From contig NZ_CP132957.1 in the NCBI RefSeq assembly GCF_030863805.1, positions 1,426,001 through 1,490,000 of the forward strand: a stretch of 64,000 nucleotides of DNA. The letters are read 5' to 3'. Below, piece by piece: positions 1 to 64,000 of this stretch. The notes below the pieces were generated by a model. The model was not told where the DNA came from. It ran no database searches and saw only the letters and a program-made list of their open reading frames with translations. The translations under genes and the position numbers were made by a program. This DNA comes from Kineothrix sp. MB12-C1 (lineage in GTDB: Bacteria > Bacillota > Clostridia > Lachnospirales > Lachnospiraceae). Position 1 is the first letter of the stretch, and every line of letters starts with the position of its first letter.

Positions 1-287
1 AGGGACTCGAACAGCTCCTGCCTGCTGTTTTTTATCTTTCCTACCATCAATCCGCTGCTTATCTCGTCATATAGAAAATCATCATCGGCAAAATTAGTTT
101 CTATCGCAACATTACCATCCTCTTCAAATACGACAGTAAAGATTCCGCCGACCTCTTCCGTAAAAAGCACACAGATAATATGCAACTCATCCTTAATCGA
201 CTGTGGAATCCCGGCGAATTTCTCATTAAAATAATATTTCTGCTCATAGGAATTCGCACCGCATAAAACAATTCTATTCTCTTCCAT
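1..287 (-). CDS. DUF6145-like protein, 3' end beyond window
   Basis: A minus-strand reading frame opens with ATG at 287 and stays open to the window edge, giving 95 codons without a stop. The product starts MEENRIVLCGANSYEQKYYF and contains the acidic, hydrophobic-alternating stretch FTEEVGGIFTVVFEEDGNV. It resembles, from memory, the short Lachnospiraceae proteins annotated as DUF6145, of unknown function. A ribosome binding site (AAAGGAG) lies about 15 nt upstream, a little far. The C terminus is cut off by the window edge. No signal peptide or membrane segment is visible, so it is probably cytosolic. The family name is moderately sure; function is unknown. Confidence 0.7.
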   Translation of the reverse strand, partial: MEENRIVLCGANSYEQKYYFNEKFAGIPQSIKDELHIICVLFTEEVGGIFTVVFEEDGNVAIETNFADDDFLYDEISSGLMVGKIKNSRQELFES

Positions 288-390
288 ATCCAGTTGAAAA
301 TACTCCTTTCACACTCGTTCAACCAACAAAGATATATAATTACAAAATCCATAACCTCACTCATTTACACGTATTTCGATAACGCTAGCC

Positions 391-617
391 GGATTTCCCG
401 GGGCAGTTTAGTTTTCTTTCCCTTCGCAAGCAGTTTATATTTTCTTAATGAAATGCTCGGAACCCAGGGCAAACGGCGCATGGATGCGACGTTTAGGAAG
501 CACGGTACAAGGATGTACCTTGCTTCCGCCCCGGACACTATCAAAAGTCCCTCCATTTCATTTAGAAAATGACAACTGCGCGCACGGAAGGAAAACTAAA
601 GCTGCCATGGGAAATCC
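391..617. other. Cloverleaf-like structured inverted-repeat element
   Basis: Two arms of about 64 nt, 391-455 and 554-617, are reverse complements with few mismatches. Paired blocks are 391-399 with 609-617, 402-406 with 602-606, 407-416 with 591-600, 430-435 with 574-579, 439-444 with 565-570 and 445-455 with 554-564. The 98-nt interior folds into further hairpins: 471-475/490-494 with 477-480/485-488; 496-502/521-527 with 504-509/514-519; and 533-536/547-550. The whole resembles a closed stem carrying a multi-branch head. It sits downstream of birA, between it and the DUF6145-like gene. It may be a structured RNA or a mobile palindromic repeat. It is not an ordinary terminator, which would be a single stem with a T-run. 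Confidence 0.75.
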
Positions 618-667
618 CTCCCAACCTAAATAAATCACATATAAACTTTATATCAATTATATATCTT

Positions 668-1648
668 TTAAACATATCCAAAGAGTCCCCGCACCGATAC
701 TTCCCCCGCATACACTTCCACGATCCTCTTATCTTCAAGTTCCACCAACAGCTCTCCCATTGCATTAATTCCTCTTGCAATTCCGTGGAATTCACCTTTG
801 GGATCCAATACTCTTACTTCTTTATTATAATTAACGAGATGTTTATTATACTCATCTAAAATACCGCTGACATCCTCTGTCTGTAAATATTTTTCGTAGT
901 ATTTTTCAAAATATTTTAGTACCATCTGCAGAAGTTCGGCACGCGGCCACTGTCTTCCACTCTCCAGATAAAGAGAGGTCGCGGTTTCCTTAATATCATC
1001 GGGGAACTCGTCCAAGTTCACGTTAATACCAGTACCGATTACTACATGCTGGATATATTCGGGCTCAACATTCATCTCCGTCAGAATTCCACAGACCTTC
1101 CTCCCATTTACGACGATATCATTCGGCCACTTAATACCTGCTTCCAGATTACCAAGCGCCGAAATAGCCTTCACAACAGCCAGCGCCATAACGAGCGTGA
1201 GGCCTGATGCCTTATTGGGGGCAAATTCCGGGCGTAGCAAGAGTGTGAAATAAATATCCTTACCGGCTGGAGAGCACCAACCCCTTCCCCGCCTTCCTCT
1301 GCCTGCATTCTGCTTATCGGCTACAGCGATCGTTCCATGGGGTGCGCCCTCCTCTGCCAAACGCTTCGCATCGGCATTGGTAGAACCCGTTTCATCATAA
1401 TAATAAATTGTATTGCCCGCCCACTTATTATGAATACGGCTCTTTAATTCACTGAAAGAAAGGACATCCGGATTTTCCTTTAATTTATATCCTTTATTCT
1501 GAACTGCCTCTATGACGTAACCCTCTTCTTTTAACTGATTGATAACTTTCCAGACCGCTGTTCTGGACACGCCAAATCGTTCACAAAGTTCCTGTCCTGA
1601 GACATATTCCGTACTTTCCCGAAGAAGTATCAAAATCTCTGTTTTCAT
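668..1648 (-). CDS. birA: Biotin-protein ligase and biotin repressor BirA
   Basis: The 326-residue product activates biotin with ATP and transfers it to the acceptor lysine of biotin-dependent carboxylases. The two-domain form also represses biotin genes. A winged helix-turn-helix occupies about residues 1-60 ([18 protein letters not shown]). The catalytic domain follows, with the biotinoyl-AMP loop GRGRRGRGW at 116-124 and KWPNDI at 173-178, then a small C-terminal beta domain. The ATG overlaps the stop of the upstream carbamoyltransferase gene by 4 nt (ATGA), so the two are translationally coupled. Length and motifs are typical of bifunctional class II BirA. Repressor activity is inferred from the HTH. 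Confidence 0.95.
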
Positions 1649-2646
1649 TCCACCTCTAAAACTCCAATCGTTGCTGCCATCACTGCCTTAATCGTGTGCA
1701 TGCGATTCTCTGCCTCTTGAAATACAATAGATGCCGGTGATTCGAATACCTCATCCGTCACTTCCATTTCTGTAATACCGAACTTTTCTCCCATTTCTTT
1801 CCCGATTGCCGTCTTCAAATCGTGAAAAGCAGGAAGGCAATGCATAAATACCGCCTTTTCCCCGGCATTTTCCATTACCTTACGATTCACCTGATAAGGG
1901 GAAAGCTCATCGATACGTTCTGCCCATACTTCATCGGGTTCACCCATAGATACCCACACGTCCGTATAAATAACATCTGCCCCTTTGGTTCCTTCTTCTA
2001 CATTTTCGGTCAGCGTAATCGTTGCATCTGTAACAGCCGCTATTTTTTTACATTCCTCCACAAGGGATTTCTCAGGGAAATATTTCTCTGCTGTACATGC
2101 GGTGAAATGCATTCCCATTTTCGCACATGCTACCATCAATGAATTCCCCATATTATATCTCGCGTCGCCCATATAAGTCAATTTGATACCTTTCAAATAG
2201 CCGAAATGTTCACGAATCGTCAAAAGGTCTGCAAGCATCTGAGTGGGATGGAATTCATTCGTTAACCCATTCCATACCGGTACCCCGGCATATTTCGCCA
2301 ACTCTTCAACAACCGCCTGTCCATAACCGCGATACTCTATTCCTTCATACATACTGCCAAGCACTCTTGCCGTATCCGCAATACTTTCTTTTTTCCCAAT
2401 TTGAGAACCAGCCGGATCCAGGTAAGTCGTTCCCATTCCAAGGTCATTTGCCGCCACTTCAAAAGCACATCTCGTCCTCGTACTCGTTTTTTCGAATATC
2501 AGTGCCACATTCTTTCCCCTGTGCCATTGTGTCAGTATCCCCTTTTTCTTTTTCTCCTTTAACTTTGCCGATAAGTCCAGCAAATATGTAATCTCTTCCG
2601 GTGTGAAATCCAACAGCTTTAAAAAATGACGTCCCTTTAAGTCCAT
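1645..2646 (-). CDS. argF: Ornithine carbamoyltransferase
   Basis: The 333-residue enzyme exchanges carbamoyl phosphate plus ornithine with citrulline plus phosphate. The carbamoyl-phosphate site STRTR is at 55-59, followed by [11 protein letters not shown] and the active-site segment [10 protein letters not shown]. The HCLPAFHD form is common in catabolic (arginine deiminase, ArcB) enzymes as well as clostridial ArgF, and no other arginine gene is adjacent, so the direction in vivo is undecided. It is the first gene of a two-gene unit with birA, overlapping by 4 nt. The ribosome binding site is AAGGCAGGAAG upstream of ATG at 2646. No truncation is seen. Confidence 0.93.
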
Positions 2647-2693
2647 GTTTTCTTCCTGCCTTTCCTAAATATGACGGTATCGTTACAGTATCA

Positions 2694-2734
2694 TAAAATT
2701 CCGGCAGTCGGAAACCTTTTTCCAACTGCCGGAA
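2694..2734 (-). terminator. Intrinsic terminator of the nfeD-SPFH unit
   Basis: Arms 2699-2714 and 2719-2734 form a 16-bp stem with one internal non-Watson-Crick pair, which is a U-G wobble in the minus-strand transcript. On that strand the stem is followed by TTTTA, as expected for a terminator of the SPFH gene ending at 2827. Confidence 0.8.
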
Positions 2735-2785
2735 CCGATAAACTTTGTTTCTTTATTTTTCAGAATTATTGTAACAGTTCGGTCT

Positions 2786-2822
2786 TCTTACGGTCAGCGC
2801 AGCAAATGCGCAGACCTGCTGA
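2786..2822. repeat. REP-like palindrome, copy A
   Basis: Stem arms 2792-2801 (GGTCAGCGCA) and 2807-2816 (TGCGCAGACC) enclose a 5-nt loop, with one mismatch. The same unit recurs at 14719-14754 and 46551-46584. Each copy directly abuts the 3' end of a minus-strand gene. No T-run follows, so it is not a simple terminator. Confidence 0.8.
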
Positions 2823-2826
2823 ATAG

Positions 2827-3750
2827 TTACGAATTATTATCCGTACTAATTTCTTTCATGGAAGAAACCAGCCCCGCAATTCCCTGAATCTCAGAAGGAA
2901 TAATAATCTTGGTAGCCTTTCCATCTGCTGCTTTGGCAAACGCTTCCAGACTCTTAAGCGTAAGTACCGCCTGATCAGCACCAGCCTCACGTATCATACG
3001 AATACCGTCCGCTGTCGCCTTCTGTACGGTAAGGATAGCTTCCGCCTCACCCTCCGATTCACGAATCCTTTTCTCTTTTTCTGCTTCAGCGCGAAGAATT
3101 GCTGATTGCTTATTCGCTTCCGCTTCCAGAATCACAGATTCTTTCTTACCTTCTGCTACGAGAACCGTAGACTTCTTCTCACCTTCCGCACGTAAGATAG
3201 ATTCACGGCGTTCACGTTCTGCCTTCATCTGCTTCTCCATCGCATCCTGAATAGCAGCCGGAGGAATAATATTCTTAAGCTCCACGCGATTTACCTTAAT
3301 CCCCCACGGGTCTGTCGCTAAATCAAGAGACGCTCTCATCTTCGTATTAATAATTTCCCTGGAAGTGAGAGTCTGGTCTAACTCCATATCACCGATAATG
3401 TTACGAAGGGTCGTTGCCGTCAAGTTCTCAATTGCCAGGATTGGCTTCTCCACACCATACGCAAACAGTTTCGGGTCTGTAATCTGGAAAAATACAACCG
3501 TATCGATGCGCATTGTTACGTTATCTTTCGTAATAACCGGCTGCGGCGGGAAATCCGCTACCTGCTCTTTTAAATTTATCTTTTTTGCAACTTTATCGAT
3601 AAATGGAATTTTAAAATGAAGTCCTACCGACCATGTACTTTGGTAAGCGCCCAATCTCTCCAGAACAACTGCATTCGCCTGAGGTACAATCTTAATACAA
3701 GATATTACAAGTAAAATAAAAATAATTATAAGTATCGCTACTGCTAACAT
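2827..3750 (-). CDS. SPFH/Band 7 (stomatin-like, QmcA) membrane protein
   Basis: A 307-residue stomatin/prohibitin-family protein. An N-terminal membrane helix (about residues 1-20, LAVAILIIIFILLVISC) anchors it. It is followed by the Band 7 domain (QANAVVLERLGAY to about 170) and a long charged helix rich in Ala/Glu (EGKKESVILEAEANKQSAIL), the usual oligomerising coiled coil. Such proteins form membrane-scaffold rings. The ATG at 3750 is chosen because AGGAGG lies 6 nt upstream; a longer frame from 3780 would overlap nfeD. It is the second gene after nfeD, an arrangement typical of the SPFH/NfeD partnership in bacteria. Confidence 0.92.
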   Translation of the reverse strand: MLAVAILIIIFILLVISCIKIVPQANAVVLERLGAYQSTWSVGLHFKIPFIDKVAKKINLKEQVADFPPQPVITKDNVTMRIDTVVFFQITDPKLFAYGVEKPILAIENLTATTLRNIIGDMELDQTLTSREIINTKMRASLDLATDPWGIKVNRVELKNIIPPAAIQDAMEKQMKAERERRESILRAEGEKKSTVLVAEGKKESVILEAEANKQSAILRAEAEKEKRIRESEGEAEAILTVQKATADGIRMIREAGADQAVLTLKSLEAFAKAADGKATKIIIPSEIQGIAGLVSSMKEISTDNNS

Positions 3751-3751
3751 A

Positions 3752-4195
3752 TTAATCCTCCTCTTTCCTCTCCTCAACAATAAGTTTCACACCATTAATA
3801 GCCACTACCATTACTACACTTCCTACTGCCAGCCTCACATCTTCTCTGGATGCCCGTGCAGACCACTCGAGCCCGCCGACCGTCACCTGTCCTGTTCCCT
3901 GCAGATTATCAATCTCACCAGTAACAATCGCCTGCTTCCCTACAAGACTCTCCGCATTGGTCTTTATCCTGTCCTTATTAAAATACTTCACCGCAATCGG
4001 TCTCGTAAAATAAAGAAGTACAAGTGACACCAGTAAAAATAAAACAACTTGAAGGGTTAACGGAGCATTAAATAGCGAAGCTATTACTGCAACAAGCGCG
4101 CCGCCCGCAAACCAGATAGTCGTAAGTCCTAAAGTCCCTATCTCTATTATTATAAACAGAACCAGCACACTCAACCACAAAATCGTATCATTCAT
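3752..4195 (-). CDS. NfeD-like membrane protein
   Basis: A 147-residue protein with three closely spaced hydrophobic segments at about 5-28, 30-44 and 48-64, followed by a soluble C-terminal OB-fold-like region (GKQAIVTGEIDNLQGTGQV, then WSARA) of about 65 residues. This is the short NfeD1b type found next to stomatin-like genes. It probably binds or tunes the SPFH scaffold encoded 1 nt downstream. The stop (3752-3754) lies next to the start of that gene, so the two are certainly co-transcribed. The biochemical function is not established for this class. Confidence 0.88.
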   Translation of the reverse strand: MNDTILWLSVLVLFIIIEIGTLGLTTIWFAGGALVAVIASLFNAPLTLQVVLFLLVSLVLLYFTRPIAVKYFNKDRIKTNAESLVGKQAIVTGEIDNLQGTGQVTVGGLEWSARASREDVRLAVGSVVMVVAINGVKLIVEERKEED

Positions 4196-4275
4196 ATTCA
4201 GTCTCCCTTCTATGTCCTTCTATTATATTACTATATTTTAGCGTTTTATTCAATATTACTTATAGGAAAGATAGG

Positions 4276-4323
4276 ATAAATAAAATAAAGGTTTTGCGTA
4301 TACCTCGTACACACAAAACCTTT
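4276..4323 (-). terminator. Intrinsic terminator after the SleB-like gene
   Basis: A perfect 10-bp stem, 4287-4296 with 4314-4323 (AAAGGTTTTG type), is followed on the minus strand by TTTATTTTATTTA. It lies 14 nt after the stop of the hydrolase gene. Confidence 0.88.
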
Positions 4324-4336
4324 ATCACTTATCTTT

Positions 4337-5566
4337 TTACCAAAATACATGATCACCGATTACAATTCCATCACGGGCCCCGGCACGTTTAAAGTGAGTT
4401 GCTGTTCCTACGTTGGTAGCTCCGTCAATCGCATCTTGAGCAGCCTTGATACAGCCTTCCGGAATATTTCCTTCATAAACTCTCGCAACTTTCCCATTAA
4501 GCGCCGGCGGAAACTGCCCTGAAGCATAAATCACTCCGGTAATAGAATTGGGATATGCACCGCTCCGTACACGGTTCATTACAACAGCTCCTACTCCCAG
4601 ATGGCCTTCATATCCCTGATTGCCCGCTTCACAGTAGATCAAAGCAGCGAGGAGTCTTGTATCATCTGCTCCCACAACAACTGCCCCCTGGTTGGCCGTG
4701 CGCTTCGCTTTGGCCTCTGCTTCTGCCTTTTCTCTCGCCTGAATCGCACTCATGGTCTCACCTTCATCAATATGGAAATCCAAATCTACGAATTCTGAGG
4801 AGACATAACCTATTTCATCGTCATATGCAACGCTAATCCACTCATCATTAATAACTTCAATCACTTCCAGCTCGTCATCTTGTGCCATTAACACATATAC
4901 GCCGGCATCTACACTCGGCTCCTTACGAACCCGCAAGGCATCCGTTTCTATTGTTACGATCAGATTCCCCACTTCTTCTGCCATTTTCTCGGCTTCCTCA
5001 TCGAAGAAGAGGTATTCGTCCTTGGCCCAGCCTACCAGATCACCGGATTGTAATTTCGTCCACCCTTCCTTGCGCTCTAATATCCTGCCGCCACAGTCCT
5101 TATATAACAGACCGACTTTCTCAGACTCTTCGTCCGCTTCCATTCTCACATTCAAGGCATTCTGTACATCCGCCATTACAAGGTTCGATGATGCTTTTGG
5201 AGTCTCTGCTTTTGATGCTGCGTCTCCTGCTGCATTATCACGCCTTAATGTGTCCGCATTTAAATTACCTTCTTTTAATGCAAGCTCTTTTCCTTCTTCA
5301 ATTGTTATACCTTCCGTCGAAGCCTCAATAGCATCGTTTGCTTCCGTAACGCTTCCTGACGTATCTTTTACATCCTTTTCCGCGCCAAGCTCCATACTGG
5401 GGTTAAGAATCTTAGCAACTCCGGCATTCAATGATTCCAGATATTCCTTGCTGCCTTGCGTATTATCACTTGCTATAACTGTAATGCTCCTATCCTCCGC
5501 TAACATTAACATCAGACCAAGCAATATACTTAACAAAGCATAAATAGGCTTTTTATTTCTTGACAT
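4337..5566 (-). CDS. SleB-family cell wall hydrolase with two SH3 domains
   Basis: A 409-residue exported protein. ATG at 5566 is chosen because GGAGGG lies 7 nt upstream and it is followed directly by a basic, hydrophobic signal sequence (MSRNKKPIYALLSILLGLML). After a low-complexity acidic linker come two bacterial SH3 domains, about 131-195 (NVRMEADEESEKVGLLY) and 204-265 (LRVRKEPSVDAGVYVL), a charged Ala/Glu helix, and a C-terminal SleB hydrolase domain of about 110 residues (ALIYCEAGNQGYEGHLGVG, HFKRAGARDG). SleB domains cleave peptidoglycan, classically spore cortex. The SH3 modules bind the wall. The gene is monocistronic, with its own promoter and terminator. Spore versus vegetative role is not decided by sequence. 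Confidence 0.88.
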   Translation of the reverse strand: MSRNKKPIYALLSILLGLMLMLAEDRSITVIASDNTQGSKEYLESLNAGVAKILNPSMELGAEKDVKDTSGSVTEANDAIEASTEGITIEEGKELALKEGNLNADTLRRDNAAGDAASKAETPKASSNLVMADVQNALNVRMEADEESEKVGLLYKDCGGRILERKEGWTKLQSGDLVGWAKDEYLFFDEEAEKMAEEVGNLIVTIETDALRVRKEPSVDAGVYVLMAQDDELEVIEVINDEWISVAYDDEIGYVSSEFVDLDFHIDEGETMSAIQAREKAEAEAKAKRTANQGAVVVGADDTRLLAALIYCEAGNQGYEGHLGVGAVVMNRVRSGAYPNSITGVIYASGQFPPALNGKVARVYEGNIPEGCIKAAQDAIDGATNVGTATHFKRAGARDGIVIGDHVFW

Positions 5567-5676
5567 TTTTATTCCCTCCAAGTCTATATCTTGTATCAAA
5601 AGCAATCGATACAAAACACTTCCTTTCTGCTATCATATGTAATTATTACAAATTTGTTAAATTTATTACGGGAATA

Positions 5677-5705
5677 ATAATAACAAATGAAGCAGTTATT
5701 GTCAA
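5677..5705 (-). promoter_or_regulatory. Sigma-A promoter of the SleB-like gene
   Basis: On the minus strand TTGACA (5700-5705) is separated by 17 nt from TATTAT (5677-5682), about 110 nt before the start codon. This vegetative-type promoter suggests expression outside sporulation. Confidence 0.75.
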
Positions 5706-5815
5706 GTTTATGCCATTTTTCTAATTCTTATACAAGATTTAAGCCGAAATTGATAGGACTTTTTTCCGTATTTCTCCATAATTATTACAAAATAATTATA
5801 ATTTGTTTCATAGTT

Positions 5816-6610
5816 TTACAACCTTTGGGATTTCTCCACGCAGGCTCCGAGTGCCTCCATAATAGCAGAACGCATCCCTCTTTCTTCCAGTACCCTAACA
5901 CCTTCAATCGTTGTACCTCCCGGGGAGCAGACCATATCCTTCAGCTCTCCCGGATGGATTCCTGTCTCCAATACCATCTTCGCCGCTCCCAGTACCGCTT
6001 GGGCTGCGAATTCATATGCCTGCTTTCTGGGCATTCCGGCCGCTACTGCCCCATCTGCCATAGCTTCAATGAACATAAATACATAGGCAGGAGAACTACC
6101 GGAAACGGCTCCGGCGGCATCCATCAGACGCTCCGGAATCGATACTGCCTTCCCGAAGCTTCCCATAAGCCTCAGGCAAAATTCTTCCTCCTCTTTCGTC
6201 ACTCCGGCATTCGTACATACCGCTGTACAGCCTTCTCCCACGAGTGCCGGGGTATTCGGCATACAACGGATTAGTTTCACTTCCTTGGCAAAACTTTTCT
6301 CGATCCATTCCATCGTCTTACCTGCTGCAATACTGATAATAAGCTTGTCTGACGTAATTTCATCCTTGATCTCTTCGATAATCTCAGGGAAGAAGATCGG
6401 TTTCACCGCCAGAACAATAACTTCAGATTCTGCCGCTATTTGCCTATTATCATTTACAACATGAATACCGAATTCTTCCTTTATCCGTTCCATCGTAGAA
6501 ACAGTCTTCGCTGAACCGAGAATATCCTCCGGCAATACGATATTTTCCCGCAACATTCCCCCGATAATAGCTTTAGCCATATTTCCAAGTCCGATAAATC
6601 CTATTTTCAT
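5816..6610 (-). CDS. proC: Pyrroline-5-carboxylate reductase
   Basis: A 264-residue NAD(P)H-dependent enzyme that makes proline from 1-pyrroline-5-carboxylate, the last step of proline synthesis. The N-terminal Rossmann motif is MKIGFIGLGNMAKAIIGG. The middle contains VLAVKP and RCMPNTPALVGEG, and the C-terminal dimerisation domain carries GSSPAYVFMFIEAMADGAV and SPGGTTIEGV. The ATG at 6610 is preferred because it matches the family N terminus; an in-frame ATG at 6622 would sit only 1 nt from the AAAGG sequence. It is the last gene before a 250-nt gap and lies downstream of the TrmH-type gene. Confidence 0.95.
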   Translation of the reverse strand: MKIGFIGLGNMAKAIIGGMLRENIVLPEDILGSAKTVSTMERIKEEFGIHVVNDNRQIAAESEVIVLAVKPIFFPEIIEEIKDEITSDKLIISIAAGKTMEWIEKSFAKEVKLIRCMPNTPALVGEGCTAVCTNAGVTKEEEEFCLRLMGSFGKAVSIPERLMDAAGAVSGSSPAYVFMFIEAMADGAVAAGMPRKQAYEFAAQAVLGAAKMVLETGIHPGELKDMVCSPGGTTIEGVRVLEERGMRSAIMEALGACVEKSQRL

Positions 6611-6634
6611 TTTAATAACCATGCCTTTCTCACA

Positions 6635-6692
6635 GCCTGCAAACTTTGAGCCGCAGGCACAAATTTGCGTGTGAAAAGTTCATTTTTCACAC
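6635..6692. other. Two small hairpins between trmH and proC
   Basis: Stems 6635-6640/6653-6658 (GCCTGC/GCAGGC) and 6669-6677/6684-6692 (GTGTGAAAA with TTTTCACAC) fill the short gap. Neither is followed by a clear minus-strand T-run, so they may stabilise or attenuate the transcript. Confidence 0.45.
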
Positions 6693-6701
6693 TATCTCCT
6701 T

Positions 6702-7532
6702 TCAAATACCCTCTCTCTGGCGTGTCACCTCATAGACCAGAAGCGAAGCACTCACCGCAGCATTCAGCGACTCCACTTCCCCCTTCATGGGAATTTTAAT
6801 ATATTCATCCGCCGTCTCAGCTAATGCCGCAGATAACCCGTTTCCTTCATTCCCGATCAGGAAAGCGGCACCGCTCCTATAATCACATTGATAATAGCTT
6901 TTTTCCCCTTTCAAATGAGCTGCATATGTCTGAATCCCGTTTCTTTTTAACTTTTCTACCGTCTGCACTATATCTTCCACATAAAGAAAAGGGACACGAT
7001 ATACCGATCCCATCGTAGAGCGTATTGTCTTCGGATTGTAGATATCCACCGTATCCTTACTCATAATCACTCCTGTCACCCCCGCGCCTTCTCCTGTACG
7101 TATAATCGTACCCAGATTGCCGGGATCTTGTAGTGATTCTAACATAAGAAAGAGAGGAATGCCTTCTTTTTTCATTATATCCTCAAAGGAATAATGAAAC
7201 TGCTTTAAAATGCATAATATCCCTTGCGGCGTCTGGGTATCCGATATTTTGGTGAAGACATCATCGTTAGCGGTTTCATAACCGCACCGTTTTAACTTTT
7301 CCCGCACAGCCGTTGCCGCTTCCCCTACGGATGTACTTTTGCTTTTCTCTCCTTCTCCAAGAGACCTTAAAAAGCTTTCCGATACGTAGACTTCCTGAAT
7401 ATAGGAGTCCGGCGCCTCCAGGAACATCTTTATCCCTTCAGCAATAAAAACGCCCTCTTTTCGTCTCTGTCCTGCCTTCTTATTGAGCTGAACAATATTT
7501 TTCACCTTTTTATTTGTTATACTCGTTATCAT
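6702..7532 (-). CDS. TrmH/SpoU-family RNA 2'-O-methyltransferase
   Basis: A 276-residue SAM-dependent RNA ribose methyltransferase. An N-terminal substrate-binding region (VKNIVQLNKKAGQRRKEGVF) precedes the knotted SPOUT domain with its three motifs: ESLQDPGNLGTIIRTGEGAG, FLIGNEGNGLS, and IPMKGEVESLNAAVSASLL near the C terminus. The arrangement fits rRNA 23S G2251-type (RlmB) or YsgA-like enzymes, but the target nucleotide cannot be told from sequence. It is upstream of proC and downstream of pfkA, separated from each by small hairpins. Confidence 0.88.
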   Translation of the reverse strand: MITSITNKKVKNIVQLNKKAGQRRKEGVFIAEGIKMFLEAPDSYIQEVYVSESFLRSLGEGEKSKSTSVGEAATAVREKLKRCGYETANDDVFTKISDTQTPQGILCILKQFHYSFEDIMKKEGIPLFLMLESLQDPGNLGTIIRTGEGAGVTGVIMSKDTVDIYNPKTIRSTMGSVYRVPFLYVEDIVQTVEKLKRNGIQTYAAHLKGEKSYYQCDYRSGAAFLIGNEGNGLSAALAETADEYIKIPMKGEVESLNAAVSASLLVYEVTRQREGI

Positions 7533-7557
7533 CCATTACCACCTATTATTTACAACA

Positions 7558-7586
7558 GGCGGACCAGCACTTTCATGCAGTCCGCC
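7558..7586 (-). terminator. Hairpin after pfkA, likely weak terminator
   Basis: A 7-bp GC-rich stem (GGCGGAC 7558-7564, GTCCGCC 7580-7586) lies 37 nt after the pfkA stop. The following minus-strand sequence TGTTGTAAAT is only moderately T-rich, so read-through to the methyltransferase gene is likely. Confidence 0.5.
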
Positions 7587-7623
7587 ATATAAAACTTGTA
7601 ACCGTCCGATACCCTTATTAAAT

Positions 7624-8601
7624 TTACATCGATAAAGCTCTGCTTACCTCAAACTGGTATTCATTGATATTTTTTTCCATTGCCAACGCTTCTTCTATAT
7701 CGAAATCTTTAAATTCTCCCTTTTGGTAAGCGATTACCCGGTTCGTCTTCTTGCCCTCACAAATGAGATCCGCAGCATAAGCTCCCATTATGGATGCATA
7801 GAAGCGATCCTTGCAAGTAGGACTTCCGCCCCTTTGCATATAGCCCAAAATCGTAGCCCTCGTCTCAATACCGGTTGCCGCTTCAATTCTTCTCGCCATG
7901 GAGGTAGAATGCCCTATACCCTCTGCATTGATAATGATATGATGGGTCTTTCCTCTTTTTCTATTATTAATAATATTATTGATGATGCTCTGTTCGTTAT
8001 AATCATATTTTTCTGGAAGGAGGATATCCTCTGCACCGTTTGCCACACCGCACCATAAAGCGATGAATCCTGCATTTCTTCCCATTACTTCGATAATACT
8101 GCATCGCTCATGAGAGGATGAAGTATCCCGCACCTTATCGATGGCCTGCATCGCTGTATTGACTGCCGTATCGAATCCAATCGTATAGTCGGTACAAGCA
8201 ATATCCAGGTCGATGGTTCCCGGTATTCCAACAGTATTGATTCCTTGCTTCGAAAGATCCTGAGCTCCCCGATAGGAACCGTCTCCGCCAATTACCACGA
8301 CACCATCGATTCCATGCTTTCTACATATATCAGCCGCCTTCGCTTGACCTTCTTCTGTCCTGAACTCAGCGCAACGCGCTGTTCCGAGAATCGTACCGCC
8401 TCTTTGGATCGTATCGGAAACACTATTTCTCTCCAAATCTATAATTTCTTCATTCAAAAGTCCCTGATAGCCTTTTTTAATACCTTTCACCTTTACTCCA
8501 TTGGCTAATGATTTTCTTACCACTGCACGAATCGCAGCATTCATACCCGGCGCATCACCGCCACTTGTCAATATTCCGATTGTCTTAATTTCTTTTGCCA
8601 T
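7624..8601 (-). CDS. pfkA: ATP-dependent 6-phosphofructokinase
   Basis: A 325-residue glycolytic enzyme that phosphorylates fructose 6-phosphate to fructose 1,6-bisphosphate. The ATP loop GGDAPGMNAAIR is near residue 14. GGDGS at 105-109 has the glycine that marks ATP rather than pyrophosphate use. The catalytic TIDxD segment is at 129-133, followed by TIGFDTAVNTA and EVMGRNAGFIALW, which bind sugar phosphate. Here the catalytic motif reads TIDLD instead of the more usual TIDND. Length is that of bacterial PfkA (about 320). dnaE lies 120 nt upstream in the same direction, so dnaE-pfkA may be partly co-transcribed, as is common in Firmicutes. Confidence 0.95.
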   Translation of the reverse strand: MAKEIKTIGILTSGGDAPGMNAAIRAVVRKSLANGVKVKGIKKGYQGLLNEEIIDLERNSVSDTIQRGGTILGTARCAEFRTEEGQAKAADICRKHGIDGVVVIGGDGSYRGAQDLSKQGINTVGIPGTIDLDIACTDYTIGFDTAVNTAMQAIDKVRDTSSSHERCSIIEVMGRNAGFIALWCGVANGAEDILLPEKYDYNEQSIINNIINNRKRGKTHHIIINAEGIGHSTSMARRIEAATGIETRATILGYMQRGGSPTCKDRFYASIMGAYAADLICEGKKTNRVIAYQKGEFKDFDIEEALAMEKNINEYQFEVSRALSM

Positions 8602-8721
8602 TTTTACACCTCTTCCATCCGGTTTCGCAGATGCTTGATCGATAAATTAACCTCTTACATTCTACCTTGTTTCCATACCGTTTTCAATGTTTTTTCTTCC
8701 TGTTTCCAATTTTGTACGTCT

Positions 8722-11700
8722 TTACATCACTTTTATATTTTCTTTTCCATATAATTCTTCCAACTTTTCCACTAGCTCCCGATCCGCATTGACACTCCGG
8801 TTAGGAGGTAGATTCTTCACTGCTTTCGGATTTTCCACATAGATGCAGACTCCATCCTTACCGTCAGAAGCGGCAAGCAGAGCAAGAAGAGACTGTTCCA
8901 CTTCTTCATAGGCTTCTTTGGTAGGAAACTTAATCCACAACTTTTTCGTGATTTCATCAAATCCGGTTATCTTCTCACAAATAAGCTTCCCATCCTTATC
9001 CTCTTCCACAGAAACTCTTCCTTTGATGAAAACCTTATTATCCTCCATTAGCTTCTGGACATTCCTCTCATAATCCTTGGGGAAAACGATAACTTCTACA
9101 GTTCCGACCAAATCTTCTACCTGTAAAAAAGCCATTACCTTATCATTTTTCGTATATTTAATCTTCTTATCCGCTATAATACCGCCGATAATGACAGGCT
9201 CCCCGTCTCTGGCTTTCGTCTCACCACTCTCTTCATCCAGAATAAAATCTGCTGTTGTATTCGTAGTGTTTTTCCGCCATATCTCCTCATATTCCTCCAG
9301 AGGATGCCCACTGACGTAAATTCCCAGCACTTCCTTTTCAAGAGCAAGCCTCATCTCCTTGGAATATTCTCCTACATCCGGCATTTTAATCTCGTAATCT
9401 TCCTTTTCTTCTTCGGACACGATATCAAAAAGTGAAATCTGACCTGCCATATTATTTTTCTTATCCTGGTGCAGACGATCCATTACCTGCACATAAATAT
9501 TCATAAATTGCTTTCTCGTGCCTCCAAGTCCATCCAAAGCTCCCGACTTGATAAAGTTTTCCACGGTACGCTTATTCATATCTTTATCTGACATCCGTAC
9601 GATAAAATCATTCAGATTCGCAAAAGGTCCTCTTTCTTCACGTTCCTTCACCACCGCATCGATAACAGGGCGGCCAACACCTTTAATTGCGGTCAAAGCA
9701 TAGCGAATGGAACCGCCGCTTACGGAGAATCCGGCTTCCCCTGCATTAATATCAGGCGGCAAAATAGCAATTCCCATGCTTCGGCATGTCATAATATACT
9801 CCGAAACTTTACTTGAAAAGTCAATAACGGAAGTAAGTAACGCTGCCATGAATTCTACAGGATAGTAATACTTCAAATATGCAGTCTGATAGGAAACTAT
9901 CGCATAACATGCTGCGTGGGACTTATTAAATGCATACTTGGCAAAGTCCATCATATCTTCATAAAGCTGACTCGCCGTCTTCTCATCGATTCCGTTAGCC
10001 ACGCATCCGGGGACTCCCTCCTCGGAATTCCCATAGATAAAGTTATTTCTCTCCTTTTCCATCACTGACTGCTTTTTCTTACTCATGGCTCTCCTTAACA
10101 AATCACTTCTGCCAAGAGTATATCCACCCAAATCACGTACGATCTGCATAACCTGCTCCTGGTATACAATGCAACCATACGTAGGATTCAAAATAGGCTC
10201 CAACTGAGGGCAGGAATAAGTAATTGCATGATGGTTATTCTTTCCTTTAATATATTTGGGAATAAAGTCCATGGGACCCGGGCGGTAAAGGGAAATTCCC
10301 GCTATGATATCCTCCAGGTTCTGGGGCTTGAGCTCCTTCATAAAGCTTTTCATTCCGCCGCTTTCCAATTGGAAAATACCATCCGTCCTTCCCGTACCAA
10401 TAGAGGAAAGAACTGCCTTGTCATCGTAATCAATCCCATGCATATCCAGCTTAATGCCACGGCCTTTTTCCACAAGACGTACTGCATTCTGAATGACCGT
10501 CAATGTGCGAAGCCCGAGGAAGTCCATCTTCAAAAGGCCCAATTCCTCAATCGTATTCATAGAAAACTGAGTAGTAATAGAACCATCACTTCCCCTGGAA
10601 AGGGGCACGAATTCCTCCGCAGGTCTGCTGCAAATTACTACCCCTGCCGCATGCATAGACGTATGCCTGGGAAGTCCTTCCAGGCGCTTGCTCATATCGA
10701 TAAGGGTCTTCATCTGTTCATCTTGTTCATAGAGCTTCCGGAATTCAGGGTTGATGGTGAGCGCACGGTCAATCGTAATATTCAATTCATTCGGTATCAT
10801 CTTAGCAATGGAATCCACATAGGCATAAGGAAGATCCATCACCCTTCCCACATCGCGTATAACACCTTTCGCAGCCATCGTACCGAAGGTAACAATCTGT
10901 ACCACCTTGTCCGCTCCGTACTTGCTACCCACATAGTCGATAACCTCTTGCCTGCGCTCGAAACAAAAGTCAATATCGATATCAGGCATGGAGATTCGTT
11001 CCGGGTTCAGGAAACGCTCGAACAGCAAACTATATTTAATAGGATCAATATCCGTAATTTTCAAGCAATACGCTACGATACTTCCTGCCGCCGAACCTCG
11101 CCCCGGCCCTACGATAATATCATTTTGTTTCGCATAATTGATGAAATCCCATACGATCAAGAAGTAATCCACATATCCCATACTTTGAATAACGCCGAGC
11201 TCATAATCCAGGCGCTCTTTTAGCTCATCGTTTACTTCTCCGTATCTTTCTATCAGTCCGTCGTAGCATAATTTATTCAGATAAGAAAGGGAATCATGAC
11301 CTTCCGGCACTTCAAAATGTGGCAGCTTCGTCACGCCGAACTCAATATCCACATGACACCGGTCCGCAATTCTCTGCGTATTTTCCACCGCTTCCCAAGC
11401 ATAAGGGAACAAGGCTTTCATATCCTCTTCGCTCTTCACGTAATACTGTCCGCCTTCATAGCGCATACGCTCTTCATCCGCCAGCTTCTTCGCGGTCTGT
11501 ATACAGAGCAAAATATCATGAGGCTTCTCATCATCCGCATACGTATAATGAACGTCATTGGTAGCAACAAGGGGAATGTCAAGCTCCTTACTCATCTGCA
11601 AAAGAGCGGAGTTCACTGTCTTTTGTTCCGGAATTCCATGGTCCTGCAGCTCCAGGAAATAATTTCCTTTTCCGAAGCAGTTCTCATATTTGCGCGCTGC

Positions 11701-12171
11701 CTTTTTGGCTTCCTCGGGCAGTCCCTTCATAACATATCTCTGCACTTCCCCTGCCAGACATGCGGAAAGAGCTATAATTCCTTCATGAAACTCTTCCAGA
11801 ACCTCCATATCCACACGGGGTCTGTAATAATATCCTTCAGTAAATCCCCGGCTGACTATTTTCATCAGATTAGCATATCCTGTATTATTCTCTGCCAAAA
11901 GAACGAGATGGTAATATCTGTCCTCTCCTCCCGTCAGCTCCTTATCAAAACGAGAATTAGGTGCCACATATACTTCACAGCCAAGAATCGGATTGATGCC
12001 AGCCGCCTTCGCTTCCTTATAAAAGTCAATAACACCGTACATAACGCCGTGGTCGGTAATCGCCGCACTGTCCATACCGAGCTCTTTAACGCGTTTTATA
12101 TATTCTTTTATTTTATTGGAACCGTCCAAAAGGCTGTATTCCGTATGGACGTGCAAATGGGTAAATGCCAT
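8722..12171 (-). CDS. dnaE: DNA polymerase III subunit alpha (DnaE)
   Basis: A 1149-residue replicative polymerase. It begins with a PHP domain (HLHVHTEYSLLDGSNKI), then the polymerase palm and fingers with the catalytic aspartates in MPDIDIDFCFERR near residue 400 and TSMHAAGVVI. A helix-hairpin-helix tandem follows (IKGVGRPVIDAVV), then a C-terminal OB fold (VIIGGIIADKKI, AFLQVEDLVGTVEVIVFP). No exonuclease insert is present, so it is DnaE rather than PolC. ATG at 12171 is preceded by AAGGAG. In low-GC Gram-positives this enzyme extends primers alongside PolC. It is full length with no frameshift. Confidence 0.96.
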   Translation of the reverse strand: MAFTHLHVHTEYSLLDGSNKIKEYIKRVKELGMDSAAITDHGVMYGVIDFYKEAKAAGINPILGCEVYVAPNSRFDKELTGGEDRYYHLVLLAENNTGYANLMKIVSRGFTEGYYYRPRVDMEVLEEFHEGIIALSACLAGEVQRYVMKGLPEEAKKAARKYENCFGKGNYFLELQDHGIPEQKTVNSALLQMSKELDIPLVATNDVHYTYADDEKPHDILLCIQTAKKLADEERMRYEGGQYYVKSEEDMKALFPYAWEAVENTQRIADRCHVDIEFGVTKLPHFEVPEGHDSLSYLNKLCYDGLIERYGEVNDELKERLDYELGVIQSMGYVDYFLIVWDFINYAKQNDIIVGPGRGSAAGSIVAYCLKITDIDPIKYSLLFERFLNPERISMPDIDIDFCFERRQEVIDYVGSKYGADKVVQIVTFGTMAAKGVIRDVGRVMDLPYAYVDSIAKMIPNELNITIDRALTINPEFRKLYEQDEQMKTLIDMSKRLEGLPRHTSMHAAGVVICSRPAEEFVPLSRGSDGSITTQFSMNTIEELGLLKMDFLGLRTLTVIQNAVRLVEKGRGIKLDMHGIDYDDKAVLSSIGTGRTDGIFQLESGGMKSFMKELKPQNLEDIIAGISLYRPGPMDFIPKYIKGKNNHHAITYSCPQLEPILNPTYGCIVYQEQVMQIVRDLGGYTLGRSDLLRRAMSKKKQSVMEKERNNFIYGNSEEGVPGCVANGIDEKTASQLYEDMMDFAKYAFNKSHAACYAIVSYQTAYLKYYYPVEFMAALLTSVIDFSSKVSEYIMTCRSMGIAILPPDINAGEAGFSVSGGSIRYALTAIKGVGRPVIDAVVKEREERGPFANLNDFIVRMSDKDMNKRTVENFIKSGALDGLGGTRKQFMNIYVQVMDRLHQDKKNNMAGQISLFDIVSEEEKEDYEIKMPDVGEYSKEMRLALEKEVLGIYVSGHPLEEYEEIWRKNTTNTTADFILDEESGETKARDGEPVIIGGIIADKKIKYTKNDKVMAFLQVEDLVGTVEVIVFPKDYERNVQKLMEDNKVFIKGRVSVEEDKDGKLICEKITGFDEITKKLWIKFPTKEAYEEVEQSLLALLAASDGKDGVCIYVENPKAVKNLPPNRSVNADRELVEKLEELYGKENIKVM

Positions 12172-12202
12172 AATTGACGCTCCTTATTTTTCTCTGTTGT
12201 AA

Positions 12203-12267
12203 TACAATAATGTAACACATATTTAATTACCATATTTATTTCTCAATATTTGTACTACAACATTGTA
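12203..12267. promoter_or_regulatory. Paired TACA-N4-TGTA dyads upstream of dnaE
   Basis: Two 12-nt dyads of the form TACA-N4-TGTA lie at 12203-12214 and 12256-12267, 32 and 85 nt before the dnaE start. Their spacing is 53 nt, five helical turns. No sharp promoter could be placed nearby. They look like a dimeric repressor site, but the regulator is unknown. Confidence 0.4.
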
Positions 12268-12275
12268 CCATAAAT

Positions 12276-12314
12276 AATGTCTGCAGGCATCCCGAAAATC
12301 TGCCGGCCTACATT
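12276..12314 (-). terminator. Imperfect hairpin after glmS, possible terminator
   Basis: Arms 12276-12289 and 12301-12314 pair with three mismatches. The following minus-strand bases ATTTATGG are weakly T-rich. It is 71 nt beyond the glmS stop. Confidence 0.45.
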
Positions 12315-12385
12315 ATTTTTGCATTGATTTCAGATACGCAGAACCGGAACCGACTGTTTCATAATTCCTTTTTCCCATTATTTGC

Positions 12386-14209
12386 TTACTCTACAGTAAC
12401 TACTTTCGCCAGATTGCGCGGTTTATCTACATCCAGACCTTTATCCAGCGATACATAGTAAGCCAGAAGTTGCAATGCGGCAGAAGCCGGCATTACCATA
12501 AACTCATCTTCCATCACCGGAAGCTTAAATACCCCGCGGAAAGAGGCGGCTTTATCCAGCGTATAAGTTTCCTTCATAAATAAGACAACTTCCGCCCCTC
12601 TGGATTGCACTTCTTTTATATTGGAGAATTCCTTGGACTGAACTTTATCCTGTGTCACTACAGCTATCACAGGTGTATCTTCTGTAATAAGCGCAATTGT
12701 TCCATGCTTGAGTTCTCCGGATGCATAGGCTTCGGAATGAATATAAGAGATTTCTTTTAACTTCAGCGAGCCTTCCAGAAGAATGCAATAATCCAGTCCC
12801 CTTCCTATCATAAATACATCCGCGGCGTCTAAAATCCCCCTGGCAATATCATGAATTTCCTCTCGTCTATCCAGCACCTGCTTCATCACTTCCGGTACTC
12901 GCATAAGCTCTCTTGTAAATGCGGCTGTCCTCTCTTTATCAAAAACCCCACGCACATACGCCATCCGTGCCGCCAAAAGATAAAGTACCGCCAACTGCGT
13001 CGTATAAGCCTTAGTGCTTGCCACCGCAATTTCCGGTCCTGCATTCGTATAGATCACATATTCGCTTTCCCTGGCAATGGAGGCTCCCCGCACATTCACG
13101 ATTGCCATCGTCCTTGCACCATTTTTCTTCGCATATTTAAGAGCTTCTAACGTATCGATGGTCTCTCCCGATTGAGAAATGGCAATTACGAGCGTTTTCT
13201 CATCCACTACAATATCCGAATACATGAACTCGCTGGCAAGTTCCACATCCATATGAATTCGTACCAATGAATGTATCAATGCTTTGCCTACCAACCCTGC
13301 ATGCATCGCCGTTCCGCAAGCCACCACGCAGATACGCTCACAGTCTCTCAGTAAGTGGTCGGGAATCTCATCCTGCGTAAAGTAAGGAACTCCTTCATAG
13401 ATTCTAGGCTGCAGAGTTTCACGAATAACTTCCGGCTGCTCCATAATTTCTTTTTCCATATAAAAAGGATAGCCGTCCTTACCGCTGCGGCTCGTATCCC
13501 AGTCCAGCACAAGCCACCGCGGCTCTGCTGTTTCTCCTGACAAATCATATAGAGTGGCTCCTTCTTCCTTAAGCTCTAAAATATGGAATTCAGGCAACAC
13601 AAAATACTCCTCGGAATATTGTCCGAGAACCGCCGCATCAGAGGCAAGCATCATACCATTGTCCGTCCTTGTCACCACGATAGGGCTTACATTTCTGATT
13701 GCAAAGATAGTACCCGGTATATCCTCGAACAGAATTCCGAGAGCGAAGGTGCCTTTCAATTTAAGAACAGCTTTTCGGATTGCCTCGTAAGGATCTCCCT
13801 TATAAAAATGAGAAAGTACAGCCGCTGCCACCTCACTGTCCGTTTGTGAATGCAGCTGATCCAGTAATCCGTATTTTCCTATTAAATCCTTATAGTTTTC
13901 AATAATACCGTTGTGAATCAGCGTTACTTTTCCATATTTATGGGGGTGCGCATTCTCACTGCTCACGCCTCCATGAGTTGCCCATCTCGTATGACCGATA
14001 CCGCAGGTGCCTTCTATTTCTTCCTTCTCACACAGATTTCTTAAATCTTTTACTCTTCCCGCACATTTATAAACCTGTATTTGACTTTTCTCTCCTTCAC
14101 ACACTGCAATACCGGCACTGTCATACCCTCTATATTCCAACAGTTCAAGAGTATCCAGCATAATATCCTTTGCCGCATCTTTTCCTGTATATCCAATAAT
14201 TCCACACAT
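12386..14209 (-). CDS. glmS: Glutamine-fructose-6-phosphate aminotransferase GlmS
   Basis: A 607-residue enzyme making glucosamine 6-phosphate from fructose 6-phosphate and glutamine, the first step to UDP-GlcNAc for peptidoglycan. The N-terminal glutaminase begins MCGIIGYTG with the nucleophilic Cys2, followed by GHTRWATHG. Two SIS sugar-isomerase domains follow (VACGTAMHAGLVGKALI, ISQSGETIDTLEALKYAKK, GRGLDYCILLEGSLKLKEISY). The C-terminal KPRNLAKVVTVE is the classic family ending. Expression is controlled by the self-cleaving ribozyme immediately upstream, which responds to the product. murA, further along, uses the same sugar nucleotide. Confidence 0.97.
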   Translation of the reverse strand: MCGIIGYTGKDAAKDIMLDTLELLEYRGYDSAGIAVCEGEKSQIQVYKCAGRVKDLRNLCEKEEIEGTCGIGHTRWATHGGVSSENAHPHKYGKVTLIHNGIIENYKDLIGKYGLLDQLHSQTDSEVAAAVLSHFYKGDPYEAIRKAVLKLKGTFALGILFEDIPGTIFAIRNVSPIVVTRTDNGMMLASDAAVLGQYSEEYFVLPEFHILELKEEGATLYDLSGETAEPRWLVLDWDTSRSGKDGYPFYMEKEIMEQPEVIRETLQPRIYEGVPYFTQDEIPDHLLRDCERICVVACGTAMHAGLVGKALIHSLVRIHMDVELASEFMYSDIVVDEKTLVIAISQSGETIDTLEALKYAKKNGARTMAIVNVRGASIARESEYVIYTNAGPEIAVASTKAYTTQLAVLYLLAARMAYVRGVFDKERTAAFTRELMRVPEVMKQVLDRREEIHDIARGILDAADVFMIGRGLDYCILLEGSLKLKEISYIHSEAYASGELKHGTIALITEDTPVIAVVTQDKVQSKEFSNIKEVQSRGAEVVLFMKETYTLDKAASFRGVFKLPVMEDEFMVMPASAALQLLAYYVSLDKGLDVDKPRNLAKVVTVE

Positions 14210-14279
14210 AAATCTTCCTCATCTTTCTATATTTATCATTTTCATGATTGATTACTTTTTATCCTCCGTTATACCGTTT

Positions 14280-14415
14280 TTGTTTTGCGGTTACCCGCAT
14301 ATTTGTGTCGGTATATCTCGCACCGGAGTTTGTACGGGAAGGTATCCGCCGAATTTTCGATAACCTTCCATCCTCGTTAACCTGTGCTTTTCCGGCCACA
14401 GGTGCATGGCGCTAG
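14280..14415 (-). ncRNA. glmS ribozyme-riboswitch
   Basis: The minus strand carries the conserved core of the glucosamine-6-phosphate-activated ribozyme: the cleavage-site segment AGCGCC (complement of 14408-14413), with cleavage expected between the A at 14413 and the G at 14412. It is followed by a P2 hairpin, TTAACGAGGATGGAAGG, then TTATCGAAAATTCGGCGGAT, and the P3/P4 stems ending near 14280. The ribozyme sits 70 nt before the glmS start. Cleavage lets RNase J degrade the downstream mRNA when the product is abundant. The 3' boundary is approximate. Confidence 0.93.
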
Positions 14416-14522
14416 ATGGGAAAACGTGAGAAATTACTGCAACAGTCGATACGTACCAAGTTTTGCGTATCTGAAATAAATGCAATGTCATATTCATTTT
14501 TCAAGGTGCGAATTACTGTGGA

Positions 14523-14551
14523 ATTATAGCACAGTTTTTTTTCGATGTAAA
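14523..14551 (-). promoter_or_regulatory. Sigma-A promoter of glmS
   Basis: TTTACA (14546-14551) and a consensus TATAAT (14523-14528) are spaced by 17 nt on the minus strand. Transcription would begin about 100 nt before the ribozyme cleavage site, leaving a leader of unknown role between 14414 and about 14516. Confidence 0.85.
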
Positions 14552-14670
14552 TGCTGTACTCTCCCGGAGGAATTATTTCCTTCCTATATAATATGATGTT
14601 GGAGGTAAAAGGTATTTTGCCCCCTGATACCTGCGGATTGTCACGCACTTTCCGGTATCATAATATATAG

Positions 14671-14713
14671 AATGCCGGCCCTGGAAAATTGTAACTTCCC
14701 GGCCGGCATTTTT
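14671..14713. terminator. Hairpin terminator between metK and glmS
   Basis: A perfect 10-bp stem, 14671-14680 with 14701-14710 (AATGCCGGCC type), has an inner GGAA/TTCC extension. The T-run is on the plus side (ATTTTT), with a weaker TTCTATATATT on the minus side, so it is best formed as a plus-strand terminator but probably also ends metK transcripts. Confidence 0.6.
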
Positions 14714-14718
14714 AACAT

Positions 14719-14754
14719 TCTTACGGTCAGCGCAGTAAATGCGCAGGCCTGTTG
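14719..14754. repeat. REP-like palindrome, copy B
   Basis: Arms 14725-14734 and 14740-14749 around a GTAAA loop match copy A at 2786-2822 almost base for base, including flanking CTTAC and TGTTGAA. The single arm difference makes a T-G pair, keeping the stem. It starts 11 nt past the metK stop. Confidence 0.8.
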
Positions 14755-14764
14755 AAAAATCACC

Positions 14765-15964
14765 TTATAAATAACTTCTCAATACATCTGCCTTGTCCAA
14801 TTTCTCCCAAGGAAGATCCAGATCATTGCGTCCAAAATGTCCGTAAGCAGCCGTCTGCTTGTAAATAGGACGACGTAAATCCAGCATTTTAATAATTCCT
14901 GCCGGACGAAGGTCGAAGTTCTCACGGATAATTTCTATCAGCTTTCCATCTTCTATTTTACCTGTTCCGAAGGTATCCACCATAATGGAGGTAGGCTGTG
15001 CCACACCGATAGCGTAGGACAACTGAATCTCACATTTCTCCGCAACTCCGGATGCTACGATATTCTTCGCTACATATCGAGCTGCATAGGCTGCCGAACG
15101 GTCTACCTTCGTGCAGTCCTTACCGGAGAAAGCACCGCCGCCGTGACGCGCATATCCGCCGTAGGTGTCTACAATAATCTTTCGTCCTGTCAATCCGGCA
15201 TCTCCGTGAGGCCCGCCGATAACAAAACGGCCTGTAGGATTGATGAAAAACTTCGTATTCTCATCGATTAATTCCTTCGGAAGTACCGGTTCAAATACAT
15301 ATTTCTTAATATCTTCATGGATCTGCTCCTGAGTCACAGCTTCATCATGCTGTGTAGATAATACAACAGCTTCTAAACGAAGCGGCTTACCGGCTTTATC
15401 ATATTCTACAGAAACCTGGCTCTTTCCATCGGGTCTTAAATATTTCAATGTTCCGTCCTTACGAACTTTGGTAAGCTGAAGTGCAAGTCTGTGAGCAAGC
15501 GAAATGGAATATGGCATATATTCCTCTGTCTCGTTCGTCGCATATCCGAACATCATACCCTGATCCCCGGCCCCAATCGCTTCGATTTCCTCATCAGTCA
15601 TCTTCTTCTCCGCCGATTCCTGTTTTGCCTCAAAGGCTTTATCTACGCCCATAGCGATATCGGAAGATTGCTCATCGATTGCAACTAATACCGCACAAGT
15701 ATTGCCGTCAAAGCCATATTCCGACTTCGTATAACCGATTTCCTTAATTGTCTCACGAGCAATTCTCTGTATATCCACATAAGCATTCGTCGTAATTTCT
15801 CCCGTTACCAATACGAAACCGGTACAAGTAGCAACCTCACATGCAACGCGGCTCATAGGGTCCTTCTCCATTAATGCATCGAGCACTGCGTCCGAAATAG
15901 CATCGCAGACTTTATCGGGATGTCCCTCTGTTACTGATTCTGAAGTAAATAAAAATTTCTCCAT
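14765..15964 (-). CDS. metK: S-adenosylmethionine synthetase
   Basis: A 399-residue enzyme joining methionine and ATP to make S-adenosylmethionine, the cell's methyl donor. Family signatures are [17 protein letters not shown] near residue 15, [12 protein letters not shown] near 130 and the phosphate loop [19 protein letters not shown] near 277. Length matches the bacterial norm (380-400). The gene is alone in its unit, preceded by a SAM-I riboswitch with its own terminator and promoter, so it is shut down by its product. It is divergent from the HD-GYP gene. REP copy B follows its stop. Confidence 0.97.
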
Positions 15965-15995
15965 CTTAGTTCCTCCTTTTAGTTGATGAATGGGA

Positions 15996-16026
15996 ATAAA
16001 ATAAATCCACTTACAAGAAGCGGATT
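15996..16026 (-). terminator. Riboswitch-controlled terminator before metK
   Basis: A 9-bp stem with one G-U pair (16004-16012 with 16018-16026, loop 16013-16017) is followed on the minus strand by TATTTTATT. It lies between the SAM aptamer and the metK ribosome binding site, so it is the off-switch of the riboswitch. Confidence 0.85.
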
Positions 16027-16046
16027 CAATAGTTGATAATCAAATC

Positions 16047-16164
16047 CTCTTATCGTTCGACCTGCCATTTCCGGCAGTTTACTCGCTCAGGCAGGCACCT
16101 TCCTCATTAGGGGTTGCCGTGGCTTCTCAGGTCCTCTGTACCTCCACCACTCTGAATAAGAGAT
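16047..16164 (-). promoter_or_regulatory. SAM-I (S-box) riboswitch
   Basis: The minus strand has the S-box layout: P1 arm CTCTTAT (16156-16162 region), GAGGTACAGAGGACCTG, the conserved GCCACGGCAACC, AAGGTGC, a GC-rich P4 hairpin, and the closing GAACGATAAGAG. Binding of S-adenosylmethionine stabilises P1 and lets the terminator at 15996-16026 form, reducing metK transcription. Position and gene fit established S-box biology. Confidence 0.95.
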
Positions 16165-16197
16165 TTTCTACAATATGGACTTTTCATATCTTTTTTT

Positions 16198-16226
16198 AAA
16201 ATACACTACTTCCTCTAATTTGTCAA
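16198..16226 (-). promoter_or_regulatory. Sigma-A promoter of metK
   Basis: Consensus TTGACA (16221-16226), 17-nt spacer and TATTTT (16198-16203) lie about 35 nt before the aptamer. An inverted copy of the sequence follows (TTGTCAATGATATACATTGACA), a possible extra dyad. Confidence 0.75.
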
Positions 16227-16344
16227 TGTATATCATTGACAATATTCGCCAAAACTCCTATAATTTCTATGTGGTATTTGCTAATTTTTCGTTAAATTTG
16301 CTTATGCCTGACTTATGGGAAAATACTACATTTGGAGGGGCGAT

Positions 16345-17421
16345 ATGAGGAAAGTCAACGCATCTAGGTTGGTACCCGGTATGGTAACAGCAGAAGATGT
16401 TTATAGTTACACCAATCACCTTATTCTGCCAAAAGGATTAATACTAACAGATAAGGCCATTACAAAGCTGGAATTCTACTCTATCATCAGCGTGAAGATT
16501 GAGGATGAAGAGGTAGAAACACCCGAGACACAAGAAGAAGAGGATATTTCTTATTCGGAACGTCTTAAGCAGACTCCGGAGTTTCAAAGTTTTCAGAGGG
16601 ATTTCGACCAAAAGACAGAACAATTTCAATCGACCATCACCGATTTGCTGGAAGACGATTCAGAGATCAATCCGGATCAATTGGTAGAGCATGCCTTATC
16701 TTTGCTTTCTTCTGAAAACAAGTACGTCAACGTATTCGATATGCTTCACTGCATGAGACAAAGAGATGACGTCACTTTCGTTCATTGTATGAATGTGGGA
16801 CTGATATGCAACATTTTCGCACATTGGCTTCGTATGGACGAGGAAGAAATACGCATTGCCACAATCAGCGGTATGCTTCATGATATCGGCAAAGTCAAGA
16901 TGCCGGAAAAAATCATGAAAAAACCTGGAAAATTAACGACTTGGGAATATAGTATCGTTAAGACTCACCCTCGTGAATCTTATAATATGCTGGAAAAGCA
17001 TTCTATCGATTCACATATTAAAAACGTAGCACTGATGCACCACGAGCGTTGTGACGGCTCCGGCTATCCCCTGGGTCTTAAAGAGGAGCAGATCGACCCC
17101 TATGCGAAAATCGTTGCTATTGCCGATGTCTACGATGCTATGACGAGCGCACGCATTTATAGAGGACCGCTTTGTCCCTTTAAGGTTATCGAAACCTTTG
17201 AAAATGAAGGTTTCCAGAAATACGATTCCCAATATATTCTCACCTTCTTGGAGAATATCGTACACACCTACCTGCTCCATGATGTCCGCCTTACGAACGG
17301 CGAAGTAGGAACTATCGTATATATTAACAAACATAAACTATCCAAGCCGACGATAAAGATTGGGACGAAATACATTAATCTTTCCGAGGAACCGCATCTG
17401 TTTATCGATGCCATACTTTAA
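16345..17421 (+). CDS. HD-GYP domain cyclic-di-GMP phosphodiesterase
   Basis: A 358-residue protein likely to hydrolyse cyclic di-GMP. ATG at 16345 is chosen because GGAGGGG lies 4 nt upstream and the product then starts MRKVNASRLVPGMVTAEDV, the usual N terminus of such proteins; an earlier ATG at 16315 has no such site. After an N-terminal DUF3391-like region (1-110), the HD-GYP domain carries MLHDIGKVKMPEKIM, the HHERCDGSGYP signature and AIADVYDAMTSARIYR, with all metal-binding His/Asp residues. No receiver domain or membrane helix is present. It is monocistronic, between metK and murA, and ends at a bidirectional terminator. Confidence 0.92.
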   Translation: MRKVNASRLVPGMVTAEDVYSYTNHLILPKGLILTDKAITKLEFYSIISVKIEDEEVETPETQEEEDISYSERLKQTPEFQSFQRDFDQKTEQFQSTITDLLEDDSEINPDQLVEHALSLLSSENKYVNVFDMLHCMRQRDDVTFVHCMNVGLICNIFAHWLRMDEEEIRIATISGMLHDIGKVKMPEKIMKKPGKLTTWEYSIVKTHPRESYNMLEKHSIDSHIKNVALMHHERCDGSGYPLGLKEEQIDPYAKIVAIADVYDAMTSARIYRGPLCPFKVIETFENEGFQKYDSQYILTFLENIVHTYLLHDVRLTNGEVGTIVYINKHKLSKPTIKIGTKYINLSEEPHLFIDAIL

Positions 17422-17452
17422 ACTTATTATTAAAGAAGGTTCTCTACATTAT

Positions 17453-17488
17453 AAAAACACATAAACAGTCTTCTGCTTATGTGTTTTT
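17453..17488. terminator. Bidirectional terminator between HD-GYP and murA
   Basis: A perfect 12-bp stem (17453-17464 with 17477-17488) carries A-runs and T-runs on both sides. It serves the converging HD-GYP gene and murA. Confidence 0.9.
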
Positions 17489-17544
17489 CTTTATCTTATT
17501 TTTATAATACCTTCTTTTCTTCTATTCTGCCTTTATTCCTTACT

Positions 17545-18837
17545 TCAACTTACCTTCAGTTTGAATTTCTGGAGTTCACGCTCCGTATTGACAATATCAA
17601 TCTGTGCTCCAAGACCTTTCAGCTTCAAGTGGAAGTCTTCATATCCTCTTTCGATAAAGCGGATATCGTCTATTACCGTAATACCTTCCGCCGCAAGTCC
17701 GGCAAGTACAAGTGATGCACCCGCACGCAAATCAGGCGCAGTAATACTAGCCCCGGTATAACGCTCTACGCCGTCGATAATCGCCGTATTGCCCTCTACC
17801 TTAATACTGGCTCCCATTCTCGTCAACTCATCTACATATTTGAAACGGTTCTCAAAAATACTCTCTGTAACAATGCTAGTTCCGGCAGATAATCCTAGTG
17901 CAACCACGATTTGGGGCTGCATATCTGTAGGAAATCCGGGATACGGAAGTGTTTTAACATGAGTATGGGTCAAAGCCTTAGCGGATACTACACGCACAGC
18001 ATCATCCGATTCCTCCACCTCGCAACCGATTTCCAATAACTTGGCACTGATGGACTCTAAATGCTTGGGAATCACATTCTTCACCGTAACATCGCCTTTG
18101 GTCACCGCTGCTGCAAGCATAAAGGTTCCTGCCTCTATTTGGTCAGGAATAATAGTATATTCACTGCCATGAAGCTTAGATACCCCACGAATTCTAATAA
18201 CATCAGTACCGGCGCCCTTAACGTCAGCGCCCATACTATTCAGGAAGTTAGCAAGGTCAACAACATGAGGCTCTTTGGCCGCATTTTCAATCGTTGTCTT
18301 GCCTTCTGCCATAACTGCTGCCATCATTACATTGATGGTAGCTCCTACTGAAACAACATCCAAATAAACATGGCTTCCATGCAGATTCTCCGCATCGGTA
18401 ATAATTAACCCATGTTCAATTCTCACATCGGCGCCAAGAGCACGAAATCCCTTAATATGCTGGTCAATCGGTCTTAAACCGATGTTGCAGCCTCCCGGAA
18501 GCGCTACTTCTGCCTTTTTATATTTTCCAAGCAAAGCCCCCAATAAATAATAGGAAGCACGAATTTTTTTAATGAAATCATCCTCAATAACTAAATTGTG
18601 AATATGAGAAGCATTTATCTTTACAGTATGTCTGTCTATTCTATTTACAATAACTCCGATACTTTCCATTGCCTGAATTAGTACATTCGTATCGCGAACA
18701 TCCGGCACATTCTCTATTATTACGGTTTCATCCGTCATAATAGCCGCTGCCAGCACAGCAAGCGCAGCATTCTTAGCTCCGCCTACTTCCACTTCGCCCA
18801 CTAACGGATTTCCACCCTTTATTGCATATTGTTCCAT
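17545..18837 (-). CDS. murA: UDP-GlcNAc 1-carboxyvinyltransferase MurA
   Basis: A 430-residue enzyme transferring enolpyruvate from PEP to UDP-GlcNAc, the first committed step of peptidoglycan synthesis and the fosfomycin target. The N-terminal GGAKNAAL (19-26) and the mobile loop ALPGGCNIGLRP are present, with the active-site Cys at 117, so fosfomycin sensitivity is expected in principle. GFPTDMQPQ, the FENRF motif and DLRAGASLVLAGL complete the family pattern. Many Firmicutes carry two copies; only one is in this window. Its promoter is seen at 18930-18957. Confidence 0.96.
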   Translation of the reverse strand: MEQYAIKGGNPLVGEVEVGGAKNAALAVLAAAIMTDETVIIENVPDVRDTNVLIQAMESIGVIVNRIDRHTVKINASHIHNLVIEDDFIKKIRASYYLLGALLGKYKKAEVALPGGCNIGLRPIDQHIKGFRALGADVRIEHGLIITDAENLHGSHVYLDVVSVGATINVMMAAVMAEGKTTIENAAKEPHVVDLANFLNSMGADVKGAGTDVIRIRGVSKLHGSEYTIIPDQIEAGTFMLAAAVTKGDVTVKNVIPKHLESISAKLLEIGCEVEESDDAVRVVSAKALTHTHVKTLPYPGFPTDMQPQIVVALGLSAGTSIVTESIFENRFKYVDELTRMGASIKVEGNTAIIDGVERYTGASITAPDLRAGASLVLAGLAAEGITVIDDIRFIERGYEDFHLKLKGLGAQIDIVNTERELQKFKLKVS

Positions 18838-18929
18838 GGCGTACCCTCTATTTAATCTATCTTTCTATTTCGAATCTTTACCGCACGCAAAAAGTGCAGC
18901 AAAAGCCAACTGTCAATCTTATCCTAATG

Positions 18930-18957
18930 ATTATACCATAAATTGTCCATTTGTAAA
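18930..18957 (-). promoter_or_regulatory. Sigma-A promoter of murA
   Basis: TTTACA (18952-18957) and consensus TATAAT (18930-18935) are 16 nt apart on the minus strand, 93 nt before the murA start. Confidence 0.75.
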
Positions 18958-18993
18958 TGGTTCATTTCATTCCGGAATTTTAGAATGAATTTT

Positions 18994-20574
18994 TTAATTC
19001 AGATATTTCAAAGGGTTTACCTGGCTTCCATTTATTAAAATCTCAAAGTGGACGTGAGGTCCGGAGCTAATACCGGTATTTCCACTAAGAGCGATCTTCT
19101 GTCCCTGGGATACCGATTGACCCGCAGAAACTAAAACCTTACTCAAATGTCCGTATCTGGTCTGTCTTCCGTCCCCATGATTAATATATACAACATATCC
19201 ATAACCGCTTCCCCAGCCTGCCTTAGCAACTGTTCCTGCGGAGGATGCCATAACTGCAGTTCCTACCGGAGTTGCCCAATCCACTCCCTTATGGTAAGTG
19301 CTCGCTCCTCTTGTCGGTCTGCTCCTCGCTCCGAAACCGGAGGAAAGCCGTCCGCCGGAAAGAGGTTTAATATAGGTAGGCGGAATCTTAGTTCCCCTTT
19401 CCACAATCTTGGGAACCGCCTGATAAGTCACTTCTTCCTTTACAATCTCTCTTGAAGTCTCCGCATTGTTCCGGTAAGAGACAATCGCCACTACCTTTCT
19501 ATGCCCTGCGGAAGGCTCTTGCAAGGTCTTCGTCTCGGTCGTATACCAGTTATCATTGTCCACATATACAATATCCGCCTCGTAGTCCTCTTCATAATAT
19601 ACTTCTTCTACACGTTCCACAGATAACTCCGGCTCCGGTACTGTTACTATAATTTCATCCTCCACGCGGATAGTGGAAGTTTCACTTTCGATCGTATCGT
19701 TCATTTCTATCAGCTTTTCTATCGTCAGGTTGTTTTCTGCCGCAATTTTCGACAGCGTATCTCCCGATACCACTTCATATATCTGATTCTTCTCCTGATC
19801 CTTCGTCACCTCTTCAATAGCGGCGGCAAGAGACGTCAGCTTATCCTCCGCAAGGTAAGACTCCACTATCTCAATATCATCGCCAAACTCTAACGATATC
19901 AGGCCTAACTCATAATCCGAGAAATCCTTCTCTCTCGCCGGTTCCACAGCATCGAACATTTCATCCAGCGCTTCATAGATTCCTATCGATGCAAAAACTT
20001 CCTTCTCCGCTTCTTCTTCCTGTTTCTCTTCTCTTGAAATGATGTTTGCCGTCAGTACATTCAACTCCCTCGTACAATCCAGTGCAAGGTCTGCATAATA
20101 TTGTCCCTGTTCATCGTATTTATCGATAGAAGCCTGCAGTAACTGTAATACTTCGTCCTTGCTCGACAGATTCACAGTATATTCGTTTATCTTGACCGTA
20201 TAAGACCGATGAAGCGTCTTTTTGATATTATTTTCAAGTACGTTCTTCATGTTAGCGATAATTGCACCTTCATTATCGATATGTCCCCAGAGGACTTCCT
20301 TGCCTTGCAGCTCCATATCGCATTCAATCAGCACGAGTTCCTCACCGTCTCCGGCCATTATTTTTCTCGCTTCGCTCAAACACGTTTGTGCCGTTTTGCC
20401 GTCTCCAACCTTACCCACCTCGGTTCCATTTAAAAATACTGTAAACATATTGTCTCCCGTATTTTCAATTTTAACATAGGATGGCATAAAAAATATGCTG
20501 GCAATAACAGCCAACACAGCTATCTTAATTGATCTTATTTGTAATCTCTTATAATATTTCGTAACTTTTTTCAT
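18994..20574 (-). CDS. M23 endopeptidase with LysM and G5 domains
   Basis: A 526-residue envelope protein predicted to cut peptidoglycan cross-bridges. A single N-terminal membrane helix (about 15-31) anchors or exports it. LysM follows at about 265-311 (YEVVSGDTLSKIAAENNLTI), then a G5-type domain at about 315-396, then the LytM/M23 metallopeptidase. All zinc and catalytic residues are visible: H428 and D432 (HKGVDWA), H476 (RYGHL), and H507/H509 (GPHVHFEI). This domain order is common for clostridial cell-wall remodelling proteins linked to growth or sporulation. It is downstream of nothing obvious and 150 nt from murA. Confidence 0.93.
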   Translation of the reverse strand: MKKVTKYYKRLQIRSIKIAVLAVIASIFFMPSYVKIENTGDNMFTVFLNGTEVGKVGDGKTAQTCLSEARKIMAGDGEELVLIECDMELQGKEVLWGHIDNEGAIIANMKNVLENNIKKTLHRSYTVKINEYTVNLSSKDEVLQLLQASIDKYDEQGQYYADLALDCTRELNVLTANIISREEKQEEEAEKEVFASIGIYEALDEMFDAVEPAREKDFSDYELGLISLEFGDDIEIVESYLAEDKLTSLAAAIEEVTKDQEKNQIYEVVSGDTLSKIAAENNLTIEKLIEMNDTIESETSTIRVEDEIIVTVPEPELSVERVEEVYYEEDYEADIVYVDNDNWYTTETKTLQEPSAGHRKVVAIVSYRNNAETSREIVKEEVTYQAVPKIVERGTKIPPTYIKPLSGGRLSSGFGARSRPTRGASTYHKGVDWATPVGTAVMASSAGTVAKAGWGSGYGYVVYINHGDGRQTRYGHLSKVLVSAGQSVSQGQKIALSGNTGISSGPHVHFEILINGSQVNPLKYLN

Positions 20575-20849
20575 AGTTTATAACCAGTCCCCAAATACTG
20601 TTCCTTCATTTTTACATATAGTTCTATTTTGTAATAAAATTGTAACATTTTTATTCTATCAATATTTATTTTAGTTGTAAAGACAATCTTGCAAATACTT
20701 CTGGTGGATATTGGAAGTTACTATTCACAGCCAGCCAACGACGGCCCTATTTATCTATCACCTTATTGTCTATAATAAGCCGAAGTGCTAGAATGATATC
20801 ATGTATTAGCGTTTATAGTTCATAAGAAATTGGAGAAGGGAGGAGCGGT

Positions 20850-22067
20850 ATGGACGAGAAAAACCGGGAACGAATTATTTTTCATATAGATGTGAATTCT
20901 GCTTATTTAAGCTGGAGTGCCTTGCAAAATCTTGAAAATGGCGCTTCCGAAGATATCCGGGAGATTCCATCGATTATTGGCGGCGACATGGAACGCCGGC
21001 GCGGAGTTGTGCTGGCCAAATCGGTGCCGGCTAAGGCTTATTTGGTAACAACGGGCGAACCCATTGTAAATGCACTTCGCAAATGCCCTCACTTAACCAT
21101 TTATCCTCCGGACCACGCCCTCTATCATAGGCGTTCCCGAGAACTTATGGATTTCTTATATGATATTTGTCCGGACATCGAGCAGGTAAGCGTGGATGAA
21201 TGCTACATGGATTATACGCCGGTCGCAGGACGATACGCCTCCCCTGCGGAAGCGGCTCATATCATCAAGGATAGTGTATATGAACGATTTGGTTATACTG
21301 TCAATGTAGGAATTTCTAACAGGAAGGTGCTCGCCAAAATGGCCTCTGACTTCAAGAAGCCTAATCTGGTGCATACCTTGTATGCGGAGGAAGTACCTAA
21401 GAAACTATGGCCTCTTCCTGTTTCTTCCTTATATATGTGCGGTCGTTCCAGTCAGGAGACTCTGCGCAAATTGGAAATACTCACCATCGGCGACCTGGCA
21501 CAGGCTGATACCGATATACTTTTCGCCCATTTAAAAAGCCATGGTATCTTATTATGGGAATATGCGAACGGAATCGATTCTTCAGAAGTAATTACAGGAG
21601 GCATGGATCTAAAGGGCGTTGGAAATTCAACAACCCTCAGTGAGGATGCCATGACGCCGGAAGAGGCATATATTGTTCTCCTGTCCCTGGCTGAGACAGT
21701 ATCTGCCAGACTGCGAAAGTCCGAACAGCTCGCTGCTATGATTAGTACGGAAATCAAATATAATACCTTCCACCGAGTATCACACCAAACAACCTTATCC
21801 ACACCTACCTGCTCCACGGATTTCATTTATAAAACTGCCTGCGGGCTCTTCGATGAACTATGGGATGGTACCCCTATCCGTCTTCTCGGCATAAGGACTT
21901 CCAAACTTGTCTCTGCATGTTCTCCGATTCAGCTAAGTCTCTTCGATATACAAAACGAAATGGAATCCATGCCAATCTCGAGCAAACAGCAGAAGCTGGA
22001 TGTGGCTTTGGATTCCATAAGGAAACGATATGGACCTGACTCCGTTGTTCGGGGCAGTCTTTTATAA
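20850..22067 (+). CDS. dinB: Y-family DNA polymerase IV-like (DinB)
   Basis: A 405-residue translesion polymerase. The palm begins IIFHIDVNSAYLSWSALQNL and contains the catalytic VSVDECYMDY near residue 113, with metal-binding aspartates and glutamate intact. Helix-hairpin-helix and little-finger regions follow (TIGDLAQADTDIL, GNSTTLSEDAMTPEE). The C terminus ends without a clear QLxLF clamp motif but includes IQLSLFD, which fits a beta-clamp-binding peptide. The ribosome binding site GGGAGG is 6 nt upstream. No LexA box (GAAC-N4-GTTC) was found in the 275-nt upstream region, so damage inducibility is not supported. Confidence 0.93.
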   Translation: MDEKNRERIIFHIDVNSAYLSWSALQNLENGASEDIREIPSIIGGDMERRRGVVLAKSVPAKAYLVTTGEPIVNALRKCPHLTIYPPDHALYHRRSRELMDFLYDICPDIEQVSVDECYMDYTPVAGRYASPAEAAHIIKDSVYERFGYTVNVGISNRKVLAKMASDFKKPNLVHTLYAEEVPKKLWPLPVSSLYMCGRSSQETLRKLEILTIGDLAQADTDILFAHLKSHGILLWEYANGIDSSEVITGGMDLKGVGNSTTLSEDAMTPEEAYIVLLSLAETVSARLRKSEQLAAMISTEIKYNTFHRVSHQTTLSTPTCSTDFIYKTACGLFDELWDGTPIRLLGIRTSKLVSACSPIQLSLFDIQNEMESMPISSKQQKLDVALDSIRKRYGPDSVVRGSLL

Positions 22068-22084
22068 TCATAGGAAATACCTTA

Positions 22085-22651
22085 TCACTTTTTCTTTCTT
22101 ACACTAAATCCAAAGGTTCCTATCTGCTCGCCAATCGACATGTAGGAACCGTGGGAATATACGATGGGGGATGCCTCGTTGAAATGAAATTTCTGCTTTT
22201 CATCCATATACTTTTCATCCGCATGCACCGCTACTACTCTGGCAATAAACATGTCATGAGTCCCCAGCTTTTTAATCTCTTCCACCTTACATTCGATATT
22301 GACAGGACTTTCCTTCAGCATGGGAGCCTTCACCACATCTCCCGGAATTGCCGTCAAATTCAGCTCTTTCCATTTATCGATATCTCTTCCGCTTCTGACA
22401 CCGCAGTAATCTGTCGCAAAACAAAGTTCCTCTGTCGTTAAGTTAATGACAAATTCCCCGGTCTCTTCTATCATATGGTAGGAATACCGTTGCGGCCTCA
22501 CCGATATGGATACCATCGGCGGGTCGCTGCAAATCGTTCCTGCCCATGCAACTGTAAATATATTCTTCTCTCCGTTTTTATCCGCTGCACTCACCAATAC
22601 AACAGGAAGCGGGTACAACATATTTCCCGGTTTCCAGCTTTGCTTTCCCAT
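22085..22651 (-). CDS. Flavin reductase family (FMN-binding) protein
   Basis: A 188-residue flavin reductase-like protein (DIM6/NTAB type). Typical blocks are LPVVLVSAADKNGEKNIFTVAWAG near the N terminus, DPPMVSISVRPQRYSYHMI, EFVINL, and the C-terminal HGSYMSIGEQIGTFGFSVRKK. Such proteins bind FMN and reduce flavins or act as oxidoreductases; a specific substrate cannot be named. It starts 2 nt after the stop of the tail-anchored protein gene, so the two are co-transcribed. It converges on dinB with only 17 nt between the two stops, and no obvious terminator there. Confidence 0.88.
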   Translation of the reverse strand: MGKQSWKPGNMLYPLPVVLVSAADKNGEKNIFTVAWAGTICSDPPMVSISVRPQRYSYHMIEETGEFVINLTTEELCFATDYCGVRSGRDIDKWKELNLTAIPGDVVKAPMLKESPVNIECKVEEIKKLGTHDMFIARVVAVHADEKYMDEKQKFHFNEASPIVYSHGSYMSIGEQIGTFGFSVRKKK

Positions 22652-22653
22652 AT

Positions 22654-23250
22654 TTAGAAAACCCCCATGACATGAGCAATTAAGAGTCCCATATTTGCAA
22701 GAGATATAATAAGAGTCGTAACGGCAAGTGCAAAAATGCCTTTGCTCTTTTTCCGGTTAGCCTCATTTATTGTATTCACGCTCGCTAACGCTTCTGCACC
22801 GAATCCCATAAGCGCTCGCGTCTGTTTCTCTATTTCTTCCACAAGTACCGCTTGTACATTGCGGTATACTTTCACATTTTCTTTGTGTACAAAGTCATCC
22901 GCTTGTTTAAAAAGTTCTTCCAACTTTGTCTCTATTTCAATTTTCTTCTCTTCTTCACCTTTTGCCGACTGAATTTTCATAATACATTCTTCGGTCAGCT
23001 TCTCGATTCCCTGATTGCTTTCTGAAAAAAGATTATCAATCTGAACCCCAATACTCTGAAACAGCTCCTGAAGACGCTGTTCACTTTCTACATTTTTCAA
23101 ATTCAACTTCCGCATCTCCTGCATGCAAGCATTGTATTCTGCCACCTGCAACTGAAGACGCTCAATCTGCGCTGCATCTGCTGCAGAATTCGCCCGAATC
23201 ACTTCCTGTGAACTTAACTTCTGAGCAATTTTATCCATAAAATTATCCAT
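22654..23250 (-). CDS. Coiled-coil protein with C-terminal membrane anchor
   Basis: A 198-residue protein of unknown function. ATG at 23250 is selected because GGGAGG lies 8 nt upstream; the longer frame from 23268 would begin inside that site. Residues about 1-160 are charged and rich in Gln, Glu and Lys with heptad-like spacing (IERLQLQVAEYNACMQEMRKL; KGEEEKKIEIETKLEELF), predicting long coiled coils. A single hydrophobic helix occupies about 177-195 (FALAVTTLIISLANMGLLIA) near the C terminus, a tail-anchor layout with the bulk in the cytosol. It forms a two-gene unit with the flavin reductase. No recognised domain was identified. Confidence 0.8.
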   Translation of the reverse strand: MDNFMDKIAQKLSSQEVIRANSAADAAQIERLQLQVAEYNACMQEMRKLNLKNVESEQRLQELFQSIGVQIDNLFSESNQGIEKLTEECIMKIQSAKGEEEKKIEIETKLEELFKQADDFVHKENVKVYRNVQAVLVEEIEKQTRALMGFGAEALASVNTINEANRKKSKGIFALAVTTLIISLANMGLLIAHVMGVF

Positions 23251-23414
23251 TCGTTTTCCTCCCGCCATGGTTTTTTCCCTTTTACCAACCGCTTATCCTT
23301 CTCAATATATCACGTTTTATATCTTATCATTTTTTTTTTTTATTTACAACCAGTTCGCTTCTTTTGTGCAATATGTTATGTTTTTTCATTCTATCTTTTC
23401 CCGGTTTGTAAAAA

Positions 23415-23468
23415 TTAACGTTATTTTCACACGTCGTTCATAGTTTATTCATAACTAATTGATATACT
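23415..23468 (+). promoter_or_regulatory. Array of five PhoP/PhoB-type boxes with -10 element
   Basis: Hexamers TTAACG, TTCACA, TTCATA, TTCATA and TTGATA begin at 23415, 23426, 23437, 23448 and 23459, each exactly 11 nt after the last. This is the spacing of phosphate-response regulator boxes (TT-A/C-ACA-N5 repeats). A -10 element TATACT (23463-23468) overlaps the last box. No -35 consensus is present, as expected for an activator-dependent promoter. It points to the right, toward no protein gene. Confidence 0.7.
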
Positions 23469-23469
23469 A

Positions 23470-23575
23470 AGTTCATAGCAAACGAGTGATATCGTAATGT
23501 TTTCATTACACATATAGATAAATTTTTTCATAATAGCCCAGGTGTCGAAAGATGTCTGGGCACTCCTCATTTTAC
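23470..23575 (+). ncRNA. Candidate phosphate-regulated small RNA
   Basis: Downstream of the box array there is no open frame, but two hairpins: GTAATG/CATTAC with a TTTT loop (23494-23509), and a 11-bp stem at 23536-23561 (GCCCAGGTGTC and GATGTCTGGGC) closed by a GAAA tetraloop. Three pairs of the second stem are G-U wobbles only if the plus strand is transcribed, which supports a plus-strand RNA. The 3' end is uncertain: it could stop here or run to the terminator at 23776-23827. This is an inference; it could be the remnant of a lost Pho gene. Confidence 0.45.
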
Positions 23576-23589
23576 GGACAAACTCTTCA

Positions 23590-23772
23590 AATTGTAATAG
23601 GAGCACTTTACTATTAGGATTCGGATATCAAAAGCCTCTCGACCAACTTGGCTTCGTCAATTTGCACTCATATAATTTCTTTCCAAAGTGATAAGAATAT
23701 GGTTTGATGACGTAAATGGTGCAAATTGATGAAATATATTGCTACAAAGGCTTTTGGCAACTGGAGTCTGAT
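23590..23772. repeat. Structured repeat, short copy
   Basis: It begins with a TAATAG/CTATTA hairpin (23596-23615 region), followed by CAAAAGCCT (23629-23637) pairing with AGGCTTTTG at about 23748-23756, and TCGTCAATTTGCAC near 23653-23666 pairing with GTGCAAATTGATGAAA at 23719-23734. The same order of blocks occurs at 63715-64000, where the interior is about 170 nt longer. This copy looks like an internal-deletion form. Confidence 0.75.
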
Positions 23773-23775
23773 TAT

Positions 23776-23827
23776 AAAAACACTTCATATCCAGAGCATA
23801 TTATCGCCCATGATATGAAGTGTTTTT
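23776..23827. terminator. Bidirectional terminator after the alarmone synthetase
   Basis: A perfect 16-bp stem, 23776-23791 with 23812-23827 (AAAAACACTTCATATC type), has T-runs on both strands. It lies 20 nt past the minus-strand synthetase stop and would also end any plus-strand transcript from the Pho promoter. Confidence 0.92.
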
Positions 23828-23847
23828 ATTAGAACTATTTTAATAAC

Positions 23848-24483
23848 TTATTGTTCGCTCAGCTTCTGTACCTTTTCATTCAAAAGAAGCATTCTGGCAT
23901 CCAGATCGGAAACCATCTTAGCACATTCCACCAATTCTTCTTTAATGGAGTTCGGGGCATTCCCTTCAAATTTATAATGAATCTTGTGCTCCAGGCTGGC
24001 CCAGAAGTCCATGGCAACCGTTCGTATCTGAATCTCTACCTTCGTATCTACGATTCGGTCGGAAAGGTATACAGGAACTGTCGCAAGCATATGATAACTC
24101 TTATATCCGCTCACTTTAGGACTCTTAATATAATCCTTCACCGAAATAATCTTAATATCACTTTGGTTAGTGATCATATCTGCTATTTCATAGATATCGG
24201 AACTAAAGGAACAAATCACCCTGATTCCCGCTATATCATTTACATACTTTACCATATTTTCTATGGTAGATTCATAACCATTCTTTTTTAACTTTTTAAC
24301 AATACTTTCTGATGTCTTTATTCTCGATTTAATATGCTCAATCGGATTATATCTATGTACATGCTGAAATTCATCATTCAGTATTTCCAATTTAGTAGAT
24401 ATCTGCTTGAGTGCCGAATTATAAATTAAAATGACCTCTTTCCAATTATCTACATCACTATCTCTTTCTACTCTCAGTTCCAT
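23848..24483 (-). CDS. Small alarmone synthetase (RelQ/RelP-type GTP pyrophosphokinase)
   Basis: A 211-residue stand-alone synthetase that moves pyrophosphate from ATP to GDP or GTP to make (p)ppGpp. The RelA/SpoT synthetase fold is shown by DIAGIRVICSF, DYIKSPKVSGYKSYHML (the G-loop/substrate segment) and VEIQIRTVAMDFWASLEHKIHYK. No HD hydrolase, TGS or ACT domain is present, so it is of the RelP/RelQ class regulated by transcription or allostery. An extended -10 (TGGTATAAT, 24578-24583) lies about 95 nt upstream. It has its own terminator and is monocistronic. RelQ versus RelP cannot be separated by eye. Confidence 0.93.
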   Translation of the reverse strand: MELRVERDSDVDNWKEVILIYNSALKQISTKLEILNDEFQHVHRYNPIEHIKSRIKTSESIVKKLKKNGYESTIENMVKYVNDIAGIRVICSFSSDIYEIADMITNQSDIKIISVKDYIKSPKVSGYKSYHMLATVPVYLSDRIVDTKVEIQIRTVAMDFWASLEHKIHYKFEGNAPNSIKEELVECAKMVSDLDARMLLLNEKVQKLSEQ

Positions 24484-24751
24484 GCATTTCCCGCCTTACT
24501 TAAACATTTATAATACCCTGATTTCTTACTTGATTCCTTACGGCACCTATACGTAATATCATCGCAGTTATTATGTCATTATACCATATTCTCTTTATGA
24601 ATGTGCATATTTAACAAAAATTTTATTATTTCTTAACTTTGATTGTATATTTATGCTTTTTTGTTCGTTCCTCCTTAAACTCACACCATACATTCATATG
24701 CGGGAAAAACTAAATTATTCCACTTGAATAACTCTAAAGCTTATCTTTATA

Positions 24752-26434
24752 TTAGCCCCTTAATTGGAACTGCGCCAACAGACTCTGTAAGCTTTGCGAT
24801 TGTGCGCTCTGTTCTTCACCGGCAGCAGCCGTCTCCTCGGTTGCTGCGGAGTTACTTTGAACTTTATCCGATATCATAATAATACTTTCCATCGCGCTTC
24901 GTATCTGCTGCGCTTGTGTATTGGCAAGATTCGCCACTTCGTTCATATTCCTCATGCTTTCTCCTGCCATATGATCCGCTTTACCCATGGCCTCCTGTGT
25001 TTCCCTGGAAAGAGTAATTCCATATTCTACCGCTTCTATCGTGCGGCGCACCAGCTCTTCTGTACCCTTCACAGCTTCCAGGGAATCTCCTGCCAGCTCT
25101 TTTACTTCTTCTGCTACTACCGCGAATCCTCTTCCTGCTTCTCCGGCCCTTGCTGCTTCAATCGCCGCATTCAAAGCCAATAGATTCGTCTGGTCTGCAA
25201 TTCCGCTAATCGTCGATGTTATACTGCTTATTTCTTCCGCACAGGTTCGAATAACTCCCATAGCTTCGTTGAGTTCAGTCATTTTATGATTTCCCTCATC
25301 CAGGCATGATCCAACTTCGTCAGTGACCCGTTTCGTTTCTTCTGCCTGCTTCGAAGTGTTCTCTATACTTTCACTCACTTCCTCCATATTCCTTGTAAGC
25401 ATATCCACCGCACTCGCTTGGTCTGTACTTCCTTCCGCAAGATTCTGAGCCGCCTGTGCCATCTGCTCTGCTCCCAGCCCTACTTGCTCCGCCGTTTCCT
25501 TTATTGTACCGAAAACTTGATTCATATTATCTATAATTGTCTGTACCGACTCCCTTATCTCAAGAAAATCTCCCACATATTCGGCATGGACCGAATGTCT
25601 CATGTCACCTTGTGAAAGGTAATCTAAGATTCTTGACATATCTCCGATTACTTCTTTTAAGTATTGTTTGGTATGTATGATGGCTCCGATCAATCTCCCC
25701 ATCTCAGTCTCATCTGCCGTGAGCTCAAATTCTTCATTCAGCTTGCCTTCGGAAACACTTACCATCTGCGCCTCAATAAGCTGTAACGGCCCAATAAGTT
25801 CCTTTCTTACAAACATGGAATAAGTTCTCTGGGTAATGATAACAAAAATCATAATTACAAATAAAATAATATCTAAAATATAAGCAATTATAAGTATTTG
25901 ATTTCTTTCCTTTACCATCCTTTCCGAAAGGGAACTGATGAACGTCTCTGTATCCGATGCGATCTTATCGATTCCCTGTTTGTATTCTTCCCCATAAACA
26001 TAATCTGTGGCAGTCTGCAAATCTCCGCCTTTTACCGCTTCCATAGCCAAGGTTTCCAAAGGAATCAACTCATTGGACAGATTACCAATGGTTTCGATCA
26101 TTCCTCTCTCTTTATCCGTAATACCAATTTCTTTCATTATTTCTATCGCATGGTCCCTGCTTTTTACTTCATCTACTTCCTTCCAATAGTTATTATAATA
26201 ATTCTCTTCCCCTGTTACCGCATAAGCACGAACTTCAGATGTCAACAGCTGCGAGCCTTCGCGCAACTGAATGGCAGCCACAATAATACTTCTCTCATCC
26301 CGTAACTTATTCTGCACCATTTGGTTCGCCCAAATAATAATAAACAACATGAGTATACTGATGAAAATAGTTACCATCGATGTAACCGAAAGCCGTTTAT
26401 TCTTTGCTGACTGCATTTCTACTTTTTTCTTCAT
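24752..26434 (-). CDS. Methyl-accepting chemotaxis protein
   Basis: A 560-residue transmembrane chemoreceptor. TM1 lies at about 17-37 ([18 protein letters not shown]), an extracellular four-helix-type sensor at about 38-190, and TM2 at about 192-214 ([20 protein letters not shown]). HAMP follows, then the cytoplasmic signalling coiled coil. The highly conserved hairpin tip reads [20 protein letters not shown] and [13 protein letters not shown]. Glu/Gln-rich methylation helices flank it. No CheW/CheR pentapeptide is seen at the C terminus (QFQLRG). The ligand is unknown. No che genes are adjacent, so it depends on a remote chemotaxis cluster. Confidence 0.95.
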
Positions 26435-26511
26435 AGTTCTTCTCCTATTTAGTTTGATCGCGCTTATCTTTAGTAAAATTTTGATAGATATTAAGCATTT
26501 ATGTTTGTTTA

Positions 26512-26541
26512 ATTATATCACTTTTTGTATATTTTTGTCAA
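26512..26541 (-). promoter_or_regulatory. Promoter of the chemoreceptor gene
   Basis: Consensus TTGACA (26536-26541) and TATAAT (26512-26517) are 18 nt apart on the minus strand, 78 nt before the start. A sigma-A rather than sigma-D motility promoter is indicated. Confidence 0.8.
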
Positions 26542-26672
26542 TATATCACATTAAATGTAACGTTTTTATATATTTTATTATGCACATTTACTAATAGTGG
26601 AAAATAATACACATTTAGTGAATATCAAATTCTACCTTACCTCTTTTAATACATTTTTTTATAGCATAGAAC

Positions 26673-26720
26673 CTTTTTACTATAAAACTTTTACTCTATA
26701 AAGCTTTTATGCTATAAAAG
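26673..26720 (+). repeat. Three tandem 15-17-nt AT-rich repeats
   Basis: Units CTTTTTACTATAAAA (26673-26687), CTTTTACTCTATAAAG (26688-26703) and CTTTTATGCTATAAAAG (26704-26720) lie head to tail, 55 nt before the 88-residue ORF. Each is itself an imperfect dyad (CTTTTA...TATAAAAG). They may be operator sites or a slipped promoter region. Confidence 0.6.
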
Positions 26721-26775
26721 AACGAAAGTTGGTGATATACTATGAACACTGAAACATTTTGGAAAGGAGATTGTT

Positions 26776-27042
26776 ATGTTTCGCTTATGGGCTAAAATTT
26801 TTAAAGATAATAGATTGTTAAAGGATTCGGTTATATGTGACGATAGTCAGGATACACGTACACATAAGGTTTTCCATGCTATCGATGAGATTTCCTACCA
26901 ATTTGACTTGGGCAAGCCTATTTGGCTGGATTCTACCATTCAGGAGTTCAAACGCCATGATAAAGTCCGTTTTACACAAGATAACTTCATCGAATCTATC
27001 GATTTCGATTATCTCGAAATCCATGTTATCGAAGAGGATTAA
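26776..27042 (+). CDS. Conserved hypothetical protein, 88 residues
   Basis: An 88-residue acidic protein beginning MFRLWAKIFKDNRLLKDSVI and ending DFDYLEIHVIEED. AAAGGAG lies 6 nt before ATG. I do not recognise a named domain; the size and composition recall small uncharacterised clostridial proteins. No signal peptide, membrane helix or cysteine pair is visible, so it is likely cytosolic. It is divergent from the chemoreceptor and convergent with the antiporter, its stop 12 nt from the antiporter's stop. The tandem repeats upstream may control it. Confidence 0.72.
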   Translation: MFRLWAKIFKDNRLLKDSVICDDSQDTRTHKVFHAIDEISYQFDLGKPIWLDSTIQEFKRHDKVRFTQDNFIESIDFDYLEIHVIEED

Positions 27043-27053
27043 AGGAAAAACTT

Positions 27054-28235
27054 TCATTTCTCCTTCGTCAGCAAACGTTTATGCAACACATCAATTCCAA
27101 ACGCTCCAAGCGGAGCTGTGATTAAAATTGCGAGTACCGCAACCGTCAACACTATATTGCCGCAAGATAAACCCATGGAAAGAGGAATGGAACCTATCGC
27201 CGCCTGTACGGTTGCTTTGGGCATGTAAGCAATCATACAAAATAACCGTTCCTTCCATACTAATTTTGTTTTGATAAGACAAACAAAGACTCCAAGCATC
27301 CTAAATGCCAAAACCCCAAATATAACAATAATGGTAGATACCCCCGCCGAAATAGCATATTTCAAATCGACGGTTGCTCCCACAAGTACAAATAGCAAGA
27401 TTTCGGAACCCACCCAAAGCTTTGAGAATTTATTTGAAAGTCTTTTGGCAACTTCCGTTCTATTTTTTTGCAATGCTGCACCTAAACTCATCACTGCAAG
27501 CAGACCCGAAAAAGGGACAGTACCTTTTAGAAGGCTCTCAGTGGCAACAAATAGAAATGAAATACTTAATATAATGATAACCTTCATAGAATCACGGATG
27601 TGAAGTCTTTTAAACATAAAGGCCAATCCAATCCCTACAGCAATGCCGATCAACAGCCCCGTAACGATAGAAACAGGTATTTGAACAAAGCTCACCGGAG
27701 ATATCTTCTCACCTTGCGCCAGTCCTGTAAATGCGGCGAACATAACGATGACAAAAACATCGTCCACAGAAGCCCCGGCCATAATTAATTGCGGTATGCT
27801 TTTGTTCGTTCCATATTGATTTTCCATAAGATAGAGCATCTTGGGAACGATGACAGCCGGAGAAACAGCTCCGACCACCGCTCCCATAATCGCAGCATCC
27901 AGAACGGATATCCCAAGGAGTCCGGGAGCAAGAATTACCATCCCGATTATTTCAAAACATGCGGGAACAAAACACATCAATACTGCCGGGCGTCCCACTT
28001 TCTTCAAGTCCTCAATGTCAAGCGCTAACCCCGCACGGGTGAGGATAATAATAAGTGCCAGTTCCCTCAAATCGGCAGAAATCGAAAGTATTGAACTGTC
28101 TAATAAGTCAAATGCATAGGGGCCTAAGATAATACCCGTCAGGAGCATGCCAAGGAGACCCGGCAATCGCAGCCGTTTGAATATTCCGGCAAGTAACAGA
28201 CCTAATAAAAAAATAAGTGCTAAACTAGTAAGCAT
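27054..28235 (-). CDS. Cation:proton antiporter (CPA2/KefB type)
   Basis: A 393-residue polytopic membrane protein with about 12 hydrophobic helices. Family features are the repeated Gly-rich helices (LGMLLTGIILGPYAFDLL), an ITRAGLALD segment, and GASVDDVFVIVMFAAF with paired acidic residues expected at the ion-binding site. It lacks a C-terminal RCK/TrkA domain, so nucleotide gating is not suggested. It likely exchanges Na+ or K+ for H+ in salt and pH balance. Its leader carries a riboswitch-like control region (28262-28398), which points to regulation by an ion or small ligand. Confidence 0.88.
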   Translation of the reverse strand: MLTSLALIFLLGLLLAGIFKRLRLPGLLGMLLTGIILGPYAFDLLDSSILSISADLRELALIIILTRAGLALDIEDLKKVGRPAVLMCFVPACFEIIGMVILAPGLLGISVLDAAIMGAVVGAVSPAVIVPKMLYLMENQYGTNKSIPQLIMAGASVDDVFVIVMFAAFTGLAQGEKISPVSFVQIPVSIVTGLLIGIAVGIGLAFMFKRLHIRDSMKVIIILSISFLFVATESLLKGTVPFSGLLAVMSLGAALQKNRTEVAKRLSNKFSKLWVGSEILLFVLVGATVDLKYAISAGVSTIIVIFGVLAFRMLGVFVCLIKTKLVWKERLFCMIAYMPKATVQAAIGSIPLSMGLSCGNIVLTVAVLAILITAPLGAFGIDVLHKRLLTKEK

Positions 28236-28261
28236 AATATAATACCCTCCTATTGTATCGC

Positions 28262-28313
28262 TAATAAAAGAAAGCTGACGATCTCTGTTTTTACAAAAGA
28301 ACCGTCGGCTTTC
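28262..28313 (-). terminator. Terminator of the antiporter leader
   Basis: On the minus strand GAAAGCCGACG (28313-28303) pairs with CGTCAGCTTTC (28280-28270), followed by TTTTATTAG. The stem ends only 35 nt before the start codon, so it would stop transcription before the gene. Its 3' arm is also needed for the competing antiterminator. Confidence 0.8.
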
Positions 28314-28398
28314 TTACGATTGCTATGTAAAAACAGAAGTCATCAGCTTAATAAAGCGGTTTTGGCTATGCCAAGGGAGAACTTCATTCCCTCTCCAT
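28272..28398 (-). promoter_or_regulatory. Candidate Na+-sensing (DUF1646/Na+-I-like) riboswitch
   Basis: The 5' part of the minus-strand leader folds into a GGAGA/TCTCC hairpin holding GGGAATGAAGTTC, then a TTGGC-ATA-GCCAA hairpin and AAACCGC (28355-28398). Next, 28340-28349 and 28326-28336 can pair with 28272-28281 and 28285-28295, a 21-bp antiterminator that excludes the terminator at 28262-28313. Layout and gene partner agree with what I remember of the Na+-I class, associated with kefB-like antiporters. The class name is from memory; the switch architecture itself is directly visible. Confidence 0.6.
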
Positions 28399-28427
28399 AA
28401 TATACATCATATCAAAAATACATTCAA
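28399..28427 (-). promoter_or_regulatory. Promoter of the antiporter riboswitch transcript
   Basis: TTGAAT (28422-28427), a 17-nt spacer and TATATT (28399-28404) would place the transcript start just at the first base pair of the aptamer hairpin. Confidence 0.6.
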
Positions 28428-28481
28428 GCATTTTCTTTTTATATAATCAAGATTTCAAACTAAATTCTCTGAATATTTTTA

Positions 28482-28544
28482 TTGACATACGGAATAATAC
28501 ATAGTAGTATTTAAATACGCAGTATGTAGTTATCATTACTACAT
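28482..28544 (+). promoter_or_regulatory. Promoter and dyad operator of the hemolysin III gene
   Basis: TTGACA (28482-28487) and TAGTAT (28505-28510) are 17 nt apart. Immediately downstream ATGTAGT (28524-28530) and ACTACAT (28538-28544) form an inverted repeat with a 7-nt spacer, well placed for a repressor at the transcript start. Confidence 0.6.
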
Positions 28545-28677
28545 ATGGCACTTACTATAACCGTGTGTGGTTTTTCTTATAAATAACCCCATAATATCAA
28601 TTTACAGTCGGTTTTTATAGTTCAAATTCACACCATCTTCTACAAATTAATATCTTATTTTTAAGGGAGGTAATATT

Positions 28678-29328
28678 ATGCAAATAACAATTCGTGAACC
28701 CGGCAGTGCAATTACTCATTTCATAGGAATGATGATGGCCGTTTTCGCCGCTGTACCACTTTTGATAAAGGCGGCTACCACATCGGGCAGCGCTTCCTTC
28801 ACCGCAATGGCCGTATTTATGCTGAGTATGATTTTTCTCTATGGAGCGAGCGCAACCTACCATTCTGTGACGGTGTCCGATAAGGTGCTAAAGGTATTTC
28901 GAAAAATAGATCATATGATGATTTTCGTACTTATTGCAGGTTCCTACACTCCGGTCTGTCTTATCGTTCTTGGCGGTAAGCTCGGATATACTCTTTTGGC
29001 CGTAGTATGGGGTATTGCCCTTTTGGGAATTACGGTAAAAGCCGCATGGATCACATGTCCGAAGTGGTTCTCCTCCACCATTTATATTGCCATGGGCTGG
29101 GTATGTATGGGGGTCTTTGGAACTCTCTGGAATACACTTCCTAAAAACGCCTTCCTTTGGTTACTGGGAGGCGGCGTTATCTACACAATAGGCGGAGTTA
29201 TCTATGCTTTGAAACTCCCTATCTTCAATTCCAAACACGCTTACTTCGGTTCACACGAGATATTCCATCTTTTTGTTATGGGCGGAAGCATCTGCCACTT
29301 CATCTTCATGTACCGCTATGTAGCCTAA
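28678..29328 (+). CDS. Hemolysin III / PAQR family membrane protein
   Basis: A 216-residue protein with seven predicted helices of the hemolysin III (YqfA/YplQ) family, the bacterial branch of PAQR proteins. Conserved blocks are SATYHSV near residue 61, KIDHMMIFVLIAGSYTPVCL in helix 3, and the C-terminal HEIFHLFVMGGSICHF, whose histidines with the Ser/Asp/His of the earlier blocks form the presumed zinc site. Despite the name, haemolysis is not established for most members; a role in membrane homeostasis or lipid hydrolysis is possible. A strong GGGAGG ribosome binding site lies 7 nt upstream. Confidence 0.93.
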   Translation: MQITIREPGSAITHFIGMMMAVFAAVPLLIKAATTSGSASFTAMAVFMLSMIFLYGASATYHSVTVSDKVLKVFRKIDHMMIFVLIAGSYTPVCLIVLGGKLGYTLLAVVWGIALLGITVKAAWITCPKWFSSTIYIAMGWVCMGVFGTLWNTLPKNAFLWLLGGGVIYTIGGVIYALKLPIFNSKHAYFGSHEIFHLFVMGGSICHFIFMYRYVA

Positions 29329-29357
29329 GTTTTAAAAATAAGGAAGAAATTTATAAA

Positions 29358-29380
29358 AAGAAGCCGTCACCGGCTTCTTT
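29358..29380. terminator. Terminator between hemolysin III gene and galE
   Basis: A 9-bp stem AAGAAGCCG/CGGCTTCTT (29358-29366, 29371-29379) has a TCAC loop and T-rich plus-strand tail (TCTTCTTATT). A-rich sequence on the other side lets it serve galE too. Confidence 0.85.
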
Positions 29381-29387
29381 CTTCTTA

Positions 29388-30404
29388 TTATTCATCATAT
29401 CCATTGGGATTATTGCTCTGCCATCTCCAGGAATCTTCACACATTTCCTTAATACCGAACTTCGCTTCCCAATTAAGCTCCCTTTTCGCCTTGCCTGCAT
29501 CCGAATAGCAGGTTGCGATATCTCCGGGGCGTCTATCCTTAATCACATAAGGAATTGGTACGCCGGTGGCCGCCTCGAAGTTCTTCACAATATCGAGCAC
29601 GCTATATCCGGTGCCTGTTCCAAGATTATAAATGCAAAGTCCTGCTTTTTCTTCAATCTTTTTCAAAGCTTTAACATGGCCATTCGCTAAGTCCACTACA
29701 TGGATATAGTCTCTGACTCCGGTTCCGTCGGGCGTATCATAATCATTACCGAATACCCCCAGCTCTTTCAGCTTACCAACTGCTACCTGTGTAATATAAG
29801 GCATCAAATTGTTGGGAATTCCATTAGGATTCTCTCCAATCGTTCCGCTTTCATGAGCCCCAATGGGGTTAAAGTAGCGAAGAATAATGATATTCCACTC
29901 AGGATCCGCTTTCTGCATATCCGACAGAACCTGCTCTAACATTGATTTCGTCCAGCCGTAGGGATTGGTACATTGCCCTTTCGGACACTCCTCCGTAATC
30001 GGAATAATCGCCGGATCACCATATACTGTCGCCGAGGAAGAGAAAATAATATTCTTCACTCCATGTTCTCTCATCACGTCCACTAATGTTAAAGTCCCTG
30101 CAATGTTGTTCTCATAATATTCCCAGGGCTTAGCTACAGACTCTCCAACTGCTTTAAGTCCCGCAAAATGAATACAGGAATCAATACTTTCTTTTTCAAA
30201 CACTTCATGTAATCCCTGTCTGTCCAAAATATCCACTTTATAAAAAGGTACCTTCTTGCCAGTTATCTTCTCCACCCTTTGTAATGATTTCTCGCTGGAA
30301 TTGCTTAAATTATCCAATACCACCACATCATAGCCTGCATTTTGCAGTTCTACCACCGTATGGCTTCCGATATATCCGGCACCGCCTGTTACTAATATTG
30401 CCAT
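29388..30404 (-). CDS. galE: UDP-glucose 4-epimerase
   Basis: A 338-residue NAD-dependent enzyme that interconverts UDP-glucose and UDP-galactose in the Leloir pathway and in supplying galactosyl units for envelope glycans. The N-terminal NAD motif is [12 protein letters not shown]. The catalytic region has [12 protein letters not shown] and [12 protein letters not shown], with the Tyr-x-x-x-Lys pair. Further blocks are [18 protein letters not shown] and [14 protein letters not shown]. Length equals the family standard. It lies downstream of the UDP-sugar pyrophosphorylase, the two together forming and converting UDP-sugars. A good AGGAGG lies 6 nt upstream. Confidence 0.96.
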
Positions 30405-30599
30405 TTTACTTACCTCCTGTCGAAATAAACACTAAATTATCCTACTAACTCCCTTATGCTGTCTTCTAAGTATGAAAGTTATATTATTATCTTAAGTTTA
30501 CTAAAACTACCCATTTTTTCAATATGACAATGTTGTAAATGGCTGTTAAAATGTTATATGCTATTCAACCTGCGGCTTCCTAGCAATAATTCATGCACA

Positions 30600-30622
30600 G
30601 AAATACTGCTACGCAGTATTTC
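30600..30622. other. Perfect 10-bp hairpin in the galE upstream gap
   Basis: The 302-nt gap 30405-30706 holds one clear structure, GAAATACTGC/GCAGTATTTC around a 3-nt loop at 30600-30622, 85 nt past the pyrophosphorylase stop. It lacks a minus-strand T-run. I see no convincing galE promoter, so the two genes may be co-transcribed. Confidence 0.5.
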
Positions 30623-30706
30623 GCGCTTGCTAAACTCGGGTTTTCTGTAATCTTCGCTCACAAAAACACCTCGCGATGTTGATGGCTGAACTGTTACTGT
30701 TATACG

Positions 30707-31930
30707 CTATAGCTCGATTCCATTTTCCTTGCAAAGTTCTCTGGCTGTATCCACAGAATCCACTCCTGTCGCATTCTTGATCGGTGCAAATTCCCTTTTC
30801 CTCTCCACTTCATAAGAAAGACAATTATCCACCTGATGAATCATATCCAACACCAACGTCTCATATTTATATCCATTAGGCTGTTCGGGAAGAATGAGTT
30901 CTGCATTTTCATCGATATAAGGGATCTTTTTCTCCACCACATGGAGAGGAAGATTACTATCTGCAATCGCTTCCAGATCCTTTTTCCGGAAAAGATAATT
31001 CAAGATTACACCAAAATTATAGGCCGGATCTCCGTTTTCATCCTTAGCCGCTTTCATTTCCTCAGTCAATTCATAGTATTCCACGATAGAAGGCTTTCCA
31101 TCCTCCAGGCAAAGAGCACCCACTCTTTCATCCGGCGCATTCTTCTTCACTACCTTCGCCCCGGAAACACAGCCTTCTGCAATTACTGCGCCGATAAAGC
31201 ATGGATCCACAATCCGCTGCAGTACATTATCCACCGCAAATACATTCAACCATTCGATTCCTTCCCCGTTTACAATATCCAAAAGTCCCCATTTCTCCAT
31301 GGAGGAGAACCAGCCTCCATTTCCATTGGGGGAGGTTGATATTTTTCCCCTCTCTTCCATATATACCTTGCCCTCATAATCAGAAGCAGGCACCATCTCC
31401 TGTTTAAAAAAGTGTATGAATTCCTTTTTATAACCGAAGTAATTCTTCTCTTCAAAAAATTGTACGGTCACTTCATGATTCTTGTCGCTCGTCATGACAA
31501 ATAAATGAATCCACGTCTTACCCGCATTTACCACATCCAAAAGGTTCTCTATTATTCTCTGGAAAATATAGACCGGACGTGTAATCCCTATGTCAAACAT
31601 TCCCTTAGGATTATCGGAACCGAGTCTTGTCCCCATTCCTCCCGCCAGAAGCACCGCTGCTGCCCTGCCCTTTTTAATTTCATCCAAACCGATTCGTGTG
31701 TACTCTTCTCTCTTTTCTTCTATCTGAGCAAGCTGCATAGCATTCAACGGTGAAATCTCACCCTTCTGATTCGTCGTATTGTTTTTGCAATACTTCAGTA
31801 CCGTAAAGTCAACAGATTCTATCTGCTCGAGCAATTCTTCTTTTTCCTTCTCCGTCAGCTCTTCATAATAATTGAGCACATGCAATTGCCCATATCCTTC
31901 TAACTTTTCATACGCTTCCCTATAATCCAT
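30707..31930 (-). CDS. UDP-sugar pyrophosphorylase (UDPGP/AGX type)
   Basis: A 407-residue nucleotidyltransferase of the eukaryote-like UDPGP family rather than the short bacterial GalU type. The signature AAVLLAGGMGTRLGSDNPKG (around 91-110) binds UTP. The middle contains NGNGGWFSSMEKWGLLD and VDNVLQRIVDP, and VVKKNAPDERVGAL matches the sugar-binding segment of AGX proteins. It should form UDP-GlcNAc or UDP-glucose from the sugar 1-phosphate and UTP; the exact sugar cannot be settled. Co-directional galE downstream favours UDP-glucose/UDP-galactose metabolism. Confidence 0.85.
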   Translation of the reverse strand: MDYREAYEKLEGYGQLHVLNYYEELTEKEKEELLEQIESVDFTVLKYCKNNTTNQKGEISPLNAMQLAQIEEKREEYTRIGLDEIKKGRAAAVLLAGGMGTRLGSDNPKGMFDIGITRPVYIFQRIIENLLDVVNAGKTWIHLFVMTSDKNHEVTVQFFEEKNYFGYKKEFIHFFKQEMVPASDYEGKVYMEERGKISTSPNGNGGWFSSMEKWGLLDIVNGEGIEWLNVFAVDNVLQRIVDPCFIGAVIAEGCVSGAKVVKKNAPDERVGALCLEDGKPSIVEYYELTEEMKAAKDENGDPAYNFGVILNYLFRKKDLEAIADSNLPLHVVEKKIPYIDENAELILPEQPNGYKYETLVLDMIHQVDNCLSYEVERKREFAPIKNATGVDSVDTARELCKENGIEL

Positions 31931-32085
31931 CCCACAATTCCTCCATCCCCGATATTATTCAAACATCATATTATAACTATAACACGAAAATTCCCGAATA
32001 AAGTTTCTGTATTATGAGCATCATTGTAGCAAATTATCCCTATAACCGCAAGCCATTTTGCCCCTGCTGCAGGCGCCGGAATGCT

Positions 32086-32113
32086 ATGCCAAATGCTTTA
32101 TGTTGGCATTTTT
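32086..32113 (+). other. Small stem with T-run before the LysM-GH18 gene
   Basis: ATGCCAA (32086-32092) pairs with TTGGCAT (32103-32109), followed by TTTT. The rest of the 280-nt gap 31931-32210 shows no promoter I can defend. The hairpin could attenuate the gene that starts at 32211. Confidence 0.4.
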
Positions 32114-32210
32114 ACCGCATTTTGTGTGCATTATGTTGCATTTCAATCGCAACTGTGAACAGTAACGATTGGAATGCATATGATAATAAAAACCCTTAGG
32201 GATTTCCATT

Positions 32211-33350
32211 ATGACTATTTATACGGTAAACGCCGGAGACAGCGTGAATTCCATTGCCGCTGCCTACAGCATCTCTCCCGATTCCATCATATATAATAAC
32301 CAGCTCTCTTCTCCTTACCAACTTGCTGTCGGTCAGGCACTTTTACTCAGCACAGGAGAATCTCCTACCGAAAAACGTACCATCTACACCAATGGATATG
32401 CCTACCCTTTTATCAATGAATTCACCTTAACAGAAACACTCCCTTATCTCACTAATCTATCCATATTTTCTTATGGATTTACCACTACAGGAGAATTAGT
32501 GCCCCCTCCTCTTGATGATACATGGATGATCGCTCTGGCCAAAGAAGCTGGCACCGCACCAATTCTTACCCTAACGCCTTTTGGACCGGATGGAATGTTT
32601 AATAACAACTTGATTACTGTTGTCGTAAATAATATGGAAATACAGCAAAATTTAATCGATAACTTATTGGAAATGGTTTCCCAGAAAGGGTATGAAGGTG
32701 TTGATATTGATTTCGAATATATTCTCGCAGAGGATAGAGTTCCTTTTGCAGAGTTCGTAGCCAATGTCCGTACTGCTGTAAATGCTCTCGGCTATCCTGT
32801 TTCGGTGGCGCTGGCCCCTAAGACCTCCGATGATCAGCCAGGCCTGCTTTATGGAGGAAAGGACTATGGACTTCTTGGAGCAGCTGCAGATAATGTGCTG
32901 CTAATGACTTATGAATGGGGCTATACCTACGGGCCACCAATGGCCGTTGCGCCGATTAATAGAGTACGTGAAGTCGTAGATTATGCAATTACAAGAATCC
33001 CCGTCGATAAGATCAACCTGGGGATTCCTAATTATGGATATGATTGGCCGCTTCCCTATGAAAGAGGTGTAACGGGAGCTCGTACGATCAGCAATACGGA
33101 GGCGGTTCAGATTGCCATTGACAATAATGTCCCCATCCAATTCGATGAAGTCGCCATGTCTCCCTTCTTCACCTATGAACGCGATGGTATCGCACATGAA
33201 GTATGGTTTGAAGATGTCAGAAGCATGCGCGAAAAATTCAATCTCATCAACGAATATGAACTGCGCGGAGCCGGATACTGGCAGATTATGAATCTGTTCC
33301 GGGCCAACTGGCTGCTGCTCGCTGACACCTTCAATATTATAAAACAATGA
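32211..33350 (+). CDS. LysM plus GH18 glycosidase (YaaH/SleL-like)
   Basis: A 379-residue protein with an N-terminal LysM domain (residues 2-47, IYTVNAGDSVNSIAAAYSIS) and a glycoside hydrolase 18 barrel. The catalytic DxDxE motif GVDIDFEY places the acid at E169, with D165 and D167 intact. No signal peptide is seen, like the spore-coat enzymes YaaH and SleL, which are recruited inside the mother cell and later cut cortex fragments as N-acetylglucosaminidases. A spore germination or coat role is therefore likely but inferred. The second LysM usually found in YaaH is missing. Ribosome binding is weak (AGGGA). Confidence 0.9.
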   Translation: MTIYTVNAGDSVNSIAAAYSISPDSIIYNNQLSSPYQLAVGQALLLSTGESPTEKRTIYTNGYAYPFINEFTLTETLPYLTNLSIFSYGFTTTGELVPPPLDDTWMIALAKEAGTAPILTLTPFGPDGMFNNNLITVVVNNMEIQQNLIDNLLEMVSQKGYEGVDIDFEYILAEDRVPFAEFVANVRTAVNALGYPVSVALAPKTSDDQPGLLYGGKDYGLLGAAADNVLLMTYEWGYTYGPPMAVAPINRVREVVDYAITRIPVDKINLGIPNYGYDWPLPYERGVTGARTISNTEAVQIAIDNNVPIQFDEVAMSPFFTYERDGIAHEVWFEDVRSMREKFNLINEYELRGAGYWQIMNLFRANWLLLADTFNIIKQ

Positions 33351-33353
33351 TTA

Positions 33354-34046
33354 TTAATCTTCGGATTTGTCTTCTTCCTGCAAACGAAGGCCTGCAGTGC
33401 TCGTAACAGGAAGTGAAAATACGATGGATTTCGCCTTACTTTCCATACCTGCATGCTCCATAATCGTCTTCATAATTTCATTTTTATATTCTACTTTTGT
33501 AACAATAAAGATAATTTCTTTCTCTGCCGCAATAGAAACTCCAAGGAACTTTTCCGCGCGTTCCATTCCTTCTCCTTTTGCGTGGATGACCGTGCCTCCA
33601 CTCGCGCCCTTTTCCCTGGCGGCATCCATTACGGTATCGCTATACCCCTGATTTGCTATGACTACCACCAATTCGTGTTCTGTTTCTTTCAATACGGTTT
33701 CCTCCTCTTTTTCAAAATTCTGGCTTTCTGTCAGGAACTCCAACGCCTTTTTCCCTCCAATGCTGGAAAGTGGAATGATAAAAGCTACGCCTGTACCGGG
33801 AACATCGATATTCATCTCCTTTTGCAGCCCTCTTTTCAGATCTTTCCATCTCTCCTTCGTTACAAGGGAAAACATAACCGCCTTTTCGGTTGCTTCCAAT
33901 CCAAAGTAGTCCAAAACTTCGCTATTGGCAGTTCCTTCTCCTAATGTTCCTATGATGACCGCCTGCTCATGTCCTTTATAAAAGGAGAGCATTTTAGGAC
34001 CGACACTTCGATTTGTAATTGTCACCATCAAATATACTTTACTCAT
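33354..34046 (-). CDS. Tandem PII-like signalling protein
   Basis: A 230-residue protein made of two PII-like (GlnB-fold) halves, about 1-105 and 120-220. Each ends in a similar strand (TGVAFIIPLSSIGG; KSIVFSLPVTSTAGLRL), and the second half has KGASGGTVIHAKGEG like the PII core. PII proteins sense nucleotides and 2-oxoglutarate or other metabolites and bind transporters. This gene starts 14 nt after the DUF1538 membrane protein, its probable partner. The classic T-loop tyrosine is not visible, so uridylylation is not expected. AAAGGAG precedes ATG. It is the last gene of the marR-citrate synthase-DUF1538-PII unit. Confidence 0.85.
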   Translation of the reverse strand: MSKVYLMVTITNRSVGPKMLSFYKGHEQAVIIGTLGEGTANSEVLDYFGLEATEKAVMFSLVTKERWKDLKRGLQKEMNIDVPGTGVAFIIPLSSIGGKKALEFLTESQNFEKEEETVLKETEHELVVVIANQGYSDTVMDAAREKGASGGTVIHAKGEGMERAEKFLGVSIAAEKEIIFIVTKVEYKNEIMKTIMEHAGMESKAKSIVFSLPVTSTAGLRLQEEDKSED

Positions 34047-34060
34047 AGGATGCTCCTTTT

Positions 34061-35599
34061 CTATAATTCAATAATCTCATCATCCGCCAATAATGCAAAT
34101 GCTTCTTTGGGCTCCATACGGGCCATTTTCTTCTCAGAATGTTCTGAGCGAAGTTTATAAATCAGTCCCAATACCTGTATGGTAATTAACGGTGTCATTG
34201 CGACCATTGCCACCACACCAAACGCATCCGTCACAATATTTCCGCCTACACTCACAGATGCCCCGATGGCAAAGGGAAGCAGAAAGGTCGCCGTCATCGG
34301 ACCGGATGCCACCCCTCCTGAGTCAAATGCAATCGCGGTGAATATCTTAGGAACGAAAAGGGAAAGAAACAATGCAATCGCATATCCGGGAATAATAAAC
34401 CAAAATATGGAGATTCCTGTAAGCACTCTAATCATAGCCAGCCCTAAGGATGCTGCTACCCCGATAGAAAGGCTTAATCCCATCGCTTTGGCAGAAATCG
34501 AACCCGAAGTAATCTCCTCCACCTGCTTGGTCAGTACGAATACAGCCGGTTCTGCCAATACGATAAAATAGCCAATGAGCATACCGATCGGAATAATTAC
34601 CCAACGATAAGGAAGTGCTGCGAGCATCTGCCCCAAATAATTACCAGCCGGCATAAATCCTATATTTACTCCTGTTAAAAATAGAAATAATCCAATATAA
34701 GTATATATGAGACCAACCCCAATTCGAATCAAAGCCCTTTTCTGTATTTCCCGGGAAACAATCTGAAAGATACCGAAAAATAAAACGATCGGGAATAAAG
34801 AAACAGCCATTTCAATCATATACTTGGGAATTCCCTGAGCAAACATTCCCCATAACTCAATCGAGTTATCTATGGTGGGCAGAACCTCCGGTATATATTC
34901 CGAGCTTTCCGGTCTGTAAATCAACCCAAGAACGAGCACCGCCAATATCGGCCCTATCGAACAAAGCGCAACTAGTCCAAAGCTATCATCCGATGCATGC
35001 TTATCGCTTCGAATCGCTGAAATACCAATACCCAATGCCATGATAAATGGTACGGTCATAGGTCCCGTCGTTACTCCGCCCGAATCGAAGGCCACAGAAA
35101 GAAAGTCCTTCGGAACAAAAAAAGCTAATGCAAAAACGATTGCATAAAATATAAGAAGCATTTGAGGCAGAGATATGCTAAATAACATACGAAGCAACGC
35201 CATTACAAGGAATATTCCAACCCCGCAGGCAACTGCCAGTATAAGTACGAGATTCGGAATTGACGGTACCTGTTCTGCCAATACTTGTAAGTCGGGTTCA
35301 GAAATAGTAATAATAAAACCAAGTATAAAGCTCAGCAAAACCATAAGCCAAAGCTTCTTGGTCTGAGTCATACTTCCCCCTACCTTTTCTCCCATCGGTG
35401 TCATGGAAAGTTCCGCCCCCAAGGAAAAGAACATCATACCGCAAATCAAAAGCACTGCACCAATTAAAAATGCCATCAATATACTGGGTGATATGGGTAC
35501 GATTGTAAAAGATAAAAGCAATACAATGCCGATAATCGGAAGCACTGCTTTTAAAGCCTCATTAAGTTTTTCTTGTAATTTTGTACGATGTAATCTCAA
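34061..35599 (-). CDS. DUF1538 integral membrane transporter-like protein
   Basis: A 512-residue polytopic membrane protein with two homologous DUF1538 halves. Each half carries a signature loop: FDSGGVTTGPMTVPFIMALG and FDSGGVASGPMTATFLLPFA, each followed by DDSFGLVALCSIGP or TDAFGVVAMVAMTP. This internal duplication suggests an inverted or pseudo-symmetric transport core. Function is unsettled; association with PII-like proteins is well known. Translation seems to start at TTG (35597-35599), just after the citrate synthase stop with only 15 nt between them. Solute identity is unknown; carboxylate or ammonium-related solutes are conceivable given the neighbours. Confidence 0.87.
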   Translation of the reverse strand: MRLHRTKLQEKLNEALKAVLPIIGIVLLLSFTIVPISPSILMAFLIGAVLLICGMMFFSLGAELSMTPMGEKVGGSMTQTKKLWLMVLLSFILGFIITISEPDLQVLAEQVPSIPNLVLILAVACGVGIFLVMALLRMLFSISLPQMLLIFYAIVFALAFFVPKDFLSVAFDSGGVTTGPMTVPFIMALGIGISAIRSDKHASDDSFGLVALCSIGPILAVLVLGLIYRPESSEYIPEVLPTIDNSIELWGMFAQGIPKYMIEMAVSLFPIVLFFGIFQIVSREIQKRALIRIGVGLIYTYIGLFLFLTGVNIGFMPAGNYLGQMLAALPYRWVIIPIGMLIGYFIVLAEPAVFVLTKQVEEITSGSISAKAMGLSLSIGVAASLGLAMIRVLTGISIFWFIIPGYAIALFLSLFVPKIFTAIAFDSGGVASGPMTATFLLPFAIGASVSVGGNIVTDAFGVVAMVAMTPLITIQVLGLIYKLRSEHSEKKMARMEPKEAFALLADDEIIEL

Positions 35600-35614
35600 C
35601 TTCTACCTGCCTTC

Positions 35615-36982
35615 CTATCTTCTCTCTTCAATATCTACATATTCTTTTTCCACCATTATACTTTTATAAGCAGGACGGATAATCTTATCCACATTGATAA
35701 GCTCCTCCAAGCGATGTGCGCTCCATCCTACAATTCTTGCGATCGCGAATATAGGTGTATACAATTCCAACGGAATATCCAGCATACTATATACAAAACC
35801 GCTGTAGAAATCCACATTCGCGCTAACGCCTTTATAAATGTTGCGTTTTTCTCCGATTACCTCCGGTGCAAGACGCTCTATCATGGAATAGAGCTTGAAG
35901 TCTTCTCCGCGGTTCTTGTCGCAAGCAAGTCTTTCTACAAAGTTTTTAAAAATAGTCGCTCTCGGATCCGAGATGGAATATACTGCATGCCCCATACCGT
36001 AAATCAGACCGCTCTTATCGAATACTTCCTTGTTCAGCATACGTCCAAGGTAATCCTTTACCTCTTCCTCATCGTCCAAGTCCTTAATATTTTTCTTAAT
36101 ATTCGCCATCATTTCCACTACTTTAATATTAGCACCACCGTGCTTAGGTCCCTTCAGGGAAGAAAGTGCTGCAGCGATAACCGAATATGTATCGGAACCC
36201 GAAGAGGTTACTACTCTCGTGGTAAAGGTAGAATTATTTCCGCCGCCGTGTTCCATATGAAGAACAAGTGCGATATCCAATACGCGCGCCTCTAACTCTG
36301 TATATTTCATATCCGGACGGAGCATTCTCAATAAATTCTCTGCAGTGGACAGATTGGGATCCGGTCTGTGGATATAGAAGCTGTCATCACATTCATAATG
36401 GTTATAAGCATGATACCCATAGACAGAAAGCATGGGGAATACACTGATTAAAGTCATACATTGACGAAGGACATTCTCAATGCTCAAATCCGAAACCTGC
36501 TTATCATAAGAAGCTAAGGCAAGAACGCTCTTTGTCAGTGAGTTCATAATATCCTTGCTGGAAGCCTTCATAATAACATCTCTCGTAAAATTGGTAGGCA
36601 ATGTACACATCAGGGCTAAATTCTCGCTGAATTCTGCCAATTCTTCTTTATTGGGCAAACTTCCAAATAAGAGAAGATAAGCAATCTCTTCGAAGCCGCA
36701 TCTTTCCTTATGCTCAAAGCCTGCCACCAACTCAATAATATCGTAACCGCGATACAAAAGTCTTCCTTCGCAGGGAACTCTTTTCCCATCGATTACATCC
36801 TGTGATTTAATATGAGAAATATTGGTAAGACCTGCAAGAACGCCTTCACCATTTTTATCCCTTAATCCCCTCTTTACACCATATTCGTCATAGAGAGGAA
36901 TATCGATATTATTATTTTCCACACAGATTTGGCTGTATTTCGCAGTATAATTTTCGAGTTTCTCTTTCTTGCCGTTTCTCAT
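35615..36982 (-). CDS. gltA: Citrate synthase
   Basis: A 455-residue enzyme condensing acetyl-CoA and oxaloacetate to citrate, the entry to 2-oxoglutarate and glutamate synthesis in many clostridia. Active-site histidine regions are visible: HMEHGGGNNSTFTTRVVTS, SLKGPKHGGANIKVVEMM and YGMGHAVYSISDPRA. ATG at 36982 is chosen because AAAGGAG lies 8 nt upstream; the longer frame from 37024 has none. No other TCA gene is adjacent. It is followed at 15 nt by the DUF1538 gene and preceded at 50 nt by a MarR regulator, so the four appear to form one transcription unit. Confidence 0.94.
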   Translation of the reverse strand: MRNGKKEKLENYTAKYSQICVENNNIDIPLYDEYGVKRGLRDKNGEGVLAGLTNISHIKSQDVIDGKRVPCEGRLLYRGYDIIELVAGFEHKERCGFEEIAYLLLFGSLPNKEELAEFSENLALMCTLPTNFTRDVIMKASSKDIMNSLTKSVLALASYDKQVSDLSIENVLRQCMTLISVFPMLSVYGYHAYNHYECDDSFYIHRPDPNLSTAENLLRMLRPDMKYTELEARVLDIALVLHMEHGGGNNSTFTTRVVTSSGSDTYSVIAAALSSLKGPKHGGANIKVVEMMANIKKNIKDLDDEEEVKDYLGRMLNKEVFDKSGLIYGMGHAVYSISDPRATIFKNFVERLACDKNRGEDFKLYSMIERLAPEVIGEKRNIYKGVSANVDFYSGFVYSMLDIPLELYTPIFAIARIVGWSAHRLEELINVDKIIRPAYKSIMVEKEYVDIEERR

Positions 36983-37032
36983 AGTTATTCTCCTTTTCTC
37001 CGATAAAATATGCCCGATTCCCAACTTTCTTT

Positions 37033-37470
37033 TTAAAATGTTCCTAATTCCCTATTTATATTGCTCGCAATCTTCTGGGCTACCTTTAGCATAATCTGCT
37101 TTTCTTCTTCTGTAATGTCTTGATACATAATATCTGCCAATCGCTGCCTGAGCTTGAGCAATTCTTCGCAGACAGGCTGTGCTTCCTTTGTCAGATGCAA
37201 ATGAATACATCTCCTATCTTGTTCATCCGCCTGCCCCCTAATGTATCCGCGCTCCGTCAGATGTTCAATTGCCTGTGAAATATGAGCCTTGGAAAAAAAC
37301 TTATTCTCCGCAATATCCCTTGCCGTATCGTACTTACCATTTCTTAAAAAAATCAAAATTTCAATTTCGATTTTATGCAATCCATACCTCTCTGTAATCA
37401 GATTGCTCATTTTCTCGTAAAGCCTTTTAAACTGTTGACCGTTTAATAAGGTTTCAAAATCATTATCCAC
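37033..37470 (-). CDS. MarR-family transcriptional regulator
   Basis: A 145-residue winged-helix repressor. The core reads FLRNGKYDTARDIAENKFFSKAHISQAIEHLTERGYI, with the recognition helix AHISQAIEHL, and the wing QADEQDRRCIHLHLTKEA. Dimerisation helices flank it. It is first in a unit with citrate synthase, the DUF1538 protein and the PII-like protein, and probably controls that unit by binding repeated GTTCA sites in its own upstream region (37503-37541). A ligand-binding pocket for a small metabolite is usual; the ligand is unknown. ATG is at 37470. Confidence 0.9.
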   Translation of the reverse strand: MDNDFETLLNGQQFKRLYEKMSNLITERYGLHKIEIEILIFLRNGKYDTARDIAENKFFSKAHISQAIEHLTERGYIRGQADEQDRRCIHLHLTKEAQPVCEELLKLRQRLADIMYQDITEEEKQIMLKVAQKIASNINRELGTF

Positions 37471-37502
37471 AACTATTTCCTCGCATCAAGACCGTAATTG
37501 AA

Positions 37503-37541
37503 GGTTCAATCGTTCACATTGGAACAGTTCACTTTTAAACC
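37503..37541. promoter_or_regulatory. Repeated GTTCA half-sites upstream of marR
   Basis: GTTCA occurs at 37504, 37512 and 37527, with an overlapping GAAC-A-GTTC dyad at 37522-37530, and GGTT/AACC at the ends. This fits an auto-regulatory operator. A -35-like TTGACA (complement of about 37566-37571) precedes it on the minus strand. Confidence 0.5.
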
Positions 37542-37715
37542 ATTTTCGCATATATAATTTTTACTGTCAATATTTTTTTTATTTTTCTCTTTTTAAGATT
37601 TTTATTTTTCTCTTGTTAAGATTGTGCTAAGAAACCTCCCTTTTGCTTTTCACACAGTAATAAATGTTATAATAGACGTGATATTTCAATCACAATCTCA
37701 GGAGGTTACAACACA

Positions 37716-37859
37716 ATGAATATTGGAATTTTAATTATCGCTATTGTCGGCGGTGCTGCAGGGCTCCTTTCCACACTTTATCTCACCTTTAGCTTTCCGG
37801 CAGTCATCATCTGGAAATTATATCGAAGGATAGTTCATGGGATCCCGGTAACTAAATAA
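37716..37859 (+). CDS. Small membrane protein, 47 residues
   Basis: A short gene preceded by AGGAGG 10 nt from ATG and by a consensus TATAAT (37668-37673). The product MNIGILIIAIVGGAAGLLST... has one hydrophobic helix (about 3-33) with the FSFPAVIIWKLYRR turn and a short basic cytoplasmic tail ending HGIPVTK. It ends 11 nt before a strong terminator, so it is a self-contained unit. I recall similar short proteins from Lachnospiraceae but no named function. Its position beside the ATP synthase operon does not prove a role there. Confidence 0.72.
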   Translation: MNIGILIIAIVGGAAGLLSTLYLTFSFPAVIIWKLYRRIVHGIPVTK

Positions 37860-37870
37860 AAACCAATAAG

Positions 37871-37914
37871 GCCGCAGCAAACTGATCTTGATATCAATTT
37901 TCCTGCGGCTTTTT
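37871..37914. terminator. Bidirectional terminator after atpC and the small gene
   Basis: GCCGCAG (37871-37877) pairs with CTGCGGC (37903-37909), followed by TTTTTG on the plus strand. On the minus strand a T-rich run (TTATTGGTTTTTATTT) follows, ending the ATP synthase operon. Confidence 0.88.
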
Positions 37915-37943
37915 GCTTGTCTCTATTTTCTATATTTTTCTTT

Positions 37944-38351
37944 TTATTTATATTTTCTCGATACTTTTAAGCGATTCATAGCCCGGGATAACGTAGCCTG
38001 GGTATGATAATGTTCGCGGATACTCTGTTGCTGGCGCAGTCGTTCCTGAGCACGTTCCTGAGCCTCCTGAGCTCTTCGAATATCGATTTCTTCCGGTTTC
38101 TCCGCTGTCTGAACGAGAAGTCTGGCCCGGTTATTCACCATTTCAAAAAAACCGAGCCCGACAACTGCATTTATTTCATTCCCATCCTCCATGCGAATCT
38201 TAATATCACCTTCGACCACAGCAATAACCATATTTTCATGATTGGCAAGGACACCTACCATTCCATCCAAGGTTGGAAGAATGAGAGATTCACAACGACC
38301 ATTATGAAAAATTCTGTCGGCGGCTATCACCTTTAAGTAAAATGTGTTCAT
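37944..38351 (-). CDS. atpC: ATP synthase epsilon subunit
   Basis: A 135-residue epsilon subunit of the F1 central stalk. The N-terminal beta-sandwich is clear (LKVIAADRIFHNGRCESLILPT, GVLANHENMVIAV). The C-terminal two-helix region (RRAQEAQERAQERLRQQQ...) is the inhibitory or regulatory element. Its length is at the standard size. Last gene of the operon, 19 nt after atpD, with the terminator 30 nt beyond its stop. Confidence 0.95.
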   Translation of the reverse strand: MNTFYLKVIAADRIFHNGRCESLILPTLDGMVGVLANHENMVIAVVEGDIKIRMEDGNEINAVVGLGFFEMVNNRARLLVQTAEKPEEIDIRRAQEAQERAQERLRQQQSIREHYHTQATLSRAMNRLKVSRKYK

Positions 38352-38370
38352 ACAACGCCTCTCTTTCCTA

Positions 38371-39771
<1,401 letters not shown>

Positions 39772-40665
39772 CTAACTCATCTTCTTTTTCTTCTGGGCTT
39801 TCGCTCCGCCGATTACCTCCGTAATCTGCTGAGTGATCACCGCCTGCCTCGCTCTATGATATATAATATCCAGTTCCTTCAACATGCTGTTCGCATTATC
39901 AACTGCTGCCTCCATCGCCATCATACGTGAATTCTGTTCGCTGCAAAACGATTCTACCAGCGCCCCATAGATAAAGCCTACCAGGTAATCGGATGCCATG
40001 TGATTTACCACGGTATAAATATCCGGCAAAAAGGCTAGCTCTTCCATGTGTACATCCGCAGATAAGGCCTGGCTGAACCTGGATTTCTTCAACGGAAGTA
40101 ACTTCATCATTTCCGCCTCTGCCTGCATGGCCGTTTCCATTTTGGTATAAATGACATAGATTTCATCGAGTTCGCCTCTATTATATCTTTCCATCACTAT
40201 TTCTGAAATGTCTCTCGCCCTGCTCAGCGTGGGATTCTGAACGACATATCGGAACTCCTCTTCTATCTCAATCTTCTTACGCCTGAAATACTGACGGCCC
40301 ATTTCCCCCAATACGAACAATACCGGATCGTGGCAGACCGCCATCTGTTCCTCTACCAACTTGATCACATTATGGTTATAGGCTCCTACAAGTCCTTTAT
40401 CCGCGGTGATAATAATATATCCAACTTTCTTATCTTCCGGATTTCTCTCTTCTTCACTTTCAAAATAACGACTTTCCATATCGGGCACATGCCGCAATAT
40501 CTGACTCATGGTATTTTGCAGCGTGTAGAAATATGGCTCCGTAGCTTCCAGACTCTTTCTCGCCTTTTTAAGCTTGGAAGAAGAAATCATATACATAGCA
40601 TTGGTAATCTTCCTTGTATCTTGTATGCTCTTCATCCTCGTTTGGATTTCTTTTATACTCGCCAT
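39772..40665 (-). CDS. atpG: ATP synthase gamma subunit
   Basis: A 297-residue rotor shaft of F1. N-terminal and C-terminal helices form the coiled coil (MASIKEIQTRMKSIQDTRKITNAMYMI; EQNSRMMAMEAAVDNANSML and YHRARQAVITQQITEVIGGA), with the central Rossmann-like globule (GYIIITADKGLVGAYNHNV). No Cys switch like that of chloroplast gamma is seen. It begins 6 nt after atpA and ends 12 nt before atpD. Confidence 0.96.
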   Translation of the reverse strand: MASIKEIQTRMKSIQDTRKITNAMYMISSSKLKKARKSLEATEPYFYTLQNTMSQILRHVPDMESRYFESEEERNPEDKKVGYIIITADKGLVGAYNHNVIKLVEEQMAVCHDPVLFVLGEMGRQYFRRKKIEIEEEFRYVVQNPTLSRARDISEIVMERYNRGELDEIYVIYTKMETAMQAEAEMMKLLPLKKSRFSQALSADVHMEELAFLPDIYTVVNHMASDYLVGFIYGALVESFCSEQNSRMMAMEAAVDNANSMLKELDIIYHRARQAVITQQITEVIGGAKAQKKKKMS

Positions 40666-40671
40666 ACGCTA

Positions 40672-42183
40672 TCACCTGCTCTTATATTCCCTTGCCGCCG
40701 CAATAATCTGTTCCGCTAATTCATCCGTCAAGGCTTTCTTCTCTTCGATCTCAGCACCTAAATGTGGATGGTTCCTACCCAGAAATCCCAGAATTTCGCT
40801 TTGGAAGCTCTTCACTTTCTTCACATCCACATCGTCAAAAATATGATTCTCAGCAAGGCAAAGGGTCATTACTTTCTCGTGAAGGGAAAGAGGCTGTGCC
40901 AAGGGCTGCTTCAAAAGTTCCATTAGCACCTTTCCGTGCTGTAACTGCTGTTTCGTCGTCTCATCCAAGTCCGAACTGAACTGTGTGAACACTTCCATTT
41001 CTCTATATTGCGCCAAATTGATACGGATGCTTCCCGAAGCTTTCTTCATCGCCTTCGTCTGGGCAGCACCGCCTACACGGGATACAGACAAGCCTACGTT
41101 AACTGCAGGCCTCATACCTGCGAAGAACAAATCACTTTCCAGAAAGATCTGACCATCGGTAATAGAAATTACATTCGTCGGAATATAGGCTGATACATCT
41201 CCCGCCTGTGTTTCAACGATCGGAAGCGATGTTATGGAGCCTCCACCCATCTTATCGCTCAGTCTGCAGGAACGCTCCAGTAACCTGGAGTGAAGATAGA
41301 ATACATCGCCCGGATACGCTTCACGTCCCGGGGAACGTTCTAACAAAAGGGATAATGCACGATAAGCGACCGCGTGCTTGGATAAATCATCATAAACCAT
41401 CAATACATCTTTACCCTGACGCATAAAATGCTCACCGAGTGCCGTTCCCGCATAAGGTGCAATATATTGTAATGAAGAAGGATCACTGGCTGTCGAAACT
41501 ACGACAATCGAATACCCAAGTGCTCCATGATGTTCCAAGGTAGATACTAATTTCGCTACGCTGGAAGCCTTCTGTCCAATCGCAACATAAATACAGATAA
41601 CACCTTTGCCCTTCTGATTCAAAATCGCATCCAGGGCAATGGAGGTCTTACCTGTCTGTCTGTCTCCGATAATCAACTCTCTTTGTCCGCGCCCAATGGG
41701 AAACATAGAGTCTATCGAAAGGATTCCTGTCTCCAAAGGCGTATCCACGGATTTACGTTCCACAATACCCGGAGCCTCCTCCTCGATCGGCCTATAATCT
41801 TCAAAGAGAATCTCTCCCTTATCATCGATGGGCTCGCCCAAGGCATTGACAACCCTTCCGATATATTCATCACCTACAGGGATGCCTGCCTTTTTTTTCG
41901 TTCTCGTTACCTTAGTACCTTCTTTTACTTCCGTATCTCTTCCAAAAAGGATACATCCGATTTCATTTTTCCGAATGTCCTGTACCATTCCTTTGACACC
42001 GGTATCGAACACTACGATTTCCCCGTACATCGCATGGTCAATGCCATATACCGTAGCAATTCCATCGCCTACCCAGATAACAGTTCCCACTTCTTGTTCT
42101 ACGGAATCCCAATTGTAATTTTCTACTTCTGCTTTTAAAATGGAAATAATATCTGCCGCACTGATTGCACTCACAGCACTCAC
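40672..42183 (-). CDS. atpA: ATP synthase alpha subunit
   Basis: A 503-residue noncatalytic nucleotide-binding subunit of F1. Walker A reads [18 protein letters not shown] near residue 172. [20 protein letters not shown] and [19 protein letters not shown] follow, with the arginine-finger region [34 protein letters not shown]. It starts 3 nt after the atpH stop. The N-terminal about 25 residues are the membrane-proximal helix that binds delta. All hallmarks of an active subunit are present. Confidence 0.97.
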
Positions 42184-42186
42184 CTC

Positions 42187-42684
42187 CTAAGTTAATTTCT
42201 TCTCTAATTGGCGCAGACGGCCTTCATAACTATGATCATATTCCATACCGCCTGCTTTTAAAAGATAACCGCCTAAAAGGTTCTCATCTTGTTTTTCTTC
42301 TAATAATACTTCTTCACAAGAAAACCTTCCTTTTAAAAACTGTATCATCTGCTCTTTCTCAGCTTCCCTTAAGGGCTTCACCACATACACCTGCGCACGC
42401 ATAATTCCATGCTGTTTCGCGTAATACTCACGATAGGCCTCAAAAGCTTCTGTAAGCTGCTCAACTTTCCCATATCTGCATATAAGCTTGATAAATACAG
42501 CCAGTTTTCCTTCGAAGACCTTATCGATTACCGCATATTTATGCTTCCTTGCAATGATGGGACTCTTTAAAAATTCTATAAGCCTCGGTTCCTTGTTCAA
42601 CAATTCCGCCGATGCTTCTATCTCTTTGTTCGGTATGGAAAGTTCATATAGAACTCGTCCATAATTATTAGCTGTTTGCGTCAT
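42187..42684 (-). CDS. atpH: ATP synthase delta subunit
   Basis: A 165-residue peripheral stalk subunit linking F1 to subunit b. It starts MTQTANNYGRVLYELSIPN and ends with a short Gly/Leu-rich strand (LGGYLLKAGGMEYDHSYEGRLRQLEKKL), typical of AtpH/OSCP. The start overlaps the end of atpF by 17 nt, giving translational coupling. A GTG at 42691-42693 would add three residues; ATG at 42684 is preferred. Confidence 0.9.
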   Translation of the reverse strand: MTQTANNYGRVLYELSIPNKEIEASAELLNKEPRLIEFLKSPIIARKHKYAVIDKVFEGKLAVFIKLICRYGKVEQLTEAFEAYREYYAKQHGIMRAQVYVVKPLREAEKEQMIQFLKGRFSCEEVLLEEKQDENLLGGYLLKAGGMEYDHSYEGRLRQLEKKLT

Positions 42685-43114
42685 TTGCCTCACCTGACTT
42701 CAATATTTTTCTGGCAGCCAAAAGAGCGAGTTCTGCAATCTGGCTCTCAGCTTCACGTCTGGCCTTCTCTTGCTGAAGTTCAATGTTCGCCTGTGTTCTT
42801 TCCATAATTCTCGCACACTGTTCTCTGGCATCTTCCAGAACCTGATTTCTCTCGCCGATTACCTGCTGTCTTGCCTGCAGTATAATCTCTCCGGCTTCCT
42901 GATCCGCCCGATTCATTTTCATCTCATACTGCTGCTTCAGCTCAAGAGCTTTCTTTTGTTCCATCCCGGCATCCTCTAATTGTCCCTGAATGAGCTGTTT
43001 GCGCTTCTCTATAATGCCCATTACCGGCTTTACTAAGAATTTCTTCATCAGTCCGTATAATACGAGTACATTGATAATAGTAAATACAATATTCCAAAAA
43101 TTTATATTCAGCAT
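42668..43114 (-). CDS. atpF: ATP synthase b subunit
   Basis: A 148-residue stator subunit. One N-terminal membrane helix (about 6-28, WNIVFTIINVLVLYGLMKKF) is followed by a long charged helix (KRKQLIQGQLEDAGMEQKKA to the end) that forms the dimeric peripheral stalk. It overlaps atpH by 17 nt. The length of about 150 suits a homodimer in H+-driven clostridial enzymes. It begins 50 nt after atpE. Confidence 0.92.
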   Translation of the reverse strand: MLNINFWNIVFTIINVLVLYGLMKKFLVKPVMGIIEKRKQLIQGQLEDAGMEQKKALELKQQYEMKMNRADQEAGEIILQARQQVIGERNQVLEDAREQCARIMERTQANIELQQEKARREAESQIAELALLAARKILKSGEANDANS

Positions 43115-43164
43115 ACTGCCTTCCGCCTTTCTTTTGTTCCGGAAATGCTCCAGACCATATTACC

Positions 43165-43395
43165 TTATTTCAAAAGCAAGATAATTAACAAAGCGATAAC
43201 AAAGCCGTAAATAGCTGTTGCTTCTGCAAGCGCTGCACCAATTAACAAGGTCGTTCTGATCTTACCATCAGCTTCCGGCTGTCTTGCAATGGCATCCGTA
43301 GCCTTTCCTGTTGCCAAACCGATCCCGATACCCGCTCCGATACCTGTAAATACTGCGATTGCCGCTCCTATTGCAATTAATAATGTTGAATCCAT
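43165..43395 (-). CDS. atpE: ATP synthase c subunit (ring)
   Basis: A 76-residue hairpin proteolipid with two long hydrophobic helices around the polar loop [10 protein letters not shown]. The ion-binding carboxylate lies in the second helix, in [10 protein letters not shown]. The Gln of helix 1 and the Ser after the Glu that bind Na+ in Ilyobacter- or Propionigenium-type rings are absent (the corresponding segments are [10 protein letters not shown] and AEAT), so H+ coupling is predicted. Glycine-rich GAGIGIG in helix 1 packs the ring. Confidence 0.95.
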
Positions 43396-43441
43396 AATAA
43401 ATACTCCTTTTCTCTTTTATCATTTTTTCTTTTTGTTTTAT

Positions 43442-44128
43442 TTATTCTAAAGCCTCTCCCATGAAAAGAGCGGTCAGAAATACAAATACATAAGCCTGAA
43501 TCAACCCGTCAAAAATATCGAAATACAAACTGAAAGCAACAGGAACTACCGCCGGAATGATGTTCTTAATCAGCTCCATAACTACGAATGCCCCTAATAC
43601 ATTACCGAAAAGCCGCATACAAAGAGACAGCGGACGGATAAATATTTCCATAAGATTGATGGGAAGTATAATTGCAACCGGCTGAGCAAATGCCTTCATC
43701 CATCCTTTTATCCCCTTTTGCCTGAATCCTGCCACCTCTATCAGTATGATACTGAGCAGCGCCAGAGCAATTGTTACATTCAAATCCTTCGTCGGAGGTT
43801 TAAAGCCGAATAATCCGATCAGATTCGCCATGCCGATGTATAGGCCCACTGTAATCAAATAGGGAATATATCGCCTGCCATGATGACCTGTACAGCCTTC
43901 AAAAAAATCAAACATTCCTTCCAAAGCCGTTTCAAGCAAAAGCTGTATTCTCCCCGGATTCTCTACTTTTAAGTTTCTTACGAATACAATTGCCAGCAAT
44001 GTGAGCGCAGCCATAATGATCCAAGTGACTGCCACTGACTCCAAAACCGGGATTCCCCCTAATATGGGAACCGTAAATACAGCCTCGCAATTCAGCTCCT
44101 CTAATAAGGACTCTATGAAAGCATCCAT
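43442..44128 (-). CDS. atpB: ATP synthase a subunit
   Basis: A 228-residue stator subunit that forms the two proton half-channels. It has about five to six membrane helices. The essential arginine lies in the helix segment PLSLCMRLFGNVLGAFVVMELI. The polar C-terminal helix FDGLIQAYVFVFLTALFMGEALE is also typical. It is the first gene of the operon; no atpI is seen upstream. A promoter is found at 44175-44203. Confidence 0.95.
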   Translation of the reverse strand: MDAFIESLLEELNCEAVFTVPILGGIPVLESVAVTWIIMAALTLLAIVFVRNLKVENPGRIQLLLETALEGMFDFFEGCTGHHGRRYIPYLITVGLYIGMANLIGLFGFKPPTKDLNVTIALALLSIILIEVAGFRQKGIKGWMKAFAQPVAIILPINLMEIFIRPLSLCMRLFGNVLGAFVVMELIKNIIPAVVPVAFSLYFDIFDGLIQAYVFVFLTALFMGEALE

Positions 44129-44174
44129 GCCTCACACTTCCTTTCTTTTTCCTATCGATAACAAATTTGTTGTC

Positions 44175-44203
44175 ATTCTATTCCTCCGATTTCTCTTTGT
44201 CAA
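44175..44203 (-). promoter_or_regulatory. Sigma-A promoter of the ATP synthase operon
   Basis: Consensus TTGACA (44198-44203) and TAGAAT (44175-44180) are 17 nt apart on the minus strand, 47 nt before atpB. A perfect AACAAATTTGTT palindrome follows at 44160-44171, in the first transcribed bases. The rest of the gap up to 44431 shows nothing further I can support. Confidence 0.8.
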
Positions 44204-44431
44204 TTACTCTATATGATTCTCATTCATCTCTTAACATCTTCTTAACTTTGTTAAACTTCATTAAACTTTTCTTTGATATTCATTCCCATTTTCGTCGGTT
44301 TTTACCTTTATTTTCTGGGAAAAATCTTTATTTTCATATCCTGTTTTAATAAAAAACCATAAAAGAGATAAAATAACACATTTTTTTTCTATTTTGCTAA
44401 CAAAAAATATTCGGAAAAGATTCCCAATTGA

Positions 44432-44477
44432 ACGAAAAGAGACCGGATTCCTTTTATCTGGTAAAAGAAAACCGGTC
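44432..44477 (-). terminator. Terminator of the pentose operon
   Basis: GACCGG (44441-44446) pairs with CCGGTC (44472-44477), extended inward by TTCCTTTTA/TAAAAGAAA. On the minus strand TCTTTTCG follows. A second small hairpin ACGTCC/GGACGT sits at 44484-44499. This ends the operon whose last gene stops at 44525. Confidence 0.88.
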
Positions 44478-44524
44478 CCCCGAACGTCCAACAGGACGTA
44501 CATTATTATATTTCTTCGAATAGA

Positions 44525-45184
44525 TTATGCATATGCAGCCTGTTGAATTTCTCTAATCAGATCCCCTTTATGGGTCTCTGCAAAATATGTCCTTCCCATA
44601 ATAATTTTATCCGCACCGCTGGCAATGCATCTCCTTGCCCTCTGGGCATTTAATCCGCCGTCTACCGCAATACTTATATCACGCTCGCCGATTAACTGCT
44701 TTATCCGCTCTATCCTCTCATATGTTTCTTCTACAAAACAGGAATTCTCTTCCCCCGGAGCCGTACTCATAACGAGAATCTCCATAGCATGATCTAAAAA
44801 GGGAAGCAATCTCTCCACTTTCGTATGAGGGGAAATCGCTATGCCGGTTCTCTTACCACATTCTCTTATGTAAGAAATGCCGTACAGCAAGACATCTTCC
44901 GGCGCTGAATCTAGATGCAAGGTGATTGTGTCAACTTTCTCATCCATAAAGCGGTCAATCATCTCCTCGGTTGGATAAACCATAAAATGTATATCTCTAT
45001 TAAGGCAGACATAGTCACCTACCGCTTTCGCCCACATATTGTTAAATCCAAACAGAGGGACAAAGTGGCCATCCATCACATCGATATGAATAGAATCCGC
45101 TTTATGTTCTTTTACTGTCTTTAACTCGCTTCCTATTTTAAGTATATCCGCGGCAAATACAGATATTGATACGTGCGTTTTCAT
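44525..45184 (-). CDS. Ribulose-phosphate 3-epimerase family protein
   Basis: A 219-residue TIM-barrel of the Rpe family (D-ribulose-5-P/D-xylulose-5-P epimerase; also AlsE, allulose-6-P epimerase). The metal/acid-base block HIDVMDGHFVP is intact at about 34-44, followed by HLDSAPEDVL, MSTAPGEENSCFVEETYERI and VDGGLNAQRARRCIASGADKIIMG. The N terminus (VSISVFAADILK) and the loop FGFNNMWAKAV differ from housekeeping Rpe. It overlaps the SIS gene by 4 nt and ends the operon. A substrate-shifted epimerase of a sugar phosphate is likely; the exact pair is not known. Confidence 0.85.
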   Translation of the reverse strand: MKTHVSISVFAADILKIGSELKTVKEHKADSIHIDVMDGHFVPLFGFNNMWAKAVGDYVCLNRDIHFMVYPTEEMIDRFMDEKVDTITLHLDSAPEDVLLYGISYIRECGKRTGIAISPHTKVERLLPFLDHAMEILVMSTAPGEENSCFVEETYERIERIKQLIGERDISIAVDGGLNAQRARRCIASGADKIIMGRTYFAETHKGDLIREIQQAAYA

Positions 45185-45795
45185 TTATCCTCCCCCTCTT
45201 CCTCCAGAAGTCTGTTTCCTACTTCTCCTCCGGGATGGATGAGCAAAAACTGTTTCTTCGAATATCCCCTTACTCTTGTTATCGCGATAGCAATGGAATC
45301 AAAGGCGGCAATTACTGCCATCGTGCTTGCCGTAGCGAGCATATTGAAATCATCAGGTTCTTTTTCTATTTTTATTTTTAACAGATAATCCGCTCTTTTG
45401 GCAAGATAAGAATCCTCCTTTTCGGTAACTGCTATAAGGATGGCTCCCTTCGTCTCACACGCTTTGATCATTTGGTTAATCTCAGGTGTAGAACCACCTT
45501 TTGACAGAAGAATCACTGCATCACCTTTTTGTACGACGCCTAGTCCTCCATGTACCGCATCCGCCGGAGATAAAAATAAAGCAGGACATTCCACACAACT
45601 GAGGGTATGGGCTATCTTCTTAGCTGCTGCCCCGGATGTGCCGCATCCCGATGTAATTATTTTCCCTTTACATCCTATAATTGTCTTTACAATATCATTT
45701 ATCTGTTCCTCATTCATATTCTCAGCAAGGCGGCGGATAGTATCTGCTTCACATCGTAATGTATCCCGGATGGATTCCATTATTTTTGCACTCAT
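45181..45795 (-). CDS. Arabinose-5-phosphate isomerase-like SIS protein, no CBS
   Basis: A 204-residue SIS-fold sugar isomerase of the KpsF/GutQ/KdsD type. It has the blocks GCGTSGAAAKKIAHTLSCV near 50, PADAVHGGLGVVQKGDAVIL with the HGxLG of A5P isomerases, and HPGGEVGNRLL at the end. The two C-terminal CBS domains of KdsD are missing, as in some catabolic A5P isomerases. It would interconvert D-arabinose 5-P and D-ribulose 5-P, or a hexulose analogue. The gene is 3 nt after araD and 4 nt overlapping the Rpe gene. Confidence 0.82.
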   Translation of the reverse strand: MSAKIMESIRDTLRCEADTIRRLAENMNEEQINDIVKTIIGCKGKIITSGCGTSGAAAKKIAHTLSCVECPALFLSPADAVHGGLGVVQKGDAVILLSKGGSTPEINQMIKACETKGAILIAVTEKEDSYLAKRADYLLKIKIEKEPDDFNMLATASTMAVIAAFDSIAIAITRVRGYSKKQFLLIHPGGEVGNRLLEEEGEDK

Positions 45796-45798
45796 TCC

Positions 45799-46509
45799 TT
45801 ATCCCTGCTTTCCTTGTCCGTAATATGCATTAGGTCCAAACTTTCTATTATAATGTTTATCCATAATCTCTTGCTGTACCCGGCCACACTCCCCGTTTGT
45901 CGCAGTGTAATTACAATAAGCCATCTTCGCCACATATTCCAGTACCTGACTATGAAGAACTGCATATTCCGGTGTCTTACCCCATACAAAGGGAGCATGG
46001 CTATGTACGAGAACTGCCTGCATCGCATTGCAGTCCAGATTCTTGAATGACTCAAGAATCACTTTACCGGTGTTCTTTTCATAATCTTCCGCTATCTCTT
46101 CCGGTGTCATAAGGCGCGTACACGGTATATCCCCATAGAAGTAATCGCAGTGTGTCGTTCCGTAGCAAGGGATATTTCGGCCCATTTGTGCCCACATGGT
46201 AGCATACTGTGAATGGGTATGTACAATTCCTCTGATACCTTTATCCTTGAAGCTTTTGTATAATTCTATATGTGTATCCGTATCCGTAGAAGGAGCACAA
46301 TCTCCTTCTACAATATTTCCATTCAAATCCACAACGACCATATGCTTTACTGTCATATCGGAATAAGCAACACCACTCGCTTTGATTACCATAAGCTCTG
46401 TTTCGGGATCAAATCCGGAAACATTTCCCCATGTGGAAATCACAAGTTTTTTTGTCACTAAGTCCAGATTAGCAGCCAATACTTCCTCTTTTAATCTCTC
46501 TATACTCAT
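45799..46509 (-). CDS. araD: L-ribulose-5-phosphate 4-epimerase
   Basis: A 236-residue class II aldolase/adducin-family epimerase that turns L-ribulose 5-P into D-xylulose 5-P. The zinc-binding histidine pattern is present as HTHSQYATMWAQ (about 97) and VHSHAPFVWG, together with GNVSG and CTRLMTPEEIAEDYEKNTGKVI. It has the typical AraD length. In the operon it lies between the kinase and the SIS protein. It would feed the pentose phosphate pool. Confidence 0.92.
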   Translation of the reverse strand: MSIERLKEEVLAANLDLVTKKLVISTWGNVSGFDPETELMVIKASGVAYSDMTVKHMVVVDLNGNIVEGDCAPSTDTDTHIELYKSFKDKGIRGIVHTHSQYATMWAQMGRNIPCYGTTHCDYFYGDIPCTRLMTPEEIAEDYEKNTGKVILESFKNLDCNAMQAVLVHSHAPFVWGKTPEYAVLHSQVLEYVAKMAYCNYTATNGECGRVQQEIMDKHYNRKFGPNAYYGQGKQG

Positions 46510-46550
46510 CTGTTTCCTCCTTATGTCTGTCAGTCAACTCTCCTAATTTT

Positions 46551-46584
46551 CTGTAACTGCGCAGTGAATGCGCAGACCTATCGA
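46551..46584. repeat. REP-like palindrome, copy C
   Basis: A TGCGCA/TGCGCA stem (46558-46563 with 46569-46574) around GTGAA matches the core of copies A and B, including the following GACCT. It overlaps the kinase stop (46578-46580), inside the pentose operon. The left outer arm is degenerate. Confidence 0.7.
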
Positions 46585-48266
46585 ACAGTTGCAATTTTCT
46601 TTTCCTTAATGCCTTCCGTTATTTTCTTCAGGCGTTTCATCACATTGTTTTCCCCTCTGCCGAAATAATCATGAAGTATTTCATATTCCGCATAGAGCGC
46701 ATCATATACTTGTTCATGCTCCGCATTAGGTGTATATTTTTTGTCTTGTACATTGCTCAGCCTGTCAACGGCTTCTTCCAAGGTATCAAAGCCGCCTGCC
46801 TTGCTCCCGGCCGCCAGAGCTGCCCAGATTGTACTGGATAATGCCGCATTCTGCGAAGAACCTGCTATCTTAATATCTTTCCCTGTAACATCCGCATAAA
46901 TCTGCATCGCGAAAGGATTCTTTTTAGCAATTCCTCCGGCAATTACGATTTCATTTACCGGAACTCCATTTCGCTCAAAAGTCTCTACAATTTTTCTCGT
47001 GCCAAAGGCCGTCGCCTCGATCAATGCCCGATAGATATCTTCCGCTTTCGTCTGCAAGGTACAGCCAATCAGCAGGCCTGACAGCTTCCCGTCCACTAGT
47101 ACCGAACGATTACCGTTCCACCAATCCAGTGCCAGCACTCCGCTCTCTCCCGGCTCCTTCGCCTGCGCAAGCTCACTCAAATATTCATGAATGTTCTGGC
47201 CGTTTTCTTGTGCCTTCCTAAAATACTCCGCAGGTGTACAATTTTCCGTTGCCCATTGGAAATGATCTCCGACACAGCTTTGCCCCGCTTCATATCCTAT
47301 ATATCCCGGTATGATTCCATCTTCTACCACTCCGCACATTCCCGGCACTTCACATTCTCTTTCTCCCAAAAGTATGTGACAACTGGAGGTTCCCATCATA
47401 ATGAGCATCGTGCCCACTGTTGTGATTCCGGCGCCTACCGTCGCTCCTCCCGCATCCAAATGCGCCACCGCTACCGCCGTTCCCTGCAATAGTCCCGTGA
47501 GCTCTGCGGCTTCCGCCGTTATCTCCCCCGCTTTTGTTCCTATGGGAACGACCGGGCCTTTCATCTTATCTTCAATTACATTCTCAAGCCTTTCATCCAA
47601 AGCCTTGAAGAATTCCTTGGAAGGGTAGCCTTCTTTCTTATGCCAGATCGCCTTATACCCTGCGGAACAGTTATTGCGCATAAGATTTCCCGTAAGAAGC
47701 TTGACAATCCAATCAGCCGCCTCCAAGAAGCAATAAGTATCCTCATATACTTCCGGGCTTTCATTCAACACCTGCCATATCTTCGGAAACATCCACTCGC
47801 TGGAAATCTTATCTCCGTACCGGTGAATGAAGCGCTCTCCCCTTTCATGGGCAATTCTGTTAAGTTCGTCCGCCTCCGGCTGTGCTGCATGATGCTTCCA
47901 TAGCTTGACATACGCGTTCGGCTCCGACTTATACTTTTCCAGCATACACAAAGGAGTCCCGTCTTCAAGAATAGGAAGTATCGTACAGGAGGTAAAGTCT
48001 ATCCCAATTCCTACGATCTGAGAATTATCAATTCCTATCTGCTTCATGCAGTCCCGTATGGTATAACGCAGCACTTCTTTGTAATCCTCGGGGTGCTGCA
48101 GACACCAGTCAATTTGTAAAGGGGTTCCATCCGGCAGAGTTTCATCCATAACCGCATGAGGATATTCATATACGGAAGTCGCTTCCTCTCTGCCCGTTCT
48201 TAAATTTACCAAAATACAACGTCCCGAAAGGGATCCGAAATCTATTCCTGCCGTATAAAGTTCCAT
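46578..48266 (-). CDS. araB: Ribulokinase (FGGY family)
   Basis: A 562-residue sugar kinase of the L-ribulokinase type. ATP/sugar domain 1 starts TAGIDFGSLSGRCILVN and has MDETLPDGTPLQIDWCLQHPEDY and SSEWMFPK. Domain 2 carries MIMMGTSSCHILLGE, VVEDGIIPGYIGYEAGQSCVGD and EIVIAGGIAKKNPF, the FGGY block. ATG at 48266 is chosen as the family start (MELYTAGIDFG); an earlier in-frame ATG lies at 48299. It should phosphorylate L-ribulose, or another ketopentose. GC content is higher than in the ABC genes upstream. Confidence 0.9.
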   Translation of the reverse strand: MELYTAGIDFGSLSGRCILVNLRTGREEATSVYEYPHAVMDETLPDGTPLQIDWCLQHPEDYKEVLRYTIRDCMKQIGIDNSQIVGIGIDFTSCTILPILEDGTPLCMLEKYKSEPNAYVKLWKHHAAQPEADELNRIAHERGERFIHRYGDKISSEWMFPKIWQVLNESPEVYEDTYCFLEAADWIVKLLTGNLMRNNCSAGYKAIWHKKEGYPSKEFFKALDERLENVIEDKMKGPVVPIGTKAGEITAEAAELTGLLQGTAVAVAHLDAGGATVGAGITTVGTMLIMMGTSSCHILLGERECEVPGMCGVVEDGIIPGYIGYEAGQSCVGDHFQWATENCTPAEYFRKAQENGQNIHEYLSELAQAKEPGESGVLALDWWNGNRSVLVDGKLSGLLIGCTLQTKAEDIYRALIEATAFGTRKIVETFERNGVPVNEIVIAGGIAKKNPFAMQIYADVTGKDIKIAGSSQNAALSSTIWAALAAGSKAGGFDTLEEAVDRLSNVQDKKYTPNAEHEQVYDALYAEYEILHDYFGRGENNVMKRLKKITEGIKEKKIATVR

Positions 48267-48320
48267 ATAAACACCTGCTCTCCTAATTTCCACATTCATC
48301 TAATTATTTAGCTATGATTA

Positions 48321-49166
48321 TTACATAAGCTCCATAATAAAATTTAACATTTTAATTGATTTAGTCATATTCTGTTCTAGCTCATCGGGATCAAGCATAC
48401 CTGCACTAATTTCTTCTGGAGTTAAACGATTGGGAAGAGGTTCAAAAGATACTGCTCCCTCAAAATCGATATCTCGCAAAGCCATAAAAATTTCTTTCCA
48501 ATTCATACATCCCATACCAGGTACTTCTCTATTATTATCTCCTAGATGTTGATGCATAATAAATTCTTTTCCAGCACTACGGATTGCGTTAGCTATGCCA
48601 TCTTTTTCTTCTAAATTCATATGGAAAGTATCCGTAACTAGCCCTACATTCCCTGTCCCAATTTCTTCTGCCATTTGTTTTCCGTCATTTGCCGAATATA
48701 CCAAATTTACCTCATATTTATTTACACACTCCAACATAACTTTTATATTATTTTCTTTTGCGTATTCTGCGACTTCTCTAATAGATTCAACGGAATGGTT
48801 CCAATCCGTCTGCCTATCCACATAATACGTAAGCCTATTTACCATACTGGGAACCAATAATATTCTATCAGTCTCCATATACAAAGCCATATCAACAAGT
48901 TTCTTTCCATATTCTATTGCATTTCTTCTCATCATTTCATCAGAATGACTAAACGATCTTTCTTCCATAGAAAAGGTTCCGCAAACAGAAATAGCTTTGA
49001 GTCCTGTTTCTTTTAAGACTTTTTTCATATGTACCAGATCAATCGTATCCGGTTCTCCATCTAACTCCAAACCATCCAATCCAATCCTCTTTGCTCTTTT
49101 TGCCAACTCCTCAAATGAAATAGGTCCAAACACCCAACTATTTACAGAAAAATTAATTTTCTTCAT
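48321..49166 (-). CDS. Sugar phosphate isomerase/epimerase-like TIM barrel
   Basis: A 281-residue xylose isomerase-like TIM-barrel protein, resembling ketose 3-epimerases and L-xylulose-5-P 3-epimerases (UlaE). Metal-binding acidic and His residues appear in order: MLECVNKYE, TDTFHMN, QHLGD and SFEPLP. The first strand is INFSVNSWVFGPISFEELAK. No arabinose or xylose isomerase is in the operon, so this protein may supply the ribulose-type ketose to the kinase. The substrate is not decided by sequence. The gene is AT-rich like the ABC genes. Confidence 0.75.
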   Translation of the reverse strand: MKKINFSVNSWVFGPISFEELAKRAKRIGLDGLELDGEPDTIDLVHMKKVLKETGLKAISVCGTFSMEERSFSHSDEMMRRNAIEYGKKLVDMALYMETDRILLVPSMVNRLTYYVDRQTDWNHSVESIREVAEYAKENNIKVMLECVNKYEVNLVYSANDGKQMAEEIGTGNVGLVTDTFHMNLEEKDGIANAIRSAGKEFIMHQHLGDNNREVPGMGCMNWKEIFMALRDIDFEGAVSFEPLPNRLTPEEISAGMLDPDELEQNMTKSIKMLNFIMELM

Positions 49167-49188
49167 AACTTATATTCCTTTCAATACT

Positions 49189-50163
49189 TTATATTTTTAT
49201 GAATATTTTCTTTATATTCTTAAACTCCGGCATATGTACAATTGCCTGAATTACAATTACCAGTAACAATACAAATCCTACAATAACATCCTGCCAGACA
49301 GGATTAATAAACTTTTGTAGATTAAAAATATTGGAAAAAGAACCCATAATTAATGTTCCAAACAGAGTACCTACTATTTTACCAACACCGCCGGTCAACG
49401 AGGCACCACCAATTACTACCGCTGCTATAGCATACATCTCATAGCCAGTCCCTGCCAAAGGTGCTGCTGATCCTACTCTTGAAGCAAATAATATTCCACC
49501 TATTGCAGTTAAAGTACTACAGAAAATATGTGCTATATATTTAGTTCTCTTAACACTTACTCCCATCATCTTAGCAGCCTCTTCGTTACCTCCAACAATA
49601 TACATGTTTCTTCCTATTACTCTACGTTTTAATATATAATCGGAAATAAGCAAAAAAATAATGAATATAACAAAAGGTACTGCCAAATATTCCAAAACAC
49701 TTCCTCTCCCCAAGCTTTTTAATATTCCTTCTAATTTAGGTCCTTTTACTGTGGACTCACCGGTCCACAGCAATACAACGCCTTTTACCAACAACATTGT
49801 AGCCATTGTCCCAATAAAGGGGGGAATGGTTAATTCATTAATTAAAAATCCATTAACAGTGCCTACTATAATCCCAGCCAACACAGGCAGCAAAATGGCT
49901 AAAAATATACCTTTATCTGCATTAACAATAAAAAGATAGCCAGATAGCGCAAATAATGAACCTACACTGATATCAATTGATCCGCATAATACCACAAAAG
50001 TCATCCCAATGGATATAAATCCAATGAAGCTGGCACTTCTCAATAAATTACTTAAATTATCAGGAGAAATGAAAGTTCTAGATACCATAGCGCCTATCAC
50101 AAATACAAGAATCAATCCCAGCAAAGAAACGTTCCCCTTTGCATAATCTATAATTTTTTTCAT
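49189..50163 (-). CDS. Ribose-type ABC transporter permease (second)
   Basis: A 324-residue RbsC/MglC-family inner membrane protein with about eight to ten helices. It contains GMTFVVLCGSIDISVGSLFALSG and AAVVIGGASLTGGVGKIVGTLFG, the EAA-like GG-rich loop of this family. Paired with the other permease, it forms a heterodimeric channel. It starts 26 nt after the first permease and ends 22 nt before the TIM-barrel gene. Its codon use is AT-rich. Confidence 0.92.
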   Translation of the reverse strand: MKKIIDYAKGNVSLLGLILVFVIGAMVSRTFISPDNLSNLLRSASFIGFISIGMTFVVLCGSIDISVGSLFALSGYLFIVNADKGIFLAILLPVLAGIIVGTVNGFLINELTIPPFIGTMATMLLVKGVVLLWTGESTVKGPKLEGILKSLGRGSVLEYLAVPFVIFIIFLLISDYILKRRVIGRNMYIVGGNEEAAKMMGVSVKRTKYIAHIFCSTLTAIGGILFASRVGSAAPLAGTGYEMYAIAAVVIGGASLTGGVGKIVGTLFGTLIMGSFSNIFNLQKFINPVWQDVIVGFVLLLVIVIQAIVHMPEFKNIKKIFIKI

Positions 50164-50189
50164 TTTTATCTATGCTCCTTTCACTCCTA

Positions 50190-51137
50190 TTATCTCTTGT
50201 TCTTTCCCAAACCATGAAAAAACAGAGCAAAAACTATAATACATGCCTTAATAATTAATGACACTGAATAAGAAATATTATTCATATTGCACATCATAGT
50301 TACTAGTTGAAGAATCAGTGCTCCAAAGACGCTTCCTATTATATTGGGATACCCGCCTGTGATTGGAGTTCCTCCAACTAATACAGCAGCAATAGCATCT
50401 AACTCCATATCTGATCCAATAGTAGAAGGATCCGCACTAGAAACCATAACCATATCCAACTGGCCACTGCACCATGCCAGCAATGCTGAAATAACATAGC
50501 AAGATGCCACTGTTTTTACCGTATTAATTCCTACATTTTTGGCAGCTACCGGATTATTTCCATAACTTTCTACTTTTAATCCAAACTTCATTTTATTAAC
50601 AAGTAAATAAATAATTATTGTAGCAATAATAATGATAAAAAATTGAACTGGGAAGATTCCCCCAATTCTCTGGATAAAAAATTGTGTCAAATCTTGATTA
50701 TCATATGAAATCGTTCCCCGTCCACTAATACCTTTTGCCATCCCTCGCATAATATATCTTAATGCTAAGGTAACAACCATAGGAAGAATCGCAAACTTCG
50801 ACACAAGAATACCTGCCATCCAACCCATTATCAGAACAACAAGCAGTGATACAAATAAACCGGCAGTCATGCCTTTAGCAAGAAAAATTGCTGATATTGT
50901 AGCACCCAAACTCATAGCCGATCCTACTGAGATATCTATACCACTTGTAGCAATTACAAGCGTCAATCCAAGAGACACTAATATTACCTTTGATGACTGA
51001 ACAATTAAATTAATGAATGTAACTTTACTTACAAAGTTTTCAGTAAAAAAGCAATTGAAAATAACAAGTAATATAAATGCTATTACCGCAACATATCTCT
51101 GAAAAAGAGCAAAATTCTTTACTTTTACAATTTTCAT
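50190..51137 (-). CDS. Ribose-type ABC transporter permease (first)
   Basis: A 315-residue RbsC-family permease with about eight to ten membrane helices. Family blocks are LGLTLVIATSGIDISVGSAMSLGA and DAIAAVLVGGTPITGGYPNIIGSVFGALIL. It overlaps the ATPase gene by 4 nt (ATGA), so the two are coupled. Two distinct permeases with one ATPase protein are usual for heterodimeric systems of this class such as those importing pentitols or L-sugars. Substrate is inferred only from the operon. Confidence 0.92.
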   Translation of the reverse strand: MKIVKVKNFALFQRYVAVIAFILLVIFNCFFTENFVSKVTFINLIVQSSKVILVSLGLTLVIATSGIDISVGSAMSLGATISAIFLAKGMTAGLFVSLLVVLIMGWMAGILVSKFAILPMVVTLALRYIMRGMAKGISGRGTISYDNQDLTQFFIQRIGGIFPVQFFIIIIATIIIYLLVNKMKFGLKVESYGNNPVAAKNVGINTVKTVASCYVISALLAWCSGQLDMVMVSSADPSTIGSDMELDAIAAVLVGGTPITGGYPNIIGSVFGALILQLVTMMCNMNNISYSVSLIIKACIIVFALFFHGLGKNKR

Positions 51138-52645
51138 GATTTTCCTCCTTCTTCATCTGATGCAATAAATTTCATAATATTCATCTCAGAAATTTCCACG
51201 GTATCCAACTCTCCACATATCTTACCTTCCCTAAGAACAATAACCCTGTCACAGTTTCTAACCAATTCTTGAATCTCTGAAGAAATATATATAATACTAA
51301 TGCCTTCGTCGGACAACTCTCTTATAATTTTTTCAATTTCTGCTTTGGCACCTATATCAATCCCTCTTGTAGGTTCATCCAAAATAATTAACTTAGGTCT
51401 AGTAGATATCCAGCGTGCCAGCAATACTTTTTGCTGATTGCCACCCGAAAGGTTTTTAATGAGTTGTTCTCTTGAGGCTGTCTTAATTTGAAGTTTCTTG
51501 ATATATTTATCTACTAATTCTAATCTCTTGGTATTATTTATAAAAAGTCCACTTACAAGCTCATCAAGAGAACAAATTACCATATTATTTTTCACTGATA
51601 CAAACGGGAAGATTCCTTCCTCACGCCTGTTTTCAGTACAAAACGCCAGCTTATTTTTCACTGCATCCTCAGGTGTCTTAATAATTGTCTTTTTTCCATC
51701 TATAAAAATCTCACCGCTATCCATCTGGTCACATCCAAAGATTAATCGCACAAGTTCTGTTCTTCCAGATCCAAGTAGTCCAGCCAAGCCCAAAACCTCA
51801 CCTTTTTTAACCTTGAAGCTAATATCATTTACGTATGGAGTTCTTACAATATTTTTAACATCTAATACAACTTCTTCCTTTGACAAATCTTTGGCTTTTC
51901 TTTTATTATCCAAATCCAGTTGATTCTTACCTATCATTTTCTTGACAAGATCCAACTCTGAAATATCATCTATATCATATGTTCCTTCATATTGCCCATC
52001 TTTTAATATTGTTAACCTATCACACTTCTCATATATTTCGCTCAATCTATGTGATACAAAAATAATTGTTATTCCTTTACTTTTTAACTTATCCATAATT
52101 TCAAATAGAATATTTACTTCATTTGTATCCAAAGAAGACGTCGGTTCATCCATTACAATCAGCCTGGCTTCTAAGCTGATCGCTCTTATTATAGAAATAA
52201 TCTGCTGCTTCGCAGTGCCATACTCATTTAATTTTTTCTTTACATCAATATGAATTCCCAAATCATCTATCATTTTCTGGGCGTTTTTATTCATTGTATT
52301 CCAGTCTATACCGGTTGCATTTTGGGGATAACGTCCAAGAAATATATTTTCACTCACCGTCAAGTATGGGATCATATTTAATTCCTGATAGATAGTGCTT
52401 ATTCCAGCATGTTGAGCATCTAATGAGCCATGAAAATCACATTCTTTATCTTCAAATATAATATGACCTTCGTCCTTTTGATAGATACCCGTAAGTATCT
52501 TTATAAAAGTTGATTTTCCTGCCCCATTTTCTCCCATTAATGCATGAACTTCTCCTCGCCTTATCGTAAAAGAAATATCATTCAAAGCAGGAATTCCATT
52601 AAACTTTTTTATAACATGCTTTACCTTCAAAATTTCATTATCCAT
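51134..52645 (-). CDS. Ribose-type ABC transporter ATPase (RbsA/MglA)
   Basis: A 503-residue fusion of two ABC domains. The first has Walker A GENGAGKSTFIKILTG near residue 38 and DEPTSSLD as Walker B, with a weakened signature (TAKQQIISIIRAI) that is usual for this family. The second has GLLGSGRTELVRLIFG as Walker A, a full LSGGNQQKVLLARW signature and DEPTRGIDIG. It energises import with both permeases. A stem-loop upstream (52671-52702) separates it from the more strongly needed binding protein gene. Confidence 0.94.
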   Translation of the reverse strand: MDNEILKVKHVIKKFNGIPALNDISFTIRRGEVHALMGENGAGKSTFIKILTGIYQKDEGHIIFEDKECDFHGSLDAQHAGISTIYQELNMIPYLTVSENIFLGRYPQNATGIDWNTMNKNAQKMIDDLGIHIDVKKKLNEYGTAKQQIISIIRAISLEARLIVMDEPTSSLDTNEVNILFEIMDKLKSKGITIIFVSHRLSEIYEKCDRLTILKDGQYEGTYDIDDISELDLVKKMIGKNQLDLDNKRKAKDLSKEEVVLDVKNIVRTPYVNDISFKVKKGEVLGLAGLLGSGRTELVRLIFGCDQMDSGEIFIDGKKTIIKTPEDAVKNKLAFCTENRREEGIFPFVSVKNNMVICSLDELVSGLFINNTKRLELVDKYIKKLQIKTASREQLIKNLSGGNQQKVLLARWISTRPKLIILDEPTRGIDIGAKAEIEKIIRELSDEGISIIYISSEIQELVRNCDRVIVLREGKICGELDTVEISEMNIMKFIASDEEGGKS

Positions 52646-52670
52646 ACATTTAGCCTCTTAATTTTATTAT

Positions 52671-52702
52671 GAGGAAATAGAGCCTTTCAGTTCTATTTCC
52701 TC
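52671..52702 (-). terminator. Attenuating stem-loop between binding protein and ATPase
   Basis: A perfect 11-bp stem, GAGGAAATAGA (52671-52681) with TCTATTTCCTC (52692-52702), is followed on the minus strand by ATAATAAAATT, only partly T-rich. It likely protects the upstream mRNA and lowers expression of downstream genes. Confidence 0.7.
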
Positions 52703-52726
52703 TACTTTAATATTTATCGAAATATT

Positions 52727-53779
52727 TTAGAATCCTAATTCATAGAATTCATCCACACTTGTCTTATCTACTACTGCATCATTTACCGCAATAGAAGTAG
52801 GTACTTCTTCTCCCGCAATATATTTCTCTATTGTATCAAATACAGTGTCTGCATATTTAGGAGTACATGTTACAGAAACAGATATTGTATCGTTTCTTAC
52901 CGCATCAAGTGCCTCTTTCATACCGTCGATTCCTACAATATAAATATCTTTATTAATTTCATATCCTGCTGCCTGAACTGCTAAAGATGCTCCGAGTGCC
53001 ATTTCATCATTATGGCAGTAAATAACATCTACCTTATCTCCCTGTGACTGAAGGATGTTCTGTGCAACCTCTTGTGCTTCAGAACGCGACCAGTTTGCCG
53101 ACTGCTGTGCTATAAACTCCATATTTCCAAATTCATCAGCTATATTGTGAAATCCTTGAGATCTGTCCCTTACATCCGTACCACCGATAACACCTTGAAT
53201 TTCCACTACATTTATTACATCTTTTTCATCTTTAAGCTGTGTCTCTATCCACAGCCCTGCATTATATCCCTGCCATACGAAATCAGACATAATAGCAGTT
53301 GCATAATCAACTCCTGCTTCTGCATTAGCGCCTCTAGCTTTGATAATGACCGGAATTCCTTTATCACTACACGCGTCTAAGGCTGGCTGAATAGCATCTG
53401 CATCTATCGGTACAATAACCATTACATTACAACCCTGCGCAATTAAGGATTCTACGTCTGAAATCTGCTGCTCGGTATCGCCTTCTGCATTTGTAATTGA
53501 AATTTTATATCCACGCTCATCAGCAATCTGCTGCATATGGTCACTTTCTACAGTTCTCCATGTACTTGCCAAGTCTGCCTGCGAAAATCCAACATATATT
53601 TCCTCATTTGATGCCGGCCATGTCCATGTTGTATCTTCTGCTGATACAGTTTCTTCCACCGGTTCCGCTGCAACCTCTTCTGAAACCTGAGCCTCCGTTT
53701 CCGCTGGCTGTCCCGCTCCACACGCCACTAAAGAAATTGCCATTGTCATTGCAACAATTGATGTAATTAACTTTTTCAT
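52727..53779 (-). CDS. Sugar ABC transporter substrate-binding lipoprotein
   Basis: A 350-residue periplasmic-binding-protein family 4 (RbsB-like) lipoprotein. The signal peptide ends in LVAC with the lipid-modified Cys at 20, followed by an acidic linker (AETEAQVSEEVAAEPVEET). The mature domain has VGFSQADLASTWRTVESDHM, IVPIDADAIQPALDACSDKGIPVIIKARG, and CHNDEMALGASLAVQAAGYE with DGMKEALDAV, typical of pentose or polyol binders. It is the second gene of the operon, 66 nt after rpiR. The ligand is not known. Confidence 0.93.
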   Translation of the reverse strand: MKKLITSIVAMTMAISLVACGAGQPAETEAQVSEEVAAEPVEETVSAEDTTWTWPASNEEIYVGFSQADLASTWRTVESDHMQQIADERGYKISITNAEGDTEQQISDVESLIAQGCNVMVIVPIDADAIQPALDACSDKGIPVIIKARGANAEAGVDYATAIMSDFVWQGYNAGLWIETQLKDEKDVINVVEIQGVIGGTDVRDRSQGFHNIADEFGNMEFIAQQSANWSRSEAQEVAQNILQSQGDKVDVIYCHNDEMALGASLAVQAAGYEINKDIYIVGIDGMKEALDAVRNDTISVSVTCTPKYADTVFDTIEKYIAGEEVPTSIAVNDAVVDKTSVDEFYELGF

Positions 53780-53845
53780 TTCCTTCTCCTTTTCATACTC
53801 TCTTAGGGGTTAAATTGACCTAATATACTTCCAACACTGTCGTAA

Positions 53846-54715
53846 TTAAAAATATGTTGCACTTGTTTCATTTGTCTTCATTTTGTTGAAGTCAATTGCT
53901 TTTTGCTGTTTTTTGATATACTTGCTGAAGTCTTTGCCCGACTTTGTCAAGACACCCAAATACAAAGCATCCATAATCGCCTGATCAGCAACTCTTCTCG
54001 TGACCCTGTCCCTGCCTACCGTCAAATCGCTGACTGCTGTAAAAAGAGGGATATCCGTCACCTTCAGCAGAGGGGATTTATTCATTTTTGTAATGCATAT
54101 TGTTGTTGCCCCCAGACTTTTTGCGATGGACATTGCATCCACAATTGTTCTGGAGCGTCCTTCATAGGAAACTGCAAAAGCAATATCTCCTATTCCAAGG
54201 CTTCCTGCTGCCATCATCTGCAGCATGACATCACTATGTGCCGAACCCGGAATCCCTAATCTGGCAAATTTCATATAGGCAAGCTGGCATGCCGCTGCAG
54301 CATCTCCGGCTCCAAAGAAATGGATGGACTTTGCTTTCACGAAAGCTTCCAGAGCCAATTGATAATTATCGGAAGCAAGCGATAACGTATCCGTAAGTGT
54401 TTGAATATTACTTTGAAACACCTTCTTCAATATTTCTTTCATACTGTCATCTTTGCTAACTTCTTCTGCAAAAATCTCATCTCCATCGGCTATGGCTGTA
54501 GTAATGGCCTGCTTCAATTCCGTATATCCGTTATATCCCATCCTTCTGCAGAAACGGATAATCGAAGCATCACTGCTCCCCGTTTCTCTCGCAAGATCTG
54601 CCAAAGTAAACCTTAGAACTGCTTCCGGATTTTCAATAAGCGCCTGAGCTACCAGTTTTTCGGCACGTGGTAATGAAGGAAGTAAAAATCTGATGCGCAC
54701 CAATATTTCATTCAT
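53846..54715 (-). CDS. MurR/RpiR-family regulator
   Basis: A 289-residue regulator with an N-terminal HTH (about 1-75, TLADLARETGSSDASIIRFCRRMGYNGYTELK) and a C-terminal SIS domain (about 125-245, IHFFGAGDAAAACQLAYMKFARLG; FAVSYEGRSRTIVDAMSIAKSLGA) that binds a sugar phosphate effector. It is the first gene of the ten-gene operon and probably controls it. Repeated TGAAGTA/TACTTCA half-sites in its upstream region (54744-54955) are candidate operators. In this class effectors often induce the operon. Confidence 0.9.
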   Translation of the reverse strand: MNEILVRIRFLLPSLPRAEKLVAQALIENPEAVLRFTLADLARETGSSDASIIRFCRRMGYNGYTELKQAITTAIADGDEIFAEEVSKDDSMKEILKKVFQSNIQTLTDTLSLASDNYQLALEAFVKAKSIHFFGAGDAAAACQLAYMKFARLGIPGSAHSDVMLQMMAAGSLGIGDIAFAVSYEGRSRTIVDAMSIAKSLGATTICITKMNKSPLLKVTDIPLFTAVSDLTVGRDRVTRRVADQAIMDALYLGVLTKSGKDFSKYIKKQQKAIDFNKMKTNETSATYF

Positions 54716-54743
54716 ACTTTTTCTCCAAACCTTGTTTGTCTTA

Positions 54744-54955
54744 TTGAAGTATTAACTTCGATATCATCTTATCATTTTGAAGTATTGGAGTAAATACAAG
54801 CAATTTTTTTTGGAACTATGACATATAATCGTCGCTAATTTTATTGTTATTTATATACTTTTTGTATATTTTATATAAAATACGAAAAATATCACTTCAT
54901 TTTTCTTTTTTCACTCCATCTTATTACTTCATCTTATCATATGCATTATGGAGTA
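54744..54955. promoter_or_regulatory. Cluster of TGAAGTA/TACTCCA-type half-sites
   Basis: The 499-nt gap 54716-55214 contains TGAAGTA at 54745 and 54778, GGAGTA at 54787, ACTTCA at 54893, ACTCCA at 54912, TACTTCA at 54925 and GGAGTA at 54950. CATCTTATCAT is directly repeated at about 54765 and 54930. Such clustering suggests operators for the RpiR protein. No clear TTGACA-TATAAT promoter was located; the region is very AT-rich. Confidence 0.5.
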
Positions 54956-55080
54956 TATATCCATATATGGCATAATATTCTCAAGGCAAAGAGCCCATAA
55001 TCAGATCCGTACATCTCTGAACCCTCGTATTTATGCCACTTCTGCCCGTACTTCAATATACAGCAATCTGCACGGAGTGC

Positions 55081-55144
55081 TTTTATTCTATAGGATCAAT
55101 ACTTTTATACTTTAATGTAACAAGGTCTTTCCTATAGAATAAAA
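55081..55144. other. Long inverted repeat before the HxlB terminator
   Basis: A perfect 15-bp inverted repeat pairs 55081-55095 with 55130-55144 around a 34-nt loop. Its right arm shares the T-run of the terminator at 55139-55174, so the two stems compete. Confidence 0.65.
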
Positions 55145-55174
55145 AAAGAGGACCCTTACGGCGATCCCCTCTTT
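55139..55174 (-). terminator. Terminator after the HxlB-like gene
   Basis: AAAGAGG (55145-55151) pairs with CCTCTTT (55168-55174), followed on the minus strand by seven T residues. It lies about 40 nt past the stop of the SIS gene. Confidence 0.85.
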
Positions 55175-55180
55175 CTACTG

Positions 55181-55196
55181 CTATGTAATTACATAG
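55181..55196. promoter_or_regulatory. Perfect 16-bp palindrome CTATGTAATTACATAG
   Basis: CTATGTAATTACATAG reads the same on both strands and lies 19 nt past the HxlB stop. It may be a dimeric protein-binding site or add to the terminator structure. Confidence 0.5.
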
Positions 55197-55214
55197 ACAT
55201 TGATATATTTTTAC

Positions 55215-55766
55215 TTATTCCAAATTCGCGTGATTTCTATACATCTCCTCACCGGATATGCCGCATTCTTCCATAATCCGTATTACCAACGCATCCAAAA
55301 GAACAAGCAGACTTTGTTCGAACAAAGCTCCCATAGGCTGTATAGACTTCTTTTTGTCGATTATATCTGTTTTATTCGGGGCAGGCAATATACATAATAT
55401 ATCCGCCGCATCCGATAGTGTACTTTTATCACTTGCCGTCAAGACAACAATTCTCATGCTGATTTTCTTTGCCTTGCGGACATAGGACTTCAAACTCTCT
55501 GTTTCTCCCGAACCACTGCCGATAATAAGCAAATCTCCTTTACCGGCTCCGGGTGTTTCCGTATCCCCTATCATAAAACTTTTAAATCCGGCGTGCATCA
55601 GTCTCATGGAAAAACAACGCATAATATAGCCCGTCCTTCCAACACCCGCCACAAATATTCTGTCTGCTTTCTTTATTTCTTCTATCAATAACTCTTCTTC
55701 AAAACAGCAATTTTCCAATGTACTCCGTACTTCTTCCAACATTTCAATACTAAGTTCTCTAATCAT
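55215..55766 (-). CDS. hxlB: 6-phospho-3-hexuloisomerase-like SIS protein
   Basis: A 183-residue SIS protein matching HxlB/PHI, which isomerises D-arabino-3-hexulose 6-P and fructose 6-P. Blocks are RIFVAGVGRTGYIMRCFSMRLMHAG, DLLIIGSGSGETESLKSYV and QPMGALFEQSLLVLLDALV. Its usual partner, hexulose phosphate synthase HxlA, is not adjacent, so it may act on another ketose phosphate. It lies in the sugar module upstream of GH31, 69 nt from it. The RpiR operator region is on its far side. Confidence 0.85.
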   Translation of the reverse strand: MIRELSIEMLEEVRSTLENCCFEEELLIEEIKKADRIFVAGVGRTGYIMRCFSMRLMHAGFKSFMIGDTETPGAGKGDLLIIGSGSGETESLKSYVRKAKKISMRIVVLTASDKSTLSDAADILCILPAPNKTDIIDKKKSIQPMGALFEQSLLVLLDALVIRIMEECGISGEEMYRNHANLE

Positions 55767-55835
55767 GATACCCTTTCTCGAAATATGGTGCGCATTATTT
55801 ATTATATAACAATATTATCGCCAATTGTAAAGAGG

Positions 55836-57845
55836 TTAAGGAAAAATTGCAAAAACTTCCTCTCTGTATCCTTGTTTTACAAACACCGGAATTGTGGAAA
55901 TATCCGCTTTGACTTCTATACTTTGCCCGCCTTCATAAACTTTCCCGGTATGTATATCTTCCCACATTTCTCCATAAGGCAGATACACTTCTCTCTGACG
56001 TTGCTCTTCATATAGAATAGGACAAACGAGTACCTTATCGCCAAACATATACTCATCCTCTATAAGCCAAGAATGTTTATCCTCTGGGAAATCGTAGAAA
56101 AGCGGTCTCATGACCGGGCTTCCTTTCTCATGAGCAGCCTTCATCAATCCTGTAATATAAGGTCTCATCTGCTCACGAAGTTCCATATATTTCTTACAAA
56201 TTTCATATACCTCTTCTCCGTAAGTCCACACTTCATTATCCGCACCGCTGGGCGTACGTCCGCCTCCCGTATTGGATAATGGTTTTTGATGAGGCTCCCT
56301 GTCACCATGAAGGCGAAATACAGGACAGAAAGCTCCAAATTGGAACCAGCGAACGAGGCATTCCTTGAATTCTTCCGATTCAATATGGCCTCCATGGAAT
56401 CCTCCAATGTCAGTCGTCCACCAGGGAATACCTGCAATCCCCATATTTAATCCTGCCGCCAGTTGGTTTCTCAAAGAAAGGAAGCTAGAGTCAATATCAC
56501 CCGACCATACAAGGGCGCCATATTTCTGTGAACCGGCCCAGGCACATCGAACTAAGTTCAATATGTTCTCCTGCCCTTCCTTCTCCATTCCTTCATAAGC
56601 CATCTGACTATAGTATTTAGGGTAGCTATTCCCCACTTCTAAATCAGCTCCCAAGAGGTAGCGATACTGATCGAATTCGTAATCCGTAAACTCCGGTTCT
56701 GCCTCATCGAGCCAGAAAATCTTAATTCCTTTCTCATAATAGTTCTTCTTCATTTTATCCCAGACATAGTCTCTCGTCTTAGGATTCGTTACATCGATAA
56801 AACAGGCTTCTCCTAATTGGGTCATGCGACTTCCTGCTTCATTTCTGGTAAGCATCCCCAGCTCCTTCAGCTCATGATAATTCTCGCTGCCCTTCTCCAC
56901 CGTAGGCCAGATAGAAACCATTAACTCAATTCCCATTTCCTTTAATTCTTTCACCATTCCTTCCGGGTCCGGCCAATAGTCCAAATCGAACTTCCAATCT
57001 CCCTGATAAGGCCAATGAAAATAATCACATACGATTACCGAAATAGGAAGATTTCTTCGCTTATACTCTCTTGCTATTTCCATCAATTCTTCCTGCGTTT
57101 GGTATCGAAGCTTACACTGCCAAAATCCGGTTCCATACTCCGGCATCATAGGAACCGTTCCTGTCACCTTAGCATAAGACTCTTCTATTTCTGCGGGAGT
57201 ATCTCCTATCGTAATCCAATAATCCAATTGTTTCGTCGATTTGGCCTCCCACTGAGTCATATTCCTTCCAAACGTAACAGAACCAATTCCGGGGTTATTC
57301 CACAAAAGTCCATACCCTTTATTCGATAACAAGAAAGGGACACTCGCTTGAGAATTCCTCTGCGCCAGTTCCACGATACACCCCTTCAGATTCAAGAATG
57401 GCTGTTGATATTGTCCCATTCCATATAGCCGTTCTTCTTCATGAGCTTCAAAGCGAACCTTTAATTTGAAGTGATTCGTTCCTCTATGAGGAATAAAAGT
57501 CCTCGGATCCAGTTCCAAAGCACTATTAAATCCCTCATCTTCTTCGCGGAATCTATTCCTGTCATATTCCTCTAAGACCATTTGACCATGTTGATTGTAA
57601 AATCTCATTTTCCCGGATGGCAACACCTCACAGCGGGCCTTCCCATTTCTTATCGTCGCTCTCATTCCATCAATTACTATTTCTGCCGCCTTCTCTACTT
57701 CCATGGATAACGCAGAGTATTCAAAATCAAGAATCTCCCCCATCATGGTCGCACGAATTCGGAAACTGTCGTTCCCCCATGGCTCTATGCATAAGAGCTC
57801 CTCATCAAATCTACGATATAGAGCATTATTTTCTATGTAAAACAT
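55836..57845 (-). CDS. Glycoside hydrolase family 31 enzyme
   Basis: A 669-residue alpha-glycosidase of the GH31 clan, closest in layout to alpha-xylosidases and YicI-type enzymes. The N-terminal beta-sandwich (1-230) precedes the TIM barrel. The catalytic nucleophile is D380 in IFWLDEAEPE, and the general acid D450 in LVWSGDIDSS, with the family signature GIPWWTTDIGGF. No signal peptide is present, so it is cytoplasmic and acts on imported oligosaccharides. It follows the MalG-type permease gene by 21 nt. Substrate could be isoprimeverose or an alpha-glucoside. Confidence 0.92.
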   Translation of the reverse strand: MFYIENNALYRRFDEELLCIEPWGNDSFRIRATMMGEILDFEYSALSMEVEKAAEIVIDGMRATIRNGKARCEVLPSGKMRFYNQHGQMVLEEYDRNRFREEDEGFNSALELDPRTFIPHRGTNHFKLKVRFEAHEEERLYGMGQYQQPFLNLKGCIVELAQRNSQASVPFLLSNKGYGLLWNNPGIGSVTFGRNMTQWEAKSTKQLDYWITIGDTPAEIEESYAKVTGTVPMMPEYGTGFWQCKLRYQTQEELMEIAREYKRRNLPISVIVCDYFHWPYQGDWKFDLDYWPDPEGMVKELKEMGIELMVSIWPTVEKGSENYHELKELGMLTRNEAGSRMTQLGEACFIDVTNPKTRDYVWDKMKKNYYEKGIKIFWLDEAEPEFTDYEFDQYRYLLGADLEVGNSYPKYYSQMAYEGMEKEGQENILNLVRCAWAGSQKYGALVWSGDIDSSFLSLRNQLAAGLNMGIAGIPWWTTDIGGFHGGHIESEEFKECLVRWFQFGAFCPVFRLHGDREPHQKPLSNTGGGRTPSGADNEVWTYGEEVYEICKKYMELREQMRPYITGLMKAAHEKGSPVMRPLFYDFPEDKHSWLIEDEYMFGDKVLVCPILYEEQRQREVYLPYGEMWEDIHTGKVYEGGQSIEVKADISTIPVFVKQGYREEVFAIFP

Positions 57846-57866
57846 GTTTCTTCGTCTCCTTTCTCT

Positions 57867-58691
57867 TTACCCTTTGACAGAGCCGGCTGTCAATCCTCCT
57901 ACAATATACTTCTGCCCTAAGATGAAAATAATCATAATCGGAAGGGTCGTTAACAATACATCTGCACAAACTAAATTCCAATTCTGTGAATACCTACCAA
58001 AAAAGTTATATACGGCCAATGTCATTGGCCACATCTTCGAATTATTCAGAAAATAAAGCGGTAGGGTGAAGTCATTCCAGATATTCATAGTATTCAAAAC
58101 GAATAGGGTAGCAATAATTGGCTTTAACAGAGGCATAATCACCCTTAGGAATAAACTGGTACTATTACATCCGTCTATAATTGCCGCTTCATCAATTTCC
58201 CTCGGGACGCTGCTAACAAATGATTTGCATAGAAATAATGCCAGGGAAGCGTTAATAGCTATATAAATGAGAATTACTCCTATTCGTGTATTCATCAAAT
58301 GTATACTCTTCATAATTCGAATTAAGGTAATATTGGATGCGGGTATCGCCAAGCCTAATAAAATAAAGTAATATAAAAAATTCGATAATTTGTTCCGTCT
58401 TCTATCGATGACAAATGCTGCCATACATACAATAATGATTAGAATCGTAACACTTCCAAAGGCATTGATAAGGCTGTTCTTAAATGAAAGAATCAATTTA
58501 CCTTGTTCAATAGCAATGGCAAAGTTCTCAAACATCAGTTTCTTAGGTAAGGTGAGAGATATGATATTCGCTTCTGCATTCGACTTAAAAGAAGTAATAA
58601 CAACCGCAATACTGGGTACGATAAAAACCAAACTAATCAGTATTCCCAATAAATTTACCATGATGCTTTTTATGATTTTCCTGCTCTTCAC
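57867..58691 (-). CDS. Carbohydrate ABC permease, MalG type
   Basis: A 274-residue membrane component with six predicted helices. It has the cytoplasmic EAA loop REIDEAAIIDGCNSTSLFLRVIMPLLKP that docks to the ATPase. GTG at 58691 is used as start, with GGGAGG upstream. It is 17 nt after the MalF-type gene. No dedicated ATPase is in this cluster, so a shared MsmK/UgpC-type ATPase elsewhere is expected. Confidence 0.93.
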   Translation of the reverse strand: MKSRKIIKSIMVNLLGILISLVFIVPSIAVVITSFKSNAEANIISLTLPKKLMFENFAIAIEQGKLILSFKNSLINAFGSVTILIIIVCMAAFVIDRRRNKLSNFLYYFILLGLAIPASNITLIRIMKSIHLMNTRIGVILIYIAINASLALFLCKSFVSSVPREIDEAAIIDGCNSTSLFLRVIMPLLKPIIATLFVLNTMNIWNDFTLPLYFLNNSKMWPMTLAVYNFFGRYSQNWNLVCADVLLTTLPIMIIFILGQKYIVGGLTAGSVKG

Positions 58692-58708
58692 GTTTTCTTC
58701 CTCCCTAT

Positions 58709-59587
58709 CTAAGATTCCACTTTTCCTTCTTGGAACTTAATAATAAAATAAGACAACGCCATTAAAAATACGAACAAGATACTGGAAAGCGCCGAACCCA
58801 TTCCATAGTTTCCATCTGAAAAAGATTTAAATACCGCCGTATTAATTACACTTGTGGCATATCCCGGTCCTCCACCGGTCAAAGCATAGACAATATCAAA
58901 CACTCGGAATCCATAAGTGAGATTTAACACGGTACAGCTTATAAATATAGGTTTTAACAAGGGGAGCATAATATAGTGCACCCTCTGAATTCCGGTAGCT
59001 CCATCTACTGCTGCCGCTTCATAATATTCCGGTGGTATGGATTGCATCCCTGAAATGAGAACCACCATAATATATCCCACACCTTTCCAAGTATCTACTG
59101 CCATAACGCTGGGAAATGCCAAGCTTAAATCTGTGAGCCAACTCTTTGCCAGAAAATCAAGACCTATACTTCGCAAAAAAACATTCAAGAAGCCCCTAGT
59201 CGGCTGAAGCATCGCTCGAAATACTAAACTAACAATTAGAGCAGACATAACCTGAGGTGAGAATATTATCGTTCGATGAATTCCCTTTCCTTTAATATTG
59301 CTAGTAAATAAAAGAGCGAATAAGAACCCTATGACCGTCTTTAAAATAGTTGTTACAACAGCAAAAACGAAGGTATTCTTAATGTAACCAAGATACTGCT
59401 TTCCCTCCAAAAATATCTGCTTATAATTTTCCATCCCGATGAAATCTACCTCATCAGTAAAGCTATTCCAATTGGTAAAGGAATAGCCTATACTGACAAG
59501 CCCAGGAAGGAAACTAAAGGTAAAGAAGATAACTAATACCGGCAAAATATAAGCAATGGGATAAATCTTCTGATCCTTCATTTCCAT
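58709..59587 (-). CDS. Carbohydrate ABC permease, MalF type
   Basis: A 292-residue membrane component with six helices and the EAA loop PPEYYEAAAVDGATGIQRVHYIMLPLLKP. It pairs with the MalG-type protein. The gene follows the binding protein by 17 nt. ATG at 59587 or 59581 is equally possible from the ribosome binding site AGGAA. Confidence 0.93.
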   Translation of the reverse strand: MEMKDQKIYPIAYILPVLVIFFTFSFLPGLVSIGYSFTNWNSFTDEVDFIGMENYKQIFLEGKQYLGYIKNTFVFAVVTTILKTVIGFLFALLFTSNIKGKGIHRTIIFSPQVMSALIVSLVFRAMLQPTRGFLNVFLRSIGLDFLAKSWLTDLSLAFPSVMAVDTWKGVGYIMVVLISGMQSIPPEYYEAAAVDGATGIQRVHYIMLPLLKPIFISCTVLNLTYGFRVFDIVYALTGGGPGYATSVINTAVFKSFSDGNYGMGSALSSILFVFLMALSYFIIKFQEGKVES

Positions 59588-59604
59588 TTATTCCTTTCTT
59601 TTAT

Positions 59605-60930
59605 CTACTTCCAATACTCATCACCCTGTAGCTTAGCCTGTTCTGCCCTTCTTCCATCCATAGTTTGTAATACCTCATCTACAGACATAGCGCCTGTATA
59701 AAGGGCCTCTAAGTCTTTGCCTATATCCATCCACTGAGAATCTACATATTTTACTTCATACTGCATAACTGTTCCCGTCTTCGCTTGGTCTAAGTAGTCT
59801 TTCCATTCCTTAGGAAGTCTTTCTTCCTTGGCATTAACATCCCAGCAGAAATCTATCTGTCCTGTATTAATCTCATTGAAACTCCAATCTAAAATATCTT
59901 GTCTCGTCATAAATTCAAAGAACTTCTTCGCTTCCTGCGCATGATCAGAATTCTTATTGGCAAAGAACGAGGGATTTGCCGGATTCGTCCCTATCACATC
60001 GGCATCACCATAAGGCATCATAAATATCCCGATATTGTCTTTCTGCTCCGGATAATCCTCTATCACTTCCAGTCCCCACCCTACATATCCTACATACATA
60101 GCCGTTTTGTTGGTTCCCATTTTTTCTTTCGCATTATCTACGCTCTCAGATAAAAAGTCTGCTCCGTAATACCCCAAATCTGCCAACTCTTTCGTCTGTT
60201 CTATTATGGTTCTCAACAATGGGATATCCGATAACTTCATTTGATTCTCATTTAACTTCTTATATAGGTCACTATCGGATTCCAGCATATATCCTCCCGC
60301 TTCGAATAGCGGTAAAGTCTGATGCCATGCATTCTGTGTAGCTTCAAAGATTGGAATAGCATCTGTCTTTTCAGCAATCTTCGCACATGCCTCTTTTAAT
60401 TCTTCATATGTGGTAGGAACTGCTTCAATGCCTGCTTGTTCAAATAACTCTTTGTTATAATGGAACACCCATCTCTTGGGAACAGCAAAAGTCATTCCAT
60501 AGACCTTGTCCTTATAGGATACGGATGGTAACATATTTTCATCCATTCTCCCTACCCACTCTTCATTTGTGAAATCGATACAATTTTCCTCCGGTCTGAT
60601 TCTATCGTTAATGCTCATCGGGTCTGCATCTATCAAAAATATGTCAGGAGCTTCCCCTGCCTGTAACTTTGTCTTCAACAAATCTCTCCATTGGTCATCA
60701 GGATTCACTTGTATATCAATTCCAATTCCTGTCTCCTCTTTAAACTTCTCGCCCATCTCCGTTAAGTTCTCTACATTTGTCCCCGTCTGATTCGTCCCGA
60801 TTGTCAGGACTACATCTCCTTTACTTTCCCCCGAACTACTGCTTTGCCCCTCTGGCTTAGATGAGCATCCCGCCAATCCGCTCACCAGCATTCCCGTTGC
60901 CAGTAATAATGCCATTATACGTTTTTTCAT
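59605..60930 (-). CDS. Extracellular sugar-binding lipoprotein
   Basis: A 441-residue family 1 solute-binding protein. ATG at 60930 follows AGGAGG by 5 nt and gives a lipoprotein signal ending LAGC at Cys 22; the longer frame from 61014 is not supported. Mature-domain blocks are LTIGTNQTGTNVENLTEMGEKF, PDIFLIDADPMSINDRI and WSFNEINTGQIDFCW. It delivers an oligosaccharide to the permeases. Its upstream region has TATAAT without a good -35, consistent with activation by the divergent YesN-type regulator. Confidence 0.94.
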   Translation of the reverse strand: MKKRIMALLLATGMLVSGLAGCSSKPEGQSSSSGESKGDVVLTIGTNQTGTNVENLTEMGEKFKEETGIGIDIQVNPDDQWRDLLKTKLQAGEAPDIFLIDADPMSINDRIRPEENCIDFTNEEWVGRMDENMLPSVSYKDKVYGMTFAVPKRWVFHYNKELFEQAGIEAVPTTYEELKEACAKIAEKTDAIPIFEATQNAWHQTLPLFEAGGYMLESDSDLYKKLNENQMKLSDIPLLRTIIEQTKELADLGYYGADFLSESVDNAKEKMGTNKTAMYVGYVGWGLEVIEDYPEQKDNIGIFMMPYGDADVIGTNPANPSFFANKNSDHAQEAKKFFEFMTRQDILDWSFNEINTGQIDFCWDVNAKEERLPKEWKDYLDQAKTGTVMQYEVKYVDSQWMDIGKDLEALYTGAMSVDEVLQTMDGRRAEQAKLQGDEYWK

Positions 60931-61060
60931 ACGAACCTCCTGTTTTTTGATATGTGTTATTTTACTTATTTCCATTATATTGAACATCATTACTGTATAA
61001 CATGCACAAAACAAGATTCTATTTGTACTTTTTCGGACTACACTTTGAATACTTTTTAAT

Positions 61061-61088
61061 TTGACTTTCCTATATTTTGTGTTAAAAT
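61061..61088 (+). promoter_or_regulatory. Promoter of the YesM/YesN-type genes
   Basis: TTGACT (61061-61066), a 16-nt spacer and TAAAAT (61083-61088) lie 40 nt before the kinase start. The 197-nt divergent gap 60931-61127 should also hold the YesN binding sites, which I could not resolve. Confidence 0.65.
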
Positions 61089-61127
61089 TTCTAATAGTAA
61101 CTAAATACAGAAAAGGAAGGTGATACC

Positions 61128-62930
61128 ATGTTGAAACAAAAACGTTCTATACAATCCAGAATCTTCCTCTATAGTACCTTTATTACTGTTGTTATTTTAC
61201 TCCTCTTCACAAGTATTATCTACGTCATCTCCTATAGGAACATTACAGAAAATATTAAAACCACCCAACAAAATCTACATTCCCAAATTAAGGGCAGTCT
61301 AACTTCTGAGATCGAATCGATGAACTCTATTTCCCTGAATTTTATCTATTCTAATATGGTAAAATCAAATTTCGATGAATATATCAAATTGGAACAGTCT
61401 ATCGCGAATACAGATAAGACCCAAAGAAAATATCAAAAGAGACAGACGATTTACGATTTCGTTATCGCTATCTTAGGTCCCAATAACATGAACAACCAAA
61501 TCAACATGTATTCCTTAGACGGATATCATATAGGGAGCGGCCTTATATCCAATTCGGGCATGGCATCACTTACCGATTTTCCATGGTATGACGAAGTATT
61601 GAAAAACAAGGGAAAAGCAACCTTCACTCAATTCGCCTCCTCCGGGAAAAAAGAAATGGTCTCTCTATCAAGAACCTTCTATAATTCCAACTACACTCTG
61701 GACGGAATCATAGAGATACAACGTCCTTATGATGAGTTCTACAAAGAAATTATGGATATAGAAAAATCGAACCCCAATTATACTCTTTACATTGTAGATT
61801 CCAATGACCAGCTCCTATATCCGGCACTGGACGACTCTAATACTTCCAAAGAGCTGATACAACTCATTTACCAAAATGAGATAGAACCGAATCTTCCCAA
61901 TGTTACTTTCAGGGATAAGTTCCGGCAAAAAAAGATTCTTTACTGGGATACCATCGCCAAATCTAATTGGAAAATCATAATGGTTCTAAACTATCAGTCT
62001 ATGTACAAGACTTTAAACGATTTTACGAAGGCTGCTATTTTCATGCTTCTCCTCTCCCTTTGCATGACTCTTACCTTTTCCCACCTGTCAGCAAAGAAGA
62101 TATCCACTCCCATCCAATTGTTGAGCAAAGAGTTAGAGACAGTACATATTGATAACACTGGAACTTTTTCCTCTAATATTCAACTAGAAGACACCTCTAT
62201 CTCTGAAATCAACACTCTTTACCACGGAATTAGCATTATGGAGCAGAAAATACACCAATCCCTTAGTGAACTGCTGGTAGCCCAAAAGCATGAGTTGGAT
62301 GCAAAGTCTCTCGCTATGCAAAATCTAATGGGACCTCACTTTCTGTTCAATAGTTTAGCTGCAATCAGTGCCATGGCTATTACAGAGAAAAAGAAGGATA
62401 TTCCCTTCTTCTGCCAAAACTTATCTTCATTGCTTCGCTATGCTTCCTCCAATCTCGGACATTCTGTACTGCTTAGAGAGGAAATAGAATTTGCCTTAAA
62501 ATACGTCTATTGCATGGAAATAAAGTTCGACCATCTGATTCCCTGCCACATAGATATACCAACGAAATTAGAAACTGTCTCACTTCCTAAAATGACTTTA
62601 CAGCCATTGATTGAAAATGCCTTTAAGTACGGGATGAACTCTATCGATACCTTTGAGATCACTATAGAAGGTGAGATGGTTCATGAGGGCTGGAGATTAA
62701 AGATAAAAGACAATGGATTTGGATTCGATCCCCTTATCCTTGATGGCATTAACGATGCAATTTCCTCCAAGTCTCCCGTCTCCTTCGAAAAAGGAATTGA
62801 GTTGGGAGGGATGGGAATCTGCAATATCTATCTGCGCTTGAAACAACTATATGGAGACCGCCTACTCTTTCAAATTCACAGCGATGAATCATCCGGAAGC
62901 GAAATATTAATAGGAGTGACTTACTTATGA
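61128..62930 (+). CDS. YesM-type sensor histidine kinase
   Basis: A 600-residue membrane kinase. TM1 is at about 14-36 and TM2 at about 303-320, enclosing an extracellular sensor of about 265 residues. HAMP follows. The phosphorylated His is H404 in GPHFLFNSLAA of the HisKA_7-like class. The ATPase has N497 in LQPLIENAFKYG, DNGFGF at about 528 and GGMGICNIYLRL at 560. It probably detects the oligosaccharide or the loaded binding protein. The gene overlaps the response regulator by 4 nt. Confidence 0.95.
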   Translation: MLKQKRSIQSRIFLYSTFITVVILLLFTSIIYVISYRNITENIKTTQQNLHSQIKGSLTSEIESMNSISLNFIYSNMVKSNFDEYIKLEQSIANTDKTQRKYQKRQTIYDFVIAILGPNNMNNQINMYSLDGYHIGSGLISNSGMASLTDFPWYDEVLKNKGKATFTQFASSGKKEMVSLSRTFYNSNYTLDGIIEIQRPYDEFYKEIMDIEKSNPNYTLYIVDSNDQLLYPALDDSNTSKELIQLIYQNEIEPNLPNVTFRDKFRQKKILYWDTIAKSNWKIIMVLNYQSMYKTLNDFTKAAIFMLLLSLCMTLTFSHLSAKKISTPIQLLSKELETVHIDNTGTFSSNIQLEDTSISEINTLYHGISIMEQKIHQSLSELLVAQKHELDAKSLAMQNLMGPHFLFNSLAAISAMAITEKKKDIPFFCQNLSSLLRYASSNLGHSVLLREEIEFALKYVYCMEIKFDHLIPCHIDIPTKLETVSLPKMTLQPLIENAFKYGMNSIDTFEITIEGEMVHEGWRLKIKDNGFGFDPLILDGINDAISSKSPVSFEKGIELGGMGICNIYLRLKQLYGDRLLFQIHSDESSGSEILIGVTYL

Positions 62931-63700
62931 AAAATAAAGAATTAAAGAAGTTTAGAATATTGATTGTAGAAGACGAAGTAATCGTAAGGAATAGCATTGT
63001 AAATATTTTAACGGAACATCAATATGATCTCGATTCTATCACATGTGCGGACAACGGATTCCAAGCTCTGGAATCCATCGACGAAAGACCTCCCCACATT
63101 GTCATTACGGATATTCGCATGCCGTTAATGGATGGATTAACTCTGTCAAGAGAGATTCACTACAGATATCCGGCAATTAAAGTCATTATCTTAACCGGAT
63201 ATAATGAATTCGAATACGCCAGAGAGGCCTTGAAAACAGGTGTGACTGATTATCTGTTAAAACCTATTGATGAGAAAGAGTTAATCCAATCCATGAATCA
63301 GGTTCTCATCTATTTGAATAATCATTACCACAAATTATACGCCCAAACCAGCCTTGCAGGGCATTCCTACACGCCACAGGAACTGGCGAAAATTAGTTTA
63401 GATTATTTAAAGCAACATTACACTACGAATCAATATCTAACAAATCTATCGAAGGAACTGGGATATACATCTGACTACTTAAGTAAAATCTTCAAAAAGA
63501 CCCATGGAATCTCACCCAGCAAATACGTCACTGACCTGAGAATCTACCATGCCAAAATGCTATTAGAAGAGGATTCTAAGCTGAGTATGAAGGAGATTTC
63601 AGAACTGTTAGGATATACGGACCAGTTCTACTTTAGCCGTGTTTTTAAAAGTGTGACAGGGGTATACCCTAGCAACTACCAAAAACAAGTTCGCACGTAG
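62927..63700 (+). CDS. YesN-type AraC response regulator
   Basis: A 257-residue regulator. The receiver domain has the acidic pocket VEDE at 14-17, phospho-acceptor D62 in TDIRMPLMDG and K112 in LLKPIDE. The AraC-type double HTH spans about 155-255 (LSKELGYTSDYLSKIFKKT and ISELLGYTDQFYFSRVFK). It likely activates the divergent SBP-permease-GH31 operon. Unusually short linkers are normal for YesN. It ends 15 nt before the structured repeat. Confidence 0.95.
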   Translation: MKNKELKKFRILIVEDEVIVRNSIVNILTEHQYDLDSITCADNGFQALESIDERPPHIVITDIRMPLMDGLTLSREIHYRYPAIKVIILTGYNEFEYAREALKTGVTDYLLKPIDEKELIQSMNQVLIYLNNHYHKLYAQTSLAGHSYTPQELAKISLDYLKQHYTTNQYLTNLSKELGYTSDYLSKIFKKTHGISPSKYVTDLRIYHAKMLLEEDSKLSMKEISELLGYTDQFYFSRVFKSVTGVYPSNYQKQVRT

Positions 63701-63714
63701 CGGCGCATCCATTT

Positions 63715-64000
63715 AATGTAATAGAAGTACTTTCCTATTATGATTCGAGTGTCAAAAGCCTCTTGTATAAATTGATTTCGTCCATTTGCACCTATATTTT
63801 CCCTGTCTAAAGTGATACCTCATATTGTTTGATAAGCAACTGTATGAAGCCGTTGGTACTTAGACCACGTATTTTTGGTCAGGTCATATATTTTTATGAC
63901 CTTTGTACCACTACGTGATTCATCCAAGCGAGAGCGTGTTGCTAGCAAATTATATGAGGTATCACTTTTTATTAGCATAAACTGTGCAAATGGATGAAAT
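63715..64000. repeat. Structured repeat, long copy, cut by window end
   Basis: It starts with the same TAATAG/CTATTA hairpin and the same CAAAAGCC block as the copy at 23590. TTTCGTCCATTTGCAC (63776-63791 region) pairs with GTGCAAATGGATGAAA ending at 63999. A second long stem pairs AAGTGATACCTCATAT (63810-63825) with ATATGAGGTATCACTT (63952-63967), with the outer GCAAC/GTTGC pairing further in. The head carries GACC/GGTC, GGTCATA/TATGACC and GGTAC/GTACC hairpins. The element should continue past 64000. Confidence 0.8.

Follow-up and report, generated by a model that had tools for sequence, protein, structure and literature searches.

A candidate trans-acting small RNA family of Lachnospiraceae with a direct-repeat promoter and arms complementary to translation start regions

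Relation to described small RNAs

Among described systems the streptococcal csRNAs come closest to the locus presented here. They are reported to be driven by CiaR through an 11-nt direct repeat (TTTAAG-N5-TTTAAG) ahead of the -10 element, and to combine in one molecule unpaired stretches directed against the Shine-Dalgarno sequence and the AUG (PMC3091779). Both traits recur in the small RNA (sRNA) that we predict in the window, that is, the whole stretch of 64,000 nucleotides that was analysed: a putative response-regulator repeat of 11 nt, and anti-Shine-Dalgarno and anti-AUG sequences in a single RNA. The boxes are however TTTACA/TTCATA and do not match the CiaR repeat NTTAAG-N5-TTTAAG; the bacterial family is another one, a covarying stem has the anti-AUG arm on its 5' side and the anti-Shine-Dalgarno arm on its 3' side, AAA AAA is included in the complementarity, and neither strand of the core has an Rfam match. 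Rfam includes a csRNA family. We conclude that the sRNA would work like the csRNAs, but that it is not one of them, because of the other box, the other lineage, the arms placed around a stem and the lack of an Rfam match.

The LisR-dependent LhrC of Listeria is reported to be induced by a two-component system under envelope stress and to exist in several copies. It has CU-rich anti-Shine-Dalgarno parts in loops, and its targets include lipoproteins. Two-component induction is also predicted here, whereas mostly one copy per genome is found and the arms lie on either side of the stem. GcvB of enterobacteria reaches many ABC-transporter binding-protein mRNAs through one invariant unpaired region, and the same kind of reach is predicted for the sRNA; its regulator is nevertheless another, its predicted pairing spans both the Shine-Dalgarno sequence and the start codon with a stem in between, and a relation in sequence was judged by Rfam only, which gave no match. 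The YclJ box of Bacillus subtilis (TTCATANTTTNTTCATANTTT) differs hardly at all, 11-nt spacing included, from the two promoter-proximal boxes, a likeness of motif only.

In the open-access literature searched we found no description of this RNA and none of a base-pairing sRNA in Lachnospiraceae; the start-site map of Clostridium phytofermentans reports an unnamed non-coding unit behind cphy2658 (PMC5171806). In Rfam 15 no family matches the sRNA region at the gathering threshold, and at E<=5 neither strand of the core gave a match, the weak matches of the region falling on a stem-loop at 23766-23860 alone. A known RNA family was rejected on the ground that the core is without a match in Rfam. 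We regard the sRNA as a new family; its gene and its type of promoter are almost certain by sequence comparison.

Comparison among relatives shows an OmpR-type direct-repeat promoter, a covarying plus-strand stem and two nearly invariant arms predicted to be single-stranded (Table 1). The explanation that we hold to be the probable one, with some reserve, is a response-regulator-driven, trans-acting sRNA of the Lachnospiraceae that would clamp the Shine-Dalgarno sequence and AUG-AAA-AAA of mRNAs. For the Lachnospiraceae, a main gut family, the locus is a strong candidate, in which the promoter is defined, the core covaries and the pairing arms are explicit.

Table 1. Coordinates of the predicted sRNA, its promoter and adjoining elements in the window.
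Feature	Position	Strand	Basis or remark
Divergent upstream gene	22654..23268	-	encodes 204 aa with a hydrophobic stretch at the C terminus
Four 11-nt direct-repeat boxes TTAACG, TTCACA, TTCATA, TTCATA	23415..23453	+	predicted response-regulator site; three-box score
Extended -10 TTGATATACT	23459..23468	+	TGnTAnnnT at fixed spacing in relatives
Predicted sRNA	23475..23590	+	conservation in relatives and CM match 23514-23575; 23590 is a guess
Hairpin 1 GUAAUG-UUUU-CAUUAC	23494..23509	+	variable; absent from some relatives
5' pairing arm AUUUUUUCAUAAUA, complement of UAUUAUGAAAAAAU (start codon and AAA AAA)	23522..23535	+	arm conservation; cofolding with start regions
Hairpin 2 GCCCAGGUGUC-GAAA-GAUGUCUGGGC	23536..23561	+	covarying stem
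3' pairing arm ACUCCUCAUUUUA, complement of Shine-Dalgarno GAGGAG	23562..23574	+	CTCC behind the stem; terminator overlap in relatives
Repeat element resembling a MITE	23593..23770		directly 3' of the RNA
Perfect 18-bp inverted repeat	23774..23829		

Promoter, RNA gene and conservation

The preliminary description of this DNA had read five boxes and a -10 element. All the hexamers are where it placed them (TTAACG 23415-23420, TTCACA 23426-23431, TTCATA 23437-23442, TTCATA 23448-23453 and TTGATA 23459-23464), as is the -10 TATACT (23463-23468); the fifth box, however, has to be given up, since TTGATA overlaps the -10 and reads TTGnTATACT in relatives, and what remains are four boxes and an extended -10. 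Across relatives the series reads TTAAC, TTTACA, TTCATA, TTCATA with 11-nt spacing. The three-box score is 15 or more (of 18) at 119 of the 127 loci, a value that 13 of 2540 shuffles attain, and two TTCAYA boxes stand at fixed spacing from a -10 in 98 of the 127; at this spacing TAnnnT was found in 98 and TGnTAnnnT in 74. With up to three mismatches the four-box pattern occurs in the 64 kb at this site only, in two overlapping registers (0.00 expected, 100 shuffles), and is thus no product of chance. Over the whole 3.94-Mb genome, three boxes followed by TATANT (<=3 mismatches) were found here with 0 mismatches and at a single further site with 3; a control search with the pattern reversed gave one place. 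A search of 12 genomes with boxes and -10 (<=2 mismatches) recovered the sRNA in 11 and yielded 8 other sites. If the class-wide reading of start sites set out below is true, the promoter would be nearly dedicated to the sRNA.

The 5' end of the sRNA would lie about 7 nt past the -10. Both hairpins of the preliminary description are present in this genome; conservation extends to hairpin 2 but not to hairpin 1, which is missing in some relatives (L019, L020). Hairpin 2 has the GAAA loop and the three plus-strand G-U pairs that had been attributed to it, at the same positions, and its loop varies among relatives. Because of these G-U pairs we take the plus strand as the RNA strand. An RNA or start site on the minus strand was rejected, as there the three G-U pairs become A-C mismatches and the ATGAAAAAATT frame is not kept. 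The earlier statement that no open reading frame is present holds in part: short ORFs of 53 aa (minus) and 49 aa (plus) do overlap the RNA, yet the frames are not conserved among the relatives compared, in which those from the minus-strand ATGAAAAAATT differ in length (5 to 28 aa) and sequence; a protein-coding explanation was rejected for this reason.

Of 98 genomes, 28, its own included, share at least a part of the intergenic DNA, the conserved part being approximately window 23316-23583; the matches in two of these genomes (G031 and G013) miss the RNA core. In all 20 loci that were fetched, GATAAATTTTTTCATAATAGCC is followed by a variable stem and then by GGGCACTCCTC. A covariance model (CM) for the 62-nt core, built from these 20 loci, matches 113 of 397 genomes of the family Lachnospiraceae and 6 of 291 genomes of the class, all six in Lachnospiraceae, both searches having strict filters that make misses possible. 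An exact-pattern scan of named genomes gave at least 117 stretches. Among the 80 matches listed, the majority carry the name Lachnospiraceae or that of a genus within it (Roseburia, Butyrivibrio, Eisenbergiella tayi, Robinsoniella, Parablautia and Acetatifactor are named), some just bacterium or Clostridia, and two metagenome bins are labelled Bacillus sp. and Muribaculaceae, perhaps misnamed.

In alignments of 68 and 59 matches fitted to the model, which favours the stem, 99.4% and 98.9% of the stem is paired and both-side changes occur in 76 cells (16.0+/-3.6 in shuffles) and 152 cells (33.0+/-5.8 in shuffles), respectively. The MAFFT alignment of the 20 loci gave 99.0% paired and 13 both-side changes against 3.6. 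The preliminary description had proposed to look in aligned relatives for boxes and both hairpins conserved with covariation; boxes and hairpin 2 are kept and the stem covaries in more than 100 genomes. The arms are nearly invariant: the 5' arm reads UUUUUCAUAAU (TTTTTCATAAT as DNA) in 123 of 127 loci and the 3' arm has CUCC (CTCC) behind the stem in 125, counts obtained with a model built from sequences with both arms, so that strongly changed copies would escape.

A second, more divergent copy occurs in a few genomes (G155, G446, G290, G354 and G306 in the family search, G664 in the class search). Six divergent copies (L114, L116, L115, L117, L124 and L132), five of them second copies in their genomes, have altered arms, e.g. 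TCCTCCC for CTCCTC, and L114 and L116 are without boxes by score. It is possible that the divergent copies are paralogues with other regulators.

Predicted pairing with translation starts

The two arms, 5' UUUUUUCAUAAUA and 3' CUCCUCAU, are antisense, in antiparallel order, to 5'-AUGAGGAG-(about 5-9 nt)-AUGAAAAAA-3'. The reverse complement of the 5' arm, UAUUAUGAAAAAAU, is a start followed by two lysine codons, and that of the 3' arm, AUGAGGAGU, is a Shine-Dalgarno sequence; as long as the stem stays folded, both arms thus match a single translation start, GAGGAG...UAUUAUGAAAAAA, in their order and at a normal distance between Shine-Dalgarno sequence and AUG. When candidates were folded as two strands, the stem was kept and both arms were paired, which gives a three-way junction. 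We propose that the RNA would cover the Shine-Dalgarno sequence and the start codon of mRNAs beginning AUG-AAA-AAA and block their translation, with the stem protruding from the duplex as the third arm of the junction.

The mean pairing energy of 444 start regions was -8.1 kcal/mol, against -4.7 for 400 random 50-mers. Four AUGAAAAAA start regions, which were our own choice, gave a mean of -17.6 kcal/mol against -6.7+/-1.7 for 30 arm-shuffled controls, none of which was as strong, and general start regions gave -7.6 against -6.0+/-1.1, with 3 of 30 shuffles as good. Since shuffled arms come close on general start regions, the specificity of the modelled pairing appears to lie in AUGAAAAAA starts; AUGAAAAAA is common at signal peptides anyway.

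Many of the predicted targets would be signal-peptide lipoproteins and ABC-transporter binding proteins, with amino-acid, methionine, sulfate and phosphate (PstS) binding proteins among the good scorers. Exact 14-nt matches at gene starts include those of an SBP_bac_3 amino-acid binding protein, a sulfate-binding protein and a DUF1002 protein, and the match at the SBP_bac_3 protein recurs, by N-terminal sequence, in four genomes of the genus (G000, G007, G009 and G014). A MetQ-type lipoprotein, found with a looser pattern, has a pairing energy of -18.5. The pstS start regions, paired with the sRNA of the window, rank within the best 5% of the 444 in 10 of 12 genomes, and in 4 of the 12 they pair better than any of the 444; two of the pstS regions (L317 and L318) pair poorly.

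No universal perfect target was found in the 25 sRNA-bearing genomes, in 7 of which the sRNA gene itself is the sole exact 14-nt complement, and a single perfect target was rejected on the ground of these 7 without a non-self exact match. By a crude rule, with 39 of 40 non-self matches read, 24 of 39 matches in sRNA-bearing genomes lie at start codons against 10 of 26 in genomes lacking the sRNA, a difference that is not significant (Fisher p=0.08). The 26 exact-match loci of the latter genomes gave 11 weak model matches (best E=0.048) and no hidden copies of the sRNA, the stem missing in the 8 alignments shown.

The invariance of both arms without one universal target, together with a hairpin that is followed by a pyrimidine CUCCUC tail, could also point to a structured protein-binding or decoy RNA, one that might, for instance, imitate the 3' end of 16S with its hairpin and CUCC; the complementarity to start sites would then be incidental. 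We hold this to be improbable, as the 5' arm complements AUGAAAAAA in exactly the antiparallel order required for joint pairing, the loop of the stem is variable as noted above, and CUCC is unable to pair with the like sequence of 16S. Pairing is, from the models, the likely mechanism of the sRNA. A more tentative extension, to which we give somewhat less than even chances, is that of a family-wide gut and rumen sRNA recognising a whole class of start sites and, upon activation of one membrane-kinase two-component system, lowering secreted lipoproteins and binding proteins (PstS among them) as a class. If this is true, nutrient-binding lipoproteins would come, as a class, under the post-transcriptional control of a single two-component signal, by a junction-type pairing over ribosome-binding site and start codon.

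Regulator and genomic neighbourhood

That an OmpR/PhoB-type regulator drives the sRNA is well supported by the promoter sequences. A phosphorylated response regulator would induce the RNA, and our candidate is a conserved PhoB/RegX3-like regulator of 225 aa (best solved relative RegX3; C1:3809363-3810037 in this genome), in whose promoter similar boxes stand equally far from the -10; the alternative inducer is the Pho regulator linked to pst. The candidate gene is present in all 28 genomes compared, 6 of which are apparently without the sRNA by the family CM search. Upstream of it TTCACA-N5-(A/T)ACATA was found in 12 of the 28 genomes (11 of 22 with the sRNA, 1 of 6 without; compare, for example, TTCACAGTTTTTACATATTTATTGGTTATACT with TTCATAGTTTGTTCATAAATAATTGCTATACT) and was not seen in 16, one of them (L439) unreadable. 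In the box model, which gives the sRNA promoter 39.4, the scores of these sites range from 1.5 to 25.9, with 11.5 for this genome, and L415 and L416 alone lie well over background, so the likeness of the two promoters is real in layout and weak in most genomes. In this genome (L446 3864-7736; C1:3809363-3813235) a gene that looks, by eye, like an alpha-glucosidase gene lies between the candidate regulator and a histidine-kinase gene.

The preliminary description had left the choice between a Pho-induced RNA and a promoter remaining from a lost pst gene. The remnant is very unlikely and was rejected: 98 of 127 loci have boxes and -10 ahead of the RNA, and of the 8 further box sites in the 12 genomes none stands, by eye, before a pst gene, an arrangement that had been named as evidence for it. 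Three of these sites lie ahead of response-regulator genes, two of them orthologous, and our candidate is one of these regulators.

As to a Pho-induced RNA, the small-RNA gene and the OmpR/PhoB-type promoter hold good, but the pst loci score at background. Under Pho control the pst-linked regulator/kinase pair would drive the same sRNA, giving feedback on pstS and other transporters in phosphate limitation, a reading that we regard as rather unlikely. Like Pho promoters, the locus has 11-nt direct repeats ahead of the -10; by eye, repeats of T[A/T]CATA-like units with this period occur in both sRNA and pst promoters, the upstream sRNA boxes TTAAC/TTTACA resemble the pst units, and the pstS promoters have repeats of their own, of TTTACA/TTACAT type, which L309, L310 and L312-L314 show best. 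The good pairing of the pstS start regions would suit such feedback, and PhoB is the nearest NCBIfam model of both candidate regulators, at 217.0 and 215.7 bits, below the cut-off of 296.2. However, the site type of the sRNA promoter was not found in the 12 pst loci, which stay at background both in the three-box model trained on sRNA promoters (best 7.1 against 29.6 for the sRNA promoter) and in the model of boxes and -10 (best 9.4 against 39.4), the background counts of the latter including the sRNA promoters of 80 loci. Both kinds of promoter may still have a looser unit in common. The three-box model does pick the pst repeat region as the best site in 2 of the 12 loci, L317 and L318, at background scores of -1.8 and 3.7; the best site of the model of boxes and -10 lies before pstS in opposite orientation in L320, L316 and L314 and 349 nt before pstS in L317, again with background scores. 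The regulator that shares boxes and -10 spacing in its promoter is, moreover, another gene, as the pst operon, whose genes other than pstS we name presumptively from position, has its own regulator/kinase pair downstream. Because the pst loci are at background, similar boxes stand at another regulator and pst has its own pair, Pho control of the sRNA is unproven and somewhat disfavoured.

Neighbourhoods were compared in 207 loci pooled from two collections, in which some genomes may count twice. The ORF of 80 aa or more that lies nearest downstream runs opposite to the sRNA in 177 loci and in the same direction in 23, and the sRNA is a standalone gene with its own promoter in varied neighbourhoods, not a leader. 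The 204-aa upstream protein, for which a Pfam search gave no match, adjoins it in 107 loci. Closeness to a (p)ppGpp synthetase gene, which the preliminary description had thought suggestive, is common but not universal: by tblastn with the protein of the window, some loci being cut short, a RelA/SpoT-domain gene (PF04607) was found within 600 nt in 119 loci and not in 88. As it was not found in these 88, the alarmone-synthetase neighbour seems not to be essential. In 71 loci neither the synthetase nor the upstream membrane-protein gene was found, and at loci without this pair the neighbours vary.

The terminator search found no terminator in this genome. By our own criterion, 94 of the 207 loci have a terminator-like element within 190 nt, and in 25 a terminator-like hairpin starts in the CUCC/CCUC stretch (e.g. 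CCUCAUUUUAUGGGG-UUUU), the 3' arm of these relatives doubling as part of the 5' arm of the terminator. It may be that the repeat element at 23593 replaced a terminator, hence its absence in this genome. Partial copies of this element lie from window 63717 onward and at C1:2399118-2399381, 3283178 and 3616702, with inner inverted repeats TTCGTCAATTTGCAC/GTGCAAATTGATGAA.

With no terminator found here and the relQ-type synthetase gene downstream and convergent in 115 of 207 loci, sometimes across a gap of less than 30 nt, the transcript might be supposed to act in cis, running into relQ as an antisense RNA. This is very improbable, since relQ was not found nearby in 88 loci, the conserved arms match start regions and are not part of relQ, and a terminator stands at the 3' arm in 25 loci; in this genome, furthermore, the repeat element and the 18-bp inverted repeat separate the RNA from relQ.

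Elsewhere in the window, the Rfam motif TwoAYGGAY, listed as cis-regulatory, matches at 423-586 on the plus strand with 85 bits, and three Rfam riboswitches were found on the minus strand: glmS (14260-14424), SAM (16047-16162) and fluoride (28327-28400).
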